The position numbers were made by a program, and so were the translations under genes. Below are positions 1-64,000 of a stretch of 64,000 bases of DNA, piece by piece. How positions within the stretch are numbered: position 1 is the stretch's first letter; each line of letters starts with the position of its first letter. The notes beneath the pieces were generated by a model. That model made no database searches, was not told where the DNA came from, and worked only from the letters and a program-made list of their open reading frames with translations. Source of the DNA: Hyphomicrobiales bacterium (GTDB lineage Bacteria > Pseudomonadota > Alphaproteobacteria > Rhizobiales > Beijerinckiaceae); NCBI GenBank assembly GCA_947455025.1, contig CANGLU010000004.1, forward strand, positions 1 to 64,000, in the 5' to 3' direction.

Positions 1-139
1 AAAAGGAACGGCGTTCGATGAAATCACACCACAACGAATTAAACTCGTTCAAGATCGCTTGAATAGTCGACCAAGACGTGTCTTAAATTACCACACACCA
101 AACGAAGCGTTCACCGCTCTCGTTGCATTAGATCCTTGA
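1..139 (+). CDS. IS30-family transposase, C-terminal fragment (cut by window edge)
   Basis: An open frame enters from the left edge and stops at a TGA ending at 139. Its 45 residues read like the end of an IS30-family DDE transposase: an opening KGTAFDEIT, then LNSRPRRVLNYHTPNEAF, which matches the family's 'LN-RPRK-LGY-TP-E-F' tail. The catalytic core lies outside the window, so it is unknown whether the enzyme is intact. Only 37 bases separate its stop from the stop of the convergent ExoR-like gene, so the right end of the element must lie in that gap or inside the neighbour's 3' end. No terminal inverted repeat could be recognised. The family call rests on the C-terminal motif only. Confidence 0.75.
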   Translation, partial: KGTAFDEITPQRIKLVQDRLNSRPRRVLNYHTPNEAFTALVALDP

Positions 140-176
140 GACCGCCATAAATTTAATGGGCTTATCTTCGAAAAGG
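1..176 (+). mobile_element. right end of a probable IS30-type insertion sequence
   Basis: Inferred from the transposase tail that ends at 139. The element boundary is not visible. The 37 bases before the next gene contain no obvious inverted repeat, and the left end is outside the window. Confidence 0.45.
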
Positions 177-194
177 CTATTTTGCGCGCCTTTT
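171..194 (-). terminator. hairpin at the end of the exoR-like gene
   Basis: AAAAGGC at 171-177 pairs with GCCTTTT at 188-194 (7 bp, 10-nt loop). Read on the minus strand it spans the last codons and stop of the ExoR-like gene and ends in TTTT, which suits a weak intrinsic terminator. The U tract is short, so function is inferred. Confidence 0.4.
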
Positions 195-1199
195 CCGCTG
201 AGCAAGATACGCGTTTGCGGCTAAACGATCTGTATCGGTTGCTTCCGACAACGCGGCATCATTCGCTTCGATGATCCAACTTTCACTAACAGGATCAGCG
301 GCATCGCTTGCAAAATTTAGCCACATGAGCCCGCGTGCCCTCTGTTTGGCACCAACTTCACCGTTGAACAACAGCTTACCCAGCTCGGCCTGCGCCAATC
401 GATTACCCTTCTCTGCCGATAAATTGAGCCAGCGAAGCGCCTGTTTCGTGTCTTTAGCCCCGCCAATTCCATCTAAATATAAGCGAGCTAATACAAGTTG
501 AGCTTCAGGATCGCCAAAATAACTCGCTGAATAAGCAAACATTTCCCGTGCCTTTACAGGATTGGCTTTGACCGAGCTATTTGGAATGCCATTCAGATAA
601 TAGGAGCCAAGAGCAATAAAGGCGGAAGATACAAAAGGAGCTGTTGGAGATTCCGGCGCCTCATCCGCGTGCCGATCGCATACTTGAGAAAAATTCTCAA
701 ATGCGCGTAGCTCGTCGCGCGGAACGCCGTCTCCCTCGGCATACATCCGCGCCAATTTCCACTGCGCCGGCGCATGCCCCTGATCAGCCGCATAAGATAG
801 TGACTTAACGGCGTCTTCTTTATTGCCTGCTAGATAAGACCGAATGGCGTCCCGTGTGGCATCAACAACCCCACCGATCGCCTTCAGAGGCGCATTGGCA
901 ACATCCAAAACGCCGTTTCCCTTGTCAGTTTGCTTATTATCGGATGTTTCGTCTGGCAATTCTTCCGTATGCCGATCTTTGTCATCGTCCACTATTGGCG
1001 GCGTTTGCGAGCCTGAAATCGGCGCCGCGGCATTTCGCTTTACTCCCGCTTCACGTTCAGTCGACGGAGCATCAAGTGAAAATGCGGAGTTTATGAAAAG
1101 GAAAAGAGCAAAAAAGCTCAACAGGCCCTTGATCAAAGTCGATTGGTCAACCCGATGGATCTGCATCAAATATTTTTTCACCTGATTGCCCGGGCCCAT
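177..1199 (-). CDS. exoR: ExoR-like periplasmic Sel1-repeat protein
   Basis: A 340-residue exported protein. A hydrophobic stretch at about residues 24-41, ending near AFS, looks like a Sec signal peptide. A low-complexity linker follows, and then Sel1-type helical repeats from about residue 115 to 300, with motifs such as APAQWKLARMYAEGDGV, PEAQLVLARLYLDGIGG and RLAQAELGKLLFNG. The repeat spacing and wording resemble rhizobial ExoR. In Sinorhizobium and Agrobacterium, ExoR binds the sensor ExoS in the periplasm and restrains the ExoS-ChvI system that controls exopolysaccharide and motility. That role is inferred here; no exoS or chvI gene is in the window. Start: the ATG at 1199 is the longest. 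The ATG at 1166 gives a tidier signal peptide and has AGGTGA 11 nt upstream. It could instead be a generic Sel1 protein. Confidence 0.7.
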   Translation of the reverse strand: MGPGNQVKKYLMQIHRVDQSTLIKGLLSFFALFLFINSAFSLDAPSTEREAGVKRNAAAPISGSQTPPIVDDDKDRHTEELPDETSDNKQTDKGNGVLDVANAPLKAIGGVVDATRDAIRSYLAGNKEDAVKSLSYAADQGHAPAQWKLARMYAEGDGVPRDELRAFENFSQVCDRHADEAPESPTAPFVSSAFIALGSYYLNGIPNSSVKANPVKAREMFAYSASYFGDPEAQLVLARLYLDGIGGAKDTKQALRWLNLSAEKGNRLAQAELGKLLFNGEVGAKQRARGLMWLNFASDAADPVSESWIIEANDAALSEATDTDRLAANAYLAQRKRRAK

Positions 1200-1428
1200 T
1201 TCCTGTTCCAGATGAGATAAAACTGATCCGGAATAAACTCATTTTAGTAAGCCAAAATCGAATTATTTCTTAAGCTTAATCAAGGCTCATATTGTGGCCG
1301 ATTTTCGACAATGGGGGCGAAATTGTTAGATGCCCCGCTTCATTCCACCGGACTGTTGCTTTTTCGTCACACTCTTTTGACGCCACTAGGCCTTTTCATT
1401 CACATTCATTTCTTAGATATTGCGAACA

Positions 1429-2748
1429 ATGTTTTCGAATTCCAAATCTGCGTCAGAATCTGACCGATTACGCCATGGTGGCGTTCGGTTTGATCGTAAT
1501 TGGCCAATTTGGCGAAGGATTTTAGCATTTTTTGGTCCGGGCTATTTGGTGGCGGTCGGCTATATGGATCCAGGTAACTGGGCCACCTCGCTCGCTGGCG
1601 GCTCGAAATATGGCTATCTGCTATTGTCAGTTGTGCTCATTTCGAGCCTAATGGCTGTTATCCTACAATCGCTTGCGGCAAGATTAGCAGTAGCGACGTC
1701 GCGCGATTTAGCCGAAATTTGCCGCGATATCTTTCCAAAATATACAAATTACGGCCTTTGGGTGATGGCTGAGCTCGCTATCATAGCGACGGATATAGCG
1801 GAAGTGATCGGCACGGCCATTGGGTTAGAATTGCTATTTGGATTTCCGCTCACCGTTGGAATCGCTATTACGACCCTCGACGCCCTGCTCCTAATTGCAT
1901 TGCAACGATTTGGATTTCGAACGATCGAAGCCCTCATTATCGGCATTCTAGCCATAATCGCGATCTGTTTCACAATTGAACTGGTATTGGCGCGGCCTGA
2001 TTGGGGCGCCGTCTTGGCCAATCTCCTTCCTAAGCAGGAGATTATTACGGACCCAAATATGCTCTATTTGGCCCTCGGCATCCTCGGCGCAACCGTTATG
2101 CCCCATAATCTCTATTTGCATTCGAGCATCGTACAGACCCGACCTCTAGGCACATCAGCACGCGACCGCCGGGAAAGCTTGACCTTTGCAACGCTCGATT
2201 CAACGCTGGCTTTGGCCTTCGCCTTTCTTATCAATGCGGCGATTATTATTCTGGCGGCCGCCAGTTTTCATGCTTCGGGTAGAACCGATGTCGTCGAATT
2301 ATCGGATGCCTATTCTCTTCTTTCTCCGCTTTTAGGCAGTCAATTAGCCCCCACCCTCTTTGCCATTGCGCTGATCGCGTGCGGCCTAAATGCCACCGTT
2401 ACAGCAACATTGGCCGGTCAGATTGTGATGGAAGGCTTCCTCGGCCTAAAATTTTCACCTATTATCAGACGTTTAGCGACCCGCTTACTTGCCGTCGTCC
2501 CCGCTGCGTGGGTTGCCATTGCCTATGGAGACCAGGGAGCAACCAGTCTGTTGGTCTTCAGCCAAGTTGCACTGAGCTTGCAACTTCCCTTTGCCGTCAT
2601 ACCTTTGGTTGTCTTTACAGCTCAAAGTCAGCGAATGGGGGCCCTCGTTGCGCCGCGTTGGCTCACCGGTTTAGCGGCGGTCATTGCCCTCACAATTGTC
2701 ATTTTAAATGGCATTTTGGTGCTGAACCTGACCTTTTTAAGGCAATAG
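1429..2748 (+). CDS. mntH: Nramp-family divalent metal transporter (MntH-like)
   Basis: A 439-residue polytopic inner-membrane protein with about 11 hydrophobic segments. It carries both metal-binding signatures of the Nramp family: DPGN in TM1 (about residues 47-50) and MPHNLYLHS in TM6 (about 222-230). These make proton-coupled uptake of Mn2+ or Fe2+ the likely role. The longest frame opens with TTG at 1420; the ATG at 1429 is preferred, although no clear Shine-Dalgarno is visible for either. The gene is divergent from the ExoR-like gene across a 229-bp intergenic region that must hold both promoters. No MntR, Mur or Fur box was recognised. Family assignment is firm; the metal actually carried is inferred. 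Confidence 0.9.
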
Positions 2749-2880
2749 CCCTTGCAATTCTAAGCCGTTGGCTCTATCCAGCAGCTCTTCATGCGGTCGT
2801 TTGGCCGGTGGCTGAAAGGAAAGTCCGTTTAATCGGATAGGATTTTAAATAGTCCATTTCCCTTGTCTCCGCCTTCGATA

Positions 2881-2916
2881 CCTTCCGTTTCGGGCCTTTC
2901 CTAAAGGCTCGGAGGG
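2881..2916 (+). promoter_or_regulatory. structured leader upstream of rpsF (possible S6:S18 binding element)
   Basis: Two stacked helices can form: CCTTCCG at 2881-2887 with CGGAGGG at 2910-2916, and inside it GCCTTT at 2894-2899 with AAAGGC at 2903-2908 around a 3-nt loop. A 6-nt bulge (TTTCGG) lies on the 5' side against one base on the 3' side. Leaders of rpsF operons in many bacteria carry a hairpin with an asymmetric bulge that binds the S6:S18 complex and feeds back on the operon. Position and shape fit, but whether the conserved bulge bases match was not established. No U run follows, so it is not a terminator. Confidence 0.4.
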
Positions 2917-2956
2917 CTTGGCGCCAAAAGGCCGCGCAACAGGAAAGGACGAAGGC

Positions 2957-3442
2957 ATGGCTCTTTATGAGCACGTGATCCTTGTGCGTCAGGATGTGAC
3001 GTCACAACAGGTCGATACCATTAATGAACAATATAAAGGCTTGATCGAAGCCGCTGGCGGCAAGGTCACAAAAACGGAATATTGGGGCGTCAAAACCCTC
3101 GCTTTCCGGATCAAAAAGAACCGTAAGGCCCATTTTACGCTTCTCAACATTGACGCCCCTCATCAGGCGGTGGCGGAAGTTGAGCGTCTGGAAGCCATTA
3201 GCGAAGACGTCATCCGCTCCCTCACCATCAAGGTTGAGGAATTGGAAGAAGCTCCTTCGGCAATGTTGCAAAAGCGTGACCGTGACGAAGACCGTACCGA
3301 TCGTCCAAGTGGCGGTCGTGGCTTTGGTGGCGGCGGTGGTCGCTTTGGTGGCGGCGCAGGCGGCGGCTTTGGTGGTGGTTCGGGCCGTGGCCCACGTCCA
3401 CCCCGTCGTGACGATGTAACTGGTGAAGAGGAGAGCTTCTGA
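2957..3442 (+). CDS. rpsF: 30S ribosomal protein S6
   Basis: S6 of the small ribosomal subunit platform, partner of S18. 161 residues; the conserved fold covers about residues 1-100 (start [14 protein letters not shown], with [19 protein letters not shown] in the middle). The start is the ATG at 2957, preceded by AGGAAAGGA; a longer frame from 2918 adds 13 residues unlike S6. The C-terminus is unusual: about residues 119-148 are almost only Gly with scattered Arg and Phe, followed by an acidic end. Extended charged tails are common in alphaproteobacterial S6, but this RGG-like, glycine-rich form stands out. The TGA overlaps the ATG of rpsR by one base, so the two are translationally coupled. 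Confidence 0.97.
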
Positions 3443-3699
3443 TGTCGACAGCTGAATCCGCAAGCTCCGGCGCTCCACGCCGTCCTTTTTATCGTCGTCG
3501 CAAGTCTTGCCCATTTACCGGGCCAAATGCGCCAAAGATCGATTATAAGGACACACGTCTTCTTTCACGTTACATTTCAGAGCGTGGCAAGATCGTTCCG
3601 TCCCGTATTACGGCCGTATCGGCGAAAAAGCAGCGTGAACTCGCTCAGGCAATTAAGCGCGCTCGCTTCTTAGGCCTACTGCCTTACGTGATCGCGTAA
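3442..3699 (+). CDS. rpsR: 30S ribosomal protein S18
   Basis: S18, 85 residues, the usual length. It binds S6 and 16S rRNA on the platform. The family core is clear: YRRRKSCPF, then [19 protein letters not shown], and the basic end [21 protein letters not shown]. The start codon overlaps the rpsF stop (TGATG). It is followed by a DUF2232 membrane protein and rplI, the standard order in this lineage. Confidence 0.98.
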
Positions 3700-3713
3700 T
3701 CATAAAGAATATC

Positions 3714-3739
3714 TCCCGGGGTCAATTCAGATCCCGGGA
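3714..3739 (+). repeat. hairpin after rpsR without U tract
   Basis: TCCCGGG at 3714-3720 pairs perfectly with CCCGGGA at 3733-3739 around a 12-nt loop. No run of T follows, so it is not a standard intrinsic terminator. It may protect the rpsF-rpsR mRNA 3' end or reduce read-through into the membrane-protein gene and rplI; this is inference. Confidence 0.45.
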
Positions 3740-3836
3740 ATTCCATTTGGTCAACCGGCTCCAGTGAGCCGGACGGGTTGGGGCGGAATATCCGTCTCTA
3801 ACCGCCCCTTCAATGGGTTTGCGGGACAGCTGGACG

Positions 3837-4811
3837 ATGAAACTGGTAAATTTAGCATTTGGAGCTGGATGCGGCGCGGTTTCTGCGTTGCTTTTTGCCG
3901 TCATTTCGACTGCCTCCCCGCTCGCATTTCCACTTTACCTCATTGCACCCTTGCCGATTTTGATCGCCACATTGGGCTTCACCCAACAAGCCGGGCTTGC
4001 CGCGACATTCATAGCGTCTATCGCCACAGCGCTTATATTTTCGCCCCTCGCCGGGCTTATTCACGCGGTTTCTATCAGTCTACCCTCATGGTTTATCGGC
4101 TATCTCGCATTATTGGCGCGACCGACGGAAGGCGCCGACAATGACAATCATGTGGAATGGTACCCGTTAGGTCGGCTGCTCTTGTGGAACATCGCCCTAT
4201 CCGCCGCATTGACAATTGCCGGCGTGTGGATGCTCGGAAGCGATTATGCATCCTTTGTTGAAGCCTTTGAAAAACTGCTCAATGAATTGGTGATCTTTGA
4301 ACCAACGATGTTTGCGGGACTGGTCGGGGCAGATACAGCAAGTTCAATTTCAACCATCGCCAATATATTGGCCCTCATTGCCGCACCGATTAGTGCCGCA
4401 ATTAGTACAGCCATCGCGGTATTATTGCTTTATCTTGCAGCGCGTATCGTTAAAGCATCCGATCGTTTGCCACGGCCTTGGCCAGATATAGCGGCTACGG
4501 CAATGCCCAAAGTCGCTTTGCCGATATTTTTTGTCTGCCTAATTCTCGTGGTATTCGGCACTGACTTTATCGGTCTTTTTGGCCGGATTGGCCTTGCTTC
4601 TCTGCTTGTTGGATTTTGCTTACAAGGCCTTGCAGTCCTTCACAGGATAACGAGACCCCTTAAATCACGACGAGTGATGCTGGTCATGATTTATAGCGTT
4701 TTTATTCTGCTCCCCGGGTGGCCTATTCTTGGATTTGCCGCATTGGGAATTGCCGATTTCTGGTTTGATTTTCGATCCAGATTTAACAAGTCACCCACAA
4801 CCCAATCCTAA
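3837..4811 (+). CDS. DUF2232 family membrane protein
   Basis: A 324-residue integral membrane protein with roughly eight hydrophobic segments (examples: [49 protein letters not shown]). DUF2232 proteins sit between rpsR and rplI in many alphaproteobacteria, and both position and topology agree. The biochemical function of the family is not known to me; it is probably not ribosomal despite the location. The ATG at 3837 is preferred because it starts directly before the first membrane segment; an in-frame ATG at 3813 would add eight polar residues. The gene ends 37 bp before rplI. Confidence 0.8.
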
Positions 4812-4848
4812 CCTTACAATTTTCTACCAACTTACTAAGGAGATACCA

Positions 4849-5409
4849 ATGCAAGTCGTATTATTGGAACGCGTACCAAATCTTGGACAAATGGGCGATG
4901 TTGTTCGCGTAAAGGACGGTTACGCCCGCAACTTCCTGCTCCCTCGCCACAAGGCGCTTCGCGCAACGAAGGCCAATCTGGAACATTTCGAGAAGGAACG
5001 GGCTCAGCTCGAAGCGCGCAATTTGGCCGCTAAGTCGGATGCAATGTCGGTTGCTGAAAAGCTCGACGGACAGTCCTTCGTGATCATTCGCCAAGCTGGC
5101 GAAATGGGCCAACTTTATGGCTCAGTTGCGACACGCGATATTTCGGAAGCCATTACGGCGGGCGGTTTCTCCGTTGATCGCAATCAGATCATCTTGAATG
5201 TTCCGATCAAGAACATCGGCATGCACTCGGTGCCTGTCCATCTTCACCCTGAAGTTGACGTCAAGATTAGCGTAAATGTGGCGCGCAGCCATGAAGAAGC
5301 TGAACGTCAGGCTCGTGGCGAAAGCGCAACCGTTCGCGAAGAACTCAACCTTGACGATCTCGGCCTTGAAGTCGGCGCTGCGTTGGCCGAAGCCGGTGGC
5401 GAAGAATAA
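4849..5409 (+). CDS. rplI: 50S ribosomal protein L9
   Basis: L9, 186 residues. The N-terminal rRNA-binding domain begins [19 protein letters not shown] and contains [13 protein letters not shown]; a long connecting helix and the C-terminal domain follow, including [12 protein letters not shown]. The start ATG at 4849 has AAGGAGA six bases upstream. The C-terminus is longer than the roughly 150 residues of E. coli L9 by an acidic, Glu-rich tail (about residues 150-186), as is common in alphaproteobacteria. It ends the ribosomal operon: an intrinsic terminator follows. Confidence 0.98.
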
Positions 5410-5437
5410 AATCTGTTGCTTTTGCAATAAAGTGTTG

Positions 5438-5467
5438 GACCCGGTGCATCGCGCCGGGTCTTTTTCT
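5438..5467 (+). terminator. intrinsic terminator after rplI
   Basis: GACCCGG at 5438-5444 pairs with CCGGGTC at 5454-5460 around a 9-nt loop and is followed immediately by TTTTTCTT. This is a textbook Rho-independent terminator closing the rpsF-rpsR-DUF2232-rplI unit and separating it from dnaB. Confidence 0.9.
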
Positions 5468-5610
5468 TAAAGCAAGCGATTTCTTGTCAAGCTTCAAATT
5501 GCAGCTCGGCCGCGGCTGTGGGGAGTGTGGATAACGGGCATGGGTTAGAATAAAATCCGAATCGGCTGCGGTGAAGCGCTAAGACTGCGGAACCGACACT
5601 GGATACGACC

Positions 5611-7095
5611 ATGGCCCTTGCTCAATCACTCGCCCGTCTTGCTGAAATCGAGACAAATTATCGCGTCCCGCCCAATAATGTTGAGGCGGAACAAGCGTTG
5701 CTTGGCGCAATATTGGTGAACAATGACGCCTATTACCGTGTCTCAGATTTCCTGGAAGCGGCCCATTTCGCCGAGGAAATTCACCGCCGAATTTATGATA
5801 TCGTTCAATCGCTGATCCGGGCTGGCAAACTTGCCACGCCTGTGACCCTAAAGTCATTCGTCGGCGATCAAGACCTCGGTGGCATGACGGTCCCGCAATA
5901 TCTGGCCCGCCTTGCCGCAGAAGCCACCACGGTTATTAATGCCGAGGCGTATGGGCGAACAATATACGACCTCGCAATGCGTCGCCAACTGATCACAATC
6001 GGCGAGGACATGGTGAATGTCGCATTTGATGCGCCGGTTGATGAACATCCTAGAAAGCAGATCGAAGAGGCCGAGCGCCGCCTTTATGAATTGGCTGAAT
6101 CAGGTCGCTACGATGGTGGTTTCCAAAGCTTTTCTGCTGCCCTTAAAACGGCCGTCGACTTGGCTGCAGAAGCTTATAAGCGCGATCGTAAATTATCAGG
6201 TATATCAACGGGACTATCTGACCTCGACCGAATGCTCGGCGGCTTGCAATCGTCCGACCTCGTTATCGTTGCAGGTCGACCAGGTATGGGCAAAACGGCA
6301 CTTGCTACAAATATCGCGTTTAATGTTGCGCGCGCCTATTCACATGACAAAAATCCTGATGGAACGATCAAGCGTTTGGATGGCGGTGTCGTAGGATTCT
6401 TCTCGCTCGAAATGTCCGCGGAACAATTGGCTACCCGTATTATCGCCGAACAGTCGGGTGTCGCCTCGTATAAAATTCGTCGTGGTGAAATCCAAGAGAA
6501 TGAGTTTATGAAAATTGCGGATGCCGCCCGCGAGATGGAACGCATTCCATTTTATATCGACCAAACCGGCGGCATTTCGATTGCTCAATTAACGGCCCGG
6601 GCTCGGCGCTTAAAGCGTCAAAAGGGTCTCGATGTCCTTGTGGTCGACTATTTGCAGCTGCTTTCAGGATCATCCAAAAAGAGTGATAACCGCGTTCAAG
6701 AGCTTACTGAAATTACAACGGGACTTAAGGCACTTGCCAAAGAATTATCGGTGCCCGTCATTGCCCTTTCCCAGCTCTCCCGTCAGGTAGAGCAGCGCGA
6801 TGATAAACGCCCTCAACTTTCTGATTTGCGTGAATCGGGTTCCATCGAGCAGGACGCCGATATCGTCATGTTCGTTTTCCGCGAAGAATATTACCTCAAA
6901 AATAAAGAACCCAAAATGGGTACCGAGGAATATTTCAAATGGCAAAATGAAATGGAGCAAATCCACGGACGCGCTGAAGTTATTATTGGGAAGCAGCGTC
7001 ACGGACCTACCGGTACCGTCGTTATGCAATTCGATGCAGAAGTAACGCGGTTCTCTAATCTTACATCAGACGATCGTTTGCCAGAACGGATGTAA
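5611..7095 (+). CDS. dnaB: replicative DNA helicase DnaB
   Basis: Hexameric 5'-3' helicase of the replication fork, 494 residues. The N-terminal primase-interacting domain (about 20-125) has the typical EAEQALLGAILV. The RecA-like motor follows: Walker A GRPGMGKTA at 222-230, a Walker B region at VLVVDYLQLL, and ALSQLSRQVEQR followed by KRPQLSDLRESGSIEQDAD. No intein is present; the motor motifs are contiguous. The 200 bp between the rplI terminator and the start presumably carry its own promoter. alr follows after 4 bp and is probably co-transcribed. Confidence 0.98.
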   Translation: MALAQSLARLAEIETNYRVPPNNVEAEQALLGAILVNNDAYYRVSDFLEAAHFAEEIHRRIYDIVQSLIRAGKLATPVTLKSFVGDQDLGGMTVPQYLARLAAEATTVINAEAYGRTIYDLAMRRQLITIGEDMVNVAFDAPVDEHPRKQIEEAERRLYELAESGRYDGGFQSFSAALKTAVDLAAEAYKRDRKLSGISTGLSDLDRMLGGLQSSDLVIVAGRPGMGKTALATNIAFNVARAYSHDKNPDGTIKRLDGGVVGFFSLEMSAEQLATRIIAEQSGVASYKIRRGEIQENEFMKIADAAREMERIPFYIDQTGGISIAQLTARARRLKRQKGLDVLVVDYLQLLSGSSKKSDNRVQELTEITTGLKALAKELSVPVIALSQLSRQVEQRDDKRPQLSDLRESGSIEQDADIVMFVFREEYYLKNKEPKMGTEEYFKWQNEMEQIHGRAEVIIGKQRHGPTGTVVMQFDAEVTRFSNLTSDDRLPERM

Positions 7096-7099
7096 TCGA

Positions 7100-8239
7100 A
7101 TGATGACAGCGGATCGCAACCCCTCGATCCCGATTTCCAGTGGTGGCATTTTAACGATCGATCTAAATGCGCTGAAACGGAACTGGCATTTACTCGCGTC
7201 TAAAGTTGGCCCTGCTGCAACGGGCGCAGTGGTAAAAGCGAATGCGTACGGCCTGGGCATCGAAACGGTTGTACCGGCGCTTTTATCGATTGGTTGCCAG
7301 CATTTTTTTGTTGCTCACCTTTCAGAAGCCGAACGTGTTCGCGCTTTAAGTGCAACGGCAGAGATTTTCGTTCTCAACGGTTTCCTACCAGGAAACGGGC
7401 CCATCTATCGAGACCTTAACCTGACACCGGTATTGGGATCGCTGGCGGAAATCCATCATTGGAGGAATTTTTTTGGCGATCATAATGACGCGCCCAGCGC
7501 CGCCTTACATATCGATACGGGTCTCAATCGTTTGGGATTATCTCCATCTGAAGCCGTGACGATTTCACAAGCCAACCTCGATGGTAATTTAGGGTTCTCA
7601 TTGTGCCTTTTAATGAGTCACTTTGTTGAATCTGAAATTGATGGATCAGCAACCACTAAAAGACAAATTGAAGCTTTCGATCAACTTCGTCGAATGTTTC
7701 CGGATATTCCTGCAAGCCTCTGCAATTCTTCCGGTATTTTCTTGTGTACCGAAAGCTATTACAATCTTGTACGTCCAGGATACGCTCTGTATGGCGGCCA
7801 TCCACTATGGTCCAGTCACGATAACCCGATGGAACCTGTAATTCGGCTAGAGGTTCCCATCGTTCAAACGCGGTACATCGGTGTCGGCAAACATGTCGGG
7901 TATGGTGGTTTTTGGACAGCACACCGGCCGACACGACTTGCAACCCTCTCCATCGGCTATGCCGACGGTTTGCCACGTGGGGCTGAAAGTAGCCAAACCA
8001 AAAAAGGTGGCGATGTTTTAATCGGCGGCACAAGATGCGCAATGTTAGGCCGCGTATCGATGGATTTGCTAATCGTAGACGCCACGGATGCACCGGATGA
8101 GGCCTTAAAGCCTGGCTCTTATGCAACGATCATTGGTGATGAACTAACCATCGATGCAGTAGGCGACAGCGCAGGAACGATAGGGTATGACATTCTGGTG
8201 TCTTTGGGCACACGCTATCAGCGTCGTGTGATCGGATAA
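7100..8239 (+). CDS. alr: alanine racemase
   Basis: PLP enzyme that interconverts L- and D-alanine for peptidoglycan, 379 residues. The PLP lysine lies in VVKANAYGLG (K46). The C-terminal beta domain carries GKHVGYGGFW with the catalytic tyrosine region and then LSIGYADGLPR and GRVSMDLL, all typical of Alr. It lies 4 bp after dnaB and 11 bp before radA, so the three likely form one transcript. There is no sign of truncation. Confidence 0.96.
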   Translation: MMTADRNPSIPISSGGILTIDLNALKRNWHLLASKVGPAATGAVVKANAYGLGIETVVPALLSIGCQHFFVAHLSEAERVRALSATAEIFVLNGFLPGNGPIYRDLNLTPVLGSLAEIHHWRNFFGDHNDAPSAALHIDTGLNRLGLSPSEAVTISQANLDGNLGFSLCLLMSHFVESEIDGSATTKRQIEAFDQLRRMFPDIPASLCNSSGIFLCTESYYNLVRPGYALYGGHPLWSSHDNPMEPVIRLEVPIVQTRYIGVGKHVGYGGFWTAHRPTRLATLSIGYADGLPRGAESSQTKKGGDVLIGGTRCAMLGRVSMDLLIVDATDAPDEALKPGSYATIIGDELTIDAVGDSAGTIGYDILVSLGTRYQRRVIG

Positions 8240-8250
8240 TCGGAAATAAT

Positions 8251-9645
8251 ATGGCCAAACGTTCCCCAAGCTTTGCCTGCCAAAATTGCGGAGCCGTTTA
8301 TACACGCTGGCAAGGCCGATGTGATGCCTGCGGCAATTGGAGCACGATCGCGGAGGAAGCGGCGGAAGCACCCCTGCCCGGCGGAACCGCGCTACCAAGA
8401 AGCAAAAAGGGTCGTGTATTTGCACTGGAAGGACTCATCGGAGATGCCCCCGAGGCCCCTAGGGTCTCGAGCGGAATCGATGAACTTGATCGAGTAACTG
8501 GCGGCGGATTTGTTCCTGGCTCGGTTATTCTAATAGGTGGTGATCCGGGAATCGGGAAATCGACTTTGCTCATGCAGGCATCTGCCGCACTAGCGATGGA
8601 TGGCGAGCGGGTTGTTTATATTTCTGGAGAAGAAGCGACAGGCCAAGTTCGCCTGCGTGCCGATCGCCTCGGGCTGTCAAAAGCACCGGTTGAACTCGCA
8701 GCCGAAACCAATGTCGAAGATATCATCACAACCCTATCAAAGGGTCCCGCACCGACGCTCGTTATCATCGATTCCATTCAGACAATGTGGTCCGAAAGTG
8801 TCGAATCGGCACCCGGTACCGTCACCCAAGTTCGCGGGTCTGCCCAAGCATTGATCCGGTACGCTAAAACCAGTGGCGCGAGCGTCATCTTAGTCGGCCA
8901 TGTTACAAAAGATGGGCAAATTGCAGGGCCAAGGGTCGTTGAGCACATGGTCGATGCTGTTGCATCCTTTGAAGGCGATGGCGCCCATCACTTCCGGATC
9001 TTGCGTGCCGCAAAAAACCGTTTCGGGCCAACAGACGAGATTGGCGTATTTGAAATGACGGGATTGGGATTAAAGCAAGTCTCAAATCCTTCGGCACTCT
9101 TCCTTGAAGGTAGGGACACCTCATCAGCAGGAACAGCCGTTTTTGCAGGCATGGAAGGCACACGCCCCATGCTCTTGGAGTTTCAGGCCCTCGTTGCGCC
9201 ATCCTCCTTAGGTACACCACGGCGAGCCGTTGTGGGATGGGATCCGAGCAGGCTTTCCATGGTGATCGCGGTTCTCGAAGCGCATGGTGGCCTCAAGCTC
9301 GGTAATCACGATGTCTATCTGAACGTTGCAGGCGGTCTCAAAGTGAATGAACCGGCGGCCGATCTTGCGGCTGCAGCGGCCTTGGTTTCATCCTATTCCG
9401 GACATGCCTTGCCGCCAGACCGGGTTTTCATGGGTGAAATTGGATTGACCGGTGCCCTTCGACCAATTGGACAAATAGCCGTTCGCATGAAAGAAGCCGC
9501 AAAATTAGGGTTCGCATCAGCTGTCATCCCCAAGCCGGGACTCGATGCTGTCGGAAAAACAACGCTCCAAACGCACCCAATGAGTGATGTTGCGGACCTC
9601 GTCGCCACGATTATCAGTGGACCGAAACGGCATTCCGGCTCATAG
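8251..9645 (+). CDS. radA: DNA repair protein RadA
   Basis: RadA/Sms, a RecA-like branch-migration helicase in recombinational repair. 464 residues with the full domain order: C4 zinc finger (C10, C13, C24, C27), RecA-type ATPase with Walker A GGDPGIGKST at about 97-106, the RadA-specific KNRFG motif at about 255-259, and a Lon-like C-terminal domain from about 280. The start ATG at 8251 puts the zinc finger at its usual position. It is co-oriented with alr (11-bp gap) and followed 99 bp later by cvpA. Confidence 0.97.
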   Translation: MAKRSPSFACQNCGAVYTRWQGRCDACGNWSTIAEEAAEAPLPGGTALPRSKKGRVFALEGLIGDAPEAPRVSSGIDELDRVTGGGFVPGSVILIGGDPGIGKSTLLMQASAALAMDGERVVYISGEEATGQVRLRADRLGLSKAPVELAAETNVEDIITTLSKGPAPTLVIIDSIQTMWSESVESAPGTVTQVRGSAQALIRYAKTSGASVILVGHVTKDGQIAGPRVVEHMVDAVASFEGDGAHHFRILRAAKNRFGPTDEIGVFEMTGLGLKQVSNPSALFLEGRDTSSAGTAVFAGMEGTRPMLLEFQALVAPSSLGTPRRAVVGWDPSRLSMVIAVLEAHGGLKLGNHDVYLNVAGGLKVNEPAADLAAAAALVSSYSGHALPPDRVFMGEIGLTGALRPIGQIAVRMKEAAKLGFASAVIPKPGLDAVGKTTLQTHPMSDVADLVATIISGPKRHSGS

Positions 9646-9744
9646 GCAATCAAATGGACGTGACGACAGCTCGCCATATGATTATAAGCGCCGAAGCCAA
9701 GTGGCTAAGGTTAAGGCCCTAAATATTCAGGACGGACATTTTAT

Positions 9745-10326
9745 ATGAGCAATCTTCCGGTCAGCATTCTCGACCTGTTGGTCATTGGTATCGTTCTGAT
9801 CTCTGGACTTTTGGCTTCCGTACGTGGTTTTGCACGCGAAGTGTTGGCTATCGGTTCTTGGGTAGCAGCCGCTGTTGCAGCCTACATGTTCCATCCAAAG
9901 GTGCTGGTTTATTTGGAGCCCCACATTGCCAACCGTCAGGTAGCCTTAGCGGCTGCCATAGCCATCTTATTTCTCGGCGTCCTTGTTTTAGCGACCATGA
10001 TAACGGTCAAGATATCGGACATTATTCTCGATTCGAGCATCGGCGCGCTCGACCGCACCTTGGGGTTTTTGTTTGGTGCTGCCCGCGGATTTTTAATTGC
10101 TGCCATCGCGTTCCTGTTTTTTGATAAACTTGTCGGTGAAAAACAATATCCAGATTGGATCCGCGACGCGAAATTGCGGCCTATTTTGAAGCAATCGGGC
10201 GATCAAATTATAGCCCTATTGCCGGCAGACCCCGGCTTTTTGGACAAGCTGAAATCCAAAGCTGCGGGTACGGATGCCTCGACAGGCACCACAGGCGATG
10301 GAACGACGCCTCCTAAAACGCCATAA
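9745..10326 (+). CDS. cvpA: CvpA family membrane protein
   Basis: A 193-residue inner-membrane protein with four hydrophobic segments in the first 130 residues and a hydrophilic Thr/Pro-rich tail. The family signature is clear: LDLLVIGIVLISGLLASVRGFAREVL near the start and LDRTLGFLFGAARGFLI in the middle. CvpA is linked to colicin V export in E. coli and often sits immediately upstream of purF, as here (61 bp). Its molecular role is still poorly defined; recent work on the family concerns envelope and bile-salt tolerance. Confidence 0.93.
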   Translation: MSNLPVSILDLLVIGIVLISGLLASVRGFAREVLAIGSWVAAAVAAYMFHPKVLVYLEPHIANRQVALAAAIAILFLGVLVLATMITVKISDIILDSSIGALDRTLGFLFGAARGFLIAAIAFLFFDKLVGEKQYPDWIRDAKLRPILKQSGDQIIALLPADPGFLDKLKSKAAGTDASTGTTGDGTTPPKTP

Positions 10327-10387
10327 TTTTGGATCTCTCTGTTGAAGGCTCTCCGAATCCGTTGAATTTAGTTTAGGAGAGGCGCAT

Positions 10388-11872
10388 ATGTCGGCGGTAG
10401 CAGGCGGGGTGTGTGCAATGACCAATGAGTTATTTGATCTCGACGCAGATCGTCTGAAAGAAGAGTGCGGCGTATTTGGCATTTTTGGCCATCCTGAGGC
10501 GGCAGCGATCACTGCACTAGGCCTCCATGCCCTTCAGCATCGTGGACAGGAAGCGGCTGGCATAGTCAGCTTTGACGGCAAACGTTTTCATTCCGAACGT
10601 CGGATGGGCCTTGTTGGTGACAATTTCTCGGAACGGGCCGTCATCGAGCGCTTGCGCGGTAACGCCGCCATCGGCCATACCCGATATTCGACAACGGGCG
10701 AGACAATTCTTCGCAACGTTCAACCGTTATTCGCTGAATTGGACGGCGGTGGTTTTGCCGTGGCCCATAACGGCAATATTACCAACGGAATAACCCTGCG
10801 CCGTCAACTGATCCGCTCCGGCGCAATTTATCAGTCGACGAGCGACACCGAAGTCGTGCTGCATTTGGTTGCCCGTAGTACGCGACCTAAATTTGTTGAT
10901 CGGTTTATTGACGCTATCAAGGAACTTGAAGGCGCCTATTCCTTCGTTGGCTTAACGAACAAGAAGCTCGTCGGCGCGCGCGATCCTTTGGGCATCCGTC
11001 CGCTGGTACTTGGGGAATTGGACGGGTGCTATATTTTGGCATCAGAAACCTGCGCACTGGATATTATCGGCGCCCGCTTCGTTCGCGATATTGAAAATGG
11101 CGAAGTGGTTATCATCAGTGAAACAGGCATTGAATCAATCAAGCCTTTCGGCATTATACCAGCCCGTCCCTGCATTTTTGAATATGTCTATTTCGCAAGA
11201 CCTGACTCGGTCGTGCATGGAAAATCGGTCTATGCCGTTCGCAAAGCCATGGGTGCGCAATTGGCAACCGAAAGTGGAATTGACGCCGATGTGATTATCC
11301 CAGTGCCAGATTCAGGCGTCCCTGCGGCGCTTGGCTATGCGCAAGCATCGGGCATTCCCTATGAGCTTGGGATTATTCGTAATCATTATGTCGGGCGCAC
11401 CTTTATCCAACCGACACAGTCCATTCGCGAATTTGGCGTCAGAATGAAACATTCTGCCAATCGGTCGGTTGTCGAGGGCAAGCGGATCGTTCTCATTGAC
11501 GATTCCATTGTACGCGGAACTACATCGATCAAAATCGTTCAGATGATGCGGGATGCCGGTGCACGAGAAGTTCATTTCCGCATTTCCAGCCCGCCGATCA
11601 AATTCCCGGACTTCTATGGAATTGATACGCCGGAGCGTAATAATTTACTCGCGGCGACCCATACACTTGAAGAAATGCGCGCCTTTATCGGATGCGACTC
11701 TCTCGCCTTCTTATCAATCGACGGCATTTATCGAGCGATGGGGGAGAATGGCCGCAGCGAAAGCCAACCGCAATTCACCGATCACTGTTTCACAGGCGAT
11801 TATCCAACGGGCTTAACCGATCAATCCGGTGAATCGCCTAAACAACTCTCCCTTCTCGCTGAAGCAGGTTAG
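10388..11872 (+). CDS. purF: amidophosphoribosyltransferase PurF
   Basis: First committed step of purine synthesis: PRPP and glutamine give phosphoribosylamine. 494 residues. The nucleophile is a cysteine made N-terminal by removal of a propeptide; here it is C27 in EECGVFGIFGH, leaving a 26-residue propeptide. The glutaminase domain has HRGQEAAG and IGHTRYSTTG; the phosphoribosyltransferase domain has the PRPP loop IDDSIVRGTT. The ATG at 10388 has TAGGAGAGG just upstream; an in-frame ATG at 10418 would shorten the propeptide. A dehydrogenase gene begins 3 bp downstream. Confidence 0.97.
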   Translation: MSAVAGGVCAMTNELFDLDADRLKEECGVFGIFGHPEAAAITALGLHALQHRGQEAAGIVSFDGKRFHSERRMGLVGDNFSERAVIERLRGNAAIGHTRYSTTGETILRNVQPLFAELDGGGFAVAHNGNITNGITLRRQLIRSGAIYQSTSDTEVVLHLVARSTRPKFVDRFIDAIKELEGAYSFVGLTNKKLVGARDPLGIRPLVLGELDGCYILASETCALDIIGARFVRDIENGEVVIISETGIESIKPFGIIPARPCIFEYVYFARPDSVVHGKSVYAVRKAMGAQLATESGIDADVIIPVPDSGVPAALGYAQASGIPYELGIIRNHYVGRTFIQPTQSIREFGVRMKHSANRSVVEGKRIVLIDDSIVRGTTSIKIVQMMRDAGAREVHFRISSPPIKFPDFYGIDTPERNNLLAATHTLEEMRAFIGCDSLAFLSIDGIYRAMGENGRSESQPQFTDHCFTGDYPTGLTDQSGESPKQLSLLAEAG

Positions 11873-11875
11873 ACG

Positions 11876-12625
11876 ATGGCAGGCAAACTTGAAGGGCGTG
11901 TCGCTCTTGTAACCGGAGCCTCACGCGGCATAGGCCGCGCGGCAGCGCTTGAATTTGCTAAAGAAGGCGCCCACATCATTGCGCTGGCCCGCACATCTGG
12001 GGCCTTAGAAGAATTGGACGATGATATTCGTGCGGTGTCACCACACGGTGCAACACTTGTTCCTGCCGATCTAAAAGATATGGACGGCATCGATCGCCTT
12101 GGCGGCGCGATTTATGATCGTTGGGGCAAGCTCGACATCTTTTTCGGCAATGGCGCGATTTTAGGGCCTATTTCGCCGATTGGTCACGTTATGCCCAAAG
12201 AATGGGATGACGTTATGACCGTCAACGTTACCGCAAACTGGCGCTTACTCCGAATCCTTGATCCGCTTTTGACGCGTTCTGACGCAGGACGCGTGATCTT
12301 GATGAGTTCGGCAGCCGCTTGGAAGCACCGTCCCTATTGGGGCTGTTACAGTGTTTCAAAAGCCGCCCTTGAAGCGCTGGGGCACACCTATGCCCAAGAA
12401 GTAGCGACGACGCCAATCAAGGTCATGATGGTCGATCCCGGCCCGCTTCGGACCGACATGCGAGCTACCGCTGTGCCGGGCGAAGACCCTTTATCTTTGC
12501 GCGAGCCTTCAGCATTGGCACCCCATCTGGCAAGCATGGCCGCCGCTGATTGGACAGAAACCGGACGAATTTTCGACTTCTCTGGCTCTGAACCAAAACT
12601 TACCGATTTCGGACGGCCGGTTTAG
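11876..12625 (+). CDS. short-chain dehydrogenase/reductase
   Basis: A 249-residue classical SDR. The NAD(P)-binding motif TGASRGIGRA lies at about residues 14-23, FFGNGAILG replaces the usual NNAG region, the catalytic serine is in LMSSAAAW, and the Y-x3-K pair is in YSVSKAALE. The substrate cannot be read from sequence. It starts 3 bp after purF, so it is co-transcribed and probably coupled; this purF-SDR pairing recurs in Rhizobiales, though no purine-related role is known to me. The gene converges on der with a shared terminator between them. Confidence 0.9.
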   Translation: MAGKLEGRVALVTGASRGIGRAAALEFAKEGAHIIALARTSGALEELDDDIRAVSPHGATLVPADLKDMDGIDRLGGAIYDRWGKLDIFFGNGAILGPISPIGHVMPKEWDDVMTVNVTANWRLLRILDPLLTRSDAGRVILMSSAAAWKHRPYWGCYSVSKAALEALGHTYAQEVATTPIKVMMVDPGPLRTDMRATAVPGEDPLSLREPSALAPHLASMAAADWTETGRIFDFSGSEPKLTDFGRPV

Positions 12626-12630
12626 TTAAA

Positions 12631-12674
12631 AAACTAGATAAGAGACAATTGCAGCCTCTTATCCTTTATTTTCT
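12631..12674. terminator. bidirectional terminator between the SDR gene and der
   Basis: GATAAGAG at 12637-12644 pairs with CTCTTATC at 12656-12663 (8 bp, 11-nt loop). On the plus strand it is followed by CTTTATTTTCTTT; on the minus strand by TAGTTTTTTAAC. Both convergent genes can therefore stop here. The hairpin overlaps the der stop codon. Confidence 0.8.
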
Positions 12675-14047
12675 TTATCAAACGGATTTTGCGTCTCTCG
12701 CAATGACACGCGAATTGGTGTGCCCGGCAATCCGAATGTTTCGCGAAGCGAATTGATCAAATAGCGCGTATAGCTATCCGGCAAACCCGATAATTGATTA
12801 CCAAAAATGGCAAAATGTGGCGGGCGCGATTTCACTTGGGTTGCGTAACGCATTTTAATTCGACGTCCCGACACAGCCGGTGGCGGATGCTTTTCAAGGA
12901 CGCCCGCAAGCCAGCGATTAAGCTGGCCTGTCGATACGCGCTTCGACCAAATCTCGGCAGACTTAATGCAAGCCTCAATCAGCTTATCCGCACCATCTCC
13001 TGTCAGACCTGACAAAGGAAGAATGGTTGCGCCCTTCACATTTGAAAGCAGGCGCTCGGTATCATCGACCAATTTTTTAAATCGACCTGGATCGCCAGCG
13101 ACCAAGTCCCATTTATTCACGCCGACAACGAGAGCCCTACCCTCCTTCTCGATCACCGAGAGAATGGCCAGATCCTGCTTTTCAAACGGAATGGTAGCAT
13201 CGAGCAGCAACACGACAACTTCGGCAAATTTAACCGCCCGCAAGCCATCCGATACGGCTAATTTTTCTAATTTATCGTCGATGCGCGAGCGCTTACGCAT
13301 CCCCGCGGTATCGTAAAGCTTCATAGGTCGGCCACGAAAATTCCATTCGACCCCGATGGAATCGCGCGTGATCCCGGCCTCCGGACCCGTCAAAAGGCGC
13401 TCTTCACCAAGCAATCGATTAATCAGCGTCGACTTACCCGCATTGGGTCTGCCAACGATAGCAATCCGCAAAGGTCGGGCTGGGTCATTTTCTGCCTCGT
13501 CATCTTCAGCGATTTCAGGCGCAAACTCGTCTACTTCCGGCTTTTCGGTGTGCAGGGGAAGGGCCAGACGAATAGCGTCATATAGATCCGCCAATCCCTC
13601 GCCATGTTCTCCGGAGAACGGAATAGGATCGCCCAAGCCGAGCCCAAAGGCTTCGTACGATTCCATCATACCAATCTTACCTTCAGCCTTATTGGCCAGA
13701 AGGATCACGGGCTTGCCCGCGCGTCGCACGAGGGTGGCAAAATGCCGGTCCGATGGCGTTAAACCGGCCCTAACATCAATCAGAAAAATAATCGCGTCAG
13801 CGTCCATGATCGCCGCTTCGGTCTGACCGCGCATCCGACCTGTAAGCGACGATTCCGAACTTTCTTCCAGACCTGCGGTATCGATCACTGTGAAATCGAG
13901 ATCGCCCAGACGCGCTTCTCCCTCGCGGCGATCACGCGTGACGCCGGGTTGATCATCGACCAATGCGAGCTTCTTGCCAACGAGACGATTAAAGAGCGTC
14001 GACTTGCCGACATTCGGCCGGCCGACGAGCACGACCGTGAACGACAT
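12659..14047 (-). CDS. der: ribosome biogenesis GTPase Der (EngA)
   Basis: Double-GTPase needed for 50S assembly, 462 residues. The first G domain opens with [13 protein letters not shown] near the N-terminus and has the G3 motif DTAG; the second repeats them at [15 protein letters not shown] and DTAGMRKRS, with NKWD as G4. A KH-like domain ends the protein (from about residue 365). The longest frame begins with TTG at 14059; the ATG at 14047 (MSFTVVLVG) matches the family start. It lies 31 bp downstream of the YfgM-like gene and is probably transcribed with it. No bamB gene sits between them. Confidence 0.97.
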
Positions 14048-14078
14048 AACTATATCCAATCTTTTCTGAGCACACCCA

Positions 14079-14735
14079 TTATGGGAGTTTGCTGCCTGCC
14101 TTTACAAGGGCAAGATAGATCTGAACGCGCTGCTTCAACGTTGCAGGCGCAATATCATCCGTCATAATCTCATCAAATAATTTACCGGCACCGGCAATAT
14201 CGCCGGCTTTTAGAGCTTTCAAGCCAATCAGCTCCCGCGCATTACCAGCCCAAGTCCCACCTGGAACAATCAAAGGCTGCAATTTTGTCTGAAGCTCTTC
14301 CGACGAAGCCGTATCCGCAACAAGTGTGGCCGACCTCAAGCGGGCTAAACCACGTAATACGGGTGGAAGCGTTGCATCGGAAGCCAATACATCAAATAAT
14401 TTAGCCCCCTCGGCCTTATCCGTTAATGAACGTTCAACGGCCAAGCGAAAACGCGATAAGAGCGCGTATCCAACGTCACCATCGGCTGCAATCGCTGAAA
14501 ATTCCTTGGTCGCCTCGTCGGCTTTACCTGCCGCCGACGCCTCAATAGCGGCTTGAAACCGGGAACCTAAAGCTTCGGCCTTTTGGGTTTCGTAATGCGT
14601 GTAAAACCGATATCCGGCTGTTAAAGCGACGAGGATCAACCCAAACGCAAAAAACAGTGGTCCATATTTCTTCCAGACATCAATTGCCTGATCACGGCGG
14701 ATATCGTCGTCAATTTCGCGAAATATGTCGGACAT
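14079..14735 (-). CDS. YfgM-like tetratricopeptide membrane-anchored protein
   Basis: A 218-residue protein with a cytoplasmic N-terminus ([16 protein letters not shown]), one membrane segment at about residues 27-47 ([18 protein letters not shown]) and a periplasmic helical domain. This is the layout of the YfgM/DUF2133 family, associated with the Sec translocon and periplasmic chaperones. The start is the ATG at 14735; the longer TTG frame adds five residues. It precedes der, a common arrangement in proteobacteria, although the usual intervening bamB is absent here. Exact function in alphaproteobacteria is inferred. Confidence 0.8.
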
Positions 14736-14807
14736 GGTAGCCAATCTCAAAAACCGAGGAGGCTCTTCTATAAGGAAACGCCACGCCTTAGTTAAGTAAA
14801 AAATCCA

Positions 14808-15380
14808 TCAGCCCATCAAGCTGACACCAACAATCAGCGGATGGAGGTGAATCATGCCTATATAGGCAATAATACCGACCACAACGGCGATAATATCCCC
14901 CAAAATACGCGGAGCCGGAAGATCAACCGCTGCATTTGGCCGCCATTTGAATGAAATTCGATCAATAACGGCCCAAGCAAGCAACGCTCCGAACAGAATC
15001 ATTCCGCCCAGATCGCCATTCGCCAAAAAATGGCCCAATGCCCATGCCTTAATGCCAACCAACATCGGATGTTTAAGCCGCATCTTTAGATAGCCACGCG
15101 GCGCGTAGGCCGCCGCCAAAGAAATAAAAGAAATCAGCATGAACAAGTAATTCAGATGCTTAAGCGCAACCGGCGGCTCCCAAATTTGGATAAGCCCTGT
15201 GTCCCGATAGGCGGCAAAGCCATCAAATAAGATCACAAGTCCGATGAGCGAGAAAACGCTGTAAATGCCCTTATAGACATTAGGTCCCAACGACCGGACC
15301 AAAAATCCATGAAGCCGCGGGACCATGCCGATCGAATGAAAGGCAAGAAAAATAATAAGTCCGAAAATAAAGTAAATCAC
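14808..15380 (-). CDS. NnrU family membrane protein
   Basis: A 190-residue inner-membrane protein with about five or six hydrophobic segments. It begins IYFIFGLIIFLAFHSIGM and carries the pattern LRHPM-like LKHPMLVGIKAWALGHFLANGDLGG typical of NnrU, a family with a methyltransferase-like membrane fold. In denitrifiers NnrU is needed for nitrite and nitric oxide reductase expression or maturation, but most NnrU-family members lie outside denitrification clusters. No nir or nor gene is in the window, so no such role can be assigned here. Confidence 0.85.
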   Translation of the reverse strand: MIYFIFGLIIFLAFHSIGMVPRLHGFLVRSLGPNVYKGIYSVFSLIGLVILFDGFAAYRDTGLIQIWEPPVALKHLNYLFMLISFISLAAAYAPRGYLKMRLKHPMLVGIKAWALGHFLANGDLGGMILFGALLAWAVIDRISFKWRPNAAVDLPAPRILGDIIAVVVGIIAYIGMIHLHPLIVGVSLMG

Positions 15381-15486
15381 GACAAAGCTTCCAAATGAAT
15401 TGATCGTATCATTTAGAACGCTTTATGTTTGAACGTCGAGCGCAATTTAGTGGGCGGGTGCCACATTATTGAAATACCGCGGAATC

Positions 15487-17052
15487 TTATTCCCACTCAA
15501 TCGTGCCAGGCGGCTTTGACGTCACATCATAAACGACGCGATTAATTCCTCTGACTTCATTGATGATACGGTTGGCCGCGCGTCCGAGGAAGTTCATATC
15601 AAAGGGATAAAAATCGGCCGTCATTCCATCGACCGACGTAACGGCACGCAAGGCGCACACATTGTCATAGGTCCTACCATCGCCCATCACGCCCACGGTG
15701 CGCACAGGAAGCAGAACAGCAAAGGCCTGCCAAATCGTGTCATAGAGCCCTGCACGACGAATTTCCTCCAAATAAATTTCGTCGGCCTGACGCAAAATAT
15801 CGCATTTTTCTTTGGTAACCTCGCCCGGAATTCGGATCGCTAACCCTGGCCCTGGGAATGGATGGCGCCCAACAAAGGCATCGGGCAAACCGAGTTCACG
15901 ACCCAACTCCCTAACCTCGTCCTTAAACAATTCGCGCAACGGCTCAACCAGCTGCATCTTCATCCGTGCAGGCAACCCACCGACATTGTGATGCGACTTA
16001 ATCGTCACAGAGGGCCCACCGGTGAAGGAAACGCTTTCGATCACGTCGGGATAAAGGGTACCTTGGGCCAGAAAATCCGCCCCACCAATCTTTTTGGCCT
16101 CGGCATCAAAAACGTCGATAAACAGCCTACCAATTGTTTTGCGCTTTGCTTCCGGATCACTAACGCCAGCGAGTTCTTTCAGAAATAACTCTTCTGCATC
16201 AACATGTACCAGTGGAATATTATAGTGATCTTTAAAAAGAGAAACGACCTTTTCGGCCTCCGCCATCCGCAGCAATCCGTGATCGACAAACACACAGGTC
16301 AATTGATCGCCTATCGCCTCATGGATTAACACAGCCGCTACGGCTGAATCGACACCACCCGACAAACCGCAAATCACTCGACCTTTGCCAACTTGCGCGC
16401 GAATACGGGAAATCGCTTCTTCGCGGAACGCTTTCATGGTCCAGTCAGCGTGACATCCCGCAATATTACGTACGAAATTGCGGATGAGGGCCGCACCATG
16501 TGGCGTATGAACAACTTCGGGGTGGAATTGCGCCGCATAAAAGCGCCTAGCCTCATCGGCAATAACAGCAATTGGCGCGTTCTCTGAGGTTGCAACGACG
16601 GCAAAACCTTCAGGCAATACAGTGACGCGGTCGCCATGGCTCATCCAGACAGGATAGCGCTGCCCCTTTTCCCACACACCTTCAAACAAGGCACAATCGG
16701 CCGTTACCGTTACTTCTGCGCGCCCGAATTCGCGATGATGTCCACCTTCTACCTTGCCGCCCAATTGCTTGGCCATGGTTTGCTCACCATAGCAAATGCC
16801 AAGAACAGGAATTCCAGCCGTAAAAATAGCCTGCGGTGCGGATGGCGCATTTTGATCGAGAACAGAGGCCGGACCGCCTGAAAGGATAACGGCCTTAGGA
16901 GCGAGATCAGCAAAGGCTTTATCGGCGGATTGGAACGGAACGATTTCGCAGTAAATTCCTTCTTCGCGAACCCGCCTCGCAATGAGTTGCGTCACCTGAC
17001 TGCCAAAGTCGACGATCAGTATCTTTTCATGCGTTTCCGTCATCTCGCTCAT
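15487..17052 (-). CDS. guaA: GMP synthase (glutamine-hydrolysing)
   Basis: Converts XMP to GMP using ATP and glutamine; 521 residues. The N-terminal class I amidotransferase has the nucleophile in GICYGEQ (C87) and the His/Glu pair in FHPEV (H177, E179). The ATP-pyrophosphatase domain has the PP-loop SGGVDS at 231-236, and the protein ends in the dimerisation domain with KPPGTIEWE. The start at 17052 (ATG) lies 6 bp after rsmB; a second ATG is three codons in. Transcription order is guaB, rsmB, guaA, so two consecutive steps from IMP to GMP are encoded together. Confidence 0.98.
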
Positions 17053-17058
17053 CTCGCG

Positions 17059-18357
17059 TCACGCTACTTTCGTTAGGATCGAAATATAAAACCCATCGGT
17101 GCCGGTCCGTTTGGGCGTCAACTGAAGGCCAAATCCATTGGGAGAAACGAAACTGGCCAAAGCCTCAAGGCCTGCATGTTCGGCAACACTGGCCGGCTCA
17201 ATCACTTCGAAATCCGAATGCCGATCTAAAAAGCTAGTGATCGCGCCATCATTTTCACGCGGCAGAAGCGAACAGGTAATATAGGCTATCCGCCCGCCAC
17301 TTTTGACATATTGAGAAGCTCTATCAAGTACTTCCGACTGCTCTTTAATTCGATCTTCGAGCGCATTTGGACGTACACGCCATTTTGCATCAGGGTTGCG
17401 GCGCCATGTACCTGTGCCAGTGCAGGGAGCATCAACCACAACTAAGTCGACGTGCCCTTCAAGACCCTCTAACGGCTCGTCCTCTTTCCCCTTAGGGGAG
17501 CGAACCTGAACATTTCGAACGCCTGCCCGTGTCATGCGGTCAAAGATCGGAGCCAACCGTCTTTTATCATTATCGGTCGCGAAGATTTGCCCGCGGTTAT
17601 CCATCAAAGCTGCTAGAGCAAGCGTTTTTCCACCACCGCCAGCGCATAAATCAATGATTTGCATACCCGGATCGGGTGCAGCGAGCATCGCCGCCAATTG
17701 CGAACCCTCGTCCTGAATTTCATAGGCCCCTTTTTGAAAGGCAGGCTCCGATTGAACCGATACGGCACGCCCGTCTTCGAGTGGCATAATTCGCATTCCA
17801 ACGGGCGAAAAATCTGCCGTCTTCACATTCAAATGCGATAACTGCTCGAGAACAGCTTCTGGCTCCGCCTTCAACGTATTGACACGAATATCAACGGGCG
17901 CGCGGCTTGCGAGGGCCGATAACTCCTCCACCCTGCTATCGCCAAATGCGGTTTGAAATTCACCATCAAGCCATTCGGGATAATCGCCCGCAACCCATGC
18001 GGGCGCTCCATCAAGCGTGCCCGACGTTAACGCCAGTCGCTCGTTGTCAGACAATGGCTGAGGCGCAAATCGGCTCCCATCACAGAGGGCCGAAATCGCA
18101 TTAACGTCGAGACCGCGCGATAGCTTTAACGTTCCCAGCAGCATGGCACGGGAACTCTCGCTCCCCATAATAAATCCAGCCGAAGCGCGGCGGCGCAACG
18201 CGTCATGGACCAAAGCCGATATTCCGGCGCGGTCACCCGAACCGGCAAACCGATGAGAAAGACCCCAATCTTTTAGAACATCATTGGCAGGTCGCCTGCG
18301 TGCAGCAATATCATCCAAAATTTCGATCGCAGCCGATAACCGGGCAGAAGGTGTCAT
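17059..18357 (-). CDS. rsmB: 16S rRNA (cytosine-5) methyltransferase, RsmB/RsmF type
   Basis: SAM-dependent RNA m5C methyltransferase, 432 residues. An N-terminal NusB-like helical region (about 1-130) is followed by the Rossmann domain: SAM motif DLCAGGGGKTLAL, motif IV DAPCTGTGTWRRNPDAKW with one cysteine, and motif VI ITCSLLPRENDG with the second, catalytic cysteine. The longest frame begins further upstream; the ATG at 18357 (MTPSARLSA) is preferred, leaving a 43-bp gap to guaB. RsmB (C967 of 16S rRNA) is the best fit; a related RsmF-type substrate is possible. Confidence 0.9.
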   Translation of the reverse strand: MTPSARLSAAIEILDDIAARRRPANDVLKDWGLSHRFAGSGDRAGISALVHDALRRRASAGFIMGSESSRAMLLGTLKLSRGLDVNAISALCDGSRFAPQPLSDNERLALTSGTLDGAPAWVAGDYPEWLDGEFQTAFGDSRVEELSALASRAPVDIRVNTLKAEPEAVLEQLSHLNVKTADFSPVGMRIMPLEDGRAVSVQSEPAFQKGAYEIQDEGSQLAAMLAAPDPGMQIIDLCAGGGGKTLALAALMDNRGQIFATDNDKRRLAPIFDRMTRAGVRNVQVRSPKGKEDEPLEGLEGHVDLVVVDAPCTGTGTWRRNPDAKWRVRPNALEDRIKEQSEVLDRASQYVKSGGRIAYITCSLLPRENDGAITSFLDRHSDFEVIEPASVAEHAGLEALASFVSPNGFGLQLTPKRTGTDGFYISILTKVA

Positions 18358-18400
18358 GTCATATCTTTCAGCGCGCCGAACGGACGCGTTACGCCCGACT

Positions 18401-19924
<1,524 letters not shown>

Positions 19925-20062
19925 TCATATGCGACGCACCGCGTCATTGAAATATGAATTGGCACTGGGACCTATCACGGTCACTCGAAAACTAAAAGTC
20001 AGAGAGTGAAATTTTTGAAAATATTCATCAAATGACTAAACACTTCGCGGGATAACGGGCCC

Positions 20063-20797
20063 TCAAGTGTCAAATTCATCAACATTGGGCGTAAGCGCAC
20101 CTCTTGATCCGCGATATCCGGTCGCAACAACGTAAAGCTCTGCCGAATCGGCCCGACTTGCCGCCGGCTTATAGTGCCGAACCACAGCGAAATCGCGTTT
20201 CAAATTGGCCAAAAGCTCCCCCTCGGTGCCACCTTGCAACACCTTTGCGAGGAAAACACCGCCGGGGGCGAGGACTTCACGAGCGAAATCGGCAGCTAAT
20301 TCCGCCAATGCCACGATCTTCAAATGATCGGTTTTCTTATGCCCAGTCGTATTGGCCGCCATATCCGACATAACGACATCAGCGTCACCGCCGAGCATCT
20401 CCTTTAACCGCTCGGGTGCATCCTCGAGAAGAAAATCCATGACCTGAAAGTCAACGCCCGCGATCGGCTCGATTTCTAAAAGGTCAATCCCGACGACTTT
20501 GCCGCGCCCTTTGTCCGAGCCAACGATCTTTGCCGCGACCTGCGCCCATCCACCGGGGGCTGCTCCCAGATCAACAATTCGACCGCCCGATTTGAACAAT
20601 TTGAATTTTTCATTGAGTTCAATGATTTTGAACGCGGCTCGCGAGCGGTAACCCTCCCGTTTGGCCCGCGCCACAAAAGGATCGTTTAACTGACGCTCGA
20701 GCCATCTGGTTTGCGAAACGGTTCGCCTTTTTGACGATTTAACGCGTTGCTTTAACGATCGCCCGCCTTCACGGCCTGAACTATTTTCGGATGTCAT
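20063..20797 (-). CDS. rlmE: 23S rRNA (uridine-2'-O)-methyltransferase RlmE (FtsJ)
   Basis: Methylates U2552 of 23S rRNA in late 50S assembly. 244 residues with a basic N-terminal extension of about 45 residues rich in Lys, Arg and Ser. The core has [14 protein letters not shown], the SAM motif [14 protein letters not shown], and the K-D-K-E residues including [13 protein letters not shown] and FLAKVLQGG. The ATG at 20797 overlaps the ppx stop as ATGA, which fixes the start and shows tight coupling; the longer frame is unnecessary. Confidence 0.95.
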
Positions 20798-21870
20798 GCT
20801 CGACCCGCCCGTGTCTGCGGCCAAACGCCATCATCCGTCATGAGCTGCATGAGTATGCCCTCACGCAAGCCTCGGTCCGCCACCCGAACGCGATCCGATG
20901 GAAAAACCTGTCGAATCGCATCGAGAATGGCGCAGCCCGATAAAACCAAATCGGCCCGCTCGGTACCAATACAGGCGCTAGCTTCGCGCTCCTGATAGGT
21001 CATTTTGAGCAATCGCTCAACGATCACGCTAATCTCACCGCTTTTCATCCAAATGCCGTCAACCGCCCGCCGATCATAACGTGGCAGCCCCAAATGCACC
21101 CCAGCCAAAGTTGTAACGGTGCCCGACGTCCCAAGCAGATGAAAATTTATCGGCCGCGTGGCGTCTCCCAAGGCTTGAACAAAAGGCTGCAAAAGCTCAA
21201 CAACCTCACCTACCATAATATCATAGAGCTCTGGCGTGACATGGCGCCCACCGTGCCGCTCAGCGAGGCTCACGACACCTACCGGCAGCGAGGACCATTC
21301 CCGTATCCGATGGCGCACGGTCTGCTTCGCCTGACTTTCTTGATCCAACCAAACGATCTCGGTGGAACCGCCGCCAATATCAAACAAGACAACGCTTTCC
21401 GCCGCCGGATCCGCCAAGGCCGCGCACCCTGACGCCGCCAATACGGCCTCTGTTTCGCGGTCTATGATTTCAAGCCTTAAGCCGGTTTCATTTTCGACTC
21501 GGGCGATAAATGCTTCGCTGTTCTTCGCTGCCCTGCAAGCTTCCGTGGCGATCAACCTTGCACGGGTAACGCCACGGTGATCCATTTTAGAGCGACAAAT
21601 TTTAAGGGCTTCGATTGTCCGGAGAATCGCCGCTTCACTCAAATGCTGGGTTACGCCCAACCCTTCCCCTAAGCGAACAATGCGGGAAAATGCGTCGACA
21701 ACACGAAACCCATCCTTAGACGGTCTTGCCATGAGCAGACGACAATTATTGGTGCCAAGGTCCAGCGCGCCATAAATAATAGACGCAGCTCCACGGTGGG
21801 TTCGGCGTTCCATCGAACGCGATCCATTCAAGCCCATTTCATTCTTACGCTGGACAAATGCCCGCGACAT
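20794..21870 (-). CDS. ppx: Ppx/GppA family exopolyphosphatase
   Basis: Sugar-kinase-fold phosphatase that degrades polyphosphate or pppGpp. About 358 residues. Signatures: [16 protein letters not shown] (phosphate loop 1) and [14 protein letters not shown] (second phosphate-binding motif), with [11 protein letters not shown] in the C-terminal half of the core. It lacks the long C-terminal HD-like domain of E. coli Ppx, as is usual for the short alphaproteobacterial form. The longest frame starts at TTG 21930; the ATG at 21870 is my choice, and ATGs further in remain possible. Its stop overlaps the rlmE start. Whether poly-P or pppGpp is the main substrate cannot be told. Confidence 0.88.
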
Positions 21871-21975
21871 CCCGATCCGACCAAAATTACTGTTCAGACC
21901 AATGGTAACACCATGGAAGCAGCGCTGCAAAGCTTCATATCGGCTCGCACAACTTCCATATGATCGACAATATCG

Positions 21976-22389
21976 TTAATTCAACGATCTAGCCTGTGAT
22001 AATTGTTCCATAGCTTTCGCCAAACGGGCCGGAATAACCGGTTTTGTTATTAAAGCGTCAAATCCGGCATTGCGTGCCTCATCAACGAGAGCCCGTGTTG
22101 CCCGCGATGCAACAAGGACGGATCTAGGAATCTTCGATGAGGATTGGCTCAATTGAACCATACGACAAATCTCTGCCGATGAGAGCACGGGCATATTTTC
22201 GTCAATAATAACGAGATCAACACTCAATTGGCCTAAACAATCAAACATTGAGCGCAACGAATCGGCCGTCCAGATGGCGGCATATCCATAACCTGACAGT
22301 ATTTCGACGAGTAGTCCGCGAAAATATCGATCAGGACTAACGACAAGAACGCCAAGCCGCTTGGCTGCAGGTGCATTTGTTTGGTTCAT
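21976..22389 (-). CDS. lone receiver-domain protein (CheY-like)
   Basis: A 137-residue single-domain response regulator with no output domain. The domain begins at about residue 14 (LGVLVVSPDRYFRGLLVEIL). The phospho-acceptor is the last Asp of VDLVIIDENMP, and the conserved Lys is in LITKPV. The first acidic pair is reduced to a single Asp (SPD), and the usual Thr/Ser is a Ser in VLVASRAT, so phosphorylation is likely but kinetics may differ. The longest frame starts at TTG 22425; ATG 22389 is preferred. It stands alone between ppx and the RND pump with no histidine kinase nearby, so its partner is unknown. Confidence 0.8.
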   Translation of the reverse strand: MNQTNAPAAKRLGVLVVSPDRYFRGLLVEILSGYGYAAIWTADSLRSMFDCLGQLSVDLVIIDENMPVLSSAEICRMVQLSQSSSKIPRSVLVASRATRALVDEARNAGFDALITKPVIPARLAKAMEQLSQARSLN

Positions 22390-22502
22390 CGCGACTAACT
22401 GGGGCTGCGCTAAAATGGGATACAACCCTAATCATGCACCACCAATATGAAGCGAGGCCAAAGAATTTCGTTAAAATAACACTATTTCAGCGACAATCCT
22501 CG

Positions 22503-25500
22503 TTATTCCGCCGGTAATATCGCAGTCTCGGCCAACTCGGTTCTAGGTTTTCCCTTTAAGAAGGTATCGATCTTATCGAGATAAATATAGACTACCGGCG
22601 TAATAAACAATGTGAGGATCTGCGATACGGCTAGACCGCCGACAACAGCAATACCCAAGGGTTGCCGCAATTCCGAACCCGCTCCCGAGCCCAACGCGAT
22701 TGGCAAGGTGCCGAACAAAGCGGCAAAGGTCGTCATCATAATGGGCCGAAACCTAATCAAAGCAGCCTCACGAATGGCCGCAATCGCCGTCGCGCCCTCA
22801 GCCCGTTTTTCCAAGGCAAAATCCACCATCATGATGGCGTTCTTTTTTACGATGCCAACCAGCATCAAAATGCCGATAATGGCGATCACCGATAGATCGA
22901 GGTTAAAATATTGCAGGGCTAACAGTGCCCCCAACCCGGCCGAAGGCAGACCAGACAAGATCGTAATGGGGTGAATAAAGCTCTCATACAGGACGCCCAA
23001 AACAATATAAATAACAACAACGGCAGCTAGAATAAGAAGCCCCTGCCCTTTCAGAGAATCTTGAAACTGTGCAGCAGACCCCGAGAAGCCGGGCGTTACG
23101 ACCGCCGGTAATCCCACTATCTTTTCCGCCCCTCGAATAGCATCGACCGCCTGGCCCAATGAAACACCCGGCGCCAAATTAAAAGAAATGGTAACAGCCG
23201 GTTGCTGCGACTGACGATTAATTGTCAAAGGCCCAATGTTTCGCCGTATCGAAGCGACGGCTTGAAGCGGAACGGTTTGACCGGACGAGCTTCTTACGAA
23301 TAGCCTTTGTAAGGCCGTCGGATCAGACTGATAATCCCGATTGGCTTCCATAATCACGGCATAGTCTGATGCTGACGTGTAAATCGTCGATATCTGACGG
23401 GTCCCAAAAGCGTTATAAAGCGTTTGTCGAATGGCATCAGACGACACACCCAGATTAGCCGCCTTTTCGCGATCTAAGTCGACCACAATTTGCGGATTAG
23501 CAATTTGAAGATCGCTTGTAACGTCACGAAGCTCAGGGGTCTTGGCCAGTTGCTCACGCATTTTTGGAGCTGATCCAAACAGCGCTTCAATATCAGCCGA
23601 CTGCAGCGTGTATTGATACTGCGCTCGAGATAAACGGCCCGCATTTAAATTTAAATTTTGGATCGGAATAAATACCGATGTGATACCTGGAACCTGCGAT
23701 GTTGCCTTTCTAAGGCGCGCAATAATCTTTGATACATCATCGCGTGACGCACGAGGCTTCAGCTGAATAAACATGAAGCCCTGATTGGTTGCACCAAAAC
23801 CAACCGCGGCGGTGAAATAATCAACCGCAGGATCCTTCGCCACGATCTGATTGATCTGAATTTGATGGGCCGACATCGCTTCAAATGAAATATCAGGCGC
23901 AGCTTCGGTTGACGCCCGTAACAGTCCCGTATCCTCTTGCGGAAAGAAGCCCTTTGGAATGTCACCATAGAGCTTAGCAGTAAGACCTAGGGTTGCGATC
24001 GTTAAAACCAGCACAACGAGGCGGATCTTTAAAATAAAATCAAGCGATACTTGATAAAGATACAACACGCCATTAAAGCCCGCATCGACCGTCCGTGCGA
24101 ACAGTCCTGGCTTCTTATGCGCATCGTGAGATGATAAAACCCGCGCACAAACCATAGGCGTCAAGGTCAGCGAGACAAAGCCCGATACAAGAATGGCTAC
24201 CGAGATCGTTGCGGCAAATTCACGGAACACTCGGCCGACGACTCCGCCCATGAAAAACACGGGAATAAAAACCGCAACCAGCGATAGGGTGATCGAGATA
24301 ATCGTAAAACCAATCTCGCGCGCCCCAAGCAAGGCTGCCGCAAATGGCTTCATGCCTTCCTCGACATGACGAACAATGTTTTCAAGCATAACAATTGCAT
24401 CGTCGACCACAAAACCAACCGATAGCGTCAATGCAAGCAACGAAATATTGTCAATTGAATAGCCAAACATATACATGGCTGCAAACGTACCAACCAGCGA
24501 AACTGGCAAGGCGAGTGCTGGAATAATAGTGGCTGACAGCGATTTTAAGAAGATAAAAATCACCATGATAACGAGAGCCATCGCTAAAATAAGCGAGAAC
24601 TGAACGTCCGATACGGCCTCGCGGATGGGAATCGAACGATCCGTCAAAATATCCATTGAAACAGATGCCGGCAGCTGGTCGCGGTAAGCGGGAATTTTTG
24701 CCTTTACTTGATCTACAACATCAACCGTATTGGCGTCTGATTGACGATAAACCGCCAGGAGGATCGAACGATCCGATACATACCAGCTCGCTGTTTGGTC
24801 ATTTTCGACTGAGTCACGGACGGTTGCAATATCGGCTAGTTTTACCGGCACACCATTTTTTGACGAAACAACGATCGATCCATAATCCGATGCCGATCGC
24901 AATTGCCCCGATGCTTCAATCGTTACAAGCTGCCGGCTGCCACGTAGTGTTCCCGTTGGTTGATTTGAATTCGCGTCCGATACGCTTTTCTGGATATCAG
25001 CGAAGGAAAGCCCGCGGGCCGAAACAGCTTCGGGATCAGCAGAAATGCGAACTGCATATTTTTGTTGGCCAAAAATTTGAACTTGGGCAACGCCATTAAT
25101 CTGCGAAATTTGCTGTTGCAGAATTTGCTCGGCGTAGTCATTCACTTTCGATAGAGGAAGCGTCGATGACCGTAAGGCTAAAAATAAGACGGGTTGATCG
25201 GCTGGATTAACTTTTCTAAAACTTGGCGGATTCGGTAAATCGGCAGGTAACCGTCTAAGCGATCCACTAATAGCCGCTTGAACATCCAATGCCGCTCCAT
25301 CAATATTCCGATCGAGATCAAATTGAAGCGTTATGTTTGTCGAGCCAAGGCTCGAAATCGACGTCATCGAGGTTACGCCTGAAATCGTCGAAAACTGACG
25401 TTCAAGGGGAGCAGCAACCGATGATGCCATGCTTTCAGGGCTCGCGCCTGGTAAATTGGCGGAGATACTTATTGTCGGAAAATCCACCCGTGGTAATGCA

Positions 25501-25604
25501 GCAACAGGTAGGAGTCTGTATGCAAAAAGTCCGAAAATAATAAACGATAGTGTAATTAGCGTCGTCATTACCGGACGACGAATGCAAAGCTCTGAAATCG
25601 ACAT
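22503..25604 (-). CDS. RND multidrug efflux permease (MdtB/MdtC-like HAE1 family)
   Basis: A 1033-residue proton-driven inner-membrane pump subunit. It has the RND layout of 12 membrane segments with two large periplasmic loops. The proton relay is intact: VDDAIVMLENI (the Asp pair of TM4) and a TM10 Lys in GIVKKNAIMMVDFA. The N-terminus SISELCIRRPVMTTLITL and FFPQEDTGLL are typical of the MdtB/MdtC/MuxB branch rather than AcrB itself. It follows the membrane fusion protein with no gap. No outer-membrane TolC partner is in the window. Substrates cannot be predicted. Confidence 0.93.
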   Translation of the reverse strand: MSISELCIRRPVMTTLITLSFIIFGLFAYRLLPVAALPRVDFPTISISANLPGASPESMASSVAAPLERQFSTISGVTSMTSISSLGSTNITLQFDLDRNIDGAALDVQAAISGSLRRLPADLPNPPSFRKVNPADQPVLFLALRSSTLPLSKVNDYAEQILQQQISQINGVAQVQIFGQQKYAVRISADPEAVSARGLSFADIQKSVSDANSNQPTGTLRGSRQLVTIEASGQLRSASDYGSIVVSSKNGVPVKLADIATVRDSVENDQTASWYVSDRSILLAVYRQSDANTVDVVDQVKAKIPAYRDQLPASVSMDILTDRSIPIREAVSDVQFSLILAMALVIMVIFIFLKSLSATIIPALALPVSLVGTFAAMYMFGYSIDNISLLALTLSVGFVVDDAIVMLENIVRHVEEGMKPFAAALLGAREIGFTIISITLSLVAVFIPVFFMGGVVGRVFREFAATISVAILVSGFVSLTLTPMVCARVLSSHDAHKKPGLFARTVDAGFNGVLYLYQVSLDFILKIRLVVLVLTIATLGLTAKLYGDIPKGFFPQEDTGLLRASTEAAPDISFEAMSAHQIQINQIVAKDPAVDYFTAAVGFGATNQGFMFIQLKPRASRDDVSKIIARLRKATSQVPGITSVFIPIQNLNLNAGRLSRAQYQYTLQSADIEALFGSAPKMREQLAKTPELRDVTSDLQIANPQIVVDLDREKAANLGVSSDAIRQTLYNAFGTRQISTIYTSASDYAVIMEANRDYQSDPTALQRLFVRSSSGQTVPLQAVASIRRNIGPLTINRQSQQPAVTISFNLAPGVSLGQAVDAIRGAEKIVGLPAVVTPGFSGSAAQFQDSLKGQGLLILAAVVVIYIVLGVLYESFIHPITILSGLPSAGLGALLALQYFNLDLSVIAIIGILMLVGIVKKNAIMMVDFALEKRAEGATAIAAIREAALIRFRPIMMTTFAALFGTLPIALGSGAGSELRQPLGIAVVGGLAVSQILTLFITPVVYIYLDKIDTFLKGKPRTELAETAILPAE

Positions 25605-26738
25605 TTACTGCGCTCCCGTGGAAGCGCCCTTAGGCTCAACCTTAACACCATCTACCAACTGAATTTGACCGTCGGTGACAAGCTTTTCACCCCCCGAAAG
25701 ACCTTCAATAATTTCAGTTTGACCGTCTACTGTTCGCCCCACTTTAACAGGCGTCACCTTTGCTCGGCCATCCGACACAACAAACACCAATGACCCTTTG
25801 GGGCCAGATTGGACCGCCTCCCTTGGGGCGCTGACAACATTGTCCGGAACCTTCAAGGTGACGCGCACATTGCAAAGCGATCCAGGCCACAAGGTCTCAT
25901 TCGCGTTTTCAAAAAGCGCACGAACCGTAACCGTACCAGAAGACGTATCGATGGCATTATCCACGACAGCTATCTTTCCAATCGATACGGTGCCTGAGCC
26001 CTGAAAAGTAGCTTCAACCTTGGCCGAAGGATCATTTAATGCTGTTTTGATATCAGGCAAGAACCGCTGCGGCACACTAAAGGCAACATAAATCGGCGAT
26101 ATCTGATTAATGATGGCAAATGGCACGCTTCCGTCGCCCGTCTTTGCAATATTACCGACCCGAATGCCCGCGACACCAACCCGCCCACTAATCGGCGCCG
26201 TAATTGTGTAGTAGCTGAGCTGCACCTTCAAACTATCGAGCGCCGCTCGGTCGGCCGCAAGTTGGGCTGAAAACGTCGCAACCTGGGTTTTGCTGTTTTC
26301 TAAATTAACTTTTGACGCAAATTCATTTGCAGCCAATGCTTCATTTCGAACAACGTCCCGCTGCGCCTGTTCGAGCTGGGCTGATGTTCGAGCAACCGTT
26401 GCCTCTGCCTGTCGTATTTGTGCTTCGATGCTCCGCTGATCCAAGCGGACTAGAACATCACCCGCATGGACCACAGCACCATCTGCAAAGGCTACATCGA
26501 TAATCTGCCCCTCGACGCGCGGACGAAGGGTGACGGAAGAGACCGGTTGAACAGTCCCGATCGTGTCAATCCTCACCGGCAAGGAGCCAAGTTTCGCCTC
26601 GCCTAACAAAACCGGGACAACACGTTCGGGTTGTCCGGTCGGCGCCGAAGTCTGTGCGCTACTGACAGACGGTAAAAGGGTCGGCAAAATAAAGGCCGCA
26701 ACTGCGATAACTGAGCTATAGTTTTTAGCTTCCAACAT
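25605..26738 (-). CDS. RND efflux membrane fusion protein (MdtA-like)
   Basis: Periplasmic adaptor linking the RND permease to an outer-membrane channel, 377 residues. A signal peptide covers about residues 1-29 (AVAAFILPTLLPSVSSAQ). The family order follows: beta-barrel and lipoyl halves (PRVEGQIIDVAFADGAVVHAGDVLVRLD), an alpha hairpin rich in Ala and Gln (about 110-170), the second lipoyl half TITAPISGRVG, and the C-terminal beta domains. No lipobox cysteine is seen. It is the first gene of the pump operon, with the permease starting directly after its stop. A candidate operator lies about 100-130 bp upstream. Confidence 0.92.
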   Translation of the reverse strand: MLEAKNYSSVIAVAAFILPTLLPSVSSAQTSAPTGQPERVVPVLLGEAKLGSLPVRIDTIGTVQPVSSVTLRPRVEGQIIDVAFADGAVVHAGDVLVRLDQRSIEAQIRQAEATVARTSAQLEQAQRDVVRNEALAANEFASKVNLENSKTQVATFSAQLAADRAALDSLKVQLSYYTITAPISGRVGVAGIRVGNIAKTGDGSVPFAIINQISPIYVAFSVPQRFLPDIKTALNDPSAKVEATFQGSGTVSIGKIAVVDNAIDTSSGTVTVRALFENANETLWPGSLCNVRVTLKVPDNVVSAPREAVQSGPKGSLVFVVSDGRAKVTPVKVGRTVDGQTEIIEGLSGGEKLVTDGQIQLVDGVKVEPKGASTGAQ

Positions 26739-26841
26739 TTATTTTCCAAACCGTTCTCGTTCACCAATTGACCCGTCTTCGACCCATAAAGCATGGGGAT
26801 ACGTGACGTTAAAAAGACATATGACCTGCTTTTGCTATCGG

Positions 26842-26868
26842 ATCACATGAAATTTTTGTCATGTTGAT
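26842..26868. promoter_or_regulatory. imperfect inverted repeat upstream of the efflux operon
   Basis: ATCACATGA (26842-26850) faces TCATGTTGAT (26859-26868) around an 8-nt AT-rich centre; the inner CATGA/TCATG arms are perfect and the outer arms match with one inserted base. It lies 104-130 bp before the membrane fusion protein start and about 95 bp before the tRNA, so it could serve either. Pump operons are often controlled by TetR- or MarR-type repressors binding such repeats, but no repressor gene is adjacent. Confidence 0.25.
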
Positions 26869-26962
26869 CTGTCAAATACTTGTCACGGCGGCTTCGCTTC
26901 GATAAGGAACCTTACCAGACTCGATCGTTAGACGAGTAAATCTTGCATTTGCACCTTTATGG

Positions 26963-27036
26963 TGGGGGATAGTTCAACGGTAGAACAGCGGACTCTGACT
27001 CCGTTAATCTTGGTTCGAATCCAGGTCCCCCAGCCA
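26963..27036 (+). tRNA. tRNA-Gln (anticodon CUG)
   Basis: A complete cloverleaf with encoded CCA. The acceptor is TGGGGGA with TCCCCCA, the D stem GTTC/GAAC, the anticodon stem GCGGA/TCCGT around loop CTCTGAC, giving anticodon CTG (reads CAG). The T arm is CTTGG-TTCGAAT-CCAGG and the discriminator base is G. It resembles rhizobial tRNA-Gln. It stands alone, 224 bp from the efflux operon start and 108 bp before the unknown gene pair. No duplicate of its 3' end was noticed nearby. Confidence 0.95.
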
Positions 27037-27144
27037 AAATGGCTCAAATTTCTCCCGAAATAAGCAAATTTTGAGCAAAATCGATAAATTGTTATGGTTT
27101 TTGCGGAAAGTAGCTATATATTTGTATCGTTCGAGTACGAGCAA

Positions 27145-27948
27145 ATGATGCCAAAGCGACAGCGATTTCCCATACCGCCCACGGCTGATGACATCGCCGC
27201 CGCACCTCTCGTGGTGAAAGATGCGCTACGTGGGATACGCCGTAAATTGCGTAATATCTCTCCTGAAATTACGGAATCGGGCCTTTCGGGACAAAACTCG
27301 TCCCTTTTATCGCCTCTTGCCATTGCAACAGCGCTTTTCAACGAAACCCGAAAAATTACATCGTTCGGGGAAGATATCGCTCGGGATATCTTATTTCGGC
27401 ATCGAGATGAAGCGAGGCTTGCAGCCTTTGGGGCGGCGGGTTTCGGTAGACCGAGGCAAAAATTATCGGAAGGCCACCGCCATAATTTTGTCGCCTCACG
27501 CTACGCCGCTTTAAAAATACTGGCGCGCCAACTCGGAGCTGACGATCAACTTATCCTGGAACAACCCATCGATACGACCTATTTGAGACTTTTGGCACGA
27601 TTTTCTGACGTCTCATCGGCTTCGCCATCTCAAAATGAGCTAAATTTTGATAAAATTGCCATATCGGCCATAGAACTCGAAAAATCAGGCGCGATCCAGC
27701 ATCCTAAATCAGATCATCAGACGCCCCATCGCGCCCAACTGATCTTCGCCGCTTTAGGATTGGCCGAGACCATCTTGAATCTATCGACCATTCATACAGT
27801 CGAGTCGACATTAGCCGCGTTAAACCTGGCCGCGGATGTTATCGTCTTGCGGAAACCGTCAATTGCGGCAATATTCGATGGGTTCGACCCGGAAGCTCAA
27901 CTCTCTGCGGAATTTAGGCTGCTAGCCCCCCCTCTTACGGAGGCATAA
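27145..27948 (+). CDS. conserved-looking hypothetical protein, first of an unknown pair
   Basis: Not recognised. About 267 residues, soluble, mostly helical by composition, with no signal peptide or membrane segment. The N-terminal quarter is basic and Pro/Arg-rich (KRQRFPIPPTADDIAA, then ALRGIRRKLRN); Ala/Leu-rich helices fill the rest (ALKILARQLGADD, HTVESTLAALNLAADVIV). No catalytic motif is evident. The longest frame starts at ATG 27094, but those 17 residues look non-coding; ATG 27145 or 27148 is preferred on sequence character, without a strong ribosome binding site. The next gene starts 3 bp after the stop, with GGAGG inside this gene's last codons, so the two are co-translated. Confidence 0.6.
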   Translation: MMPKRQRFPIPPTADDIAAAPLVVKDALRGIRRKLRNISPEITESGLSGQNSSLLSPLAIATALFNETRKITSFGEDIARDILFRHRDEARLAAFGAAGFGRPRQKLSEGHRHNFVASRYAALKILARQLGADDQLILEQPIDTTYLRLLARFSDVSSASPSQNELNFDKIAISAIELEKSGAIQHPKSDHQTPHRAQLIFAALGLAETILNLSTIHTVESTLAALNLAADVIVLRKPSIAAIFDGFDPEAQLSAEFRLLAPPLTEA

Positions 27949-27951
27949 CCG

Positions 27952-28548
27952 ATGCGTTTGCCAATGGTTGCCGAACTCAATGGCGAATCCGATTTACGGC
28001 ACCGCATTCGCGATCTTCGTTTCTTCGAAGAATCGTTCCGAAAAAACGTACAACTTACCTTTCCAGAAGGTGCAACGCGGTCAAAAACGGATCAAGCGAG
28101 GCTTAGATCGAGTTTTCTGGCATGGCTCGAATCGTTTCAGGCCAATCGGCATTTAGCGGGCATCGATCGTAAAGACTTTATCTGTTTTTCGGCCGGGACC
28201 ATGTTGGCCGAATTATTTAGACACGATCCTTTATCTGTCTCATCAGAAGCAAAATCAGGTGACAGTGCCACAACGGTTTGGCCAGAAGGCTCAGCCTATG
28301 TGAGTTATTGCTTAGGCGTTGCATTGACCGTGCTCGAACAAGAATTTAACCTATCAGCCGAAATTCCAGAATACGCCAATGACCCACGCATTTGGCAAAG
28401 TTTCAAAGAAAATGTTCAGGACAATCCTGATCTTGCTATCCCGTTTCTAGATATGCTTCTCGGTCAATCCCCGAATTGGAACGAACCCGCAATGGCAGAA
28501 AAGCGCCCCGCGGTTAAAGAAAAATCATCTCCGTCGCTCGGCAATTAA
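27952..28548 (+). CDS. conserved-looking hypothetical protein, second of an unknown pair
   Basis: Not recognised. 198 residues, soluble and acidic towards the C-terminus. Features: an opening MRLPMVAEL, a mixed-charge helix LRFFEESFRKNVQLTF, then SFLAWLESFQANRHLAG and IDRKDFICFSAGTMLAELFRH, an invariant-looking VWPEGSAYVSYC, and LAIPFLDMLLG near the end. The pattern of conserved-looking aromatic and charged residues suggests a folded domain. It starts 3 bp after the previous gene with GGAGG upstream, and its last four bases overlap the end of the convergent acetoacetyl-CoA synthetase gene. Confidence 0.65.
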   Translation: MRLPMVAELNGESDLRHRIRDLRFFEESFRKNVQLTFPEGATRSKTDQARLRSSFLAWLESFQANRHLAGIDRKDFICFSAGTMLAELFRHDPLSVSSEAKSGDSATTVWPEGSAYVSYCLGVALTVLEQEFNLSAEIPEYANDPRIWQSFKENVQDNPDLAIPFLDMLLGQSPNWNEPAMAEKRPAVKEKSSPSLGN

Positions 28549-30503
28549 ATTTGCAATTCAGGCAAATTCCGAAAGAGATCCAACGCTTCGGGATTGGCTA
28601 AAGCCTCTTTATTTTTAACGTCATTTCCATGAACGATGTCTCGAACCGCCAATTCGGTGATTTTCCCCGACTTGGTTCGCGGGATGTCGCTCACAGCAAT
28701 AATTTTCGCCGGGACGTGTCTCGGGCTTGCGCCGGTTCTAATCTTTGTCCGGATGGATTGCTCAAGAGGAGCATCCAATGCACTCCCTTTCCTTAATCGC
28801 ACAAATAATACAATCCGGACGTCATTTTGAAAATTTTGACCGATCGCGATCGACTCTAAAACTTCCGGAATTTGTTCAACCTGCGCATAAATCTCCGCCG
28901 TACCGATGCGGACCCCACCCGGGTTTAAGGTAGCGTCAGAGCGTCCATGAATAATCATTCCGCCATGTTGGGTCCATTCGGCAAAATCGCCATGACACCA
29001 AACACCAGGAAAACGATCAAAATAGGCTGCGCGATATTTTAATCCACCAGCATCATCCCAAAATCCAATTGGCATTGATGGGAAAGCTTTCGTGCAAACC
29101 AACTCCCCTTTTCCCGATGGGAGCGAATGCCCCTCATCATCCCAAACATCGACGGCCATGCCTAAACCTGGCCTTTGAATTTCACCCGCATAAACGGGCG
29201 ATGTCGGATCGCCTAACACAAAGCACGAAACAATATCTGTTCCACCCGATATAGAAGCCAGATGCGCCGTGTCGCTTATGGCCTGATAGACCCACTCAAA
29301 CGTCTCCGCTGCTAAGGGAGAACCGGTAGAGGCAATCGTCTTGAGCGAGTGAAGATCATGCGAATGTTTAGGCGTTAAATTTTCCTTCTTACAGGCGTCT
29401 AAATATTTAGCGGAGGTTCCAAAAAAGCTGACCCGTTCAGATTCAGCAAAATCAAAAAGCACGTCCTTCGTCGGTGAAAAAGGTGAACCGTCGAACAGTA
29501 TCAGCGTTGCGCCTGAAGCAAGTGCTGAAACAAGCCAATTCCACATCATCCAACCAAGCGTCGTGAAATAAAACACGCGATCGCCTTCACCGATATTGGA
29601 GTGCAGTTGATGTTCTTTTAGGTGCTGGAGAAGCGTTCCGCCTGCACCATGTACGATACATTTGGGCACACCGGTCGTACCAGATGAAAAAAGAATAAAA
29701 AGGGGATGGTTAAAGGGAAGACGCTTATAGGTGACATTCTTAGGCGAGAAATCTGAAAATGCGGTCGCAAGCGTAACAGACTTTGGGACCGCGCGAGCCG
29801 TCTCTTCGCTGCCGCCAATTAACGGAATAATCAATACGCCAACAAGGCTTGGTAACTGAGCGACAACCTCCTTCAGTTTGTCCGATAGATTGAGCGTCTT
29901 TCCATTATAATAATAACCGTCGCTCGCGATTAAAATTTTAGGAGCGATTTGTCCAAATCGATCCAACACGCCGCGCGGACCAAAATCAGGCGAACACGAT
30001 GACCATATTGCACCAATTGAGGCGGTTGCGAGCATCATGGCAATCGATTCCGGCATATTAGGAAGGATGGCCGCTACCCGATCCCCCTCCTTAATTCCCA
30101 TCCTCTTCAGCCATTGTTGTCCGCGTGAAACTAGGTCCGTTAATTCGGACCTCGACATACGTCTCTCAACCTTGTCCTCGGATCGAAAAACAATGGCATC
30201 GTTATTGTGGGATGTTCGAAGCAAATTTTCGGCAAAATTAAGCTCAGCGTCCGGAAAAAAGGAAGCTCCAGGCATTTGGTCGTCGATGAGTAAGCGTGCG
30301 CCCTTGTCGCCAATAACCCCACAAAAATCCCAGATCGACGACCAAAATAACCCTCGATCCTCAATGGACGCTTGGTGCAATGTTTTGAAGTCAACACATT
30401 CCCGTCCGGAAACCTTGTTATAATAGGAAATAAACCGTTGAATGCCCGTATTTTTTTGGGACAACTCTTGTGGAGACCAAAGAGGTGAAGAAAACTCGTC
30501 CAT
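28545..30503 (-). CDS. acetoacetate--CoA ligase (acetoacetyl-CoA synthetase)
   Basis: ATP-dependent activation of acetoacetate to acetoacetyl-CoA, usually to reuse ketone bodies or polyhydroxybutyrate breakdown products. 652 residues of the ANL superfamily. Motifs: P-loop FSSGTTGVPKCIVHG, the adenylation core ISGGTDIVSCF, HGRSDATLNPGGVRIGTAEIY, and the C-terminal catalytic lysine region IPRTKSGKITELAV. Length and the opening SSPLWSPQELSQ match rhizobial AcsA2. The longest frame begins with TTG at 30551; ATG 30503 matches the family start. No phb genes are nearby. It is divergent from the AsmA-like gene. Confidence 0.93.
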   Translation of the reverse strand: MDEFSSPLWSPQELSQKNTGIQRFISYYNKVSGRECVDFKTLHQASIEDRGLFWSSIWDFCGVIGDKGARLLIDDQMPGASFFPDAELNFAENLLRTSHNNDAIVFRSEDKVERRMSRSELTDLVSRGQQWLKRMGIKEGDRVAAILPNMPESIAMMLATASIGAIWSSCSPDFGPRGVLDRFGQIAPKILIASDGYYYNGKTLNLSDKLKEVVAQLPSLVGVLIIPLIGGSEETARAVPKSVTLATAFSDFSPKNVTYKRLPFNHPLFILFSSGTTGVPKCIVHGAGGTLLQHLKEHQLHSNIGEGDRVFYFTTLGWMMWNWLVSALASGATLILFDGSPFSPTKDVLFDFAESERVSFFGTSAKYLDACKKENLTPKHSHDLHSLKTIASTGSPLAAETFEWVYQAISDTAHLASISGGTDIVSCFVLGDPTSPVYAGEIQRPGLGMAVDVWDDEGHSLPSGKGELVCTKAFPSMPIGFWDDAGGLKYRAAYFDRFPGVWCHGDFAEWTQHGGMIIHGRSDATLNPGGVRIGTAEIYAQVEQIPEVLESIAIGQNFQNDVRIVLFVRLRKGSALDAPLEQSIRTKIRTGASPRHVPAKIIAVSDIPRTKSGKITELAVRDIVHGNDVKNKEALANPEALDLFRNLPELQI

Positions 30504-30626
30504 AGCACACCAAATTCTGATTATTGAGGAGGAATTCTTGGTTTGAGACAACCCAGACTATCTTCCTGCGGCCGATAAGACCATGTATAACATTCCTTTA
30601 AATGAAGAGAAATTCGGCTTTTATGC

Positions 30627-32447
30627 ATGATCGCGATTGAAAAATATCGACCTAGGATCCGCTGGCTGGCTGGCCTTGTGGTACTTGGGGCGCTCCTTAC
30701 CTTTGTCGGGTCGGTAGCGATTCCAATAAACGGGGAAGGCATTTTCTCCGATCTAAGAACGACGATCTCGCAAGACTTTGGGTCTGTATCCAAGCTTAAT
30801 GGAAAAGCAGAGCTTCGCTTTTTACCGCACCCTTCAATTGAAATCGCCGCGTTAAAGCTTTCGTTCGATAATAAGGTAAGTCTAGAAGCGCCGCGGATCT
30901 CCTTTAATCTCAGCATCCCTGCCCTCATTGCAGGACGCTATGAGCCAATATCATCAACGCTTGTTTCGCCACATGTCGTCATCCCAAGTGATTTGTTGCC
31001 AAATAGTGCCGAACAAATGGCTCAGCGATTTAATCATGTTTTAGACCATAAAACCCAAACCGGCGCATCCAGGAACGAAAGTCATCTTGACTCGATTACA
31101 ATCGAGAATGGTGTTTTTTCATTCTCAGAAAAAAATTCTACGGAAAGCCCACCATCGACGATCAGCGGAACGCTCTATTTTTATAGCAATGGCGCGCGCC
31201 GATTAACGGCCACCGGGAATTGGCGAAAACAAGATGTCACTTTACAAGCCGAAATAGGCGCGAATACCAACAATGAAAATGACGACCGTAAGGTTGGTCT
31301 TGTTTTAAGCACCGCCCTCGGGAGTATCAAATTAGACGGCGCAACATCGAGGCTAACAAATGCGCTTTATGCCGGCGCGTTATCTGTCGATGTTTCTCGC
31401 ATTGATAAAGTAAGTGAGTGGTTAGCCCTTCAGCCGCCTGTTCCATTTACGACATCCCTCAAAATCGAAGGTAAGGCATCGATGACGCCGCGGTTAATCG
31501 CGGTTTCTGATGCACAAGTTCATCTCGGCGCGGTTGCGATGACGGGCGGCGTGTCTCTCGATATGTCCAATCCACGCCCACTTGTGACAGGTACGTTATC
31601 CGCGGGCGATATGGATATAACCAGCTTTCTGACACCCATATGGCCCAAACAATCGGAGCAACCCGGCTGGAAAAACAGCCCCGTCGATCCCAATGTTACA
31701 CCCGATCAAGATTTGGATATTCGCCTTTCGGCCGAACGAATTAATCTTGGCATCGTACGCATTTCGAACGCGGCACTTTCTATCATTGCACGGGACCGAA
31801 ACTTAAACATCACATTGGCTTCGTCTCACCTGTTTCAAGGCAGCGCTAAAGGAAAGCTTTCAATCCACCCGACCGATCAAGGATTTTCGTTTTCAAGCCA
31901 CGCGAGTTTTGAAACGCTCGACATCGGTCAAACGACACTTGCGCTCATGGACATGCGAAAACTCGAAGGGAGTTTGAGCGGAAAATTTGATATTGAATCA
32001 GCAGGTCAGTCAATTGACGATATGATGAAATCACTGTCTGGCCGTGCGGAATTCTCTATTGCCAACGGTACGCTATCGGGCGTGAACATTTCGACGATAT
32101 TAAAGCGGATTGAAACGCGCCCTCTATCCGTTATTCGCGATATGCGGGGAGGTAAAACCGATTTCGAAACGATGCGCATTTCGTGTCATATTGCGAATGG
32201 TATTGCCACAATTGACGATTCCGAAATGCTATTTGCGCCAAACACAATGAAGCTTAGCGGCTCGGTAGCCGTGGGTGACCGTCAGATCAATCTCTTGGGG
32301 GAAGCAACGGGACCTACACCGCAAAATGGAGCGGAACCTGCGGTTTTAGCCTATACGGTAACCGGCGGTTTCGATGATCCAATTGTAACGCCTGACATCA
32401 ACCGAATTTTGAAAAGGTCGAGCGGCACATCTGCGACGCCCGACTAA
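30627..32447 (+). CDS. AsmA family protein
   Basis: A 606-residue envelope protein with one N-terminal membrane anchor at about residues 13-33 (LAGLVVLGALLTFVGSVAIPI) and a long periplasmic beta-rich region. The AsmA pattern is seen at both ends: SKLNGKAELRFLPHPSIEIAAL near the N-terminus and the C-terminal GRAEFSIANGTLSGVNIS. AsmA-like proteins are thought to move phospholipids between the two membranes; that role is inferred. It converges on the L,D-transpeptidase gene, leaving 11 bp between stops, with no clear terminator. Confidence 0.88.
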   Translation: MIAIEKYRPRIRWLAGLVVLGALLTFVGSVAIPINGEGIFSDLRTTISQDFGSVSKLNGKAELRFLPHPSIEIAALKLSFDNKVSLEAPRISFNLSIPALIAGRYEPISSTLVSPHVVIPSDLLPNSAEQMAQRFNHVLDHKTQTGASRNESHLDSITIENGVFSFSEKNSTESPPSTISGTLYFYSNGARRLTATGNWRKQDVTLQAEIGANTNNENDDRKVGLVLSTALGSIKLDGATSRLTNALYAGALSVDVSRIDKVSEWLALQPPVPFTTSLKIEGKASMTPRLIAVSDAQVHLGAVAMTGGVSLDMSNPRPLVTGTLSAGDMDITSFLTPIWPKQSEQPGWKNSPVDPNVTPDQDLDIRLSAERINLGIVRISNAALSIIARDRNLNITLASSHLFQGSAKGKLSIHPTDQGFSFSSHASFETLDIGQTTLALMDMRKLEGSLSGKFDIESAGQSIDDMMKSLSGRAEFSIANGTLSGVNISTILKRIETRPLSVIRDMRGGKTDFETMRISCHIANGIATIDDSEMLFAPNTMKLSGSVAVGDRQINLLGEATGPTPQNGAEPAVLAYTVTGGFDDPIVTPDINRILKRSSGTSATPD

Positions 32448-32458
32448 TATCAAGTCAA

Positions 32459-33727
32459 TTATTGATCAGCTTGAACCGCCGTTACCAAGGGAACACCACC
32501 TAAGCCGTCTTTATTATATATATCATCACGGAACTGGACCAAACCATCAGGCGTTGCCCAAGCCGTTATATAAACCCAAAAAACCGGAACAGGCTTGGCA
32601 AGACGGGCGTCGACGCGCTGACCAGATTGAATGGCCTCATCAATTTGTTCCCGCGCCCACCCCGGCGTGTCCTTTAATAGCCATTCCACATAATCGCGAA
32701 CATTTTGAACGCGCATGCAGCCTGAAGATACAAAGCGATAATCATCGCCAAAAATTCCCTTAGCCGGCGTATCGTGCATATAGACGCCATAGGGATTAGC
32801 GATGTTAATCCGAACAAATCCTAATGAATTGAATTCACCACCGGGATCTTGCCTAAATTGATAGCGGGTTGCCTCGTCACTCTTCCAATTGATTTTTTCA
32901 GACGTGATCTCCTGCCCCTCATTGGTAAAAATCCGAATTTTATTTTCAGCCAAATAGCCAGGGTTGGCCTGCATTTTTGGTATCAAATCTTTTTTGATGA
33001 TGGAGGCCGGAACGGTCCAGAAAGGGTTGAAATTAATATCAATCACCTTCGTGGTCATAATGGGTGATTGACGATCAATTTTACCGACACCCGCCGCATG
33101 GCGGGTCTGAACAACATTGTCTTCAACTGTTTCGACAATCGCACCGGGAATATTAGCCGCTACATAGCGCCTTCCCGGGCTAGCCGAATACGAACGCAAG
33201 CGGACGAGATTGACCTCAAGCTGCTTTAATCGAACATCCGCCGGTATATTCAAAGCGGTAAGGGTTTGGCCTGTGATAAGCCCCGTGGGACGCAAGCCAT
33301 GCAATTCCTGGAAGCGGCGAACGCCGGTTTCTACAAAGGAATCAAAAATATCGGAAAGGCCTGCCGACGCATCGAGATCACCCGACGCAATGAGGCGCTT
33401 CCGTAATTCAATAACAGCCGGATCTTGCATGCCGAGCTTCAACGGTACGCGCGGCATCAGCGGCCAACCACCACGGGCAATGACCTGCCTAAATGTCTCT
33501 ACCGCTGCCTGCGTGGCATTTAAGGTCTCTGGCGACAGAAGAGGTGTCGTTGAGCGGTCAAGCGTTTTAGACGTAGCCGCATCGTAGCTTTGTACCCACT
33601 CCGCCTGATCCGCGGATTCCTCGTCGACGTTTTGAGCTAAAAGGCGCGATGCCATGAATGGCGCTGCAAATATGGCGGCCGTACCAAATAGAAATGCCCG
33701 ACGCGAAAGGCTCGAAAAAAATTGCAT
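32459..33727 (-). CDS. L,D-transpeptidase with peptidoglycan-binding domain (YcbB-like, Tat-exported)
   Basis: Forms 3-3 cross-links or anchors proteins in peptidoglycan. 422 residues. The N-terminus carries a twin-arginine motif SRRAFLF at about 8-14 followed by a hydrophobic stretch and ALA-type cleavage (LLAQ), so Tat export is likely. A peptidoglycan-binding helical domain spans about 95-165 (LRKRLIASGDLD, GVRRFQELHGLRPTG). The YkuD domain spans about 185-390, with H318 and the nucleophile C337 in SSGCMRVQN. It lies downstream of ldtR on the same strand (142-bp gap). In Liberibacter the LdtR regulator controls the neighbouring transpeptidase LdtP; this gene is the counterpart by position and domain content. 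Confidence 0.93.
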   Translation of the reverse strand: MQFFSSLSRRAFLFGTAAIFAAPFMASRLLAQNVDEESADQAEWVQSYDAATSKTLDRSTTPLLSPETLNATQAAVETFRQVIARGGWPLMPRVPLKLGMQDPAVIELRKRLIASGDLDASAGLSDIFDSFVETGVRRFQELHGLRPTGLITGQTLTALNIPADVRLKQLEVNLVRLRSYSASPGRRYVAANIPGAIVETVEDNVVQTRHAAGVGKIDRQSPIMTTKVIDINFNPFWTVPASIIKKDLIPKMQANPGYLAENKIRIFTNEGQEITSEKINWKSDEATRYQFRQDPGGEFNSLGFVRINIANPYGVYMHDTPAKGIFGDDYRFVSSGCMRVQNVRDYVEWLLKDTPGWAREQIDEAIQSGQRVDARLAKPVPVFWVYITAWATPDGLVQFRDDIYNKDGLGGVPLVTAVQADQ

Positions 33728-33755
33728 GAAACTGATTCCACCTGAACTTTGAACG

Positions 33756-33817
33756 CATTATCGCTGAAGACGGTAAAGGAATGCTTTCGCACCCCTTAAC
33801 GTTCAAGGGCGATAATG
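33756..33817. promoter_or_regulatory. spaced inverted repeat between ldtR and the L,D-transpeptidase gene
   Basis: CATTATCGC at 33756-33764 is repeated in reverse complement as GCGATAATG at 33809-33817, 44 bp apart. The nearer arm ends 29 bp before the transpeptidase start and contains GATAAT on the minus strand, a -10-like hexamer. It differs from the palindrome upstream of ldtR, so it may bind another factor or be chance. Confidence 0.25.
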
Positions 33818-33869
33818 AGCCGTGGTTTTGTCAATTTCATGGCCGAAAAGGAAAAAGGACAGGATTGCG

Positions 33870-34382
33870 CTATAGCCTATATTTAACATTGTCGTTGAGG
33901 AACCGTTCTAATCTCAGCAAGATTGTATTGGTCTGACGGAATTCGGTCTCTGAAATTCCCCCAACCTGCTCGACCGTCCTCATGTGCTTGCTATATAGCC
34001 CATCGACAATGTCATGGATGTCTTGGCCCAAATGGGTCAGCCGGATCCGGACCGACCGCCGGTCCGTGCGAGACCTTTCATGGGACAAATATCCCATCTC
34101 AACGAGCTTTTTGACATTATAGGAAACATTGGAGCCCAAATAATATCCTCTGGACCTTAATTCTCCTGCGGTAAGCTCCTTGTCACCAATATTATAGAGC
34201 AGCAAGGCTTGCACCGGATTAACATCAGAGCGACCACGACGATCAAATTCGTCTTTGATAACGTCTAAGAGTGACCGGTGAATTCTTTCAATATTGGAGA
34301 GGGCTTCAAGATAGTAAGGATGGGTAATAGAAATTGAGTTTACCCCAACATCATCCATCGAGATTTTTACAATTTTGTTCAT
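33870..34382 (-). CDS. ldtR: MarR-family transcriptional regulator LdtR
   Basis: A 170-residue winged-helix regulator. The stretch NPVQALLLYNIGDKELTAGEL followed by GYYLGSNVSYNVKKLVEMGYL and the wing RTDRRSVRIRLT is the distinctive wording of the Rhizobiales LdtR group. In Liberibacter and Sinorhizobium LdtR controls an adjacent L,D-transpeptidase and stress tolerance. Here the transpeptidase gene is directly downstream on the same strand. The promoter region holds TATAAT at 34402-34407 (minus strand) and a 32-bp palindrome over the -35 area, which suggests autoregulation. The ATG at 34382 is the only sensible start. Confidence 0.92.
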   Translation of the reverse strand: MNKIVKISMDDVGVNSISITHPYYLEALSNIERIHRSLLDVIKDEFDRRGRSDVNPVQALLLYNIGDKELTAGELRSRGYYLGSNVSYNVKKLVEMGYLSHERSRTDRRSVRIRLTHLGQDIHDIVDGLYSKHMRTVEQVGGISETEFRQTNTILLRLERFLNDNVKYRL

Positions 34383-34401
34383 GATAATAAGCCTAAAATG
34401 A

Positions 34402-34407
34402 ATTATA
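34402..34407 (-). promoter_or_regulatory. -10 element of the ldtR promoter
   Basis: On the minus strand this reads TATAAT, a perfect sigma-70 -10 hexamer, 20 bp upstream of the ldtR ATG. The hexamer 17 bp further upstream reads TACGTT, a poor -35, and lies inside the palindrome at 34412-34443. A weak -35 under a repressor site is plausible. Confidence 0.55.
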
Positions 34408-34411
34408 CAAC

Positions 34412-34443
34412 CATTACATTACGTAACGTAACGTAATGTAATG
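34412..34443. promoter_or_regulatory. 32-bp palindrome upstream of ldtR, probable LdtR operator
   Basis: The 13-base arm CATTACATTACGT (34412-34424) is exactly mirrored by ACGTAATGTAATG (34431-34443) around the 6-base centre AACGTA. The whole element also reads as 5-bp units: CATTA twice, CGTAA three times, TGTAA twice. It starts four bases upstream of the TATAAT box, covering the -35 region, where a bound MarR-type dimer would block RNA polymerase. Binding by LdtR itself is inferred from position. Confidence 0.65.
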
Positions 34444-34536
34444 TAATTAATTCACGTAAAAGACGAATTAAGATTTAAAATTAACAAATCGTTGCTGTGC
34501 GCCTTGGTAAATCAAGCCACACTTTATTTGATTCAA

Positions 34537-34950
34537 TTAGACTATTTTAATCTGCGTTTCGGAATTAACCCGCAGGAGCAAAACCCGCGCAAAATGAACA
34601 ATCAGCAATAAAATAGAGACGATAATCGGCATAAACGAATTCAGATTCGACCTCTGGATAAGCTCCAAACAAACATACCCGAATGCAACGCAAGCCCATA
34701 CGCCGCTACCCCAACGCCACGAGATCCACAAGGAAACGCCAGCGATAATATCAAGAATTGGCATAACAACCAAAGTAAAAAAGCCGTTCCAGCCGTCATC
34801 ACCCAAGAGATGAAAATCCCCGCTCGGGGTCGTCATCAAATAAAACCATCCCCAATACCCCTTTGCGATCCACGCCAAGGCCAGGAATCGATAGGCCCAT
34901 AAAATTGGCTTATCGGATGTTACGGTTGATGAGCCGAGATGAATTGCCAT
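34537..34950 (-). CDS. small membrane protein, DUF6163-like
   Basis: A 137-residue inner-membrane protein with four hydrophobic segments: about 17-42, 58-78 (FFTLVVMPILDIIAGVSLWIS), 84-98 (VWACVAFGYVCLELI) and 107-127 (MPIIVSILLLIVHFARVLLL). A protein of this type lies between hemB and ldtR in many Rhizobiales and is annotated there as DUF6163; the name is given from memory of that context. Function unknown. It is upstream of ldtR on the same strand (154-bp gap containing the palindrome) and divergent from hemB. Confidence 0.65.
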   Translation of the reverse strand: MAIHLGSSTVTSDKPILWAYRFLALAWIAKGYWGWFYLMTTPSGDFHLLGDDGWNGFFTLVVMPILDIIAGVSLWISWRWGSGVWACVAFGYVCLELIQRSNLNSFMPIIVSILLLIVHFARVLLLRVNSETQIKIV

Positions 34951-35027
34951 CTTAGTATAAATCCATCGCCATCGTTGACTGCATCCTCAATGGGTAAGCG
35001 GGTTTATGCCTTGGATTTTGTTTTTGA

Positions 35028-36095
<1,068 letters not shown>

Positions 36096-36098
36096 AGA

Positions 36099-36677
36099 CT
36101 ATTGCTGCAAAAATACAGAAAAGGCACCACCCGTAGCCGGCTTTTTACCATCAGGTTTTACAGCGACGATTCGTTGCGGTGATCCTGCCGGAGCTGACGC
36201 CAGATCAAGTGCCCAATAATTACGATACCGCGAATTCGGGGCGTCCGCGCGGACCATTCCGATGCGCGTCGCGTCCTTCATCAACATATTCTCACGGTGA
36301 TGTGGAGAGCGGATCCAAGCATTAATCGCGTCCGCCACCGAAGTATGACCTGCGCCAACATTTTCTGCCGCATTCGCATAGACAAAGCCGGCCGAATTCA
36401 TTCGGGATGTAAAATCACCCCCAATTTCATGCGATAATACATTAGCCGAGGCCATCGCGACGGCCTGATAGCGCGCCGCATCAGTGAGTGCCGCATCGAC
36501 GATAACGGGCGGCAGCCCGTTGCTCGCACGAAATTGGTTAATCAAACCAACGGCTTCTTGGGATACATCTTCTACCGGAACGTTACCTGTAAATTGCTTC
36601 GGTGCCGAAACGCAAGCAGCCAACAAGGACGTTGCCAATCCGATCATGGCCAACCGACAAAACGCAATACGGGTCAT
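36099..36677 (-). CDS. CAP-domain (SCP/PR1-like) lipoprotein
   Basis: A 192-residue exported lipoprotein. The signal peptide ends in a lipobox LLAAC at about residues 17-21, so the mature protein is lipid-anchored at the cysteine. The CAP domain covers about 40-165: NQFRASNGLPPV, MASANVLSHEIGGDFTSRMNSAGF, ENVGAGHTSV and IRSPHHRENMLM. Bacterial CAP proteins are widespread, and their function is mostly unknown. The ATG at 36677 has GGAGG eight bases upstream, which decides it over the TTG at 36698. Confidence 0.9.
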   Translation of the reverse strand: MTRIAFCRLAMIGLATSLLAACVSAPKQFTGNVPVEDVSQEAVGLINQFRASNGLPPVIVDAALTDAARYQAVAMASANVLSHEIGGDFTSRMNSAGFVYANAAENVGAGHTSVADAINAWIRSPHHRENMLMKDATRIGMVRADAPNSRYRNYWALDLASAPAGSPQRIVAVKPDGKKPATGGAFSVFLQQ

Positions 36678-36896
36678 AGCATCAGCCTCCGACGTCAATC
36701 CAATACGTGAAAAACCCTATGGCGGGTGCTTGAAAAGTCAAAGCCAAGAAATCGGATGTTCAACATTAATTTTAAAAATAGTCTGGAAAAACAATCAAGA
36801 ATGCTCCTCTTTAGGCACCAAACGGATTGCACGGACCAAACCCAAATCCTATCATGTCATCAATTCCCAGTTTAAAAATTTGCCGATGGACGCGCC

Positions 36897-37643
36897 TTGA
36901 CCAACCAGCAACAAGATCCGCCGCAATTTTTCATGACCGCACCCAATACGTGCGGTTATCTGCCGGATAAGATTGAACGGAAGGTATTTACCCATTTGGT
37001 TGGAATGAGGGCGGGCGCGCTCAACGACCTTCTAACCCAAGCAGGCTTTCGTCGCTCCCAAACCATCGCCTACCGTCCGGCTTGCGATCAATGCAGCGCC
37101 TGCGTCTCCATTAGGGTGCCGGTCGATGAATTCGAACCCTCCCGCAATATGAGGCGCGTCATGGAGGCCAATGCCGATCTCGTCGGCCTGGCGATTCCAA
37201 ATAAGGCAACATCGGAACAATATAGTTTATTCCGCAGCTATTTGGGTGATCGCCATTCGGATGGCGGCATGATCGATATGAGCGTGCTCGATTTCTCGCT
37301 CATGATCGAAGATAGCCATGTTGATACCCATTTGATCGAATACCGTAGGCGAGGTCCCGATACGTTTATCAATGGACGGGGAACTGGGCCGCTGATTGCA
37401 ACCGCGCTGACCGATACTTTAGCCGACGGCCTATCGATGGTTTATTCCTTTTTCGATCCTGAATTATCCGATCGCAGCCTCGGCACCTATATGATCCTCG
37501 ATCACATTCAACGAACAAAAAAGCAGGGCCTGCCCTATCTCTATTTGGGCTATTGGATCAATGGATCAAAAAAGATGGACTATAAAGCCCGCTTCATGCC
37601 TCAAGAGCGATTGGGCCTGAATGGCTGGATGCGGGTTGAATAA
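36897..37643 (+). CDS. bpt: leucyl/arginyl-tRNA--protein transferase Bpt (Ate1 type)
   Basis: Adds an N-terminal residue from aminoacyl-tRNA to proteins, marking them for ClpS/ClpAP degradation (N-degron pathway). 248 residues. Ate1-type cysteine cluster: a Cys in APNTCGYLP and then [12 protein letters not shown]. The segment [16 protein letters not shown] and the end [16 protein letters not shown] match the family. Bacterial Bpt transfers leucine to Asp/Glu N-termini. The start is TTG at 36897: the family opening (PPQFFMTAP) lies just after it and no in-frame ATG fits; an ATG at 36886 is in another frame. It converges on parC. Confidence 0.93.
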
Positions 37644-37662
37644 TCGCTAAGCGTTCAACCCG
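37632..37662. terminator. hairpin spanning the stop codons of bpt and parC
   Basis: CGGGTTGAA at 37632-37640 pairs perfectly with TTCAACCCG at 37654-37662, and CGCT/AGCG in the loop can pair as well. The structure contains the bpt stop (37641-37643) and the parC stop (37655-37657). No T run follows on either strand, so termination by this hairpin alone is uncertain; it may act as a symmetric 3'-end stabiliser. Confidence 0.45.
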
Positions 37663-39901
37663 TAAACTTATTCGACTTCGGGAAGCCCTTGGGCGGCAAG
37701 CGACCGGCTTCTGTGCGATTGCCGACCCACTCGACGAGCTCTGCTTCGGCCACTGTCCAGGTACGCCCTGACGTATCCTTCCAGGTTAAACCATCAGCCA
37801 TTGCGAAGGTACGGATATCCGATAAGCCACCGTCCTTATATTTCTGCAGGCGCACGCCTTTGCCCCTTGCCATCTCAACCATTTGAGACATCGGGAAGCA
37901 AAGCAATTTACGGTTTTCACCAATCGCTGCAACATAGTCACCCTCAACAGGCACGGCAAAGCGAGCCGTTTCTTTATCGTCGAGATTAAGCATCTGGCGA
38001 CCCTTGCGCGTATTCGCAACCGTATCGTCAGCACTCGCAATAAAGCCGCGCCCGACCGAGGATGCAAAAAGCAATTTGCTTCCGGGTTTGTGCGGCCATG
38101 CGGTTACGATATCCGCGCCTTCATCAATATCGGCCATGAGACGAACAGGATCACCAAAACCACGACCGCCAGGAAGTTTCGAAGCATCAAGCGTGTAGAC
38201 TTTGCCATTCGTTGTGAGAACCAAAATCTTTGCGGTCGTTTCGGTATGGAACGAGAGGGCCAACTCATCGTCGCCTTTAAATTGCACAGACGTTAAATCC
38301 GCGACATGCCCCTTGAGGGCTCTGATCCAACCTTTTTGTGAAAGAACCACCGTCAATGGTTCGCGTTCAACCATCGCCTCCGTCAGATCAATATCGCCGA
38401 CGTCTGGCGCATCCGCAAAGGTGGAGCGACGCTTTCCAAGGGCCGTGTCTTGCGAGAAGCTTTTTTTCACCTCGCGTATTTGGGCAGAAACAACTTTCCA
38501 TTGCTTATCAGGGGAACCAAGCAACGCCTCAACTTCAGATTTTTCTAACGAAAGCGCCTCAAATTCTCGCTTTAATTCCATCTCTTCCAGCTTGCGCAAT
38601 GAGCGCAATCTTGTGTTGAGAATAGCATCCGCCTGCACATCATTGAGCTCGAAATAACGCATCAGCTCAACTTTGGGCTCATCCTCTTCGCGAATGATCT
38701 TAATCACTTTGTCGAGATCAAGGTAAACGATGAGAAGCCCACGAAGAATTTCGAGGCGTTTATCGATTTGACCTAAACGGAACCGTGAACGCCGTTCCAG
38801 CACAACGCGGCGATGACCCAACCATTCACGCAACACATCGGCTAGGCCGAGCACACGCGGAACGAGTCCTGCCGTGAGCACATTCATGTTCATGGAAATA
38901 CGGCTTTCAAGCTCGGTTAGCTTGAAGAGCGACTCCATCAGAATTTCTGCATCAACGGTACGTGAGCGGGGTTCAAGGACGATGCGAATATCTTCGGCCG
39001 ACTCGTCTCTCACATCCGCCAAGAGCGGTAATTTTTTATCCGTCAGCAGCTCGGCGATTTTCTCAATCAAACGTGACTTCGGAACCATATAAGGAATTTC
39101 GATAATCACGACGACCCAGCCGCCGCGTCCCGTATCTTCCTTTTCCCACCGAGCACGAACGCGGAAAGAACCACGGCCTGTGCGATAGGTTTCGGTCATC
39201 GAACCACGGGTCTCGACAATGATGCCGCCTGTCGGGAAATCAGGGCCCGGCACAAATGTCATCAATTGTTCAGAGGTCGCTTGAGGATGACCAACCAAAT
39301 AAAGCGCAGCATCACAGAGTTCAGCCGCATTATGCGGTGGAATGGACGTTGCCATACCGACCGCAATGCCTTGCGACCCATTTGCCAAAAGATTAGGGAA
39401 AGCCGCTGGCAAAACCAATGGCTCTTCTTCAGAGCCGTCATAGGTTTCACGGAAATCAACCGAGTCTTCGTCGAGGCCGTCGAGCAATAGCCGCGCAACC
39501 TCGGTAAGACGCGCTTCCGTATATCGCATCGCTGCCGGATTATCGCCGTCAATATTTCCGAAATTGCCCTGACCATCCACCAGCGGATAACGGACGGCAA
39601 AATCCTGTGCGAGGCGAACCAAAGCGTCATAGACCGATTGATCTCCGTGCGGGTGATATTTACCAATCACATCACCGACCACGCGGGCGCATTTCTTGAA
39701 GGCCTGACCGGGATCAAGCCGCAACAAACGCATGGCATAGAGCAACCGCCGATGGACAGGTTTCAATCCATCGCGCGCGTCAGGCAGCGCACGGTGCATA
39801 ATGGTTGAGAGGGCATAGGCGAGGTAACGCTCTTCGAGCGCATCCTTCAGCGATATGACCTCTACGCCTGATCCATCTGGCGGCTCAACCGGCTTACCCA
39901 T
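37655..39901 (-). CDS. parC: DNA topoisomerase IV subunit A
   Basis: Breakage-reunion subunit of topoisomerase IV, which decatenates daughter chromosomes. 748 residues. Early motifs: [20 protein letters not shown], the quinolone-region [16 protein letters not shown], and the active-site tyrosine in [10 protein letters not shown] (about Y127). The C-terminal domain (from about 495) has degenerate beta-pinwheel blades, and the length is ParC- rather than GyrA-like. The residue after HPHGD is Gln where E. coli has Ser80; this appears native to many alphaproteobacterial ParC rather than an acquired resistance change. It follows recO on the same strand. Confidence 0.96.
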
Positions 39902-39992
39902 TAAAAACTTCCCCGTTCAATCAGGGCCAATCGCTACCCCAAGCCGCTGATTCGCGGCAAGCATTCGGGAACCGTTGTCCCCCTTGAAAAAC

Positions 39993-40721
39993 CTAGGACT
40001 TTGGCTGGGAAAAGAGCGCGACGAATGCTGATCTGGCTTCAGGAACGGGGATGCCACGAGGCCCAAAGAGATGTCGCTCCAGAAAATACCCGGTCAGAGC
40101 CAATCCTTGGGCTATCGCCAATGGGTCTGGAAACTCGGAATCCGATTGTTTTAAAAACGCTGGAAGGGCAAAAAGGCGATCCTTATAGGGCTCCCCTGCT
40201 CCCGCCGAAACCGCTCGCCCGGACTTCGGTGAGACATAAATCAGATCATGAGTTTGGCCTGTTGCCGCACATTCTAAGAGATCAAGTCCAAAGCCTAATT
40301 CACCAAGCAGCGCCAATTCAAACCGAACCATAAGAGGAGCTGCAAGTGACGGCTGTTGAAGCGCGTCGAGAACGATTACCAATGTTTCATAAAGGGCCGG
40401 ATGAGGATCACGCTCTGGCAATAAGCGAAGAAGCGCACCAAGCGTCGCAATAGCATAGAGCGCAATTGAGGAACCCATCAACGAAGCCGCGCGCAATTGC
40501 GTAGGCTCCAAAGCAAATTGTCCTAACTGTTCATCGATGCGGGCACGCCAAACAAGCTCACAACCATTTCCCGCTTGTAAGGCTGGTTGCATTCTTCTCG
40601 ATCGGCCACCCCGCACCACACCCAAATGTCGGCCATGTTCGCGTGTCATCGCTTCGAGAATGACATCGCCTTCGCCAAGGCGCCTCACACCAATAACGAT
40701 GCCCTCGTCTTGCCACTCCAT
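39993..40721 (-). CDS. recO: DNA repair protein RecO
   Basis: Loads RecA on SSB-coated DNA in the RecFOR pathway. 242 residues: N-terminal OB-fold (MEWQDEGIVIGVRRLGEGDVI, REHGRHLGVVRGGRSRRM) followed by the helical domain; the usual zinc cysteines of some RecO proteins are not present. It is part of the minus-strand run lepB-rnc-era-recO-parC, with a 28-bp gap after era. Confidence 0.95.
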   Translation of the reverse strand: MEWQDEGIVIGVRRLGEGDVILEAMTREHGRHLGVVRGGRSRRMQPALQAGNGCELVWRARIDEQLGQFALEPTQLRAASLMGSSIALYAIATLGALLRLLPERDPHPALYETLVIVLDALQQPSLAAPLMVRFELALLGELGFGLDLLECAATGQTHDLIYVSPKSGRAVSAGAGEPYKDRLFALPAFLKQSDSEFPDPLAIAQGLALTGYFLERHLFGPRGIPVPEARSAFVALFSQPKS

Positions 40722-40749
40722 AATCGGCTAGCCTCGCGACATGATAATT

Positions 40750-41673
40750 TTATTTGGGGAATTCGAGTCCCATTTCACGATACCGAGCGGGATCGTCCGA
40801 CCAATTTTCACGCACTTTTACGTGCAAAAACAAATGAACTTTCTTTTCGATCTCAAGACCGATTTCCTTACGTGCCAATTCACCAATCGTCCGAATTTGT
40901 TGCCCGCCCTTTCCGAGCACAATCATCCGCTGAGTCTCGCGTTCGACAAAAATTGTCTGTTCGATGCGAACCGATCCATCTTTACGTTCCTGCCATTGAT
41001 CGGTTTCTACCGTCGAACGATAGGGCAATTCGTCATGCAACCGCTCAAATAATTTTTCGCGGGTAATTTCGGATGCCAACATGCGCAGTGGTGCATCCGA
41101 AACCTGATCTTCCGGATAGAGCCAATGACTCAACGGCATCAGGGCAGCAAACCGTTCGAGCACTTTTGGAACGCCACTTCCTGATAAAGCGGAAACCATA
41201 AAAGTTTCTTTGAAGGGGAAGCGAGCATTAACTTCCTCAGCGAGCTTGAGAAGCGACGGCCTCTCAACGAGATCAACCTTATTGAGAATGAGAAAGGCAT
41301 CCTGCTTTATATTTTTAAGACCTTCGATAATGGCCTCTGCCTCTTCATCAACCCCCTTACGGGCATCCAGCACAAGGGCAACCGCATCTGCGTCCCCTGC
41401 TCCACCCCAAGCCGAAGTAACCATGGCCCGTTCAAGCCGACGCTTGGGAGTAAAAATACCGGGTGTATCGACGAATATAATTTGAGCCGCATCCTTAATC
41501 GCAATGCCGCGAACAAGCGCGCGAGTGGTCTGCACTTTACGCGACACGATCGATACTTTTGCACCGACGAGCTGATTAATCAGCGTCGACTTGCCCGCAT
41601 TCGGCGCGCCAATGAGGGCAACAAATCCACACCGCATTGCTTCGTCAGGCACCATCATGTCATCGGCATCCAT
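40750..41673 (-). CDS. era: GTPase Era
   Basis: Essential GTPase of 30S assembly that binds the 16S rRNA 3' end. 307 residues. G1 [14 protein letters not shown] at about 22-35, G3 DTPG, G4 NKVD, and a C-terminal KH domain with VLGKGGQQIRTIGELAR. Its ATG overlaps the rnc stop as TAATG with GGAG just upstream, so it is translationally coupled to RNase III, the classical rnc-era pair. Confidence 0.98.
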   Translation of the reverse strand: MDADDMMVPDEAMRCGFVALIGAPNAGKSTLINQLVGAKVSIVSRKVQTTRALVRGIAIKDAAQIIFVDTPGIFTPKRRLERAMVTSAWGGAGDADAVALVLDARKGVDEEAEAIIEGLKNIKQDAFLILNKVDLVERPSLLKLAEEVNARFPFKETFMVSALSGSGVPKVLERFAALMPLSHWLYPEDQVSDAPLRMLASEITREKLFERLHDELPYRSTVETDQWQERKDGSVRIEQTIFVERETQRMIVLGKGGQQIRTIGELARKEIGLEIEKKVHLFLHVKVRENWSDDPARYREMGLEFPK

Positions 41674-42380
41674 TACGCACTCTCCTCAATGCCTTCACGC
41701 TTCAATAGGGCTGTCGCAGCAGCATGTTCAGCAATCTTCTTTGATGGACCTTCTGCCTCAGCAGAAGGGTAACCTTGGATCTCAACAGCAATAACGAAAA
41801 CGGGCGCGTGATCTGGACCTGTTCTTCGTACCTCACGGTAAACAGGAACAGGCAAACCTTTTCCCATCGCCCATTCTTGCAAGGCAGACTTAGCATCGCG
41901 TCGTGAGCGCTTGCTTGCCGATAAACGAGGTCCAAAACTGCGTTCAATGAGTAAACGCGCAGCATCAAAGCCACCGTCTAAATACACAGAAGCTATAACC
42001 GCTTCGCACACATCCCCGAGTAAGGCTGATTTTTTTCGCATCCCCGAAAGCTTTTCGCCGGTCCCCAGCCTGATATAGGGTGACACACCCCATTGTTCGG
42101 CAATTTCAGCGCAACTTTCTTTACGAACAAGATCAGCCAAACGCCGTGATAAGTCGCCCTCATCTTCCGACGGAAAAGTACGGAACAACATATCGGCAAT
42201 AACAATGCCAAGGACACGATCACCGAGAAATTCAAGCCTCTGATAATGCGGCCCGTTCGCCGGCGTGCCGGGTAATGCACTGATATGGGTTAGCGCGCGC
42301 GTGAGCAGTTCACGATCAGCAAAGTGATAGCCAATGGTGGCCTCTAATTCAGCCAGATCAAGCGCAGGGCGGCGCGCCAT
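41673..42380 (-). CDS. rnc: ribonuclease III
   Basis: Cuts double-stranded RNA in rRNA maturation and mRNA decay. 235 residues. The catalytic signature is YQRLEFLGDRVLGIV at about 45-60, a second acidic cluster is in ALLGDVCEAVIASVYLDGG, and a dsRNA-binding domain covers about 160-230. The ATG at 42380 (MARRPALDL) is preferred over the TTG at 42389 that overlaps the lepB stop. It is followed by era with a one-base overlap. Confidence 0.97.
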   Translation of the reverse strand: MARRPALDLAELEATIGYHFADRELLTRALTHISALPGTPANGPHYQRLEFLGDRVLGIVIADMLFRTFPSEDEGDLSRRLADLVRKESCAEIAEQWGVSPYIRLGTGEKLSGMRKKSALLGDVCEAVIASVYLDGGFDAARLLIERSFGPRLSASKRSRRDAKSALQEWAMGKGLPVPVYREVRRTGPDHAPVFVIAVEIQGYPSAEAEGPSKKIAEHAAATALLKREGIEESA

Positions 42381-42385
42381 CAAGA

Positions 42386-43156
42386 TCAATGGATCCGATT
42401 AAAGATGCGGTTCCACCGCACGGTCCACGGCCACTCCCAAATCTTCCAAGCGACACCGTCGATCGAGAAAAAGATAACTTCGGCACGTCCGACGAGATTT
42501 TCAAACGGCACCATCCCTACGCCATACGGCACCTCAAAACGGGAATCGCTTGAATTATCGCGGTTATCGCCCATGAAAAAATAATTGCCCGGCGGCACAA
42601 TAAAATCAGGCGTGTTGCGGCCCATCACGTTGAAGTAATTTTTCTTTTCCTGCAGGCGATGATTTAAGCCCTCAGGCAGTTCCTCATTAAAATAGGTAAA
42701 TTCTTCCTCAAGACCCGCGCCAGCGTCACCCTTCTCAGCACCAGTCTGAACCTTCTTGACCGGCTTTCCGTTGATGTAGAGAAGATTGTCCTTCATTTGA
42801 ACATGATCACCGGGCAAACCGATCAACCGCTTGATATAATCGGTCGATTGATCGCCAGGCCATTTAAACACGATCACGTCACCGCGCTTGGGTTCTGTGC
42901 CTAAAAGGCGGCCTGAAAACACGGGAGGGCTTCCGGGGATCGAGTGCTTCGAAAATCCGTACGAATATTTCGAGACAAATAAATAATCACCGATTTGCAA
43001 AGTCGGCACCATCGAACTCGACGGAATGTTGAAAGGTTGAAAGAGAAAGGTACGAATGACAAGGGCAATCAGCAGTGCCTGAACGATCACCTTAATGGTT
43101 TCAATAAGACCACCATCATCCGGCCTCGTCACGTCCGCGCCCTTATTTCCGCTCAT
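42386..43156 (-). CDS. lepB: signal peptidase I
   Basis: Removes signal peptides at the outer face of the inner membrane. 256 residues with one N-terminal membrane segment at about 20-40 (VIVQALLIALVIRTFLFQP). The catalytic serine is in PSSSMVPTLQIGDYLFV and the general-base lysine in TDYIKRLIGLPGDHV; box E GDNRDNSSDSR is complete. It follows acpS (99-bp gap) and lies 5 bp before rnc, the usual Rhizobiales order. Confidence 0.97.
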   Translation of the reverse strand: MSGNKGADVTRPDDGGLIETIKVIVQALLIALVIRTFLFQPFNIPSSSMVPTLQIGDYLFVSKYSYGFSKHSIPGSPPVFSGRLLGTEPKRGDVIVFKWPGDQSTDYIKRLIGLPGDHVQMKDNLLYINGKPVKKVQTGAEKGDAGAGLEEEFTYFNEELPEGLNHRLQEKKNYFNVMGRNTPDFIVPPGNYFFMGDNRDNSSDSRFEVPYGVGMVPFENLVGRAEVIFFSIDGVAWKIWEWPWTVRWNRIFNRIH

Positions 43157-43255
43157 CGTTCAGTCCTTCACATCAGGCGGCATCCGCCGCAAACACTCTA
43201 TAGGCAATGCTAAGCGCTCAAGCAATGAAAGTCGCCCACCCTCTTGCCGCTCGCT

Positions 43256-43654
43256 CTAAACGGGCAAGGCCTCAATCACCACAACCGCCATAGCCATCGG
43301 ATAATCATCCGTCAAAGTAAGATGAATCTTTGCTTCATGTCCGGCAGGCGTTATCGCTTTGAGGCGCTCAAGCGCTCCGCCTTCAAGGTTCAGCGTGGGG
43401 GCGCCTGAGCGTAGGTTTACAACACCCATATTTTTCATAAAGACACCTCGGTTAAAACCGGTACCAAGTGCTTTAGCGCATGCCTCTTTTGCCGCAAAAC
43501 GCTTGGCGTAGGTCGCCGCCACATTGGCCCGACCCTCAGCCTTTCGACGCTCCTCAACGGTGAAAACCCGCTGGGTAAACCGCTCGCCAAACCGCGCAAG
43601 CGTCTGCTCGATCCGGCTGATGTCACAAAGATCGGAGCCTATACCAATGATCAC
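43256..43654 (-). CDS. acpS: holo-[acyl-carrier-protein] synthase
   Basis: Transfers phosphopantetheine from CoA to acyl carrier protein. 132 residues, trimeric AcpS type. Mg-binding motif [14 protein letters not shown] near the N-terminus and [15 protein letters not shown] in the middle. The start is GTG at 43654, which overlaps the pdxJ stop as GTGA; no upstream ATG is in frame. It is translationally coupled to pdxJ. Confidence 0.96.
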
Positions 43655-44418
43655 GAACGCGGTCTCGCCAAAGCGCGACCGCGATTCATAGCCGCCCGCA
43701 TTTGCGAAATGGCTAACGGCAAACCAATGTAAATCGCCTCTCCAATGATGAAGTGACCGATATTCAATTCACGGATCTCCGGAATTTTAGCGATTTGTTC
43801 AGCGGTATAAAAATCCAATCCATGGCCAGCGTGCACTTCGAGCCCCAAGCGGCCAGCCAAGGCCGAGCCTGTATCAAGGCGAGCAAATTCTCGATCGGCT
43901 TTCGTCTGATCGCCATGGGCCAGCGCTTCACAATAAGATCCCGTATGTAATTCGATAACGGGTGCTCCCAACTTTTTAGCCATCTCAATGGGCGCCGAAT
44001 CCGCTTCGATAAAAAGCGACACGCGAATACCCGCGCGCGCGAGTTCTGCGATATAAGGGGCCAACGCATGTTCTTGCCCAACAATGTCTAAGCCACCTTC
44101 GGTTGTTCGCTCTTCGCGCTTTTCAGGCACAAGACACACGGCGTGCGGCTTAACACGCAACGCGATGACCTTCATCTCCTCGGTCGCCGCCATTTCAAAA
44201 TTCAATGGCTTAGCAATTTCCAGACTCAACCTTGCCATATCGTCATCGCGAATATGTCGACGATCTTCCCGCAAATGAGCCGTAATACCGTCCACGCCCG
44301 ATTCAATCGCCATTAATGCCGCGCGAACAGGATCGGGAGCGTTGCCCCCGCGAGCGTTACGAATGGTCGCCACGTGGTCAATGTTTAAACCAAGGCGGAG
44401 GGGTAAGATGTCGTTCAT
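43651..44418 (-). CDS. pdxJ: pyridoxine 5'-phosphate synthase
   Basis: Last ring-closing step of vitamin B6 synthesis, from deoxyxylulose phosphate and aminoacetone phosphate. 255 residues, TIM barrel. It begins [19 protein letters not shown], with [12 protein letters not shown], a Glu in [15 protein letters not shown], and HAGHGLDF followed by [12 protein letters not shown] at the phosphate site. It lies 5 bp after pyrE and overlaps acpS by 4 bp; pdxJ-acpS is a widely conserved pair. Confidence 0.97.
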
Positions 44419-44423
44419 GATCT

Positions 44424-45008
44424 TCAGGCTTTCAGAGCCCGACTACCGGGCTTAACGGGCGGAATAGCGGCCAATTCAGGCGGAAGTTGGTCGGCTGGAT
44501 AGGCCGGAATATCAAGTGTGGCGAGAGCGATGTAGGGAATACCTAATTCAGCCTTACCGCCCGATCGATCGATCAAACACGCTTCGCCGATCAGGTTCGT
44601 CGTCAAACCCTGAATGGCTTCAATACATTCGCGAGACGAAAGCCCGGTCGTAATGATGTCCTCAACAATGAGGACCTTGGCATTTTCCGGAATTGTAAAG
44701 CCGCGGCGCAATTGAAAACGCCCCTCTTCCCGCTCAACAAAAACCGCTTTCGCACCCAAATGCCGTGCCGTCTCATAGCCCGGTACAATGCCGCCTATGG
44801 CAGGCGACACGACGACGTCGATCTTGCCAAATTTAGCGACGATTAAATCGGCCAATGCCCGGCATAATTTCTCGGTTCGCGCCGGATCCTGAAAAATGAA
44901 CATTTTTTGTAAGAAAACCGGGCTTCTTAAGCCGGATGACAAAATGAAATGCCCTTCAAGCAAAGCACCCGCATCACGAAACTCGGCCATAACGTCATCA
45001 AATGTCAT
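44424..45008 (-). CDS. pyrE: orotate phosphoribosyltransferase
   Basis: Forms OMP from orotate and PRPP in pyrimidine synthesis. 194 residues. The PRPP loop is [15 protein letters not shown] at about 112-126, with the basic loop [15 protein letters not shown] before it and the N-terminal substrate region [15 protein letters not shown]. It is co-directional with rsh (79-bp gap upstream) and pdxJ (5 bp downstream). Confidence 0.97.
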
Positions 45009-45087
45009 CGGAAATCCCCTCTTTCTAGATGAGGTTTACCATGAAGGCGTAAAAAGGCGACCCACTAGTAGACTTTTCAACCCAATT

Positions 45088-47310
45088 TTACCCGTTTACG
45101 CGCGTTACCGCATGAATAACCGGCTTGGCACGGAGTTGGCTAATAATCGCGTTAAGATGCCGCAAGTCCCAGACCTCGACATCAATATCCATTTCGCGGA
45201 AATCAGCCGTTTTTCCCGTAATCGAAATAGCATCAATATTGCCGTCGCTCTCACCGATAACAGACGCAACCTGCGCCAAAACGCCGGGCTCATTGATCAC
45301 CGTCACGTGCAATTGCGCCGGAAAACGCTGGGAATGAGCCTCGTCAATATCCCAACGCACATCCAGCCAACGCTCCGGCTGATCGTCGAAGGCGGTCAAG
45401 GCCGGTGACTGGATAGGGTAAATCGTAATGCCAATCCCAGGTGTTAAAATGCCGACAATACGGTCTCCCGGTACCGCGCCGCCATTGGGCGCGAATTGAA
45501 CCGGCAAGTCGCCGCCAATACCACGAATAGGAATGGCCGAGCGTCCTGCAACGGAAGTGTCACCATCTCCGGAGCCTGGAACCTTAAAGACCAATCCTTG
45601 GCCCTGTTTCATCCCGAACCATCCGCCCTCTGCAAGATTGGCTTCGGTGCCTGCCGTTTGTTCTTCACGATAATCGGGAAATACGGCTTTGATGACGTCG
45701 CCCGAATACATTTCGCCGCGGCCAACAGCGGCCAGCACATCTTCATGCGACGAACGTGCTAATCTTGGCAAAGCCAATTTCAACCGCTCTTCGGAATAGA
45801 CTTTACCGATGCGTTCAAACGCTCTCTCGATGATTTGCTGTCCGAGACCGGCATATTGATTTCTCACCGCCACGCGCGTCGCCCGCCGGATAGCCGAGCG
45901 AGCCTTGCCGGTAACAACAATCTCTTCCCAAGCCGATGGTGGCGTCTGCCCTTCCGCCCGAACAATTTCAACCTCGTCGCCGTTGCGGAGCGTGGTTACA
46001 AGCGGAACAAGCGCACCGTTCACTTTTGCGCCTACCGCCGTATCGCCAACATCGGTATGGACCGCATAAGCAAAGTCGATCGGCGTTGCATTTCGCGGAA
46101 GCGCAATCAGTCGGCCCTTCGGTGTGAAACAAAATACCTGATCGTGGAAAAGTTCGAGTTTAGTATGTTCCAAAAACTCTTCGGCATTATCGCCTTCCGC
46201 CAAGGTTTCAAGTGTTCGGCGAAGCCAGGCATAGGCATTGCTCTCGCGCACTTTTCCATCCGCATAATCTTTGCCGTCCGGATCCTTATAGAGCGCGTGG
46301 GCCGCAATGCCATATTCCGCGATACGGTCCATTTCAGCCGTTCTAATTTGCAATTCAACGCGCTGCCGTCCAGGCCCAACGACTGTTGTGTGCAATGAAT
46401 GATAATCATTTTGCTTGGGCGTCGAAATGTAATCCTTAAACCGGCCCGGTACGCTTGACCACGTCGTATGCACAATGCCAAGCGCCGCGTAACAATCGGC
46501 TACCGTATCGACAACAATTCGGAATCCAAAAATGTCCGATAATTGCTCAAAGGACACCGATTTCCGTTCCATCTTTTTCCAAATGGAATAAGCACGTTTC
46601 AAACGCCCCTTAACTTGAGCCTTAATTCCGGAAGCAGCTAATTTTTGGGTGAGTTCGTTTTCAATCCGCTCGATCAAGGGGCCGCTTTTCGGACCCATTT
46701 CATCCAGCCTCTGCCTGATCGCCGTATAGGCATCCGGCATTAAGTGGCGGAAGGACAGGCTTTCGAGTTCTTCGCGAAGATCCTGCATACCCATGCGGCC
46801 AGCCAACGGCGCATAAATATCCAAGGTCTCTTCCGCAATCCGGGCGCGCTTGGACTCGGCCATAAATTGCAGGGTCCGCATATTGTGCAACCGATCTGCC
46901 AATTTGATCAGCAGCACGCGTACATCATCGGCGATCGCGAGAAGTAATTTCCGGAGATTTTCGGCCTGAGCCGCTTTCTTAGAAACCAGATCAAGCTTCT
47001 GAATTTTCGTCAAACCGTCGACCAACTGGCCAATATCGGATCCAAAAAGCCGATCTATCTCTTCACGCGTTGTTTCCGTGTCTTCGATTGTGTCGTGCAA
47101 TAAAGCAGCAACGATCGTCGCGTCATCGAGTTTTAACTCGGTTAAAATAGCCGCAACTTCGAGGGGATGCGAAATATAGGGGGCACCCGATGCCCGCTTT
47201 TGGCTGCCATGGGCCCGCATGGCGTAAACATAGGCGCGGTTAAGCAGCGCCTCATCCGTACCTGGATTATAGGCTTTTACCCGATCTACCAGTTCATATT
47301 GTCGCATCAT
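45088..47310 (-). CDS. rsh: bifunctional (p)ppGpp synthetase/hydrolase (Rsh, RelA/SpoT)
   Basis: Makes and degrades the stringent-response alarmone. 740 residues with the full long-RSH order: HD hydrolase (about 20-200) with HD pair H72-D73 in LLHDTIEDTE, synthetase (about 230-370) with KQNDYHSLHTTV, TGS domain near 400-460 (FTPKGRLIALPRNATPIDFAYAV), and a C-terminal ACT domain from about 660. Both catalytic halves look intact, so it is bifunctional, as expected for the single Rsh of most alphaproteobacteria. Two adjacent ATGs (47310, 47307) are possible starts. It lies downstream of rpoZ, with a terminator between them. Confidence 0.96.
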   Translation of the reverse strand: MMRQYELVDRVKAYNPGTDEALLNRAYVYAMRAHGSQKRASGAPYISHPLEVAAILTELKLDDATIVAALLHDTIEDTETTREEIDRLFGSDIGQLVDGLTKIQKLDLVSKKAAQAENLRKLLLAIADDVRVLLIKLADRLHNMRTLQFMAESKRARIAEETLDIYAPLAGRMGMQDLREELESLSFRHLMPDAYTAIRQRLDEMGPKSGPLIERIENELTQKLAASGIKAQVKGRLKRAYSIWKKMERKSVSFEQLSDIFGFRIVVDTVADCYAALGIVHTTWSSVPGRFKDYISTPKQNDYHSLHTTVVGPGRQRVELQIRTAEMDRIAEYGIAAHALYKDPDGKDYADGKVRESNAYAWLRRTLETLAEGDNAEEFLEHTKLELFHDQVFCFTPKGRLIALPRNATPIDFAYAVHTDVGDTAVGAKVNGALVPLVTTLRNGDEVEIVRAEGQTPPSAWEEIVVTGKARSAIRRATRVAVRNQYAGLGQQIIERAFERIGKVYSEERLKLALPRLARSSHEDVLAAVGRGEMYSGDVIKAVFPDYREEQTAGTEANLAEGGWFGMKQGQGLVFKVPGSGDGDTSVAGRSAIPIRGIGGDLPVQFAPNGGAVPGDRIVGILTPGIGITIYPIQSPALTAFDDQPERWLDVRWDIDEAHSQRFPAQLHVTVINEPGVLAQVASVIGESDGNIDAISITGKTADFREMDIDVEVWDLRHLNAIISQLRAKPVIHAVTRVNG

Positions 47311-47370
47311 GTCGAAAACTATCCCGCTTTCGATCTGTTATCGCAAGGCGAAGATAAACATAATGCTAAT

Positions 47371-47402
47371 AAAAAAGCCCGGCGGTTATCCGGCCGGGCT
47401 TT
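47371..47402 (-). terminator. intrinsic terminator after rpoZ
   Basis: GCCCGGC at 47377-47383 pairs with GCCGGGC at 47393-47399. On the minus strand the hairpin is followed by TTTTTTATTAG, a strong Rho-independent terminator 25 bp after the rpoZ stop. rsh, starting just beyond at 47310, therefore needs its own promoter or read-through. Confidence 0.88.
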
Positions 47403-47427
47403 AAAATGGAGACCGAAGTCGTCCGGA

Positions 47428-47823
47428 TCAGTCGTTATCGTCGTCCGCCGAACCAGCAGGCGGCACCAAGCCGTCCAGGCCGCGAAGCAAGTCTTCTTCC
47501 GTCATCCGGTCGAACTCTACCGAGTCGTCCGATCCAGAGCTGGCCATATTGCCGCCACCGATCATCGGCACAGCGGCTGCCTCAGGCTCGTCGACATCGA
47601 CATGCTTTTGCAGCGAATGGATCAAATCTTCCTTGAGATCTTCCGGCGAAACGGTGGAATCCGCGATTTCCCGCAAAGCCACGACAGGATTTTTGTCGCG
47701 GTCGCGGTCAATAGTTAGCGGCGAGCCGGCAGAAATCATGCGGGCCCGATGGCTTGCGAGCAACACGAGCTCGAAGCGGTTATCAACTTTTTCAATGCAA
47801 TCTTCAACGGTGACGCGAGCCAT
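47428..47823 (-). CDS. rpoZ: RNA polymerase omega subunit
   Basis: Small subunit that helps fold and retain beta' and contributes to ppGpp sensing. 131 residues. The conserved start is [27 protein letters not shown] and the core ends near [12 protein letters not shown]. The C-terminal half (from about 75) is an alphaproteobacterial extension, ending in an acidic tail. The ATG at 47823 matches the family; a longer frame adds 24 non-family residues. It sits upstream of rsh, as in most proteobacteria. Confidence 0.96.
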
Positions 47824-48188
47824 GGTAGCCCAGTCTCCTATTAGTATGTGGCGGGAGATGAAGCGTCTGATACACTCGCTCGCTTCCAGACGCAAGTTTT
47901 TCTCGCGCCGTAATCGTAAGGTGCAATATTTTTGAAAGAGTTTCCCATCATGAACGGGATTTTTTCGATAGCTGACACCAAAAACACCCTAAAATAGGGT
48001 CAGGCTCTTGCTTGACGAAGCAATAATGGAAAGATTAAAAATCAACTATAAACTGTATCGATGGTTTGATAATAATCTTAGGTTGTTTCAATCGGACTAT
48101 ATTTGGTAAAGTTACATTTATATAAAACAAAGTTATTTTAAGGGATGAAGTATCAACTTCACCGATTTTAAAAAAGAAAGATTGTATA
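47824..48188. other. AT-rich gene-free stretch between rpoZ and the NYN gene
   Basis: 365 bases with no credible gene on either strand. It must contain the divergent promoters of rpoZ (minus) and the NYN gene (plus). Two small hairpins are visible: ACCCTA/TAGGGT at 47986-48000 and TTGCTT/AAGCAA at 48008-48023, neither followed by a T run. From about 48020 to 48188 the sequence is very AT-rich, unlike the flanking genes. A short hypothetical frame on the minus strand (48035-48220) overlaps the NYN start and looks non-coding. Confidence 0.5.
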
Positions 48189-48767
48189 ATGCCGAATTCT
48201 GAACGTATTGCCTTATTCATTGATGGCGCAAATCTTTACGCAACGGCAAAATCACTTGGATTTGATATTGATTACAAGCGATTATTGAAAGAATATCAAA
48301 CGCAAGGCTATCTCGTGCGGGCGTTTTACTATACCGCCCTTATTGAAGATCAGGAATATTCTTCAATTCGCCCTCTGATTGATTGGCTTGACTATAACGG
48401 CTACCGGGTCGTCACAAAGCCAACGAAAGAGTTTGTGGATTCAGCCGGGCGGCGCAAAGTTAAAGGAAACATGGATATCGAACTCGCGATCGATGCCCTT
48501 GAGCTTGCGCCTTATATCAATAAGGCCATCATTTTTTCCGGCGATGGCGATTTTCGTTCGCTCGTTGAAGCCCTTCAACGTCGCGGCGTTAAAGTGTCCG
48601 TTGTCTCCACGATTAGCTCGAATCCTCCCATGGTGGCCGATGAGTTGCGCCGTCAGGCGGATGAATTCATTGATATCATACAGCTTTTGCCTCGTATCGG
48701 ACGGGAATCGACCGATCGGCCAGCACGTGCGACAGAACCGCGCGACGATGACGATGACGATCTATAA
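48189..48767 (+). CDS. NYN-domain (LabA/DUF88, PIN-like) protein
   Basis: A 192-residue putative ribonuclease. The NYN core is clear: RIALFIDGANLYATAKSLG at about 6-24 with the first Asp, a middle acidic region GNMDIELAIDALELA, and FSGDGDFRSLVEAL at about 118-131 with the second Asp pair. These carboxylates would hold the metal for RNA cleavage. The C-terminus ends in a run of six aspartates (from about 186). The family is conserved beside rpoZ-rsh in Rhizobiales, but the target RNA is unknown. The leader is unusually AT-rich. It is followed 31 bp later by the uracil-DNA glycosylase gene. Confidence 0.88.
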   Translation: MPNSERIALFIDGANLYATAKSLGFDIDYKRLLKEYQTQGYLVRAFYYTALIEDQEYSSIRPLIDWLDYNGYRVVTKPTKEFVDSAGRRKVKGNMDIELAIDALELAPYINKAIIFSGDGDFRSLVEALQRRGVKVSVVSTISSNPPMVADELRRQADEFIDIIQLLPRIGRESTDRPARATEPRDDDDDDL

Positions 48768-48798
48768 CGCGATCCATCTGTTTTAAGGTGAATGACAC

Positions 48799-49443
48799 GT
48801 GCCAGCCGTCCAAAAAGCGCTGGAACCCAGCCATAATTGTCCAATCTGCCTGCGCTTGGTTGCCTTCCGCGAAACCGCTCGCTCGTCTTGGCCGGAATGG
48901 CACAACGGACCTGTGCCATCCTTCGGCCTTCCAACCGCGAAGCTGTTGATCGTCGGATTGGCGCCTGGATTAAAAGGCGCCAACCGAACAGGCCGCCCCT
49001 TCACCGGCGATTACGCTGGCGATCTCCTATATTCCACCCTGCTTGAATTTGGGTTCGCGACAGGCCAATTTGACGCCCGGCCCGATGATGGTCTTGAGCT
49101 CGTCAATTGCTTGATCACCAATGCTGTGCGCTGTGTACCTCCGGAAAATAAGCCAACGCCCGCCGAAATCGCCGCGTGCCGTCCTTTTCTGATTAATACG
49201 ATGGCGGCCATGCCGGCTCTTCGGGGCATATTGGCGTTAGGCAAAATATCGCATGACAGCGTTTTACGGGCCCTTGGTGTTCCGCTTGCCGCCTATAAAT
49301 TCGCGCATGGCGCTCAACACGCTATCAATGGTCTCGTCGTTTACGACAGCTATCATTGCTCGCGCTACAATACGAATACGGGCGTTTTGACGACCAAGAT
49401 GTTCCACGATGTTTTTGCCGCCATTCGGCGCGCGATCAACTAA
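48799..49443 (+). CDS. uracil-DNA glycosylase, family 5 (UDGb)
   Basis: Excises uracil and related deaminated bases from DNA. 214 residues. Motif 1 GLAPGLKGANRTGRPFTGD (about 53-71) and the C-terminal motif YDSYHCSRYNTNTG are those of UDGb rather than family 4 (which has GEAPG/GRPF); the motif lacks the Asp/Asn catalytic residue of family 1, as is usual for UDGb. CPIC near residues 14-17 may be part of an iron-sulfur cluster. The start is GTG at 48799 with AAGGTG eight bases upstream; an ATG at 48792 is out of frame. The His of the usual SYHPS motif is kept but Pro is replaced by Cys. Confidence 0.88.
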   Translation: MPAVQKALEPSHNCPICLRLVAFRETARSSWPEWHNGPVPSFGLPTAKLLIVGLAPGLKGANRTGRPFTGDYAGDLLYSTLLEFGFATGQFDARPDDGLELVNCLITNAVRCVPPENKPTPAEIAACRPFLINTMAAMPALRGILALGKISHDSVLRALGVPLAAYKFAHGAQHAINGLVVYDSYHCSRYNTNTGVLTTKMFHDVFAAIRRAIN

Positions 49444-49570
49444 GTCTAACCTGCTCCTCTGTGCAATATCGCCATGCCGATCTGGCAAATTGGCAATCAC
49501 GCGACGCCATCAACGCATAGACTTCACCTTTAGGAATGCTTATGTTGGGTCGTTAAGGGGTAATTTCCGC

Positions 49571-50653
49571 ATGAAACAACGCCGTTCACGCCTCATCGAT
49601 GATTTTGACCATTTATCGGTTGAACGCGCGATTGCGGAACTGCGCGCGGGCCGCGCCGTTATCATAACCGACGATGACCGCACCGGACTAATTGCGGGCG
49701 TTGAATCAGTCGGCGGTGACCTGGCCAAAAGCCTCGCTGACCATGCCGACAACAAAGCCCATTTGGTTTTAACCGCGCCTCGTCTTCGTCGGCTTGGCGT
49801 TGAGCGGCAGACGGCAGGCGCAATAGCCCTCCCCCGTCTCGATCAAGAACGCATTGCCACCCTCGCCTTGCGCCTTGATGCCCGCGCCGATGCACCGGTT
49901 GGGGCAACCAGCGTCATTGATCGCGCGGGTCTGGAACTGGCGGCACTGGCGCTTCTCATTCCCGCCATCATTGTCGTACCGCTCACCACGCCGTCGATTG
50001 CAGGGGAAGCGATCCAATCCATCCGCGCCGAGGCGATTGAGCAATATCGGCGCCACGCCGCAACCCACCTTTCCATCGTCTCCCGCGCGCCCGTGCCGCT
50101 TGAAGGGGCATCGTTGACCGAATTCGTCGTGTTTCGCGGCGGCGAGGGACTGCGCGATCAAGTGGCAATTATCGTCGGATCTCCAGATTTAGAAACAGCC
50201 GTGCCAACCCGTCTGCACTCGGCTTGCTTAACGGGCGATCTCTTTGGTTCATTGAAATGCGATTGCGGCGATCAATTGCGCGAAACCGTCAAATGGATGG
50301 GCGAGAATGGCGGCGGCGTCTTGCTGTATCTCGATCAAGAAGGCCGCGGCAACGGCATCGCCAACAAAATCCGCGCTTATGCTTTCCAAGCCAAAGGTCT
50401 TGATACCTATGAGGCCGACGAAGTTTTGGGCTTCGATATGGACCAGCGCGGCTTCGACTTCGCCGCCGAGATGCTGCGCCAATTGGGCGTTAATCGCGTA
50501 ACGCTCTTGACCAATAATCCCGAAAAAATCGCAAGCCTGCGCCGCTCTGGCATTGAGGTGGCTGCCCACAAACGCATCTTCGGCCGCGAAACCAGTGCGA
50601 ACGTGCATTACATGGCTACCAAGCGCGACAAAGCCGGGCATCTAGGCGAATAG
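49571..50653 (+). CDS. ribA: GTP cyclohydrolase II with degenerate N-terminal DHBP-synthase-like domain
   Basis: First step of riboflavin synthesis from GTP. 360 residues. The C-terminal half (about 165-360) is the GCH II enzyme: zinc cysteines in HSACLTGDLFGSLKCDCGDQL, then YLDQEGRGNGIANKIRAYAFQ and LLTNNPEKI. The N-terminal half resembles the RibB fold (VERAIAELRAGRAVIITDD) but lacks the acidic DDENREDEGD motif, reading TDDDRTGLIAG instead, so DHBP synthase activity is not expected. Such a pseudo-domain is known in alphaproteobacterial RibA. ATG 49571 is chosen; the longer frame runs into the glycosylase gene. Confidence 0.93.
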   Translation: MKQRRSRLIDDFDHLSVERAIAELRAGRAVIITDDDRTGLIAGVESVGGDLAKSLADHADNKAHLVLTAPRLRRLGVERQTAGAIALPRLDQERIATLALRLDARADAPVGATSVIDRAGLELAALALLIPAIIVVPLTTPSIAGEAIQSIRAEAIEQYRRHAATHLSIVSRAPVPLEGASLTEFVVFRGGEGLRDQVAIIVGSPDLETAVPTRLHSACLTGDLFGSLKCDCGDQLRETVKWMGENGGGVLLYLDQEGRGNGIANKIRAYAFQAKGLDTYEADEVLGFDMDQRGFDFAAEMLRQLGVNRVTLLTNNPEKIASLRRSGIEVAAHKRIFGRETSANVHYMATKRDKAGHLGE

Positions 50654-50707
50654 AGATAATATCTCGTTAGTTGTCGAAGGCCTGACATCTCAATGATACG
50701 ATAACTA

Positions 50708-51583
50708 TTATCCAACCCTCTCTACAAAATCCTCTATCGCTCTCGCCGTGTGCTCTCGTCCCACAAAAGGTGCGTGTCCCTCACGAGGCACAACTAACAT
50801 CTCCATAGTCCTGTGCCGCTGTTTCATTTCAGCCAAAGTCGCGTCCGACAACAGATCAGAATTTTCACCCCGCAGCGTTAGAACGGGATATATTTTCAGC
50901 AATTCAAACAACGGCCAAGCGCTCGGAAAAGGCTTTGTAAAATCAATCGCAGCGAGAGAGTTTCCAATCGCTGGATCATAAGAAAGCACTAGTCGTCCGT
51001 CGTCCTGCTCGGCAAATACCGAGCGTGCAAAAGCTTGCCATTCCTCGTCGCTTAAATCCGTAAACTCGGTATTGGATCCTTTCAACCGATTGACGGCCTC
51101 ATCCCAATCCTTCGGCATGGTACCCTTGCCAACATAGGACGCGATGCGCTGCAAACCACCTGTCTCAATCACGGGTCCGATATCGTTTAAGACACAGGCT
51201 TTGATCAGCTGCGGTGCGGTCGCAGCCAGTGCCATCGTAATCAATCCGCCACGCGATGTACCCACAAAAATGGCCCGGGTTATGCGCAGTGCTTTAAGCA
51301 TTTGTCGAATATCGGTCGCCTCTACGGCGACCGTATAATGGCGCCAATCCGGATCGCGCTCGGATTGCCCGCGGCCACGATACTCGATCACAATTATGCG
51401 TCGCCTTAATTCATTAGCGGAAACACGCATAGCCAAATCATGAAAATCATGGGCGTTCCGCGTAAGTCCCGGCAAACAGACAACAGGAACAGCGTTGCCA
51501 TTATCCGAGCCATAGATCCGCGCATGAAGCCGAATTCCATCGCTCGATGGCATAAAAAGGTCGAGAAATTCCGCGTCAGACAT
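50708..51583 (-). CDS. alpha/beta hydrolase
   Basis: A 291-residue esterase/lipase-like hydrolase of unknown substrate. The nucleophile elbow is GTSRGG at about 115-120 in IFVGTSRGGLITMAL, so Ser replaces the commoner GxSxG with an internal Arg. HG-type early motif VVCLPGLTRNAHDF, and the histidine lies in PREGHAPFV near the C-terminus; an Asp-bearing strand GENSDLL precedes it. The ATG at 51583 has AAGGGAG just upstream; a longer frame is unnecessary. It lies 19 bp after the lytic transglycosylase gene and is probably transcribed with it. Confidence 0.85.
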   Translation of the reverse strand: MSDAEFLDLFMPSSDGIRLHARIYGSDNGNAVPVVCLPGLTRNAHDFHDLAMRVSANELRRRIIVIEYRGRGQSERDPDWRHYTVAVEATDIRQMLKALRITRAIFVGTSRGGLITMALAATAPQLIKACVLNDIGPVIETGGLQRIASYVGKGTMPKDWDEAVNRLKGSNTEFTDLSDEEWQAFARSVFAEQDDGRLVLSYDPAIGNSLAAIDFTKPFPSAWPLFELLKIYPVLTLRGENSDLLSDATLAEMKQRHRTMEMLVVPREGHAPFVGREHTARAIEDFVERVG

Positions 51584-51602
51584 GCAAGCTCCCTTCAAGC
51601 GT

Positions 51603-53621
51603 CTATTGAATGCTGCCACGCTTCAGATCATCAAGCAGTGTGCTTGTGAATTCACCGTTTATCCGGGCGCGATAAATCTCCAAATTCTCCATCACACGCT
51701 GAACATAAAACCGCGTTTCGGAAACAGGAATTCGCTCGATCCAACGTACCGGATCGACGCCAACATCCCGAGGGTCACCATTGGCCGCGATCCATTTTTT
51801 CACATTGCCCGCACCCGCATTATAAGAGGCAATAGCAAGAATATAAGAGCCGTTCCAATACTCGACCAACTCACCCAAATGCGCCGTTCCGATTGCAACA
51901 TTATAGGCCGCATCAGCAGTCAAACGCTCCGGTGCAAAAGCAATCTTATTCTTGCGCGCCGTCTCTTGCGCCGTAGGGAGCATTAATTGCATCAAGCCGC
52001 GCGCACCAACAGGCGAGAGCGCCATCGGATCGAAAGAACTTTCTTGTCGTGCAATAGCGTAGGCAAGAGAAGGCTCTGCCGCGGGCTCGGAAGGCATTGG
52101 AAAACCGTCGACAGGCCAAGCATCAAGATCAAACGCGAACCCACGTTGTAAAGCAGCCTTACCCGCAATGGTTACAAGCCTAATATCACCATAATCGCGA
52201 CCCATTGCAGCAAGCGCCGAAAGCGCAGGTGCATCGGGTAATTTCATGGCAACATCGGACGCAAGCGTTGCCGCAAACTCATTGCCACCTGCTTCCATTA
52301 AATAAACAATCGCCTTAAATCCAAGCACCGAAGCCGCGTGCGTCAGATCAGGCTCGGGCGTTGCGCGAAAAACAAGTTCAGCACCCCCCATCTTCATCCG
52401 CGCCAATTGCCCGTAGTAAAGCAATGGCGATTTGGAAGCGCGTTGAAAAGCTTCTTTGCCCGACTTCCCCTGCGCTTCTAAGGCAAGCCCCTGCCAATAG
52501 GCCGCTCGCGATTTAAGCGTATCACTTGCCGCTCTTTGTTCAGCCTCAGCAAAATAAGCTTCTGCCTTTGCGCCATCTTTTAAAAAATCCAGCGCAAGCC
52601 AACCTTGTGTAAAAGCGGCATCATAAAGATTGCTGGAAGATATACCGAGATGTTGTTTTGCAACATCCAGCGCCAAATCGGCGCGTCCGATTTCCGCCAA
52701 GCGGCGGATCAATACCCGGCGCTCAACCCACCAATCATCCGGCCGGAACGGTGTTACTGTCGTGGGTAATTTAGCCAAAGCCGCCGCGGCTTCCGGCAAC
52801 CGATCATTTCGGCGCAAAAATTGTGCTTCCGATAATATATAGCCCTGTTCTTTTTTGATAGAAGGCGATGCGGCCTGCAAAAGTTTTTCAGCATCAGGTG
52901 CGCGCTTGCCGACGGCGATCCTGATTTTAGCAAGCGTCAAAGAATCCCCGCCCGCCCATTCCGCCGCACGTTGGGCTGCCGCCCAATTCTCGGCAAACAA
53001 GAGATTATCCATCCGCTCGCGATGATCGGCCTCGGTCAAATCGTCCTTAAAACGATCCATGATTTCGGCTTCGACATCGCTCGGATAATTATCTTCACGC
53101 CATGACTTGCGGATCGTGTCCGAGGCTTCCTTGACGCGCCCAGCTGCTTTTAAACTTGCGGCCAACAAATACCGTCCCGTAGGCGTTAAAGGCGCGCGTG
53201 CTTTAAAATAGGCCAACACCGCCGCGTCGTCGCGTGGTTCGTTATAAAGCGCCTCCTCACCCTTTTTGCGAATAAGCTGAAGCGTCGGCCAATCCGGATT
53301 ATTGGAAAGAAATTCATTGATCCGGTTAAATCCGGCTTTTTCCTGCGCCGTGCGCAGCGCAACCCATTCCAAACTGATCTTGGCCAGTGGGTCATTGATG
53401 GTCCCAGCCAATTGATCGCCCGCAGCCAAATCGCCCGCACGGTAGGAAACAATCGCATTCTTCATCAGCGAAAGGGTTGAAGAATCTGGCTTTAACCCAT
53501 CCAACCCCGCCAATTGAGCCCAGCACGGATAGATCAGCGCCAGTTCAAGCACGAGCAGCGCTAAAATACTTCTTAAGCCGTTTATCAATCGATCTGCCAC
53601 AAGCCCACCCTGCTTCTCCAT
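51603..53621 (-). CDS. soluble lytic murein transglycosylase (Slt70-like)
   Basis: Cuts glycan strands of peptidoglycan, leaving 1,6-anhydro ends. 672 residues. A signal peptide at about 11-37 (LRSILALLVLELALIYPCWA) directs export; the Cys near its end could be a lipobox but the context is weak. A long TPR-like superhelix (about 60-480) precedes the SLT domain: RQESSFDPMALSPVGARGLMQLMLPTA with the catalytic Glu, then NVAIGTAHLGEL and SYNAGAGNVKKW. ATG 53621 is preferred over TTG 53696. It is divergent from dapA. Confidence 0.92.
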   Translation of the reverse strand: MEKQGGLVADRLINGLRSILALLVLELALIYPCWAQLAGLDGLKPDSSTLSLMKNAIVSYRAGDLAAGDQLAGTINDPLAKISLEWVALRTAQEKAGFNRINEFLSNNPDWPTLQLIRKKGEEALYNEPRDDAAVLAYFKARAPLTPTGRYLLAASLKAAGRVKEASDTIRKSWREDNYPSDVEAEIMDRFKDDLTEADHRERMDNLLFAENWAAAQRAAEWAGGDSLTLAKIRIAVGKRAPDAEKLLQAASPSIKKEQGYILSEAQFLRRNDRLPEAAAALAKLPTTVTPFRPDDWWVERRVLIRRLAEIGRADLALDVAKQHLGISSSNLYDAAFTQGWLALDFLKDGAKAEAYFAEAEQRAASDTLKSRAAYWQGLALEAQGKSGKEAFQRASKSPLLYYGQLARMKMGGAELVFRATPEPDLTHAASVLGFKAIVYLMEAGGNEFAATLASDVAMKLPDAPALSALAAMGRDYGDIRLVTIAGKAALQRGFAFDLDAWPVDGFPMPSEPAAEPSLAYAIARQESSFDPMALSPVGARGLMQLMLPTAQETARKNKIAFAPERLTADAAYNVAIGTAHLGELVEYWNGSYILAIASYNAGAGNVKKWIAANGDPRDVGVDPVRWIERIPVSETRFYVQRVMENLEIYRARINGEFTSTLLDDLKRGSIQ

Positions 53622-53759
53622 CGGCTTTAACCGATTCGCGCTATGGCAAACGATAGCGATAAATAAGGCAAGGCCATGGCCACGCCTCTTCCCCAACGGC
53701 CAGGAAGCCGTTATGTGTCTTGGCCATCGGATAAATAAAACGTTTCGGGAGCCGCTCGC

Positions 53760-54653
53760 ATGTCCAAGGGTCCAGTCTTCAGAGGTTCAATTCCTGCTCT
53801 GATCACGCCGTTTAAGAATGGCGCATTTGATGAGGCCGCTTTTCGGGCCCATGTGGATTGGCAGATTGAACAAGGCTCAACAGGGCTTGTTCCGGTCGGC
53901 ACCACGGGTGAAAGCCCTACCCTTTCCCATATCGAGCACAAACAGGTCGTCGAAGCCTGTATCGCAGCCGCCAATGGCCGCGTGCCGGTCATGGCCGGCG
54001 CCGGTTCCAACAATACCGCCGAGGCTATTGACCTTGCCCGTCATGCTGAGAAGGCAGGCGCTGCAGCCGTCCTCGTGGTCACGCCCTATTACAACAAGCC
54101 GAACCAAGAAGGCCTTTATCAGCACTTCAAGGCGGTAAACGATGCCATCGGTATACCGATTTACATTTATAACATTCCGCCCCGCTCCGTGGTTGATATG
54201 TCCATCGACACGATGAAGCGCCTCTATGAGCTTAAAAACATCGCAGGTGTGAAGGATGCGACAGGAAGCGTCGCGCGTATTTCGCAGCAGCGCCAGGCCT
54301 TGGGGCCGGATTTTGTCCAGCTTTCAGGAGACGATATCATCGCCTTGCCATCGGTTGCCTGTGGTGCCCATGGAACCATCTCGGTCATCGCCAATGTCGC
54401 TCCAAAACTATCGTCCGAGCGCATGGCAGCAGCCCTTGCGGGCGAAACGGCAAAAGCCTTGGCCCTGCAAGATAAGCTCGTGCCCCTCGATCAAGCTATT
54501 TTTGTTGAACCAGGCCTAGCGGGTGCCAAAGCGGGTCTCGCCCTCTTGGGACGCGGCAATGAAGAAGTACGCTTGCCGCTTGTACCCGTAACAGCGGCAA
54601 CAAAGGCGATTATCAAGTCGGCTATGCTGCATGCTGGCTTGATCAACGGCTAA
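53760..54653 (+). CDS. dapA: 4-hydroxy-tetrahydrodipicolinate synthase
   Basis: Condenses pyruvate with aspartate semialdehyde, the entry to lysine and meso-diaminopimelate for the cell wall. 297 residues, TIM barrel. [14 protein letters not shown] carries the Thr pair, [13 protein letters not shown] the catalytic Tyr and the carboxylate-binding Arg, and GVKDATGS the Schiff-base Lys at about residue 165. The start has GGGAG 10 bases upstream. smpB begins 19 bp after its stop, a pairing conserved in Rhizobiales. Confidence 0.97.
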
Positions 54654-54672
54654 AAGGACCCATATTCCGGTC

Positions 54673-55146
54673 ATGGTTGAAAAAGTGAATCTAAACCGGA
54701 AGATCGCGGCCGAAAATCGCAAAGCGCGGTTCGAATATGCCGTTTCCGATGTCTATGAGGCGGGCATCGCTTTAGCGGGAACCGAAATCAAATCGCTGCG
54801 AGCCGGCAAAGCAACGATTGGCGACAGCTATGCCGCTGAGCGAAATGGCGAGCTTTTTCTGGTCAATGCCTATATTCCAGAATATTTGCAGGCCAATCAA
54901 TTCAATCACGAGACGAAACGCCCGCGGAAACTGCTTTTGCATAAACGGCAGGTCAATAAATTGATTGGCGCGGTACAAAGGGAGGGAATGACCATCGTTC
55001 CCCTCAAAATCTATTTCAATGATCAAGGCCGCGCCAAAGTAGAAATCGCGTTGGCCAAGGGCAAAAACGCGGCTGATAAGCGCGAAACATCCAAAAAACG
55101 CGATTGGGATCGCGAAAAATCCCGCATTATGCGGGACAAGGGATAA
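54673..55146 (+). CDS. smpB: SsrA-binding protein SmpB
   Basis: Brings tmRNA to stalled ribosomes in trans-translation. 157 residues. It has [56 protein letters not shown] and a basic tail with [16 protein letters not shown], all standard. The ssrA gene itself is not in the window. It is co-directional with dapA. Confidence 0.98.
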
Positions 55147-55284
55147 CGTTTGAATCTCTTGCGGTCTGAATAAGTTGACTTTGGGGCTTATGGACCTATG
55201 ATCCGGCACGAAATTGGATCGATTTGACCCTGAAAGCCCGCCACGTCTGGCCGGTCGCCGCGACTGAGAGGCGGCAATAGCACA

Positions 55285-56736
55285 ATGAATTTTAGCGAAC
55301 TTGGCCTTAGCCCCAAAGTACTCGAAGCTGTAACCGCATCCGGCTACACCCAACCTACCCCCATTCAAGAAATGGCCATTCCCCGTGTGCTAGAGCGCAA
55401 GGATGTGCTTGGCATCGCCCAAACAGGAACGGGGAAAACAGCAGCCTTCACGCTTCCGATGATCACGCTTTTGGAGCAAGGGCGCGCCCGGGCGCGCATG
55501 CCGCGAACGCTGATCTTGGAGCCGACACGGGAATTGGCGGCGCAAGTTGAAGAAAGCTTCACCAAATATGGCTCAGGCCAAAAGCTGAATGTCGCTCTGC
55601 TTATTGGTGGCGTGTCGTTTGGCGATCAGGACATCAAGATCGCCCGTGGCGTTGACGTCCTCATTGCGACACCTGGCCGGCTGCTCGACCATTTTGAGCG
55701 CGGCAAACTTCTGCTCACCGGCATCGAAATCCTTGTAATCGACGAGGCCGACCGGATGCTTGATATGGGCTTCATCCCCGATATTGAGCGCATCTGCAAA
55801 ATGGTGCCCTTTACACGGCAAACACTGTTTTTCTCCGCAACGATGCCGCCTGAAATTCAGCGTATTACGGAAGCCTTCCTGCATAATCCTGAACGGATCG
55901 AGATTGCGCGTCAGTCCACGACGGCCGACACCATTACCCAGCTGCTCGTCGCTGCACCCCATCACGCGGCCGAAAAGCGCGAAACGCTTCGCCGTTTAAT
56001 GCGCGAAGCCGTCGATGTAAAAAACGGCATTATTTTCTGCAATCGCAAATCCGACGTGCAGATCGTTTGGAAATCCCTCGAAAAGCATGGGTTTAGCGTC
56101 GCGGCCCTCCATGGCGATATGGATCAGCGGGCACGGACCGTAGCTCTTGATGGCTTCAGGGCCGGAACAACGCAGTATCTTGTAGCCTCCGATGTTGCCG
56201 CCCGCGGGCTCGATATTCCGGATGTCAGCCACGTCTTCAATTTTGATGCCCCCCATCACGCCGAAGACTACGTCCACCGGATCGGTCGAACAGGCCGTGC
56301 CGGACGGCTTGGAACGGCTTACACGATCATTACGTCTGCGGACGACAAAAGCCTCGCCGCCATCGAGGCAATGATTAAGCGTTCGATCCCTTGGCTTGGA
56401 CCAAGCTTAGCGGATGCCAAATTTGAAGAAGCCCCTCGTCCGGAGCGTGGACGCAGCGGCGGGCGTGAAAAGCCAACGGGCGGACATTCGCGTCGTGCTA
56501 GCAAGCCTGAACGTCCAACGCATTCGGACCACACGGAAGAAAATACTGCACCTTCCGTGCAAGAAGCTCGTCCACCCCGCGAGCCCCGTCCCGCTCGCGA
56601 AGACCGCCCGGTTCGGCAAGATCGCCCAGCTCACCCGCCGCGTCGCCACCATCAAGAAGATGACGGCCCAACGCCGAAAGGTCTTGGCGATCATATGCCG
56701 GGCTTTATGATGCGCTCGACGAAGCTTAAAGGATAA
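55285..56736 (+). CDS. rhlE: DEAD-box ATP-dependent RNA helicase (RhlE-like)
   Basis: Unwinds RNA in ribosome assembly or decay. 483 residues. Q motif and the conserved opening FSELGLSPKVLEAV, motif I AQTGTGKT, motif II DEAD in VIDEADRMLDMGF, motif III SAT, motif VI HRIGRTGRAG. The core ends near residue 375; a disordered basic tail of about 105 residues follows, rich in Arg, Pro and Asp (PREPRPAREDRPVRQDRPA), typical of RhlE-type helicases. The 138-bp gap after smpB suggests a separate promoter. It converges on the Fe-S carrier gene with 8 bp between stops. Confidence 0.92.
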   Translation: MNFSELGLSPKVLEAVTASGYTQPTPIQEMAIPRVLERKDVLGIAQTGTGKTAAFTLPMITLLEQGRARARMPRTLILEPTRELAAQVEESFTKYGSGQKLNVALLIGGVSFGDQDIKIARGVDVLIATPGRLLDHFERGKLLLTGIEILVIDEADRMLDMGFIPDIERICKMVPFTRQTLFFSATMPPEIQRITEAFLHNPERIEIARQSTTADTITQLLVAAPHHAAEKRETLRRLMREAVDVKNGIIFCNRKSDVQIVWKSLEKHGFSVAALHGDMDQRARTVALDGFRAGTTQYLVASDVAARGLDIPDVSHVFNFDAPHHAEDYVHRIGRTGRAGRLGTAYTIITSADDKSLAAIEAMIKRSIPWLGPSLADAKFEEAPRPERGRSGGREKPTGGHSRRASKPERPTHSDHTEENTAPSVQEARPPREPRPAREDRPVRQDRPAHPPRRHHQEDDGPTPKGLGDHMPGFMMRSTKLKG

Positions 56737-56744
56737 AGGACGGC

Positions 56745-57125
56745 TCACGCCGAAGCGTGGGCAGCTTCTAAATCAACGGGCGTAATCGCAACGCTCTCGC
56801 CGCAACCGCAGGCTGAGGTTTCATTCGGGTTATTGAACACGAATTGGCTCGCAAAGCGGTCGGTTTTAAAATCCATCTCGGTGCCGATCAGAAACATCAG
56901 CGCTTTCGGGTCGATAACGACCTTAACACCCTTTTCCTCGACGACGTCCTCGCCGGGCGTAATACTCTCGGCATAATCAATGGTGTAGGCCATACCCGCA
57001 CAGCCGCCATTTTTCACGCCGACCTTTATGGCAGCGATGGGCTTTTCGGCATTGGTCATAATTTCACGGATCCGATCCGCGGCCGCATCGGTCAGCGACA
57101 TAATTTTGAATTTTGGCAGTGCCAT
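56745..57125 (-). CDS. sufA: A-type Fe-S cluster carrier (SufA/IscA/HesB family)
   Basis: Receives Fe-S clusters from the SufBCD scaffold and delivers them to target proteins. 126 residues. The three cysteines of the family are present: one in NGGCAGMAY and two in the C-terminal ACGCGES motif. It is the last gene of the suf cluster, after the TfoX-like gene, and SufA is the natural name by context; ErpA or IscA roles cannot be excluded. Confidence 0.93.
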   Translation of the reverse strand: MALPKFKIMSLTDAAADRIREIMTNAEKPIAAIKVGVKNGGCAGMAYTIDYAESITPGEDVVEEKGVKVVIDPKALMFLIGTEMDFKTDRFASQFVFNNPNETSACGCGESVAITPVDLEAAHASA

Positions 57126-57208
57126 TGTCCTACTCCCCTACCGGGTTCAAGGCCCGGAAGATGATTGCAATCCTAATGTAACACTGTTCGCGCCAATTGT
57201 AAGGGGCG

Positions 57209-57547
57209 TCAGTGTGAGGCCTTCTTTTTTACCAAGGGCGCGCGGTCAGCCGCTTCTTTGGCCAAGCGAAACCATGGCCGAAAGGCATCGGGGTCCTCAT
57301 AGGCCTCATCCGGCATTTGATAATAGCGCATCGTCATGGTTTTGCCTTTGGCCTGATAGGTAAAGGGCTTTAATCCCTCCTCCTCAAAACGCCGCTCGGT
57401 CACCGCGTCGGCCTTCAAATACAAAACCCCGTCAACCTCAATGGCAACAATACGTCCATCGACATAAACGCTCGTCCCGCCAAACATACGCTTCAGCGCG
57501 ACAGGCGCAAAGGGACGAAAAAGCTCGTAGAGATCGTCATGCGTCAT
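57209..57547 (-). CDS. TfoX/Sxy N-terminal-domain protein
   Basis: A small TfoX-N domain protein, 112 residues, covering almost only that domain: LYELFRPFAPVALKRMFGGTSVYVDGRIVAIEVDGVLYLKAD and YYQMPDEAYED. TfoX/Sxy is a competence regulator in gamma-proteobacteria, but stand-alone TfoX-N proteins in alphaproteobacteria have no established role. The ATG at 57547 lies 2 bp after the sufT stop and is preferred over a GTG at 57556 that would overlap it. The gene is inside the suf operon, between sufT and the A-type carrier; whether it acts in Fe-S assembly is unknown. Confidence 0.82.
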   Translation of the reverse strand: MTHDDLYELFRPFAPVALKRMFGGTSVYVDGRIVAIEVDGVLYLKADAVTERRFEEEGLKPFTYQAKGKTMTMRYYQMPDEAYEDPDAFRPWFRLAKEAADRAPLVKKKASH

Positions 57548-57549
57548 CG

Positions 57550-57936
57550 TCACCACATATCGAGTGCAACTTTGGCCTCATCCGACATGCGCGATTGATC
57601 CCATGGCGGATCAAATACCATCTTCACTTCAACCGCCTGCACACCCGCAACCGTACTGACGGCTGTTTCTACCCAACCCGGCATTTCGCCGGCCACGGGG
57701 CACCCCGGTGCCGTTAACGTCATATCGATATCCACTTTACGGCTATCATCAATCGCGATCCGATAAATCAGTCCAAGCTCATAAATATCCGATGGAATTT
57801 CTGGATCATAAACCGTCTTCAATGCCGCTATAATATCATCCGTCAAACGATCTATTTCTTCCGGCGGCAATGCTGTCGTCGCACCAATCTCCGGCTTGTT
57901 TGGCGTCTCTTCCAGCGGTTGGGGTACATCATTCAT
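57550..57936 (-). CDS. sufT: Fe-S cluster assembly protein SufT (MIP18/DUF59)
   Basis: A 128-residue auxiliary Fe-S assembly factor. The MIP18 domain is clear: ALKTVYDPEIPSDIYELGLIYRIA at about 38-62 and the motif LTAPGCPVAGEMPGWV with the conserved Cys. The ATG at 57936 has GAGGAG nine bases upstream; the TTG frame at 57951 is not needed. It sits 11 bp after sufS and directly before the TfoX-like gene. Confidence 0.93.
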   Translation of the reverse strand: MNDVPQPLEETPNKPEIGATTALPPEEIDRLTDDIIAALKTVYDPEIPSDIYELGLIYRIAIDDSRKVDIDMTLTAPGCPVAGEMPGWVETAVSTVAGVQAVEVKMVFDPPWDQSRMSDEAKVALDMW

Positions 57937-57947
57937 GCTGGAACTCC

Positions 57948-59180
57948 TCAAGCAAACATGGCTTCGGCCTTGCGCAGAGCGTTGACCAATAGATCAACCT
58001 CCTCGACCGTGTTGTAAAAGGCAAATGACGCGCGGCACGTCGATGTCACGCCGAAGCGTTGCAGCAGAGGTTGCGCGCAATGGGTGCCGGCACGCACCGC
58101 AACACCGGACCGATCAATAATCGTTGCCACATCATGCGCGTGCGCGCCTTTCATCTCGAAGGAGACAATCGCGCCTTTGTTGCGGGCGCGCCCAATGATG
58201 CGAAGCGAATTCATCTCACCCAAACGCTGCATCGCATAGTCGCGCAACACATCTTCCTGAGCTGCGATCGCTGAACGACCAATATTATTCATATAATCAA
58301 GGGCGGCACCCAACCCAATCGCCTGAACAATTGGCGGCGTACCGGCTTCAAAACGATGGGGCGGTTCATTATACGTGACCGTATCCGTCGTGACCACATT
58401 GATCATTTCACCGCCCCCGTTAAAGGGCGGCATCTTGGCCAAAAGCTCACGCTTGCCATAGGCAACACCGATACCCGTCGGCCCATAGAGCTTATGACCC
58501 GTGAAGCAGTAAAAATCAGCATCGAGTGCCCGCACATCGGTTTCTAAATGAACCGATCCTTGACACCCGTCGACCATCACCAAAGCACCATGCGCATGAG
58601 CGATGCGAATAATATCGGCAATCGGATTGATCGTTCCGAGCGCATTGGACATCTGAGTCACAGCAACAATCTTGGTGCGTGGTGTGATTAATTTCTCGTA
58701 GGCATCCATATCCAGATTGCCATCATCGTCACATGGGATCCATTTAATAACGGCTCCACTGCGCTCCCGATGAAAATGCCATGGCACAATATTGGAATGG
58801 TGCTCCATAATGGAGAGGATAATTTCATCGCCTGGCTTTAAAACCATTTGCCCCACGCTCGAAGCGACAAGATTCATCGCCTCAGTAGCATTACGCGTAA
58901 AAATAATCTCGTCCGTCGATTCAGCTTTGATGAAAACGCGAACGGTTTCACGCGCATGTTCAAAAGCTTCAGTCGCGGCATTAGCCATATAATGCAACCC
59001 GCGATGGACATTCGCGTACTCATTCTCATACGCATAGACCATTCGGTCCAATACCGATTTAGGCTTTTGCGCCGACGCTGCATTATCGAGATAGACAAGC
59101 GGCTTTCCATAAACCGTTTTAGAAAGGATTGGAAAATCCGCTCTAATCTTATGGACATCAAAGGGTGTAACGGAAGCCAT
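57948..59180 (-). CDS. sufS: cysteine desulfurase SufS
   Basis: PLP enzyme that mobilises sulfur from cysteine for SufBCD. 410 residues, group II. N-terminal FPILSKTVYGKPLVYLDNAAS; PLP lysine in FTGHKLYGPTG (about residue 230); sulfur-accepting cysteine in RAGTHCAQPLLQRFG (about residue 365). Group II desulfurases usually need SufE or SufU; none is encoded in this window. It follows sufD by 14 bp. Confidence 0.96.
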   Translation of the reverse strand: MASVTPFDVHKIRADFPILSKTVYGKPLVYLDNAASAQKPKSVLDRMVYAYENEYANVHRGLHYMANAATEAFEHARETVRVFIKAESTDEIIFTRNATEAMNLVASSVGQMVLKPGDEIILSIMEHHSNIVPWHFHRERSGAVIKWIPCDDDGNLDMDAYEKLITPRTKIVAVTQMSNALGTINPIADIIRIAHAHGALVMVDGCQGSVHLETDVRALDADFYCFTGHKLYGPTGIGVAYGKRELLAKMPPFNGGGEMINVVTTDTVTYNEPPHRFEAGTPPIVQAIGLGAALDYMNNIGRSAIAAQEDVLRDYAMQRLGEMNSLRIIGRARNKGAIVSFEMKGAHAHDVATIIDRSGVAVRAGTHCAQPLLQRFGVTSTCRASFAFYNTVEEVDLLVNALRKAEAMFA

Positions 59181-59194
59181 CTCGTTTTAAATCC

Positions 59195-60442
59195 TCACCC
59201 GCGCGCTTTAAGCCACGTTTCCGAAAGCCATTCAAGCCGTTCCCGCATTCCGTCATGCGCAATCATTTCCAAGGCTTCGCCAACAAAGGCCTGTAGCATC
59301 AAGGCTTCCGCCTCTGGCTTTGGCAAACCGCGTGCACGGAGATAAAACAGAAGATCATCATCAAGTGCGCCAACGGTTGCGCCATGGCCGCATTGAACAT
59401 CATCCGCAAAAATTTCGAGTTCGGGTTTATTGTTCATGGTCGCACCATCGGCCAGTAAAACGGCGCGGCTCATCATTTTTCCATCCGTCTTTTGTGCATG
59501 CGGGCGCACAATGATTTTGCCTTGGAACACCCCGGTTGCTTCACCATCTAGCACGTGAGCAAAGTGTTCGCGGCTTACGCATTCGGGAACGGAATGATCA
59601 ACCACTAATGTAGTATCTGCCTGCTGACGGTCCTTTAGCAACGCTGCTCCAGAAATTGTTGCCGTGGCGCCTTCCCCTTCAAACCGCAAAAATACCTGAT
59701 GGCGTGACAACGCACCGCCTGTTACAAAATTTCCACTTGTCAACGCGCTACGTGCACCTATGCGGCCACCAAAACTGGTTAAAACGGTCGCGCTTTCATC
59801 ACCCAGATTAACGCGAATATGCTCGACTGAAACATCGTCGCCCGCAGCAATTTCAACAACACTATTCGTCAATCCGCCCGATGCACATTCGTGACACTCG
59901 ATCAAAGTCATAGAGGCACCATTCGCCACCTCGACAACCACACGGCTATAGGCGGATACAGCGCCCGCTGTGATGCAGCGAAGAAGGACAGGTTTCTCAA
60001 TCGCACAACCTGCATCGATCACAATCCGTAAAGTCCGATGAACAAAAGCAGCATTCAGCGCAATGATCGGATCACCATCCGATGGGAATACCGAACGAGC
60101 AGCCAGTCCGTCGTCCGGCACCTCATCGCTGATGTTCATTGACACACCAGCCAAAGGGTTGGTTGGCACAGCCGTCAACTGCCCATCAATGAGCGTGATA
60201 ACACATGCATCAATCTCGTTGAATGCAAAGTGGGTCGGTGCCACTCCAGCCTTCTGGGCGGGCGCAGGTGCGTCCTTCAAAAGGGCTCGTATATCCGTGT
60301 AATGATAGGCTTCAACGCGGCGATGCGGCAGCCCCTTAGCCGCATAGCGGGCGAAAGAATTCTGCCGGACAGATTTGCTTCCTTCCGCTTGAGCGAGAAG
60401 CGATAATTCAGCAGCCGTTTTAAGGGGCGTTACGCTTGCCAT
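59195..60442 (-). CDS. sufD: Fe-S cluster assembly protein SufD
   Basis: Scaffold subunit of the SufBC2D complex. 415 residues. The C-terminal beta-helix and end motif are typical: VFQGKIIVRPHAQKTDGKM, then NNKPELEIFADDVQCGHGATVGALDDDLLFYLRARGLPKPEAE. The conserved His/Cys region for scaffold assembly is present. sufC ends 10 bp upstream. Confidence 0.95.
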   Translation of the reverse strand: MASVTPLKTAAELSLLAQAEGSKSVRQNSFARYAAKGLPHRRVEAYHYTDIRALLKDAPAPAQKAGVAPTHFAFNEIDACVITLIDGQLTAVPTNPLAGVSMNISDEVPDDGLAARSVFPSDGDPIIALNAAFVHRTLRIVIDAGCAIEKPVLLRCITAGAVSAYSRVVVEVANGASMTLIECHECASGGLTNSVVEIAAGDDVSVEHIRVNLGDESATVLTSFGGRIGARSALTSGNFVTGGALSRHQVFLRFEGEGATATISGAALLKDRQQADTTLVVDHSVPECVSREHFAHVLDGEATGVFQGKIIVRPHAQKTDGKMMSRAVLLADGATMNNKPELEIFADDVQCGHGATVGALDDDLLFYLRARGLPKPEAEALMLQAFVGEALEMIAHDGMRERLEWLSETWLKARG

Positions 60443-60452
60443 TCTTTAATCC

Positions 60453-61211
60453 TCAAGCCGCAACGTCAGAAACATAATCGGCATATCCATTGGCTTCGAG
60501 TTCCAAAGCCAATTCCTTACCGCCCGTCTTAACGATGCGTCCCTTCGACATTACATGCACGGTATCGGGAACAATGTAATTTAAGAGGCGTTGGTAATGC
60601 GTAATCACAAGGAAAGAACGATCAGCCGAGCGCAAGGCATTCACGCCTTCAGAGACAATCTTCAACGCGTCAATATCAAGACCTGAATCCGTCTCATCCA
60701 AAATGCCGATGGATGGCTCAAGAAGGGCCATCTGCAAAATTTCCATACGCTTTTTTTCGCCGCCAGAAAATCCGACATTCAACCCGCGACGCAGCATCTC
60801 TTGAGGAATGCCTAGCTTCTCTGCACCCAACTTGACGCGACGCATAAAGTCCGGCGTTTTTAATTCGCCCTCACCGCGCGCCCGCGACTGCGCATTCATA
60901 GCGGCCTTTAGAAAAGTCATGGTTGCGACGCCTGGAATTTCCAGCGGATATTGAAACGCCAAAAAGACGCCTGCCGCAGCCCGTGCATCAGCTTCCATTT
61001 CGAGAAGATTTTCACCGTCGAGCAAAATTTCGCCGTCTAAAATTTCATAATCAGGCTTGCCTGCAATCACATAAGAAAGCGTCGACTTTCCCGAACCATT
61101 CGGCCCCATAATGGCAGCGACTTCACCATTGTGAATGGTCAGATCAAGACCGTTGAGGATCTTCTTCGATCCGTCTTCAATAGCGACGTGGAGATTGCGA
61201 ATTTCTAACAT
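60453..61211 (-). CDS. sufC: Fe-S cluster assembly ATPase SufC
   Basis: ABC-type ATPase that drives conformational change in SufBC2D. 252 residues. Walker A GPNGSGKSTLSY at about 36-47, signature FSGGEKKRME, Walker B GILDETDSGLD, and a His in VITHYQRLL. It lies between sufB and sufD on the same strand, 65 bp after sufB. Confidence 0.98.
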   Translation of the reverse strand: MLEIRNLHVAIEDGSKKILNGLDLTIHNGEVAAIMGPNGSGKSTLSYVIAGKPDYEILDGEILLDGENLLEMEADARAAAGVFLAFQYPLEIPGVATMTFLKAAMNAQSRARGEGELKTPDFMRRVKLGAEKLGIPQEMLRRGLNVGFSGGEKKRMEILQMALLEPSIGILDETDSGLDIDALKIVSEGVNALRSADRSFLVITHYQRLLNYIVPDTVHVMSKGRIVKTGGKELALELEANGYADYVSDVAA

Positions 61212-61276
61212 ATGCCTAGCCCTACTTCATGTAACATATCGCACGAGATCGGCAGCAGCCGATTGCGGAATTGTGA

Positions 61277-62746
61277 TTAACCAACGCTGCCTTCAAGGCT
61301 GATCGAGATGAGCTTTTGTGCTTCAACAGCAAATTCCATAGGCAATTGCTGCAGCACATCTTTCACGAAACCATTGACGATCAAGGCTGTAGCTTCTTCG
61401 GCAGACAGTCCGCGTTGACGGCAATAAAACATCTGTTCTTCTGAGATTTTCGATGTCGTTGCCTCATGCTCAAAAACCGCACTCGCATTCTTGCTCTCGA
61501 GATAAGGCACCGTATGAGCACCACATTGCTCGCCAATCAACAGCGAGTCACAATTGGTGAAATTACGCGCATTCGATGCCTTGCGATGGGCCGATACCTG
61601 ACCACGATAGGTATTTTGTGACCGACCAGCCGATATACCCTTTGAGATAATACGGCTCGTCGTATTCTTGCCCAGATGGATCATCTTGGTGCCACTATCG
61701 ACTTGCTGCATGCCATTCGAAACCGCGATGGAATAAAATTCGCCGCGTGAATTATCACCCCGCAAAATGCAGCTTGGATATTTCCACGTAATGGCGGAAC
61801 CGGTCTCGACCTGTGTCCAACTGATCTTTGAATTGGCGCCCCGGCAATCGCCCCGCTTGGTCACGAAATTATAAATGCCACCTTTGCCATCGGCATCGCC
61901 CGGATACCAATTTTGCACGGTTGAATATTTAATCTCGGCATCGTCCATCGTGACAAGCTCCACGACAGCGGCATGCAATTGGTTTTCATCGCGTTGTGGC
62001 GCCGTGCAGCCTTCGAGATAGCTCACATAAGAGCCTTTCTCTGCAATAATCAACGTGCGCTCAAACTGGCCGGTATTCTTTTCGTTAATCCGGAAATAAG
62101 TCGACAATTCCATCGGGCAACGCACACCCTCCGGGATGTACACAAAGGAGCCATCGGTAAACACCGCGCAATTCAATGTGGCGTAATAATTATCCGTTAC
62201 AGGTACAACCGAGCCGAGATATTTTCTTACTAATTCCGGATGTTCTTTGATGGCTTCCGAAATCGAGCAAAAAATGACGCCGGCCTTTTTCAATTCTTCC
62301 TTGAAGGTGGTTACCACCGAGACGCTATCAAACACCGCGTCGACGGCAACCTTCGAGGTTTGCACGCCTGCTAATATTTCTTGCTCGCGCAGCGGTATGC
62401 CAAGTTTCTTATAAGCATCAAGAATCGCAGGATCGACCTCATCCAAGGTCTTTGGAGCGGCATTCTTTTTCGGCGCTGCATAGTAATAGGAATCGTTAAA
62501 ATCGATTTTAGGATAGTGTACGCGGGCCCAATTCGGCTCCGTCATGGTCAGCCAGCGGCGATACGCGTCCAGACGCCATTCAAGCATCCATTCCGGCTCG
62601 CCCTTCTTTGCGGAAATAAAACGTACAATATCTTCGGATAAGCCTTTAGGGGCTTTGTCGACCTCCAAATCGGTCGAAAATCCATATTTGTACTGGTCAA
62701 CATCGAGCTCTTTAACCTGCTCGACGGTCTCTTTTACCGCTACCAT
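61277..62746 (-). CDS. sufB: Fe-S cluster assembly protein SufB
   Basis: Central scaffold subunit of SufBC2D. 489 residues. Family sequence throughout, including [52 protein letters not shown] and the C-terminal [22 protein letters not shown] with the sulfur-path cysteines. It is the second gene of the cluster, 57 bp after the group I desulfurase. Confidence 0.98.
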
Positions 62747-62803
62747 TCAACTCTCCCGACATACCGGCTTCAAGGGCCTGGCGTCCAGCTTATCCAAAAT
62801 ATA

Positions 62804-63982
62804 TCACGCCGCGCGGGCGTTCGTCTTCCTTTGTCTTACCATTTTATCTAATACGGCTCGGAAGCCTTCTAGATCGGCTTTCGTGCTTGTCCAACCGAAA
62901 CTTAGCCGGAGGGCGCAGGCCGCCATATCGTTTGAAACGCCCATGGCTTCAAGCACATGCGACTTCTTGACCTTGCCGGACGAACAGGCGGAACCAGACG
63001 ATAACGCCACGCCGCCGAGATCAAACCCCATTAAGGCCGTTTCAGCCGTTAGTCCCGGAACCGAGAAAGCCAATGTATTCGGTAACCGAGCCAAGCCTGA
63101 GCCATAAACAACGGCATCCGGTGCGGCCTCTAACAAATAAGCCTGCGCTTGGTCGCGCAATTGCAGCATGGCGGCGGAATTTTCCATAAGCGACGTCAAA
63201 CAAGCGCTTGCCGCCGCGCCAAATCCCGAAATGCCAGCCACATTCTCGGTGCCAGCGCGAGCGCCTCGCTCTTGGCCGCCACCTCTGAACATTTTATCCG
63301 CAATCGAAATTCCACCCGAACGCAGGATCAACGCGCCCACACCTTGTGGTCCACCGATCTTATGCGCGGAAAGCGCGAGCATGTCGGCTCCGGCCGTAAT
63401 GTGGTCGAGCGATAATTTGCCGGCAATTTGAACGGCATCGCAATGCAATAACCCACCAAATCGGTGCACCAGCATCGCCAATTCGGCAATTGGTTGAAGG
63501 ATACCCGTCTCATTATTCGCAGCCTGAATGGCAACGAGTGCTCTTCCGCCCGTTTCTGCAATGTCTTGCAACAGCAACTCGAGATGGTCTTTCGAAACCA
63601 GCCCCGAAGGATCGACATTAATTCTTAAGACGCAATCCACCTTGAAGCGATGCCCTTCGAGAACGCAGACATGCTCGACCGAACTCACCAATAAATGGGT
63701 AAAGGGCTTTGGGGCTCCATCGACCTGCATGCCGGGGGTCAAAGCCAGCGCATTGGCTTCGGTTCCACCGCTCGTAAAAATAACGTCTCGCGCCGAGGCA
63801 CCACAAAGGGCTGCAATCGCGTCCCTTGCCCTGTCCATCGTTCCGCGGGCTTTGCGTCCCTCTTGATGCACCGATGAGGCATTGCCCACCTGATCCAACG
63901 CGCCCAAAATCGCATCACGCGCTTCCGGACGCAACGGCGACGTCGCATTGTGGTCAAGATAATGGCGCGAAACAGATACCAT
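62804..63982 (-). CDS. cysteine desulfurase, group I (NifS/IscS-like)
   Basis: A 392-residue PLP enzyme releasing sulfur from cysteine. It begins SRHYLDHNATSPLRPEAR; the PLP lysine is in LALSAHKIGGPQGVGAL and the active cysteine in LSSGSACSSGKVKKSHV, the long-loop pattern of group I. It heads the suf cluster, upstream of sufB, so this cluster has two different desulfurases (this one and SufS). That arrangement is common in Rhizobiales. The ATG at 63982 is 19 bases from the window end, with AAAAGG upstream; genes beyond are not visible. Confidence 0.93.
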   Translation of the reverse strand: MVSVSRHYLDHNATSPLRPEARDAILGALDQVGNASSVHQEGRKARGTMDRARDAIAALCGASARDVIFTSGGTEANALALTPGMQVDGAPKPFTHLLVSSVEHVCVLEGHRFKVDCVLRINVDPSGLVSKDHLELLLQDIAETGGRALVAIQAANNETGILQPIAELAMLVHRFGGLLHCDAVQIAGKLSLDHITAGADMLALSAHKIGGPQGVGALILRSGGISIADKMFRGGGQERGARAGTENVAGISGFGAAASACLTSLMENSAAMLQLRDQAQAYLLEAAPDAVVYGSGLARLPNTLAFSVPGLTAETALMGFDLGGVALSSGSACSSGKVKKSHVLEAMGVSNDMAACALRLSFGWTSTKADLEGFRAVLDKMVRQRKTNARAA

Positions 63983-64000
63983 CGGAAAGCGTACCTTTTT

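Follow-up and report, generated by a model that had tools for sequence, protein, structure and literature searches.

Lux boxes are dyad-symmetric sites of about 18-20 bp, and classical ones feature half-sites of the CTG-N10-CAG type. In described LuxR-LuxI systems, an inverted repeat is located at 61.5 nt in a luxI-type promoter of Mesorhizobium japonicum (PMC10470506), and the LuxR-type luxI promoter of Rhodopseudomonas palustris has inverted repeats at -76 and -35 (PMC10305029). Within the Hyphomicrobiales, the acyl-homoserine-lactone (AHL) system MmaI/MmaR of Methylobacterium fujisawaense suppresses swarming, with motility affected via the small protein MmaP and PraR (PMC10790750). Studies of LdtR have so far addressed it as a regulator acting under osmotic stress in Liberibacter and Sinorhizobium. 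The LdtR proteins of both shift their own promoters in gel shifts (PMC3999280), the footprinted Liberibacter sites are A/T-rich, such as ATATTCCTTGTATTTTAA (PMC3999280, PMC5481520), and two studies tie the Liberibacter protein to motility and envelope genes (PMC5892913; PMC5481520).

The window analysed here, a 64-kb stretch from the 2.5-Mb genome (G000) of an uncultured Beijerinckiaceae genus, resembles these LdtR loci in that the gene for an LdtR equivalog, with a palindrome in its promoter, is followed by an L,D-transpeptidase gene (Table 1). The initial annotation had reported a 32-bp palindrome with 13-base perfect arms around AACGTA, four bases from the TATAAT box of ldtR, and this description proved accurate throughout: CATTACATTACGT (34412-34424) and ACGTAATGTAATG (34431-34443) flank AACGTA (34425-34430), and 15 of the 16 pairs are complementary when the element is read as 16-nt arms. 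Its repeat unit is the 5-bp TTACR. When one mismatch was allowed, no other even palindrome in the window approached its half-length of 16 (the runner-up reached 9), and the maximum across 60 dinucleotide shuffles of the window was 13. The window has a single pair of perfect 13-nt arms separated by 6 nt, and the 60 shuffles pooled likewise contain a single one. The core of the palindrome, TTACGTWACGTAA, is a member of a dyad family, TKMCSTWACGTMA, and the nesting of 5-bp units noted in the initial annotation does produce overlapping registers of this dyad. With a matrix built without the ldtR sites, the palindrome was the top-ranked element of the 64 kb (21.9; next non-overlapping match 11.9). 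A weaker match, TTACGCAACGGCA at 48236-48248 (score 11.9-12.5), lies near the start of a 192-aa ORF (48189-48767) and is likely due to chance. We judge it very likely that the palindrome belongs to a dyad regulon extending across the genus, and it is an enlarged member of an operator family that is most likely bound by the LuxR protein of the genus, which would bring ldtR into a quorum-sensing regulon.

Table 1. Features of the ldtR locus in the 64-kb window
Feature	Position	Strand	Basis or remark
ldtR	33870..34382	minus	NCBIfam NF047395 LdtR equivalog, 255.2 bits (cut-off 250)
L,D-transpeptidase, ldtP-like, YkuD + PG_binding_1	32459..33727	minus	Gap of 142 nt after ldtR; upstream region lacks a dyad
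TATAAT box	34402..34407	minus	Four bases from palindrome; exact in two closest relatives only
32-bp palindrome, TTACR units	34412..34443	.	Palindrome search and shuffles
13-bp core dyad TTACGTAACGTAA	34419..34431	.	Best matrix register, 23.1; centre 43 nt before ldtR ATG; lux-box-like
Second register, overlapping	34424..34436	.	Matrix score 16.6
Third register TTACATTACGTAA, overlapping	34414..34426	.	Matrix score 11.3
Fourth register, weak	34429..34441	.	Matrix score 8.9
Upstream element GATTTGTTAATTTTAAATCTTAATTCGTCTTTTACG	34455..34490	minus	Counterpart of family-wide block GATTCAnnCTGTTgTTTAAACTCGTCTTCAT

Comparison of the ldtR upstream regions of close relatives showed that the 13-bp core of the palindrome is conserved but its 32-bp length is not. 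An upstream alignment indicated that G004, G005 and G010 carry a 20-bp version (e.g. ATTACGTTACGTAACGTAAT in G010) and that the window palindrome is exactly 15 bp longer, in 5-bp units, which makes the ldtR operator a fine-scale case of an operator differing by whole units between close relatives. More distant congeners keep the 13-bp dyad alone at the same place, as in G006 (TTACCTAACGTAA) and G009 (TTCCCTAACGTAA), and where its distance was measured, in the window and eight relatives, the dyad lies 38-46 nt before the ATG. In G008, ldtR is split across two contigs and the upstream piece bears TGACCTAACGTAA, while G003 features a variant with one change, CCCTAGCGTCA. The G003 ldtR gene also has an internal TAG, and the luxR frame of this genome looks frame-shifted near the DNA-binding domain, reflecting either assembly error or real decay.

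In a tree of ldtR and ldtP, G007 falls outside the other congeners, and its ldtR promoter is of the family type and has no dyad. Elsewhere in the family, the other genera likewise have no dyad before ldtR; their promoters have another block in common, GATTCAnnCTGTTgTTTAAACTCGTCTTCAT, followed 9-10 nt later by a -10-like CTAnnTT element. In the window, the counterpart of this block is the probable ancestral core promoter region of ldtR. Upstream of ldtR, most of the family shows the wider arrangement GTAAAC-N4-GATTCAnnCTGTTgTTTAAACTCGTCTTCAT followed by CTAnnTT, which resembles tandem TAAAC-N5-ATTCA units; it may represent the true LdtR site or a CtrA-like site.

The dyad was then used for pattern searches of 12 genomes of the genus, which returned recurring 13-mers. 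The pattern TKMCSTAACGTMA gave 103 matches, compared with 15 for a reversed control, and 56 of the 60 exact sites fetched in one round were intergenic according to a simple ORF call. The dyad consists of a core, TKMCSTWASGKMA, with A/T-rich flanks, giving a total of ~19-21 bp with information out to about positions -10 to +10. With the exception of G007, where dyads are almost absent, the genomes of the genus carry it upstream of numerous unrelated genes. Sites recur in several genomes before orthologous genes encoding MotA (PF01618), FliF, FliP, FliR and FlbT, as well as before those for a peptidase M23, a nucleotidyltransferase and a TPR/glycosyltransferase-41 protein (TPR-GT41), and at a divergent gene pair for heavy-metal-binding (HMA) and EAL-like proteins, among others. 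Outside the genus, exact TGACGTWACGTCA was encountered only sporadically in the 41 genera sampled from the family, and the sites read were not located before regulon-type genes; the regulon was therefore taken to be genus-specific.

This distribution also bears on whether the palindrome has a binding function at all. It could instead act as a hairpin in the leader RNA at the 5' end, or be a simple microsatellite expansion. A transcript starting from the family promoter would include the palindrome, whose computed fold has an energy of -22.2 kcal/mol (z -5.8), and the 15 bp by which the window exceeds its closest relatives come in 5-bp units. Most relatives, however, keep the 13-bp dyad alone without long arms, the same dyad recurs at many promoters, and an Rfam search gave no relevant match, all of which makes this explanation very improbable.

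The proposal of the initial annotation, that the palindrome is an autoregulatory site of the MarR-family protein LdtR, fared less well than its description of the element. An LdtR dimer that binds here and represses or activates its own gene would accord with the location of the dyad over the ldtR promoter, with the gel shifts of the Liberibacter and Sinorhizobium proteins, and with the motility and envelope genes tied to LdtR in the studies on Liberibacter, which overlap with the gene classes found here. However, 126 Hyphomicrobiales sequences of LdtR share one and the same recognition helix and much of the wing is invariant across the order, whereas the dyad precedes ldtR in this genus only. 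As the site of a protein with an invariant helix should not be confined to one genus, LdtR is an unlikely binder and was not preferred. The footprinted LdtR sites are, by inspection, unlike TTACGTAACGTAA, and the dyad is shared by many unrelated promoters and is absent from the ldtR promoters of other genera that have the same LdtR helix, where a different conserved block lies upstream. The promoter of ldtP, the main known LdtR target, also has no dyad: none of the best matrix matches falls in the ldtR-ldtP gap (33728-33869), in agreement with the absence of a similar element before the transpeptidase gene recorded in the initial annotation. While the dyad does sit in the promoter with a core conserved in close relatives, we therefore consider autoregulation by LdtR through this site distinctly unlikely.

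Because dyads also preceded LuxR-type genes, the genus was searched for LuxR and LuxI. LuxR (Autoind_bind and GerE domains) and LuxI are encoded in 11 of the 12 genomes, both in each of the 11 relatives of the window genome, although the genes are broken over contigs in some; in G004 they sit between soxG and modB. The nearest solved relatives of the genus LuxR are QscR, CviR, LasR, RhlR and TraR. A dyad precedes luxR or luxI in nine of the 11 relatives that carry luxR, with only a weak match in G003. It lies 72-84 nt before luxR in G004, G005, G006, G008, G009 and G010 and about 93 nt before it in G011, with matrix scores of 14 to 25 across these seven genomes, 58 nt before luxI in G002 (score 14.7) and, more weakly, 84 nt before luxI in G001 (9.8). 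The sites before luxR at contig ends in G006, G008 and G011 were excluded from the matrix used here. Each of these sites tested gave a shuffle p of 0.002-0.006 (smallest possible value 0.002), although the genomes are related and these tests are not independent. As the dyad is found before luxR and luxI at distances known from other LuxR systems, it is most likely the lux box of this genus.

In G000, the assembly of the window itself, luxR and luxI were not found, and their expected place adjoins a contig end. One contig begins inside modB, beside the position where G004 carries soxA-soxG-luxR-luxI, and a DNA-level search of G000 for this segment elsewhere gave a short weak match only. An assembly gap is therefore the simpler and likely reading, with gene loss as a possible one. 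G007 presents a different case, as its LuxR and LuxI genes are present but a matrix scan found no dyad before luxR, luxI or ldtR. Either the regulon postdates the split of G007, which may then reflect the condition that preceded it, or the dyad is bound by another protein. A changed LuxR helix was considered as a companion of dyad loss in G007 and was rejected, since the helices look too alike.

LysR-type boxes are of the form T-N11-A, a length compatible with a 13-bp dyad. The second reading of G007, in which LuxR is present alongside hardly any dyads, would fit an operator for another genus-specific flagellar or cell-cycle regulator, such as a LysR-type, CtrA-partner or FtcR-like protein, with luxRI also under its control. 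The named dyad targets are mostly flagellar genes, a CtrA-like TTAA-N7-TTAA adjoins two dyad sites by inspection, and a regulator controlling both flagella and luxRI could yield the same site map. On the other hand, reading of flagellar and target regions revealed no such regulator, and a dyad before luxR or luxI in nine genomes is the usual autoregulation pattern of LuxR systems. This explanation is unlikely on balance, and binding of the dyad by LuxR is, in our judgement, likely.

If LuxR is the binder, a dimeric LuxR-type AHL receptor would contact the dyad core in a signal-dependent manner, and ldtR would share a quorum-sensing regulon with flagellar, surface-polysaccharide and cell-wall genes. 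The promoter architecture in the relatives gives some indication of the sign of control. At the family-wide position, the -10 element directly adjoins the dyad, and in G006 the last base of a perfect TATAAT before ldtR is also the first base of the dyad. Across gene-oriented sites, TATAAT-like hexamers are enriched just before the dyad, with 23-25 of 82 at offsets -12 to -10 compared with mostly 3-11 at other upstream offsets; a second peak of 22 at offset +7 may be explained by dyad symmetry and the A/T-rich flanks. A bound dimer would thus cover the -10 to start region in relatives, which would favour repression of ldtR, and we lean slightly towards the LuxR-bound state being repressive. In the window, the family -10 position reads TTACAT and the downstream TATAAT would place the dyad near -30, so the sign of control could differ here: both this box and the additional 15 bp might change the effect on ldtR in this genome.

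This organisation parallels the LuxR-LuxI regulons of R. palustris (rpaI) and M. japonicum (I1), as a dyad of comparable extent including flanks precedes luxR or luxI together with motility and envelope genes. It differs from them in having a core without CTG-type half-sites, in being genus-specific, in the expansion of the ldtR copy to overlapping registers and in that LuxR binding is putative here. As the dyad lacks CTG-type half-sites, our claim is limited to function: the dyad most likely works like a lux box, and membership as a classical lux box is not claimed. Compared with the operators of Liberibacter and Sinorhizobium LdtR, the sequence is different and is common to many promoters (PMC3999280, PMC5481520). 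MmaI/MmaR is likewise a Hyphomicrobiales AHL system linked to motility, but in the genus described here dyads lie directly before flagellar genes (PMC10790750). The palindrome thus leads to a testable regulon, in which a short dyad predicts flagellar, polysaccharide and cell-wall genes expected to respond to cell density in this uncultured lineage, and would place LdtR downstream of quorum sensing. In the literature searched, no connection between LdtR and LuxR quorum sensing was found, and none of the papers listed for the letters TGACGT of the motif contained them. More tentatively, the genus may have placed its genes for motility, surface polysaccharides and peptidoglycan remodelling, and with them the otherwise conserved regulator LdtR, under the direct control of a single LuxR/AHL system with a new class of lux box, where the ldtR box would have grown by 5-bp units into a nested operator taking dimers in several registers.

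Several further features were observed around the ldtR locus and the dyad targets. Between ldtR and ldtP, close relatives share two further conserved elements, GGCCATGAAATTGACAAAACC and GCGAAAGCATTCCTTTACCGTC, and ldtP may thus have its own promoter and not depend on read-through alone. A 137-aa ORF between ldtR and hemB (34537-34950, minus strand) has no Pfam or NCBIfam match. One target protein with a MotB-like sequence by eye has no Pfam match, and its gene follows an ABC exporter gene. At five loci, the dyad AACGTCATG overlaps the start codon of a genus-conserved protein of ~116 aa with a signal-like N-terminus, and binding there would therefore cover the translation start. A short protein of unknown function featuring KHAAxxAAKPDARFLVQLIAG also repeatedly has a dyad upstream, at four loci.
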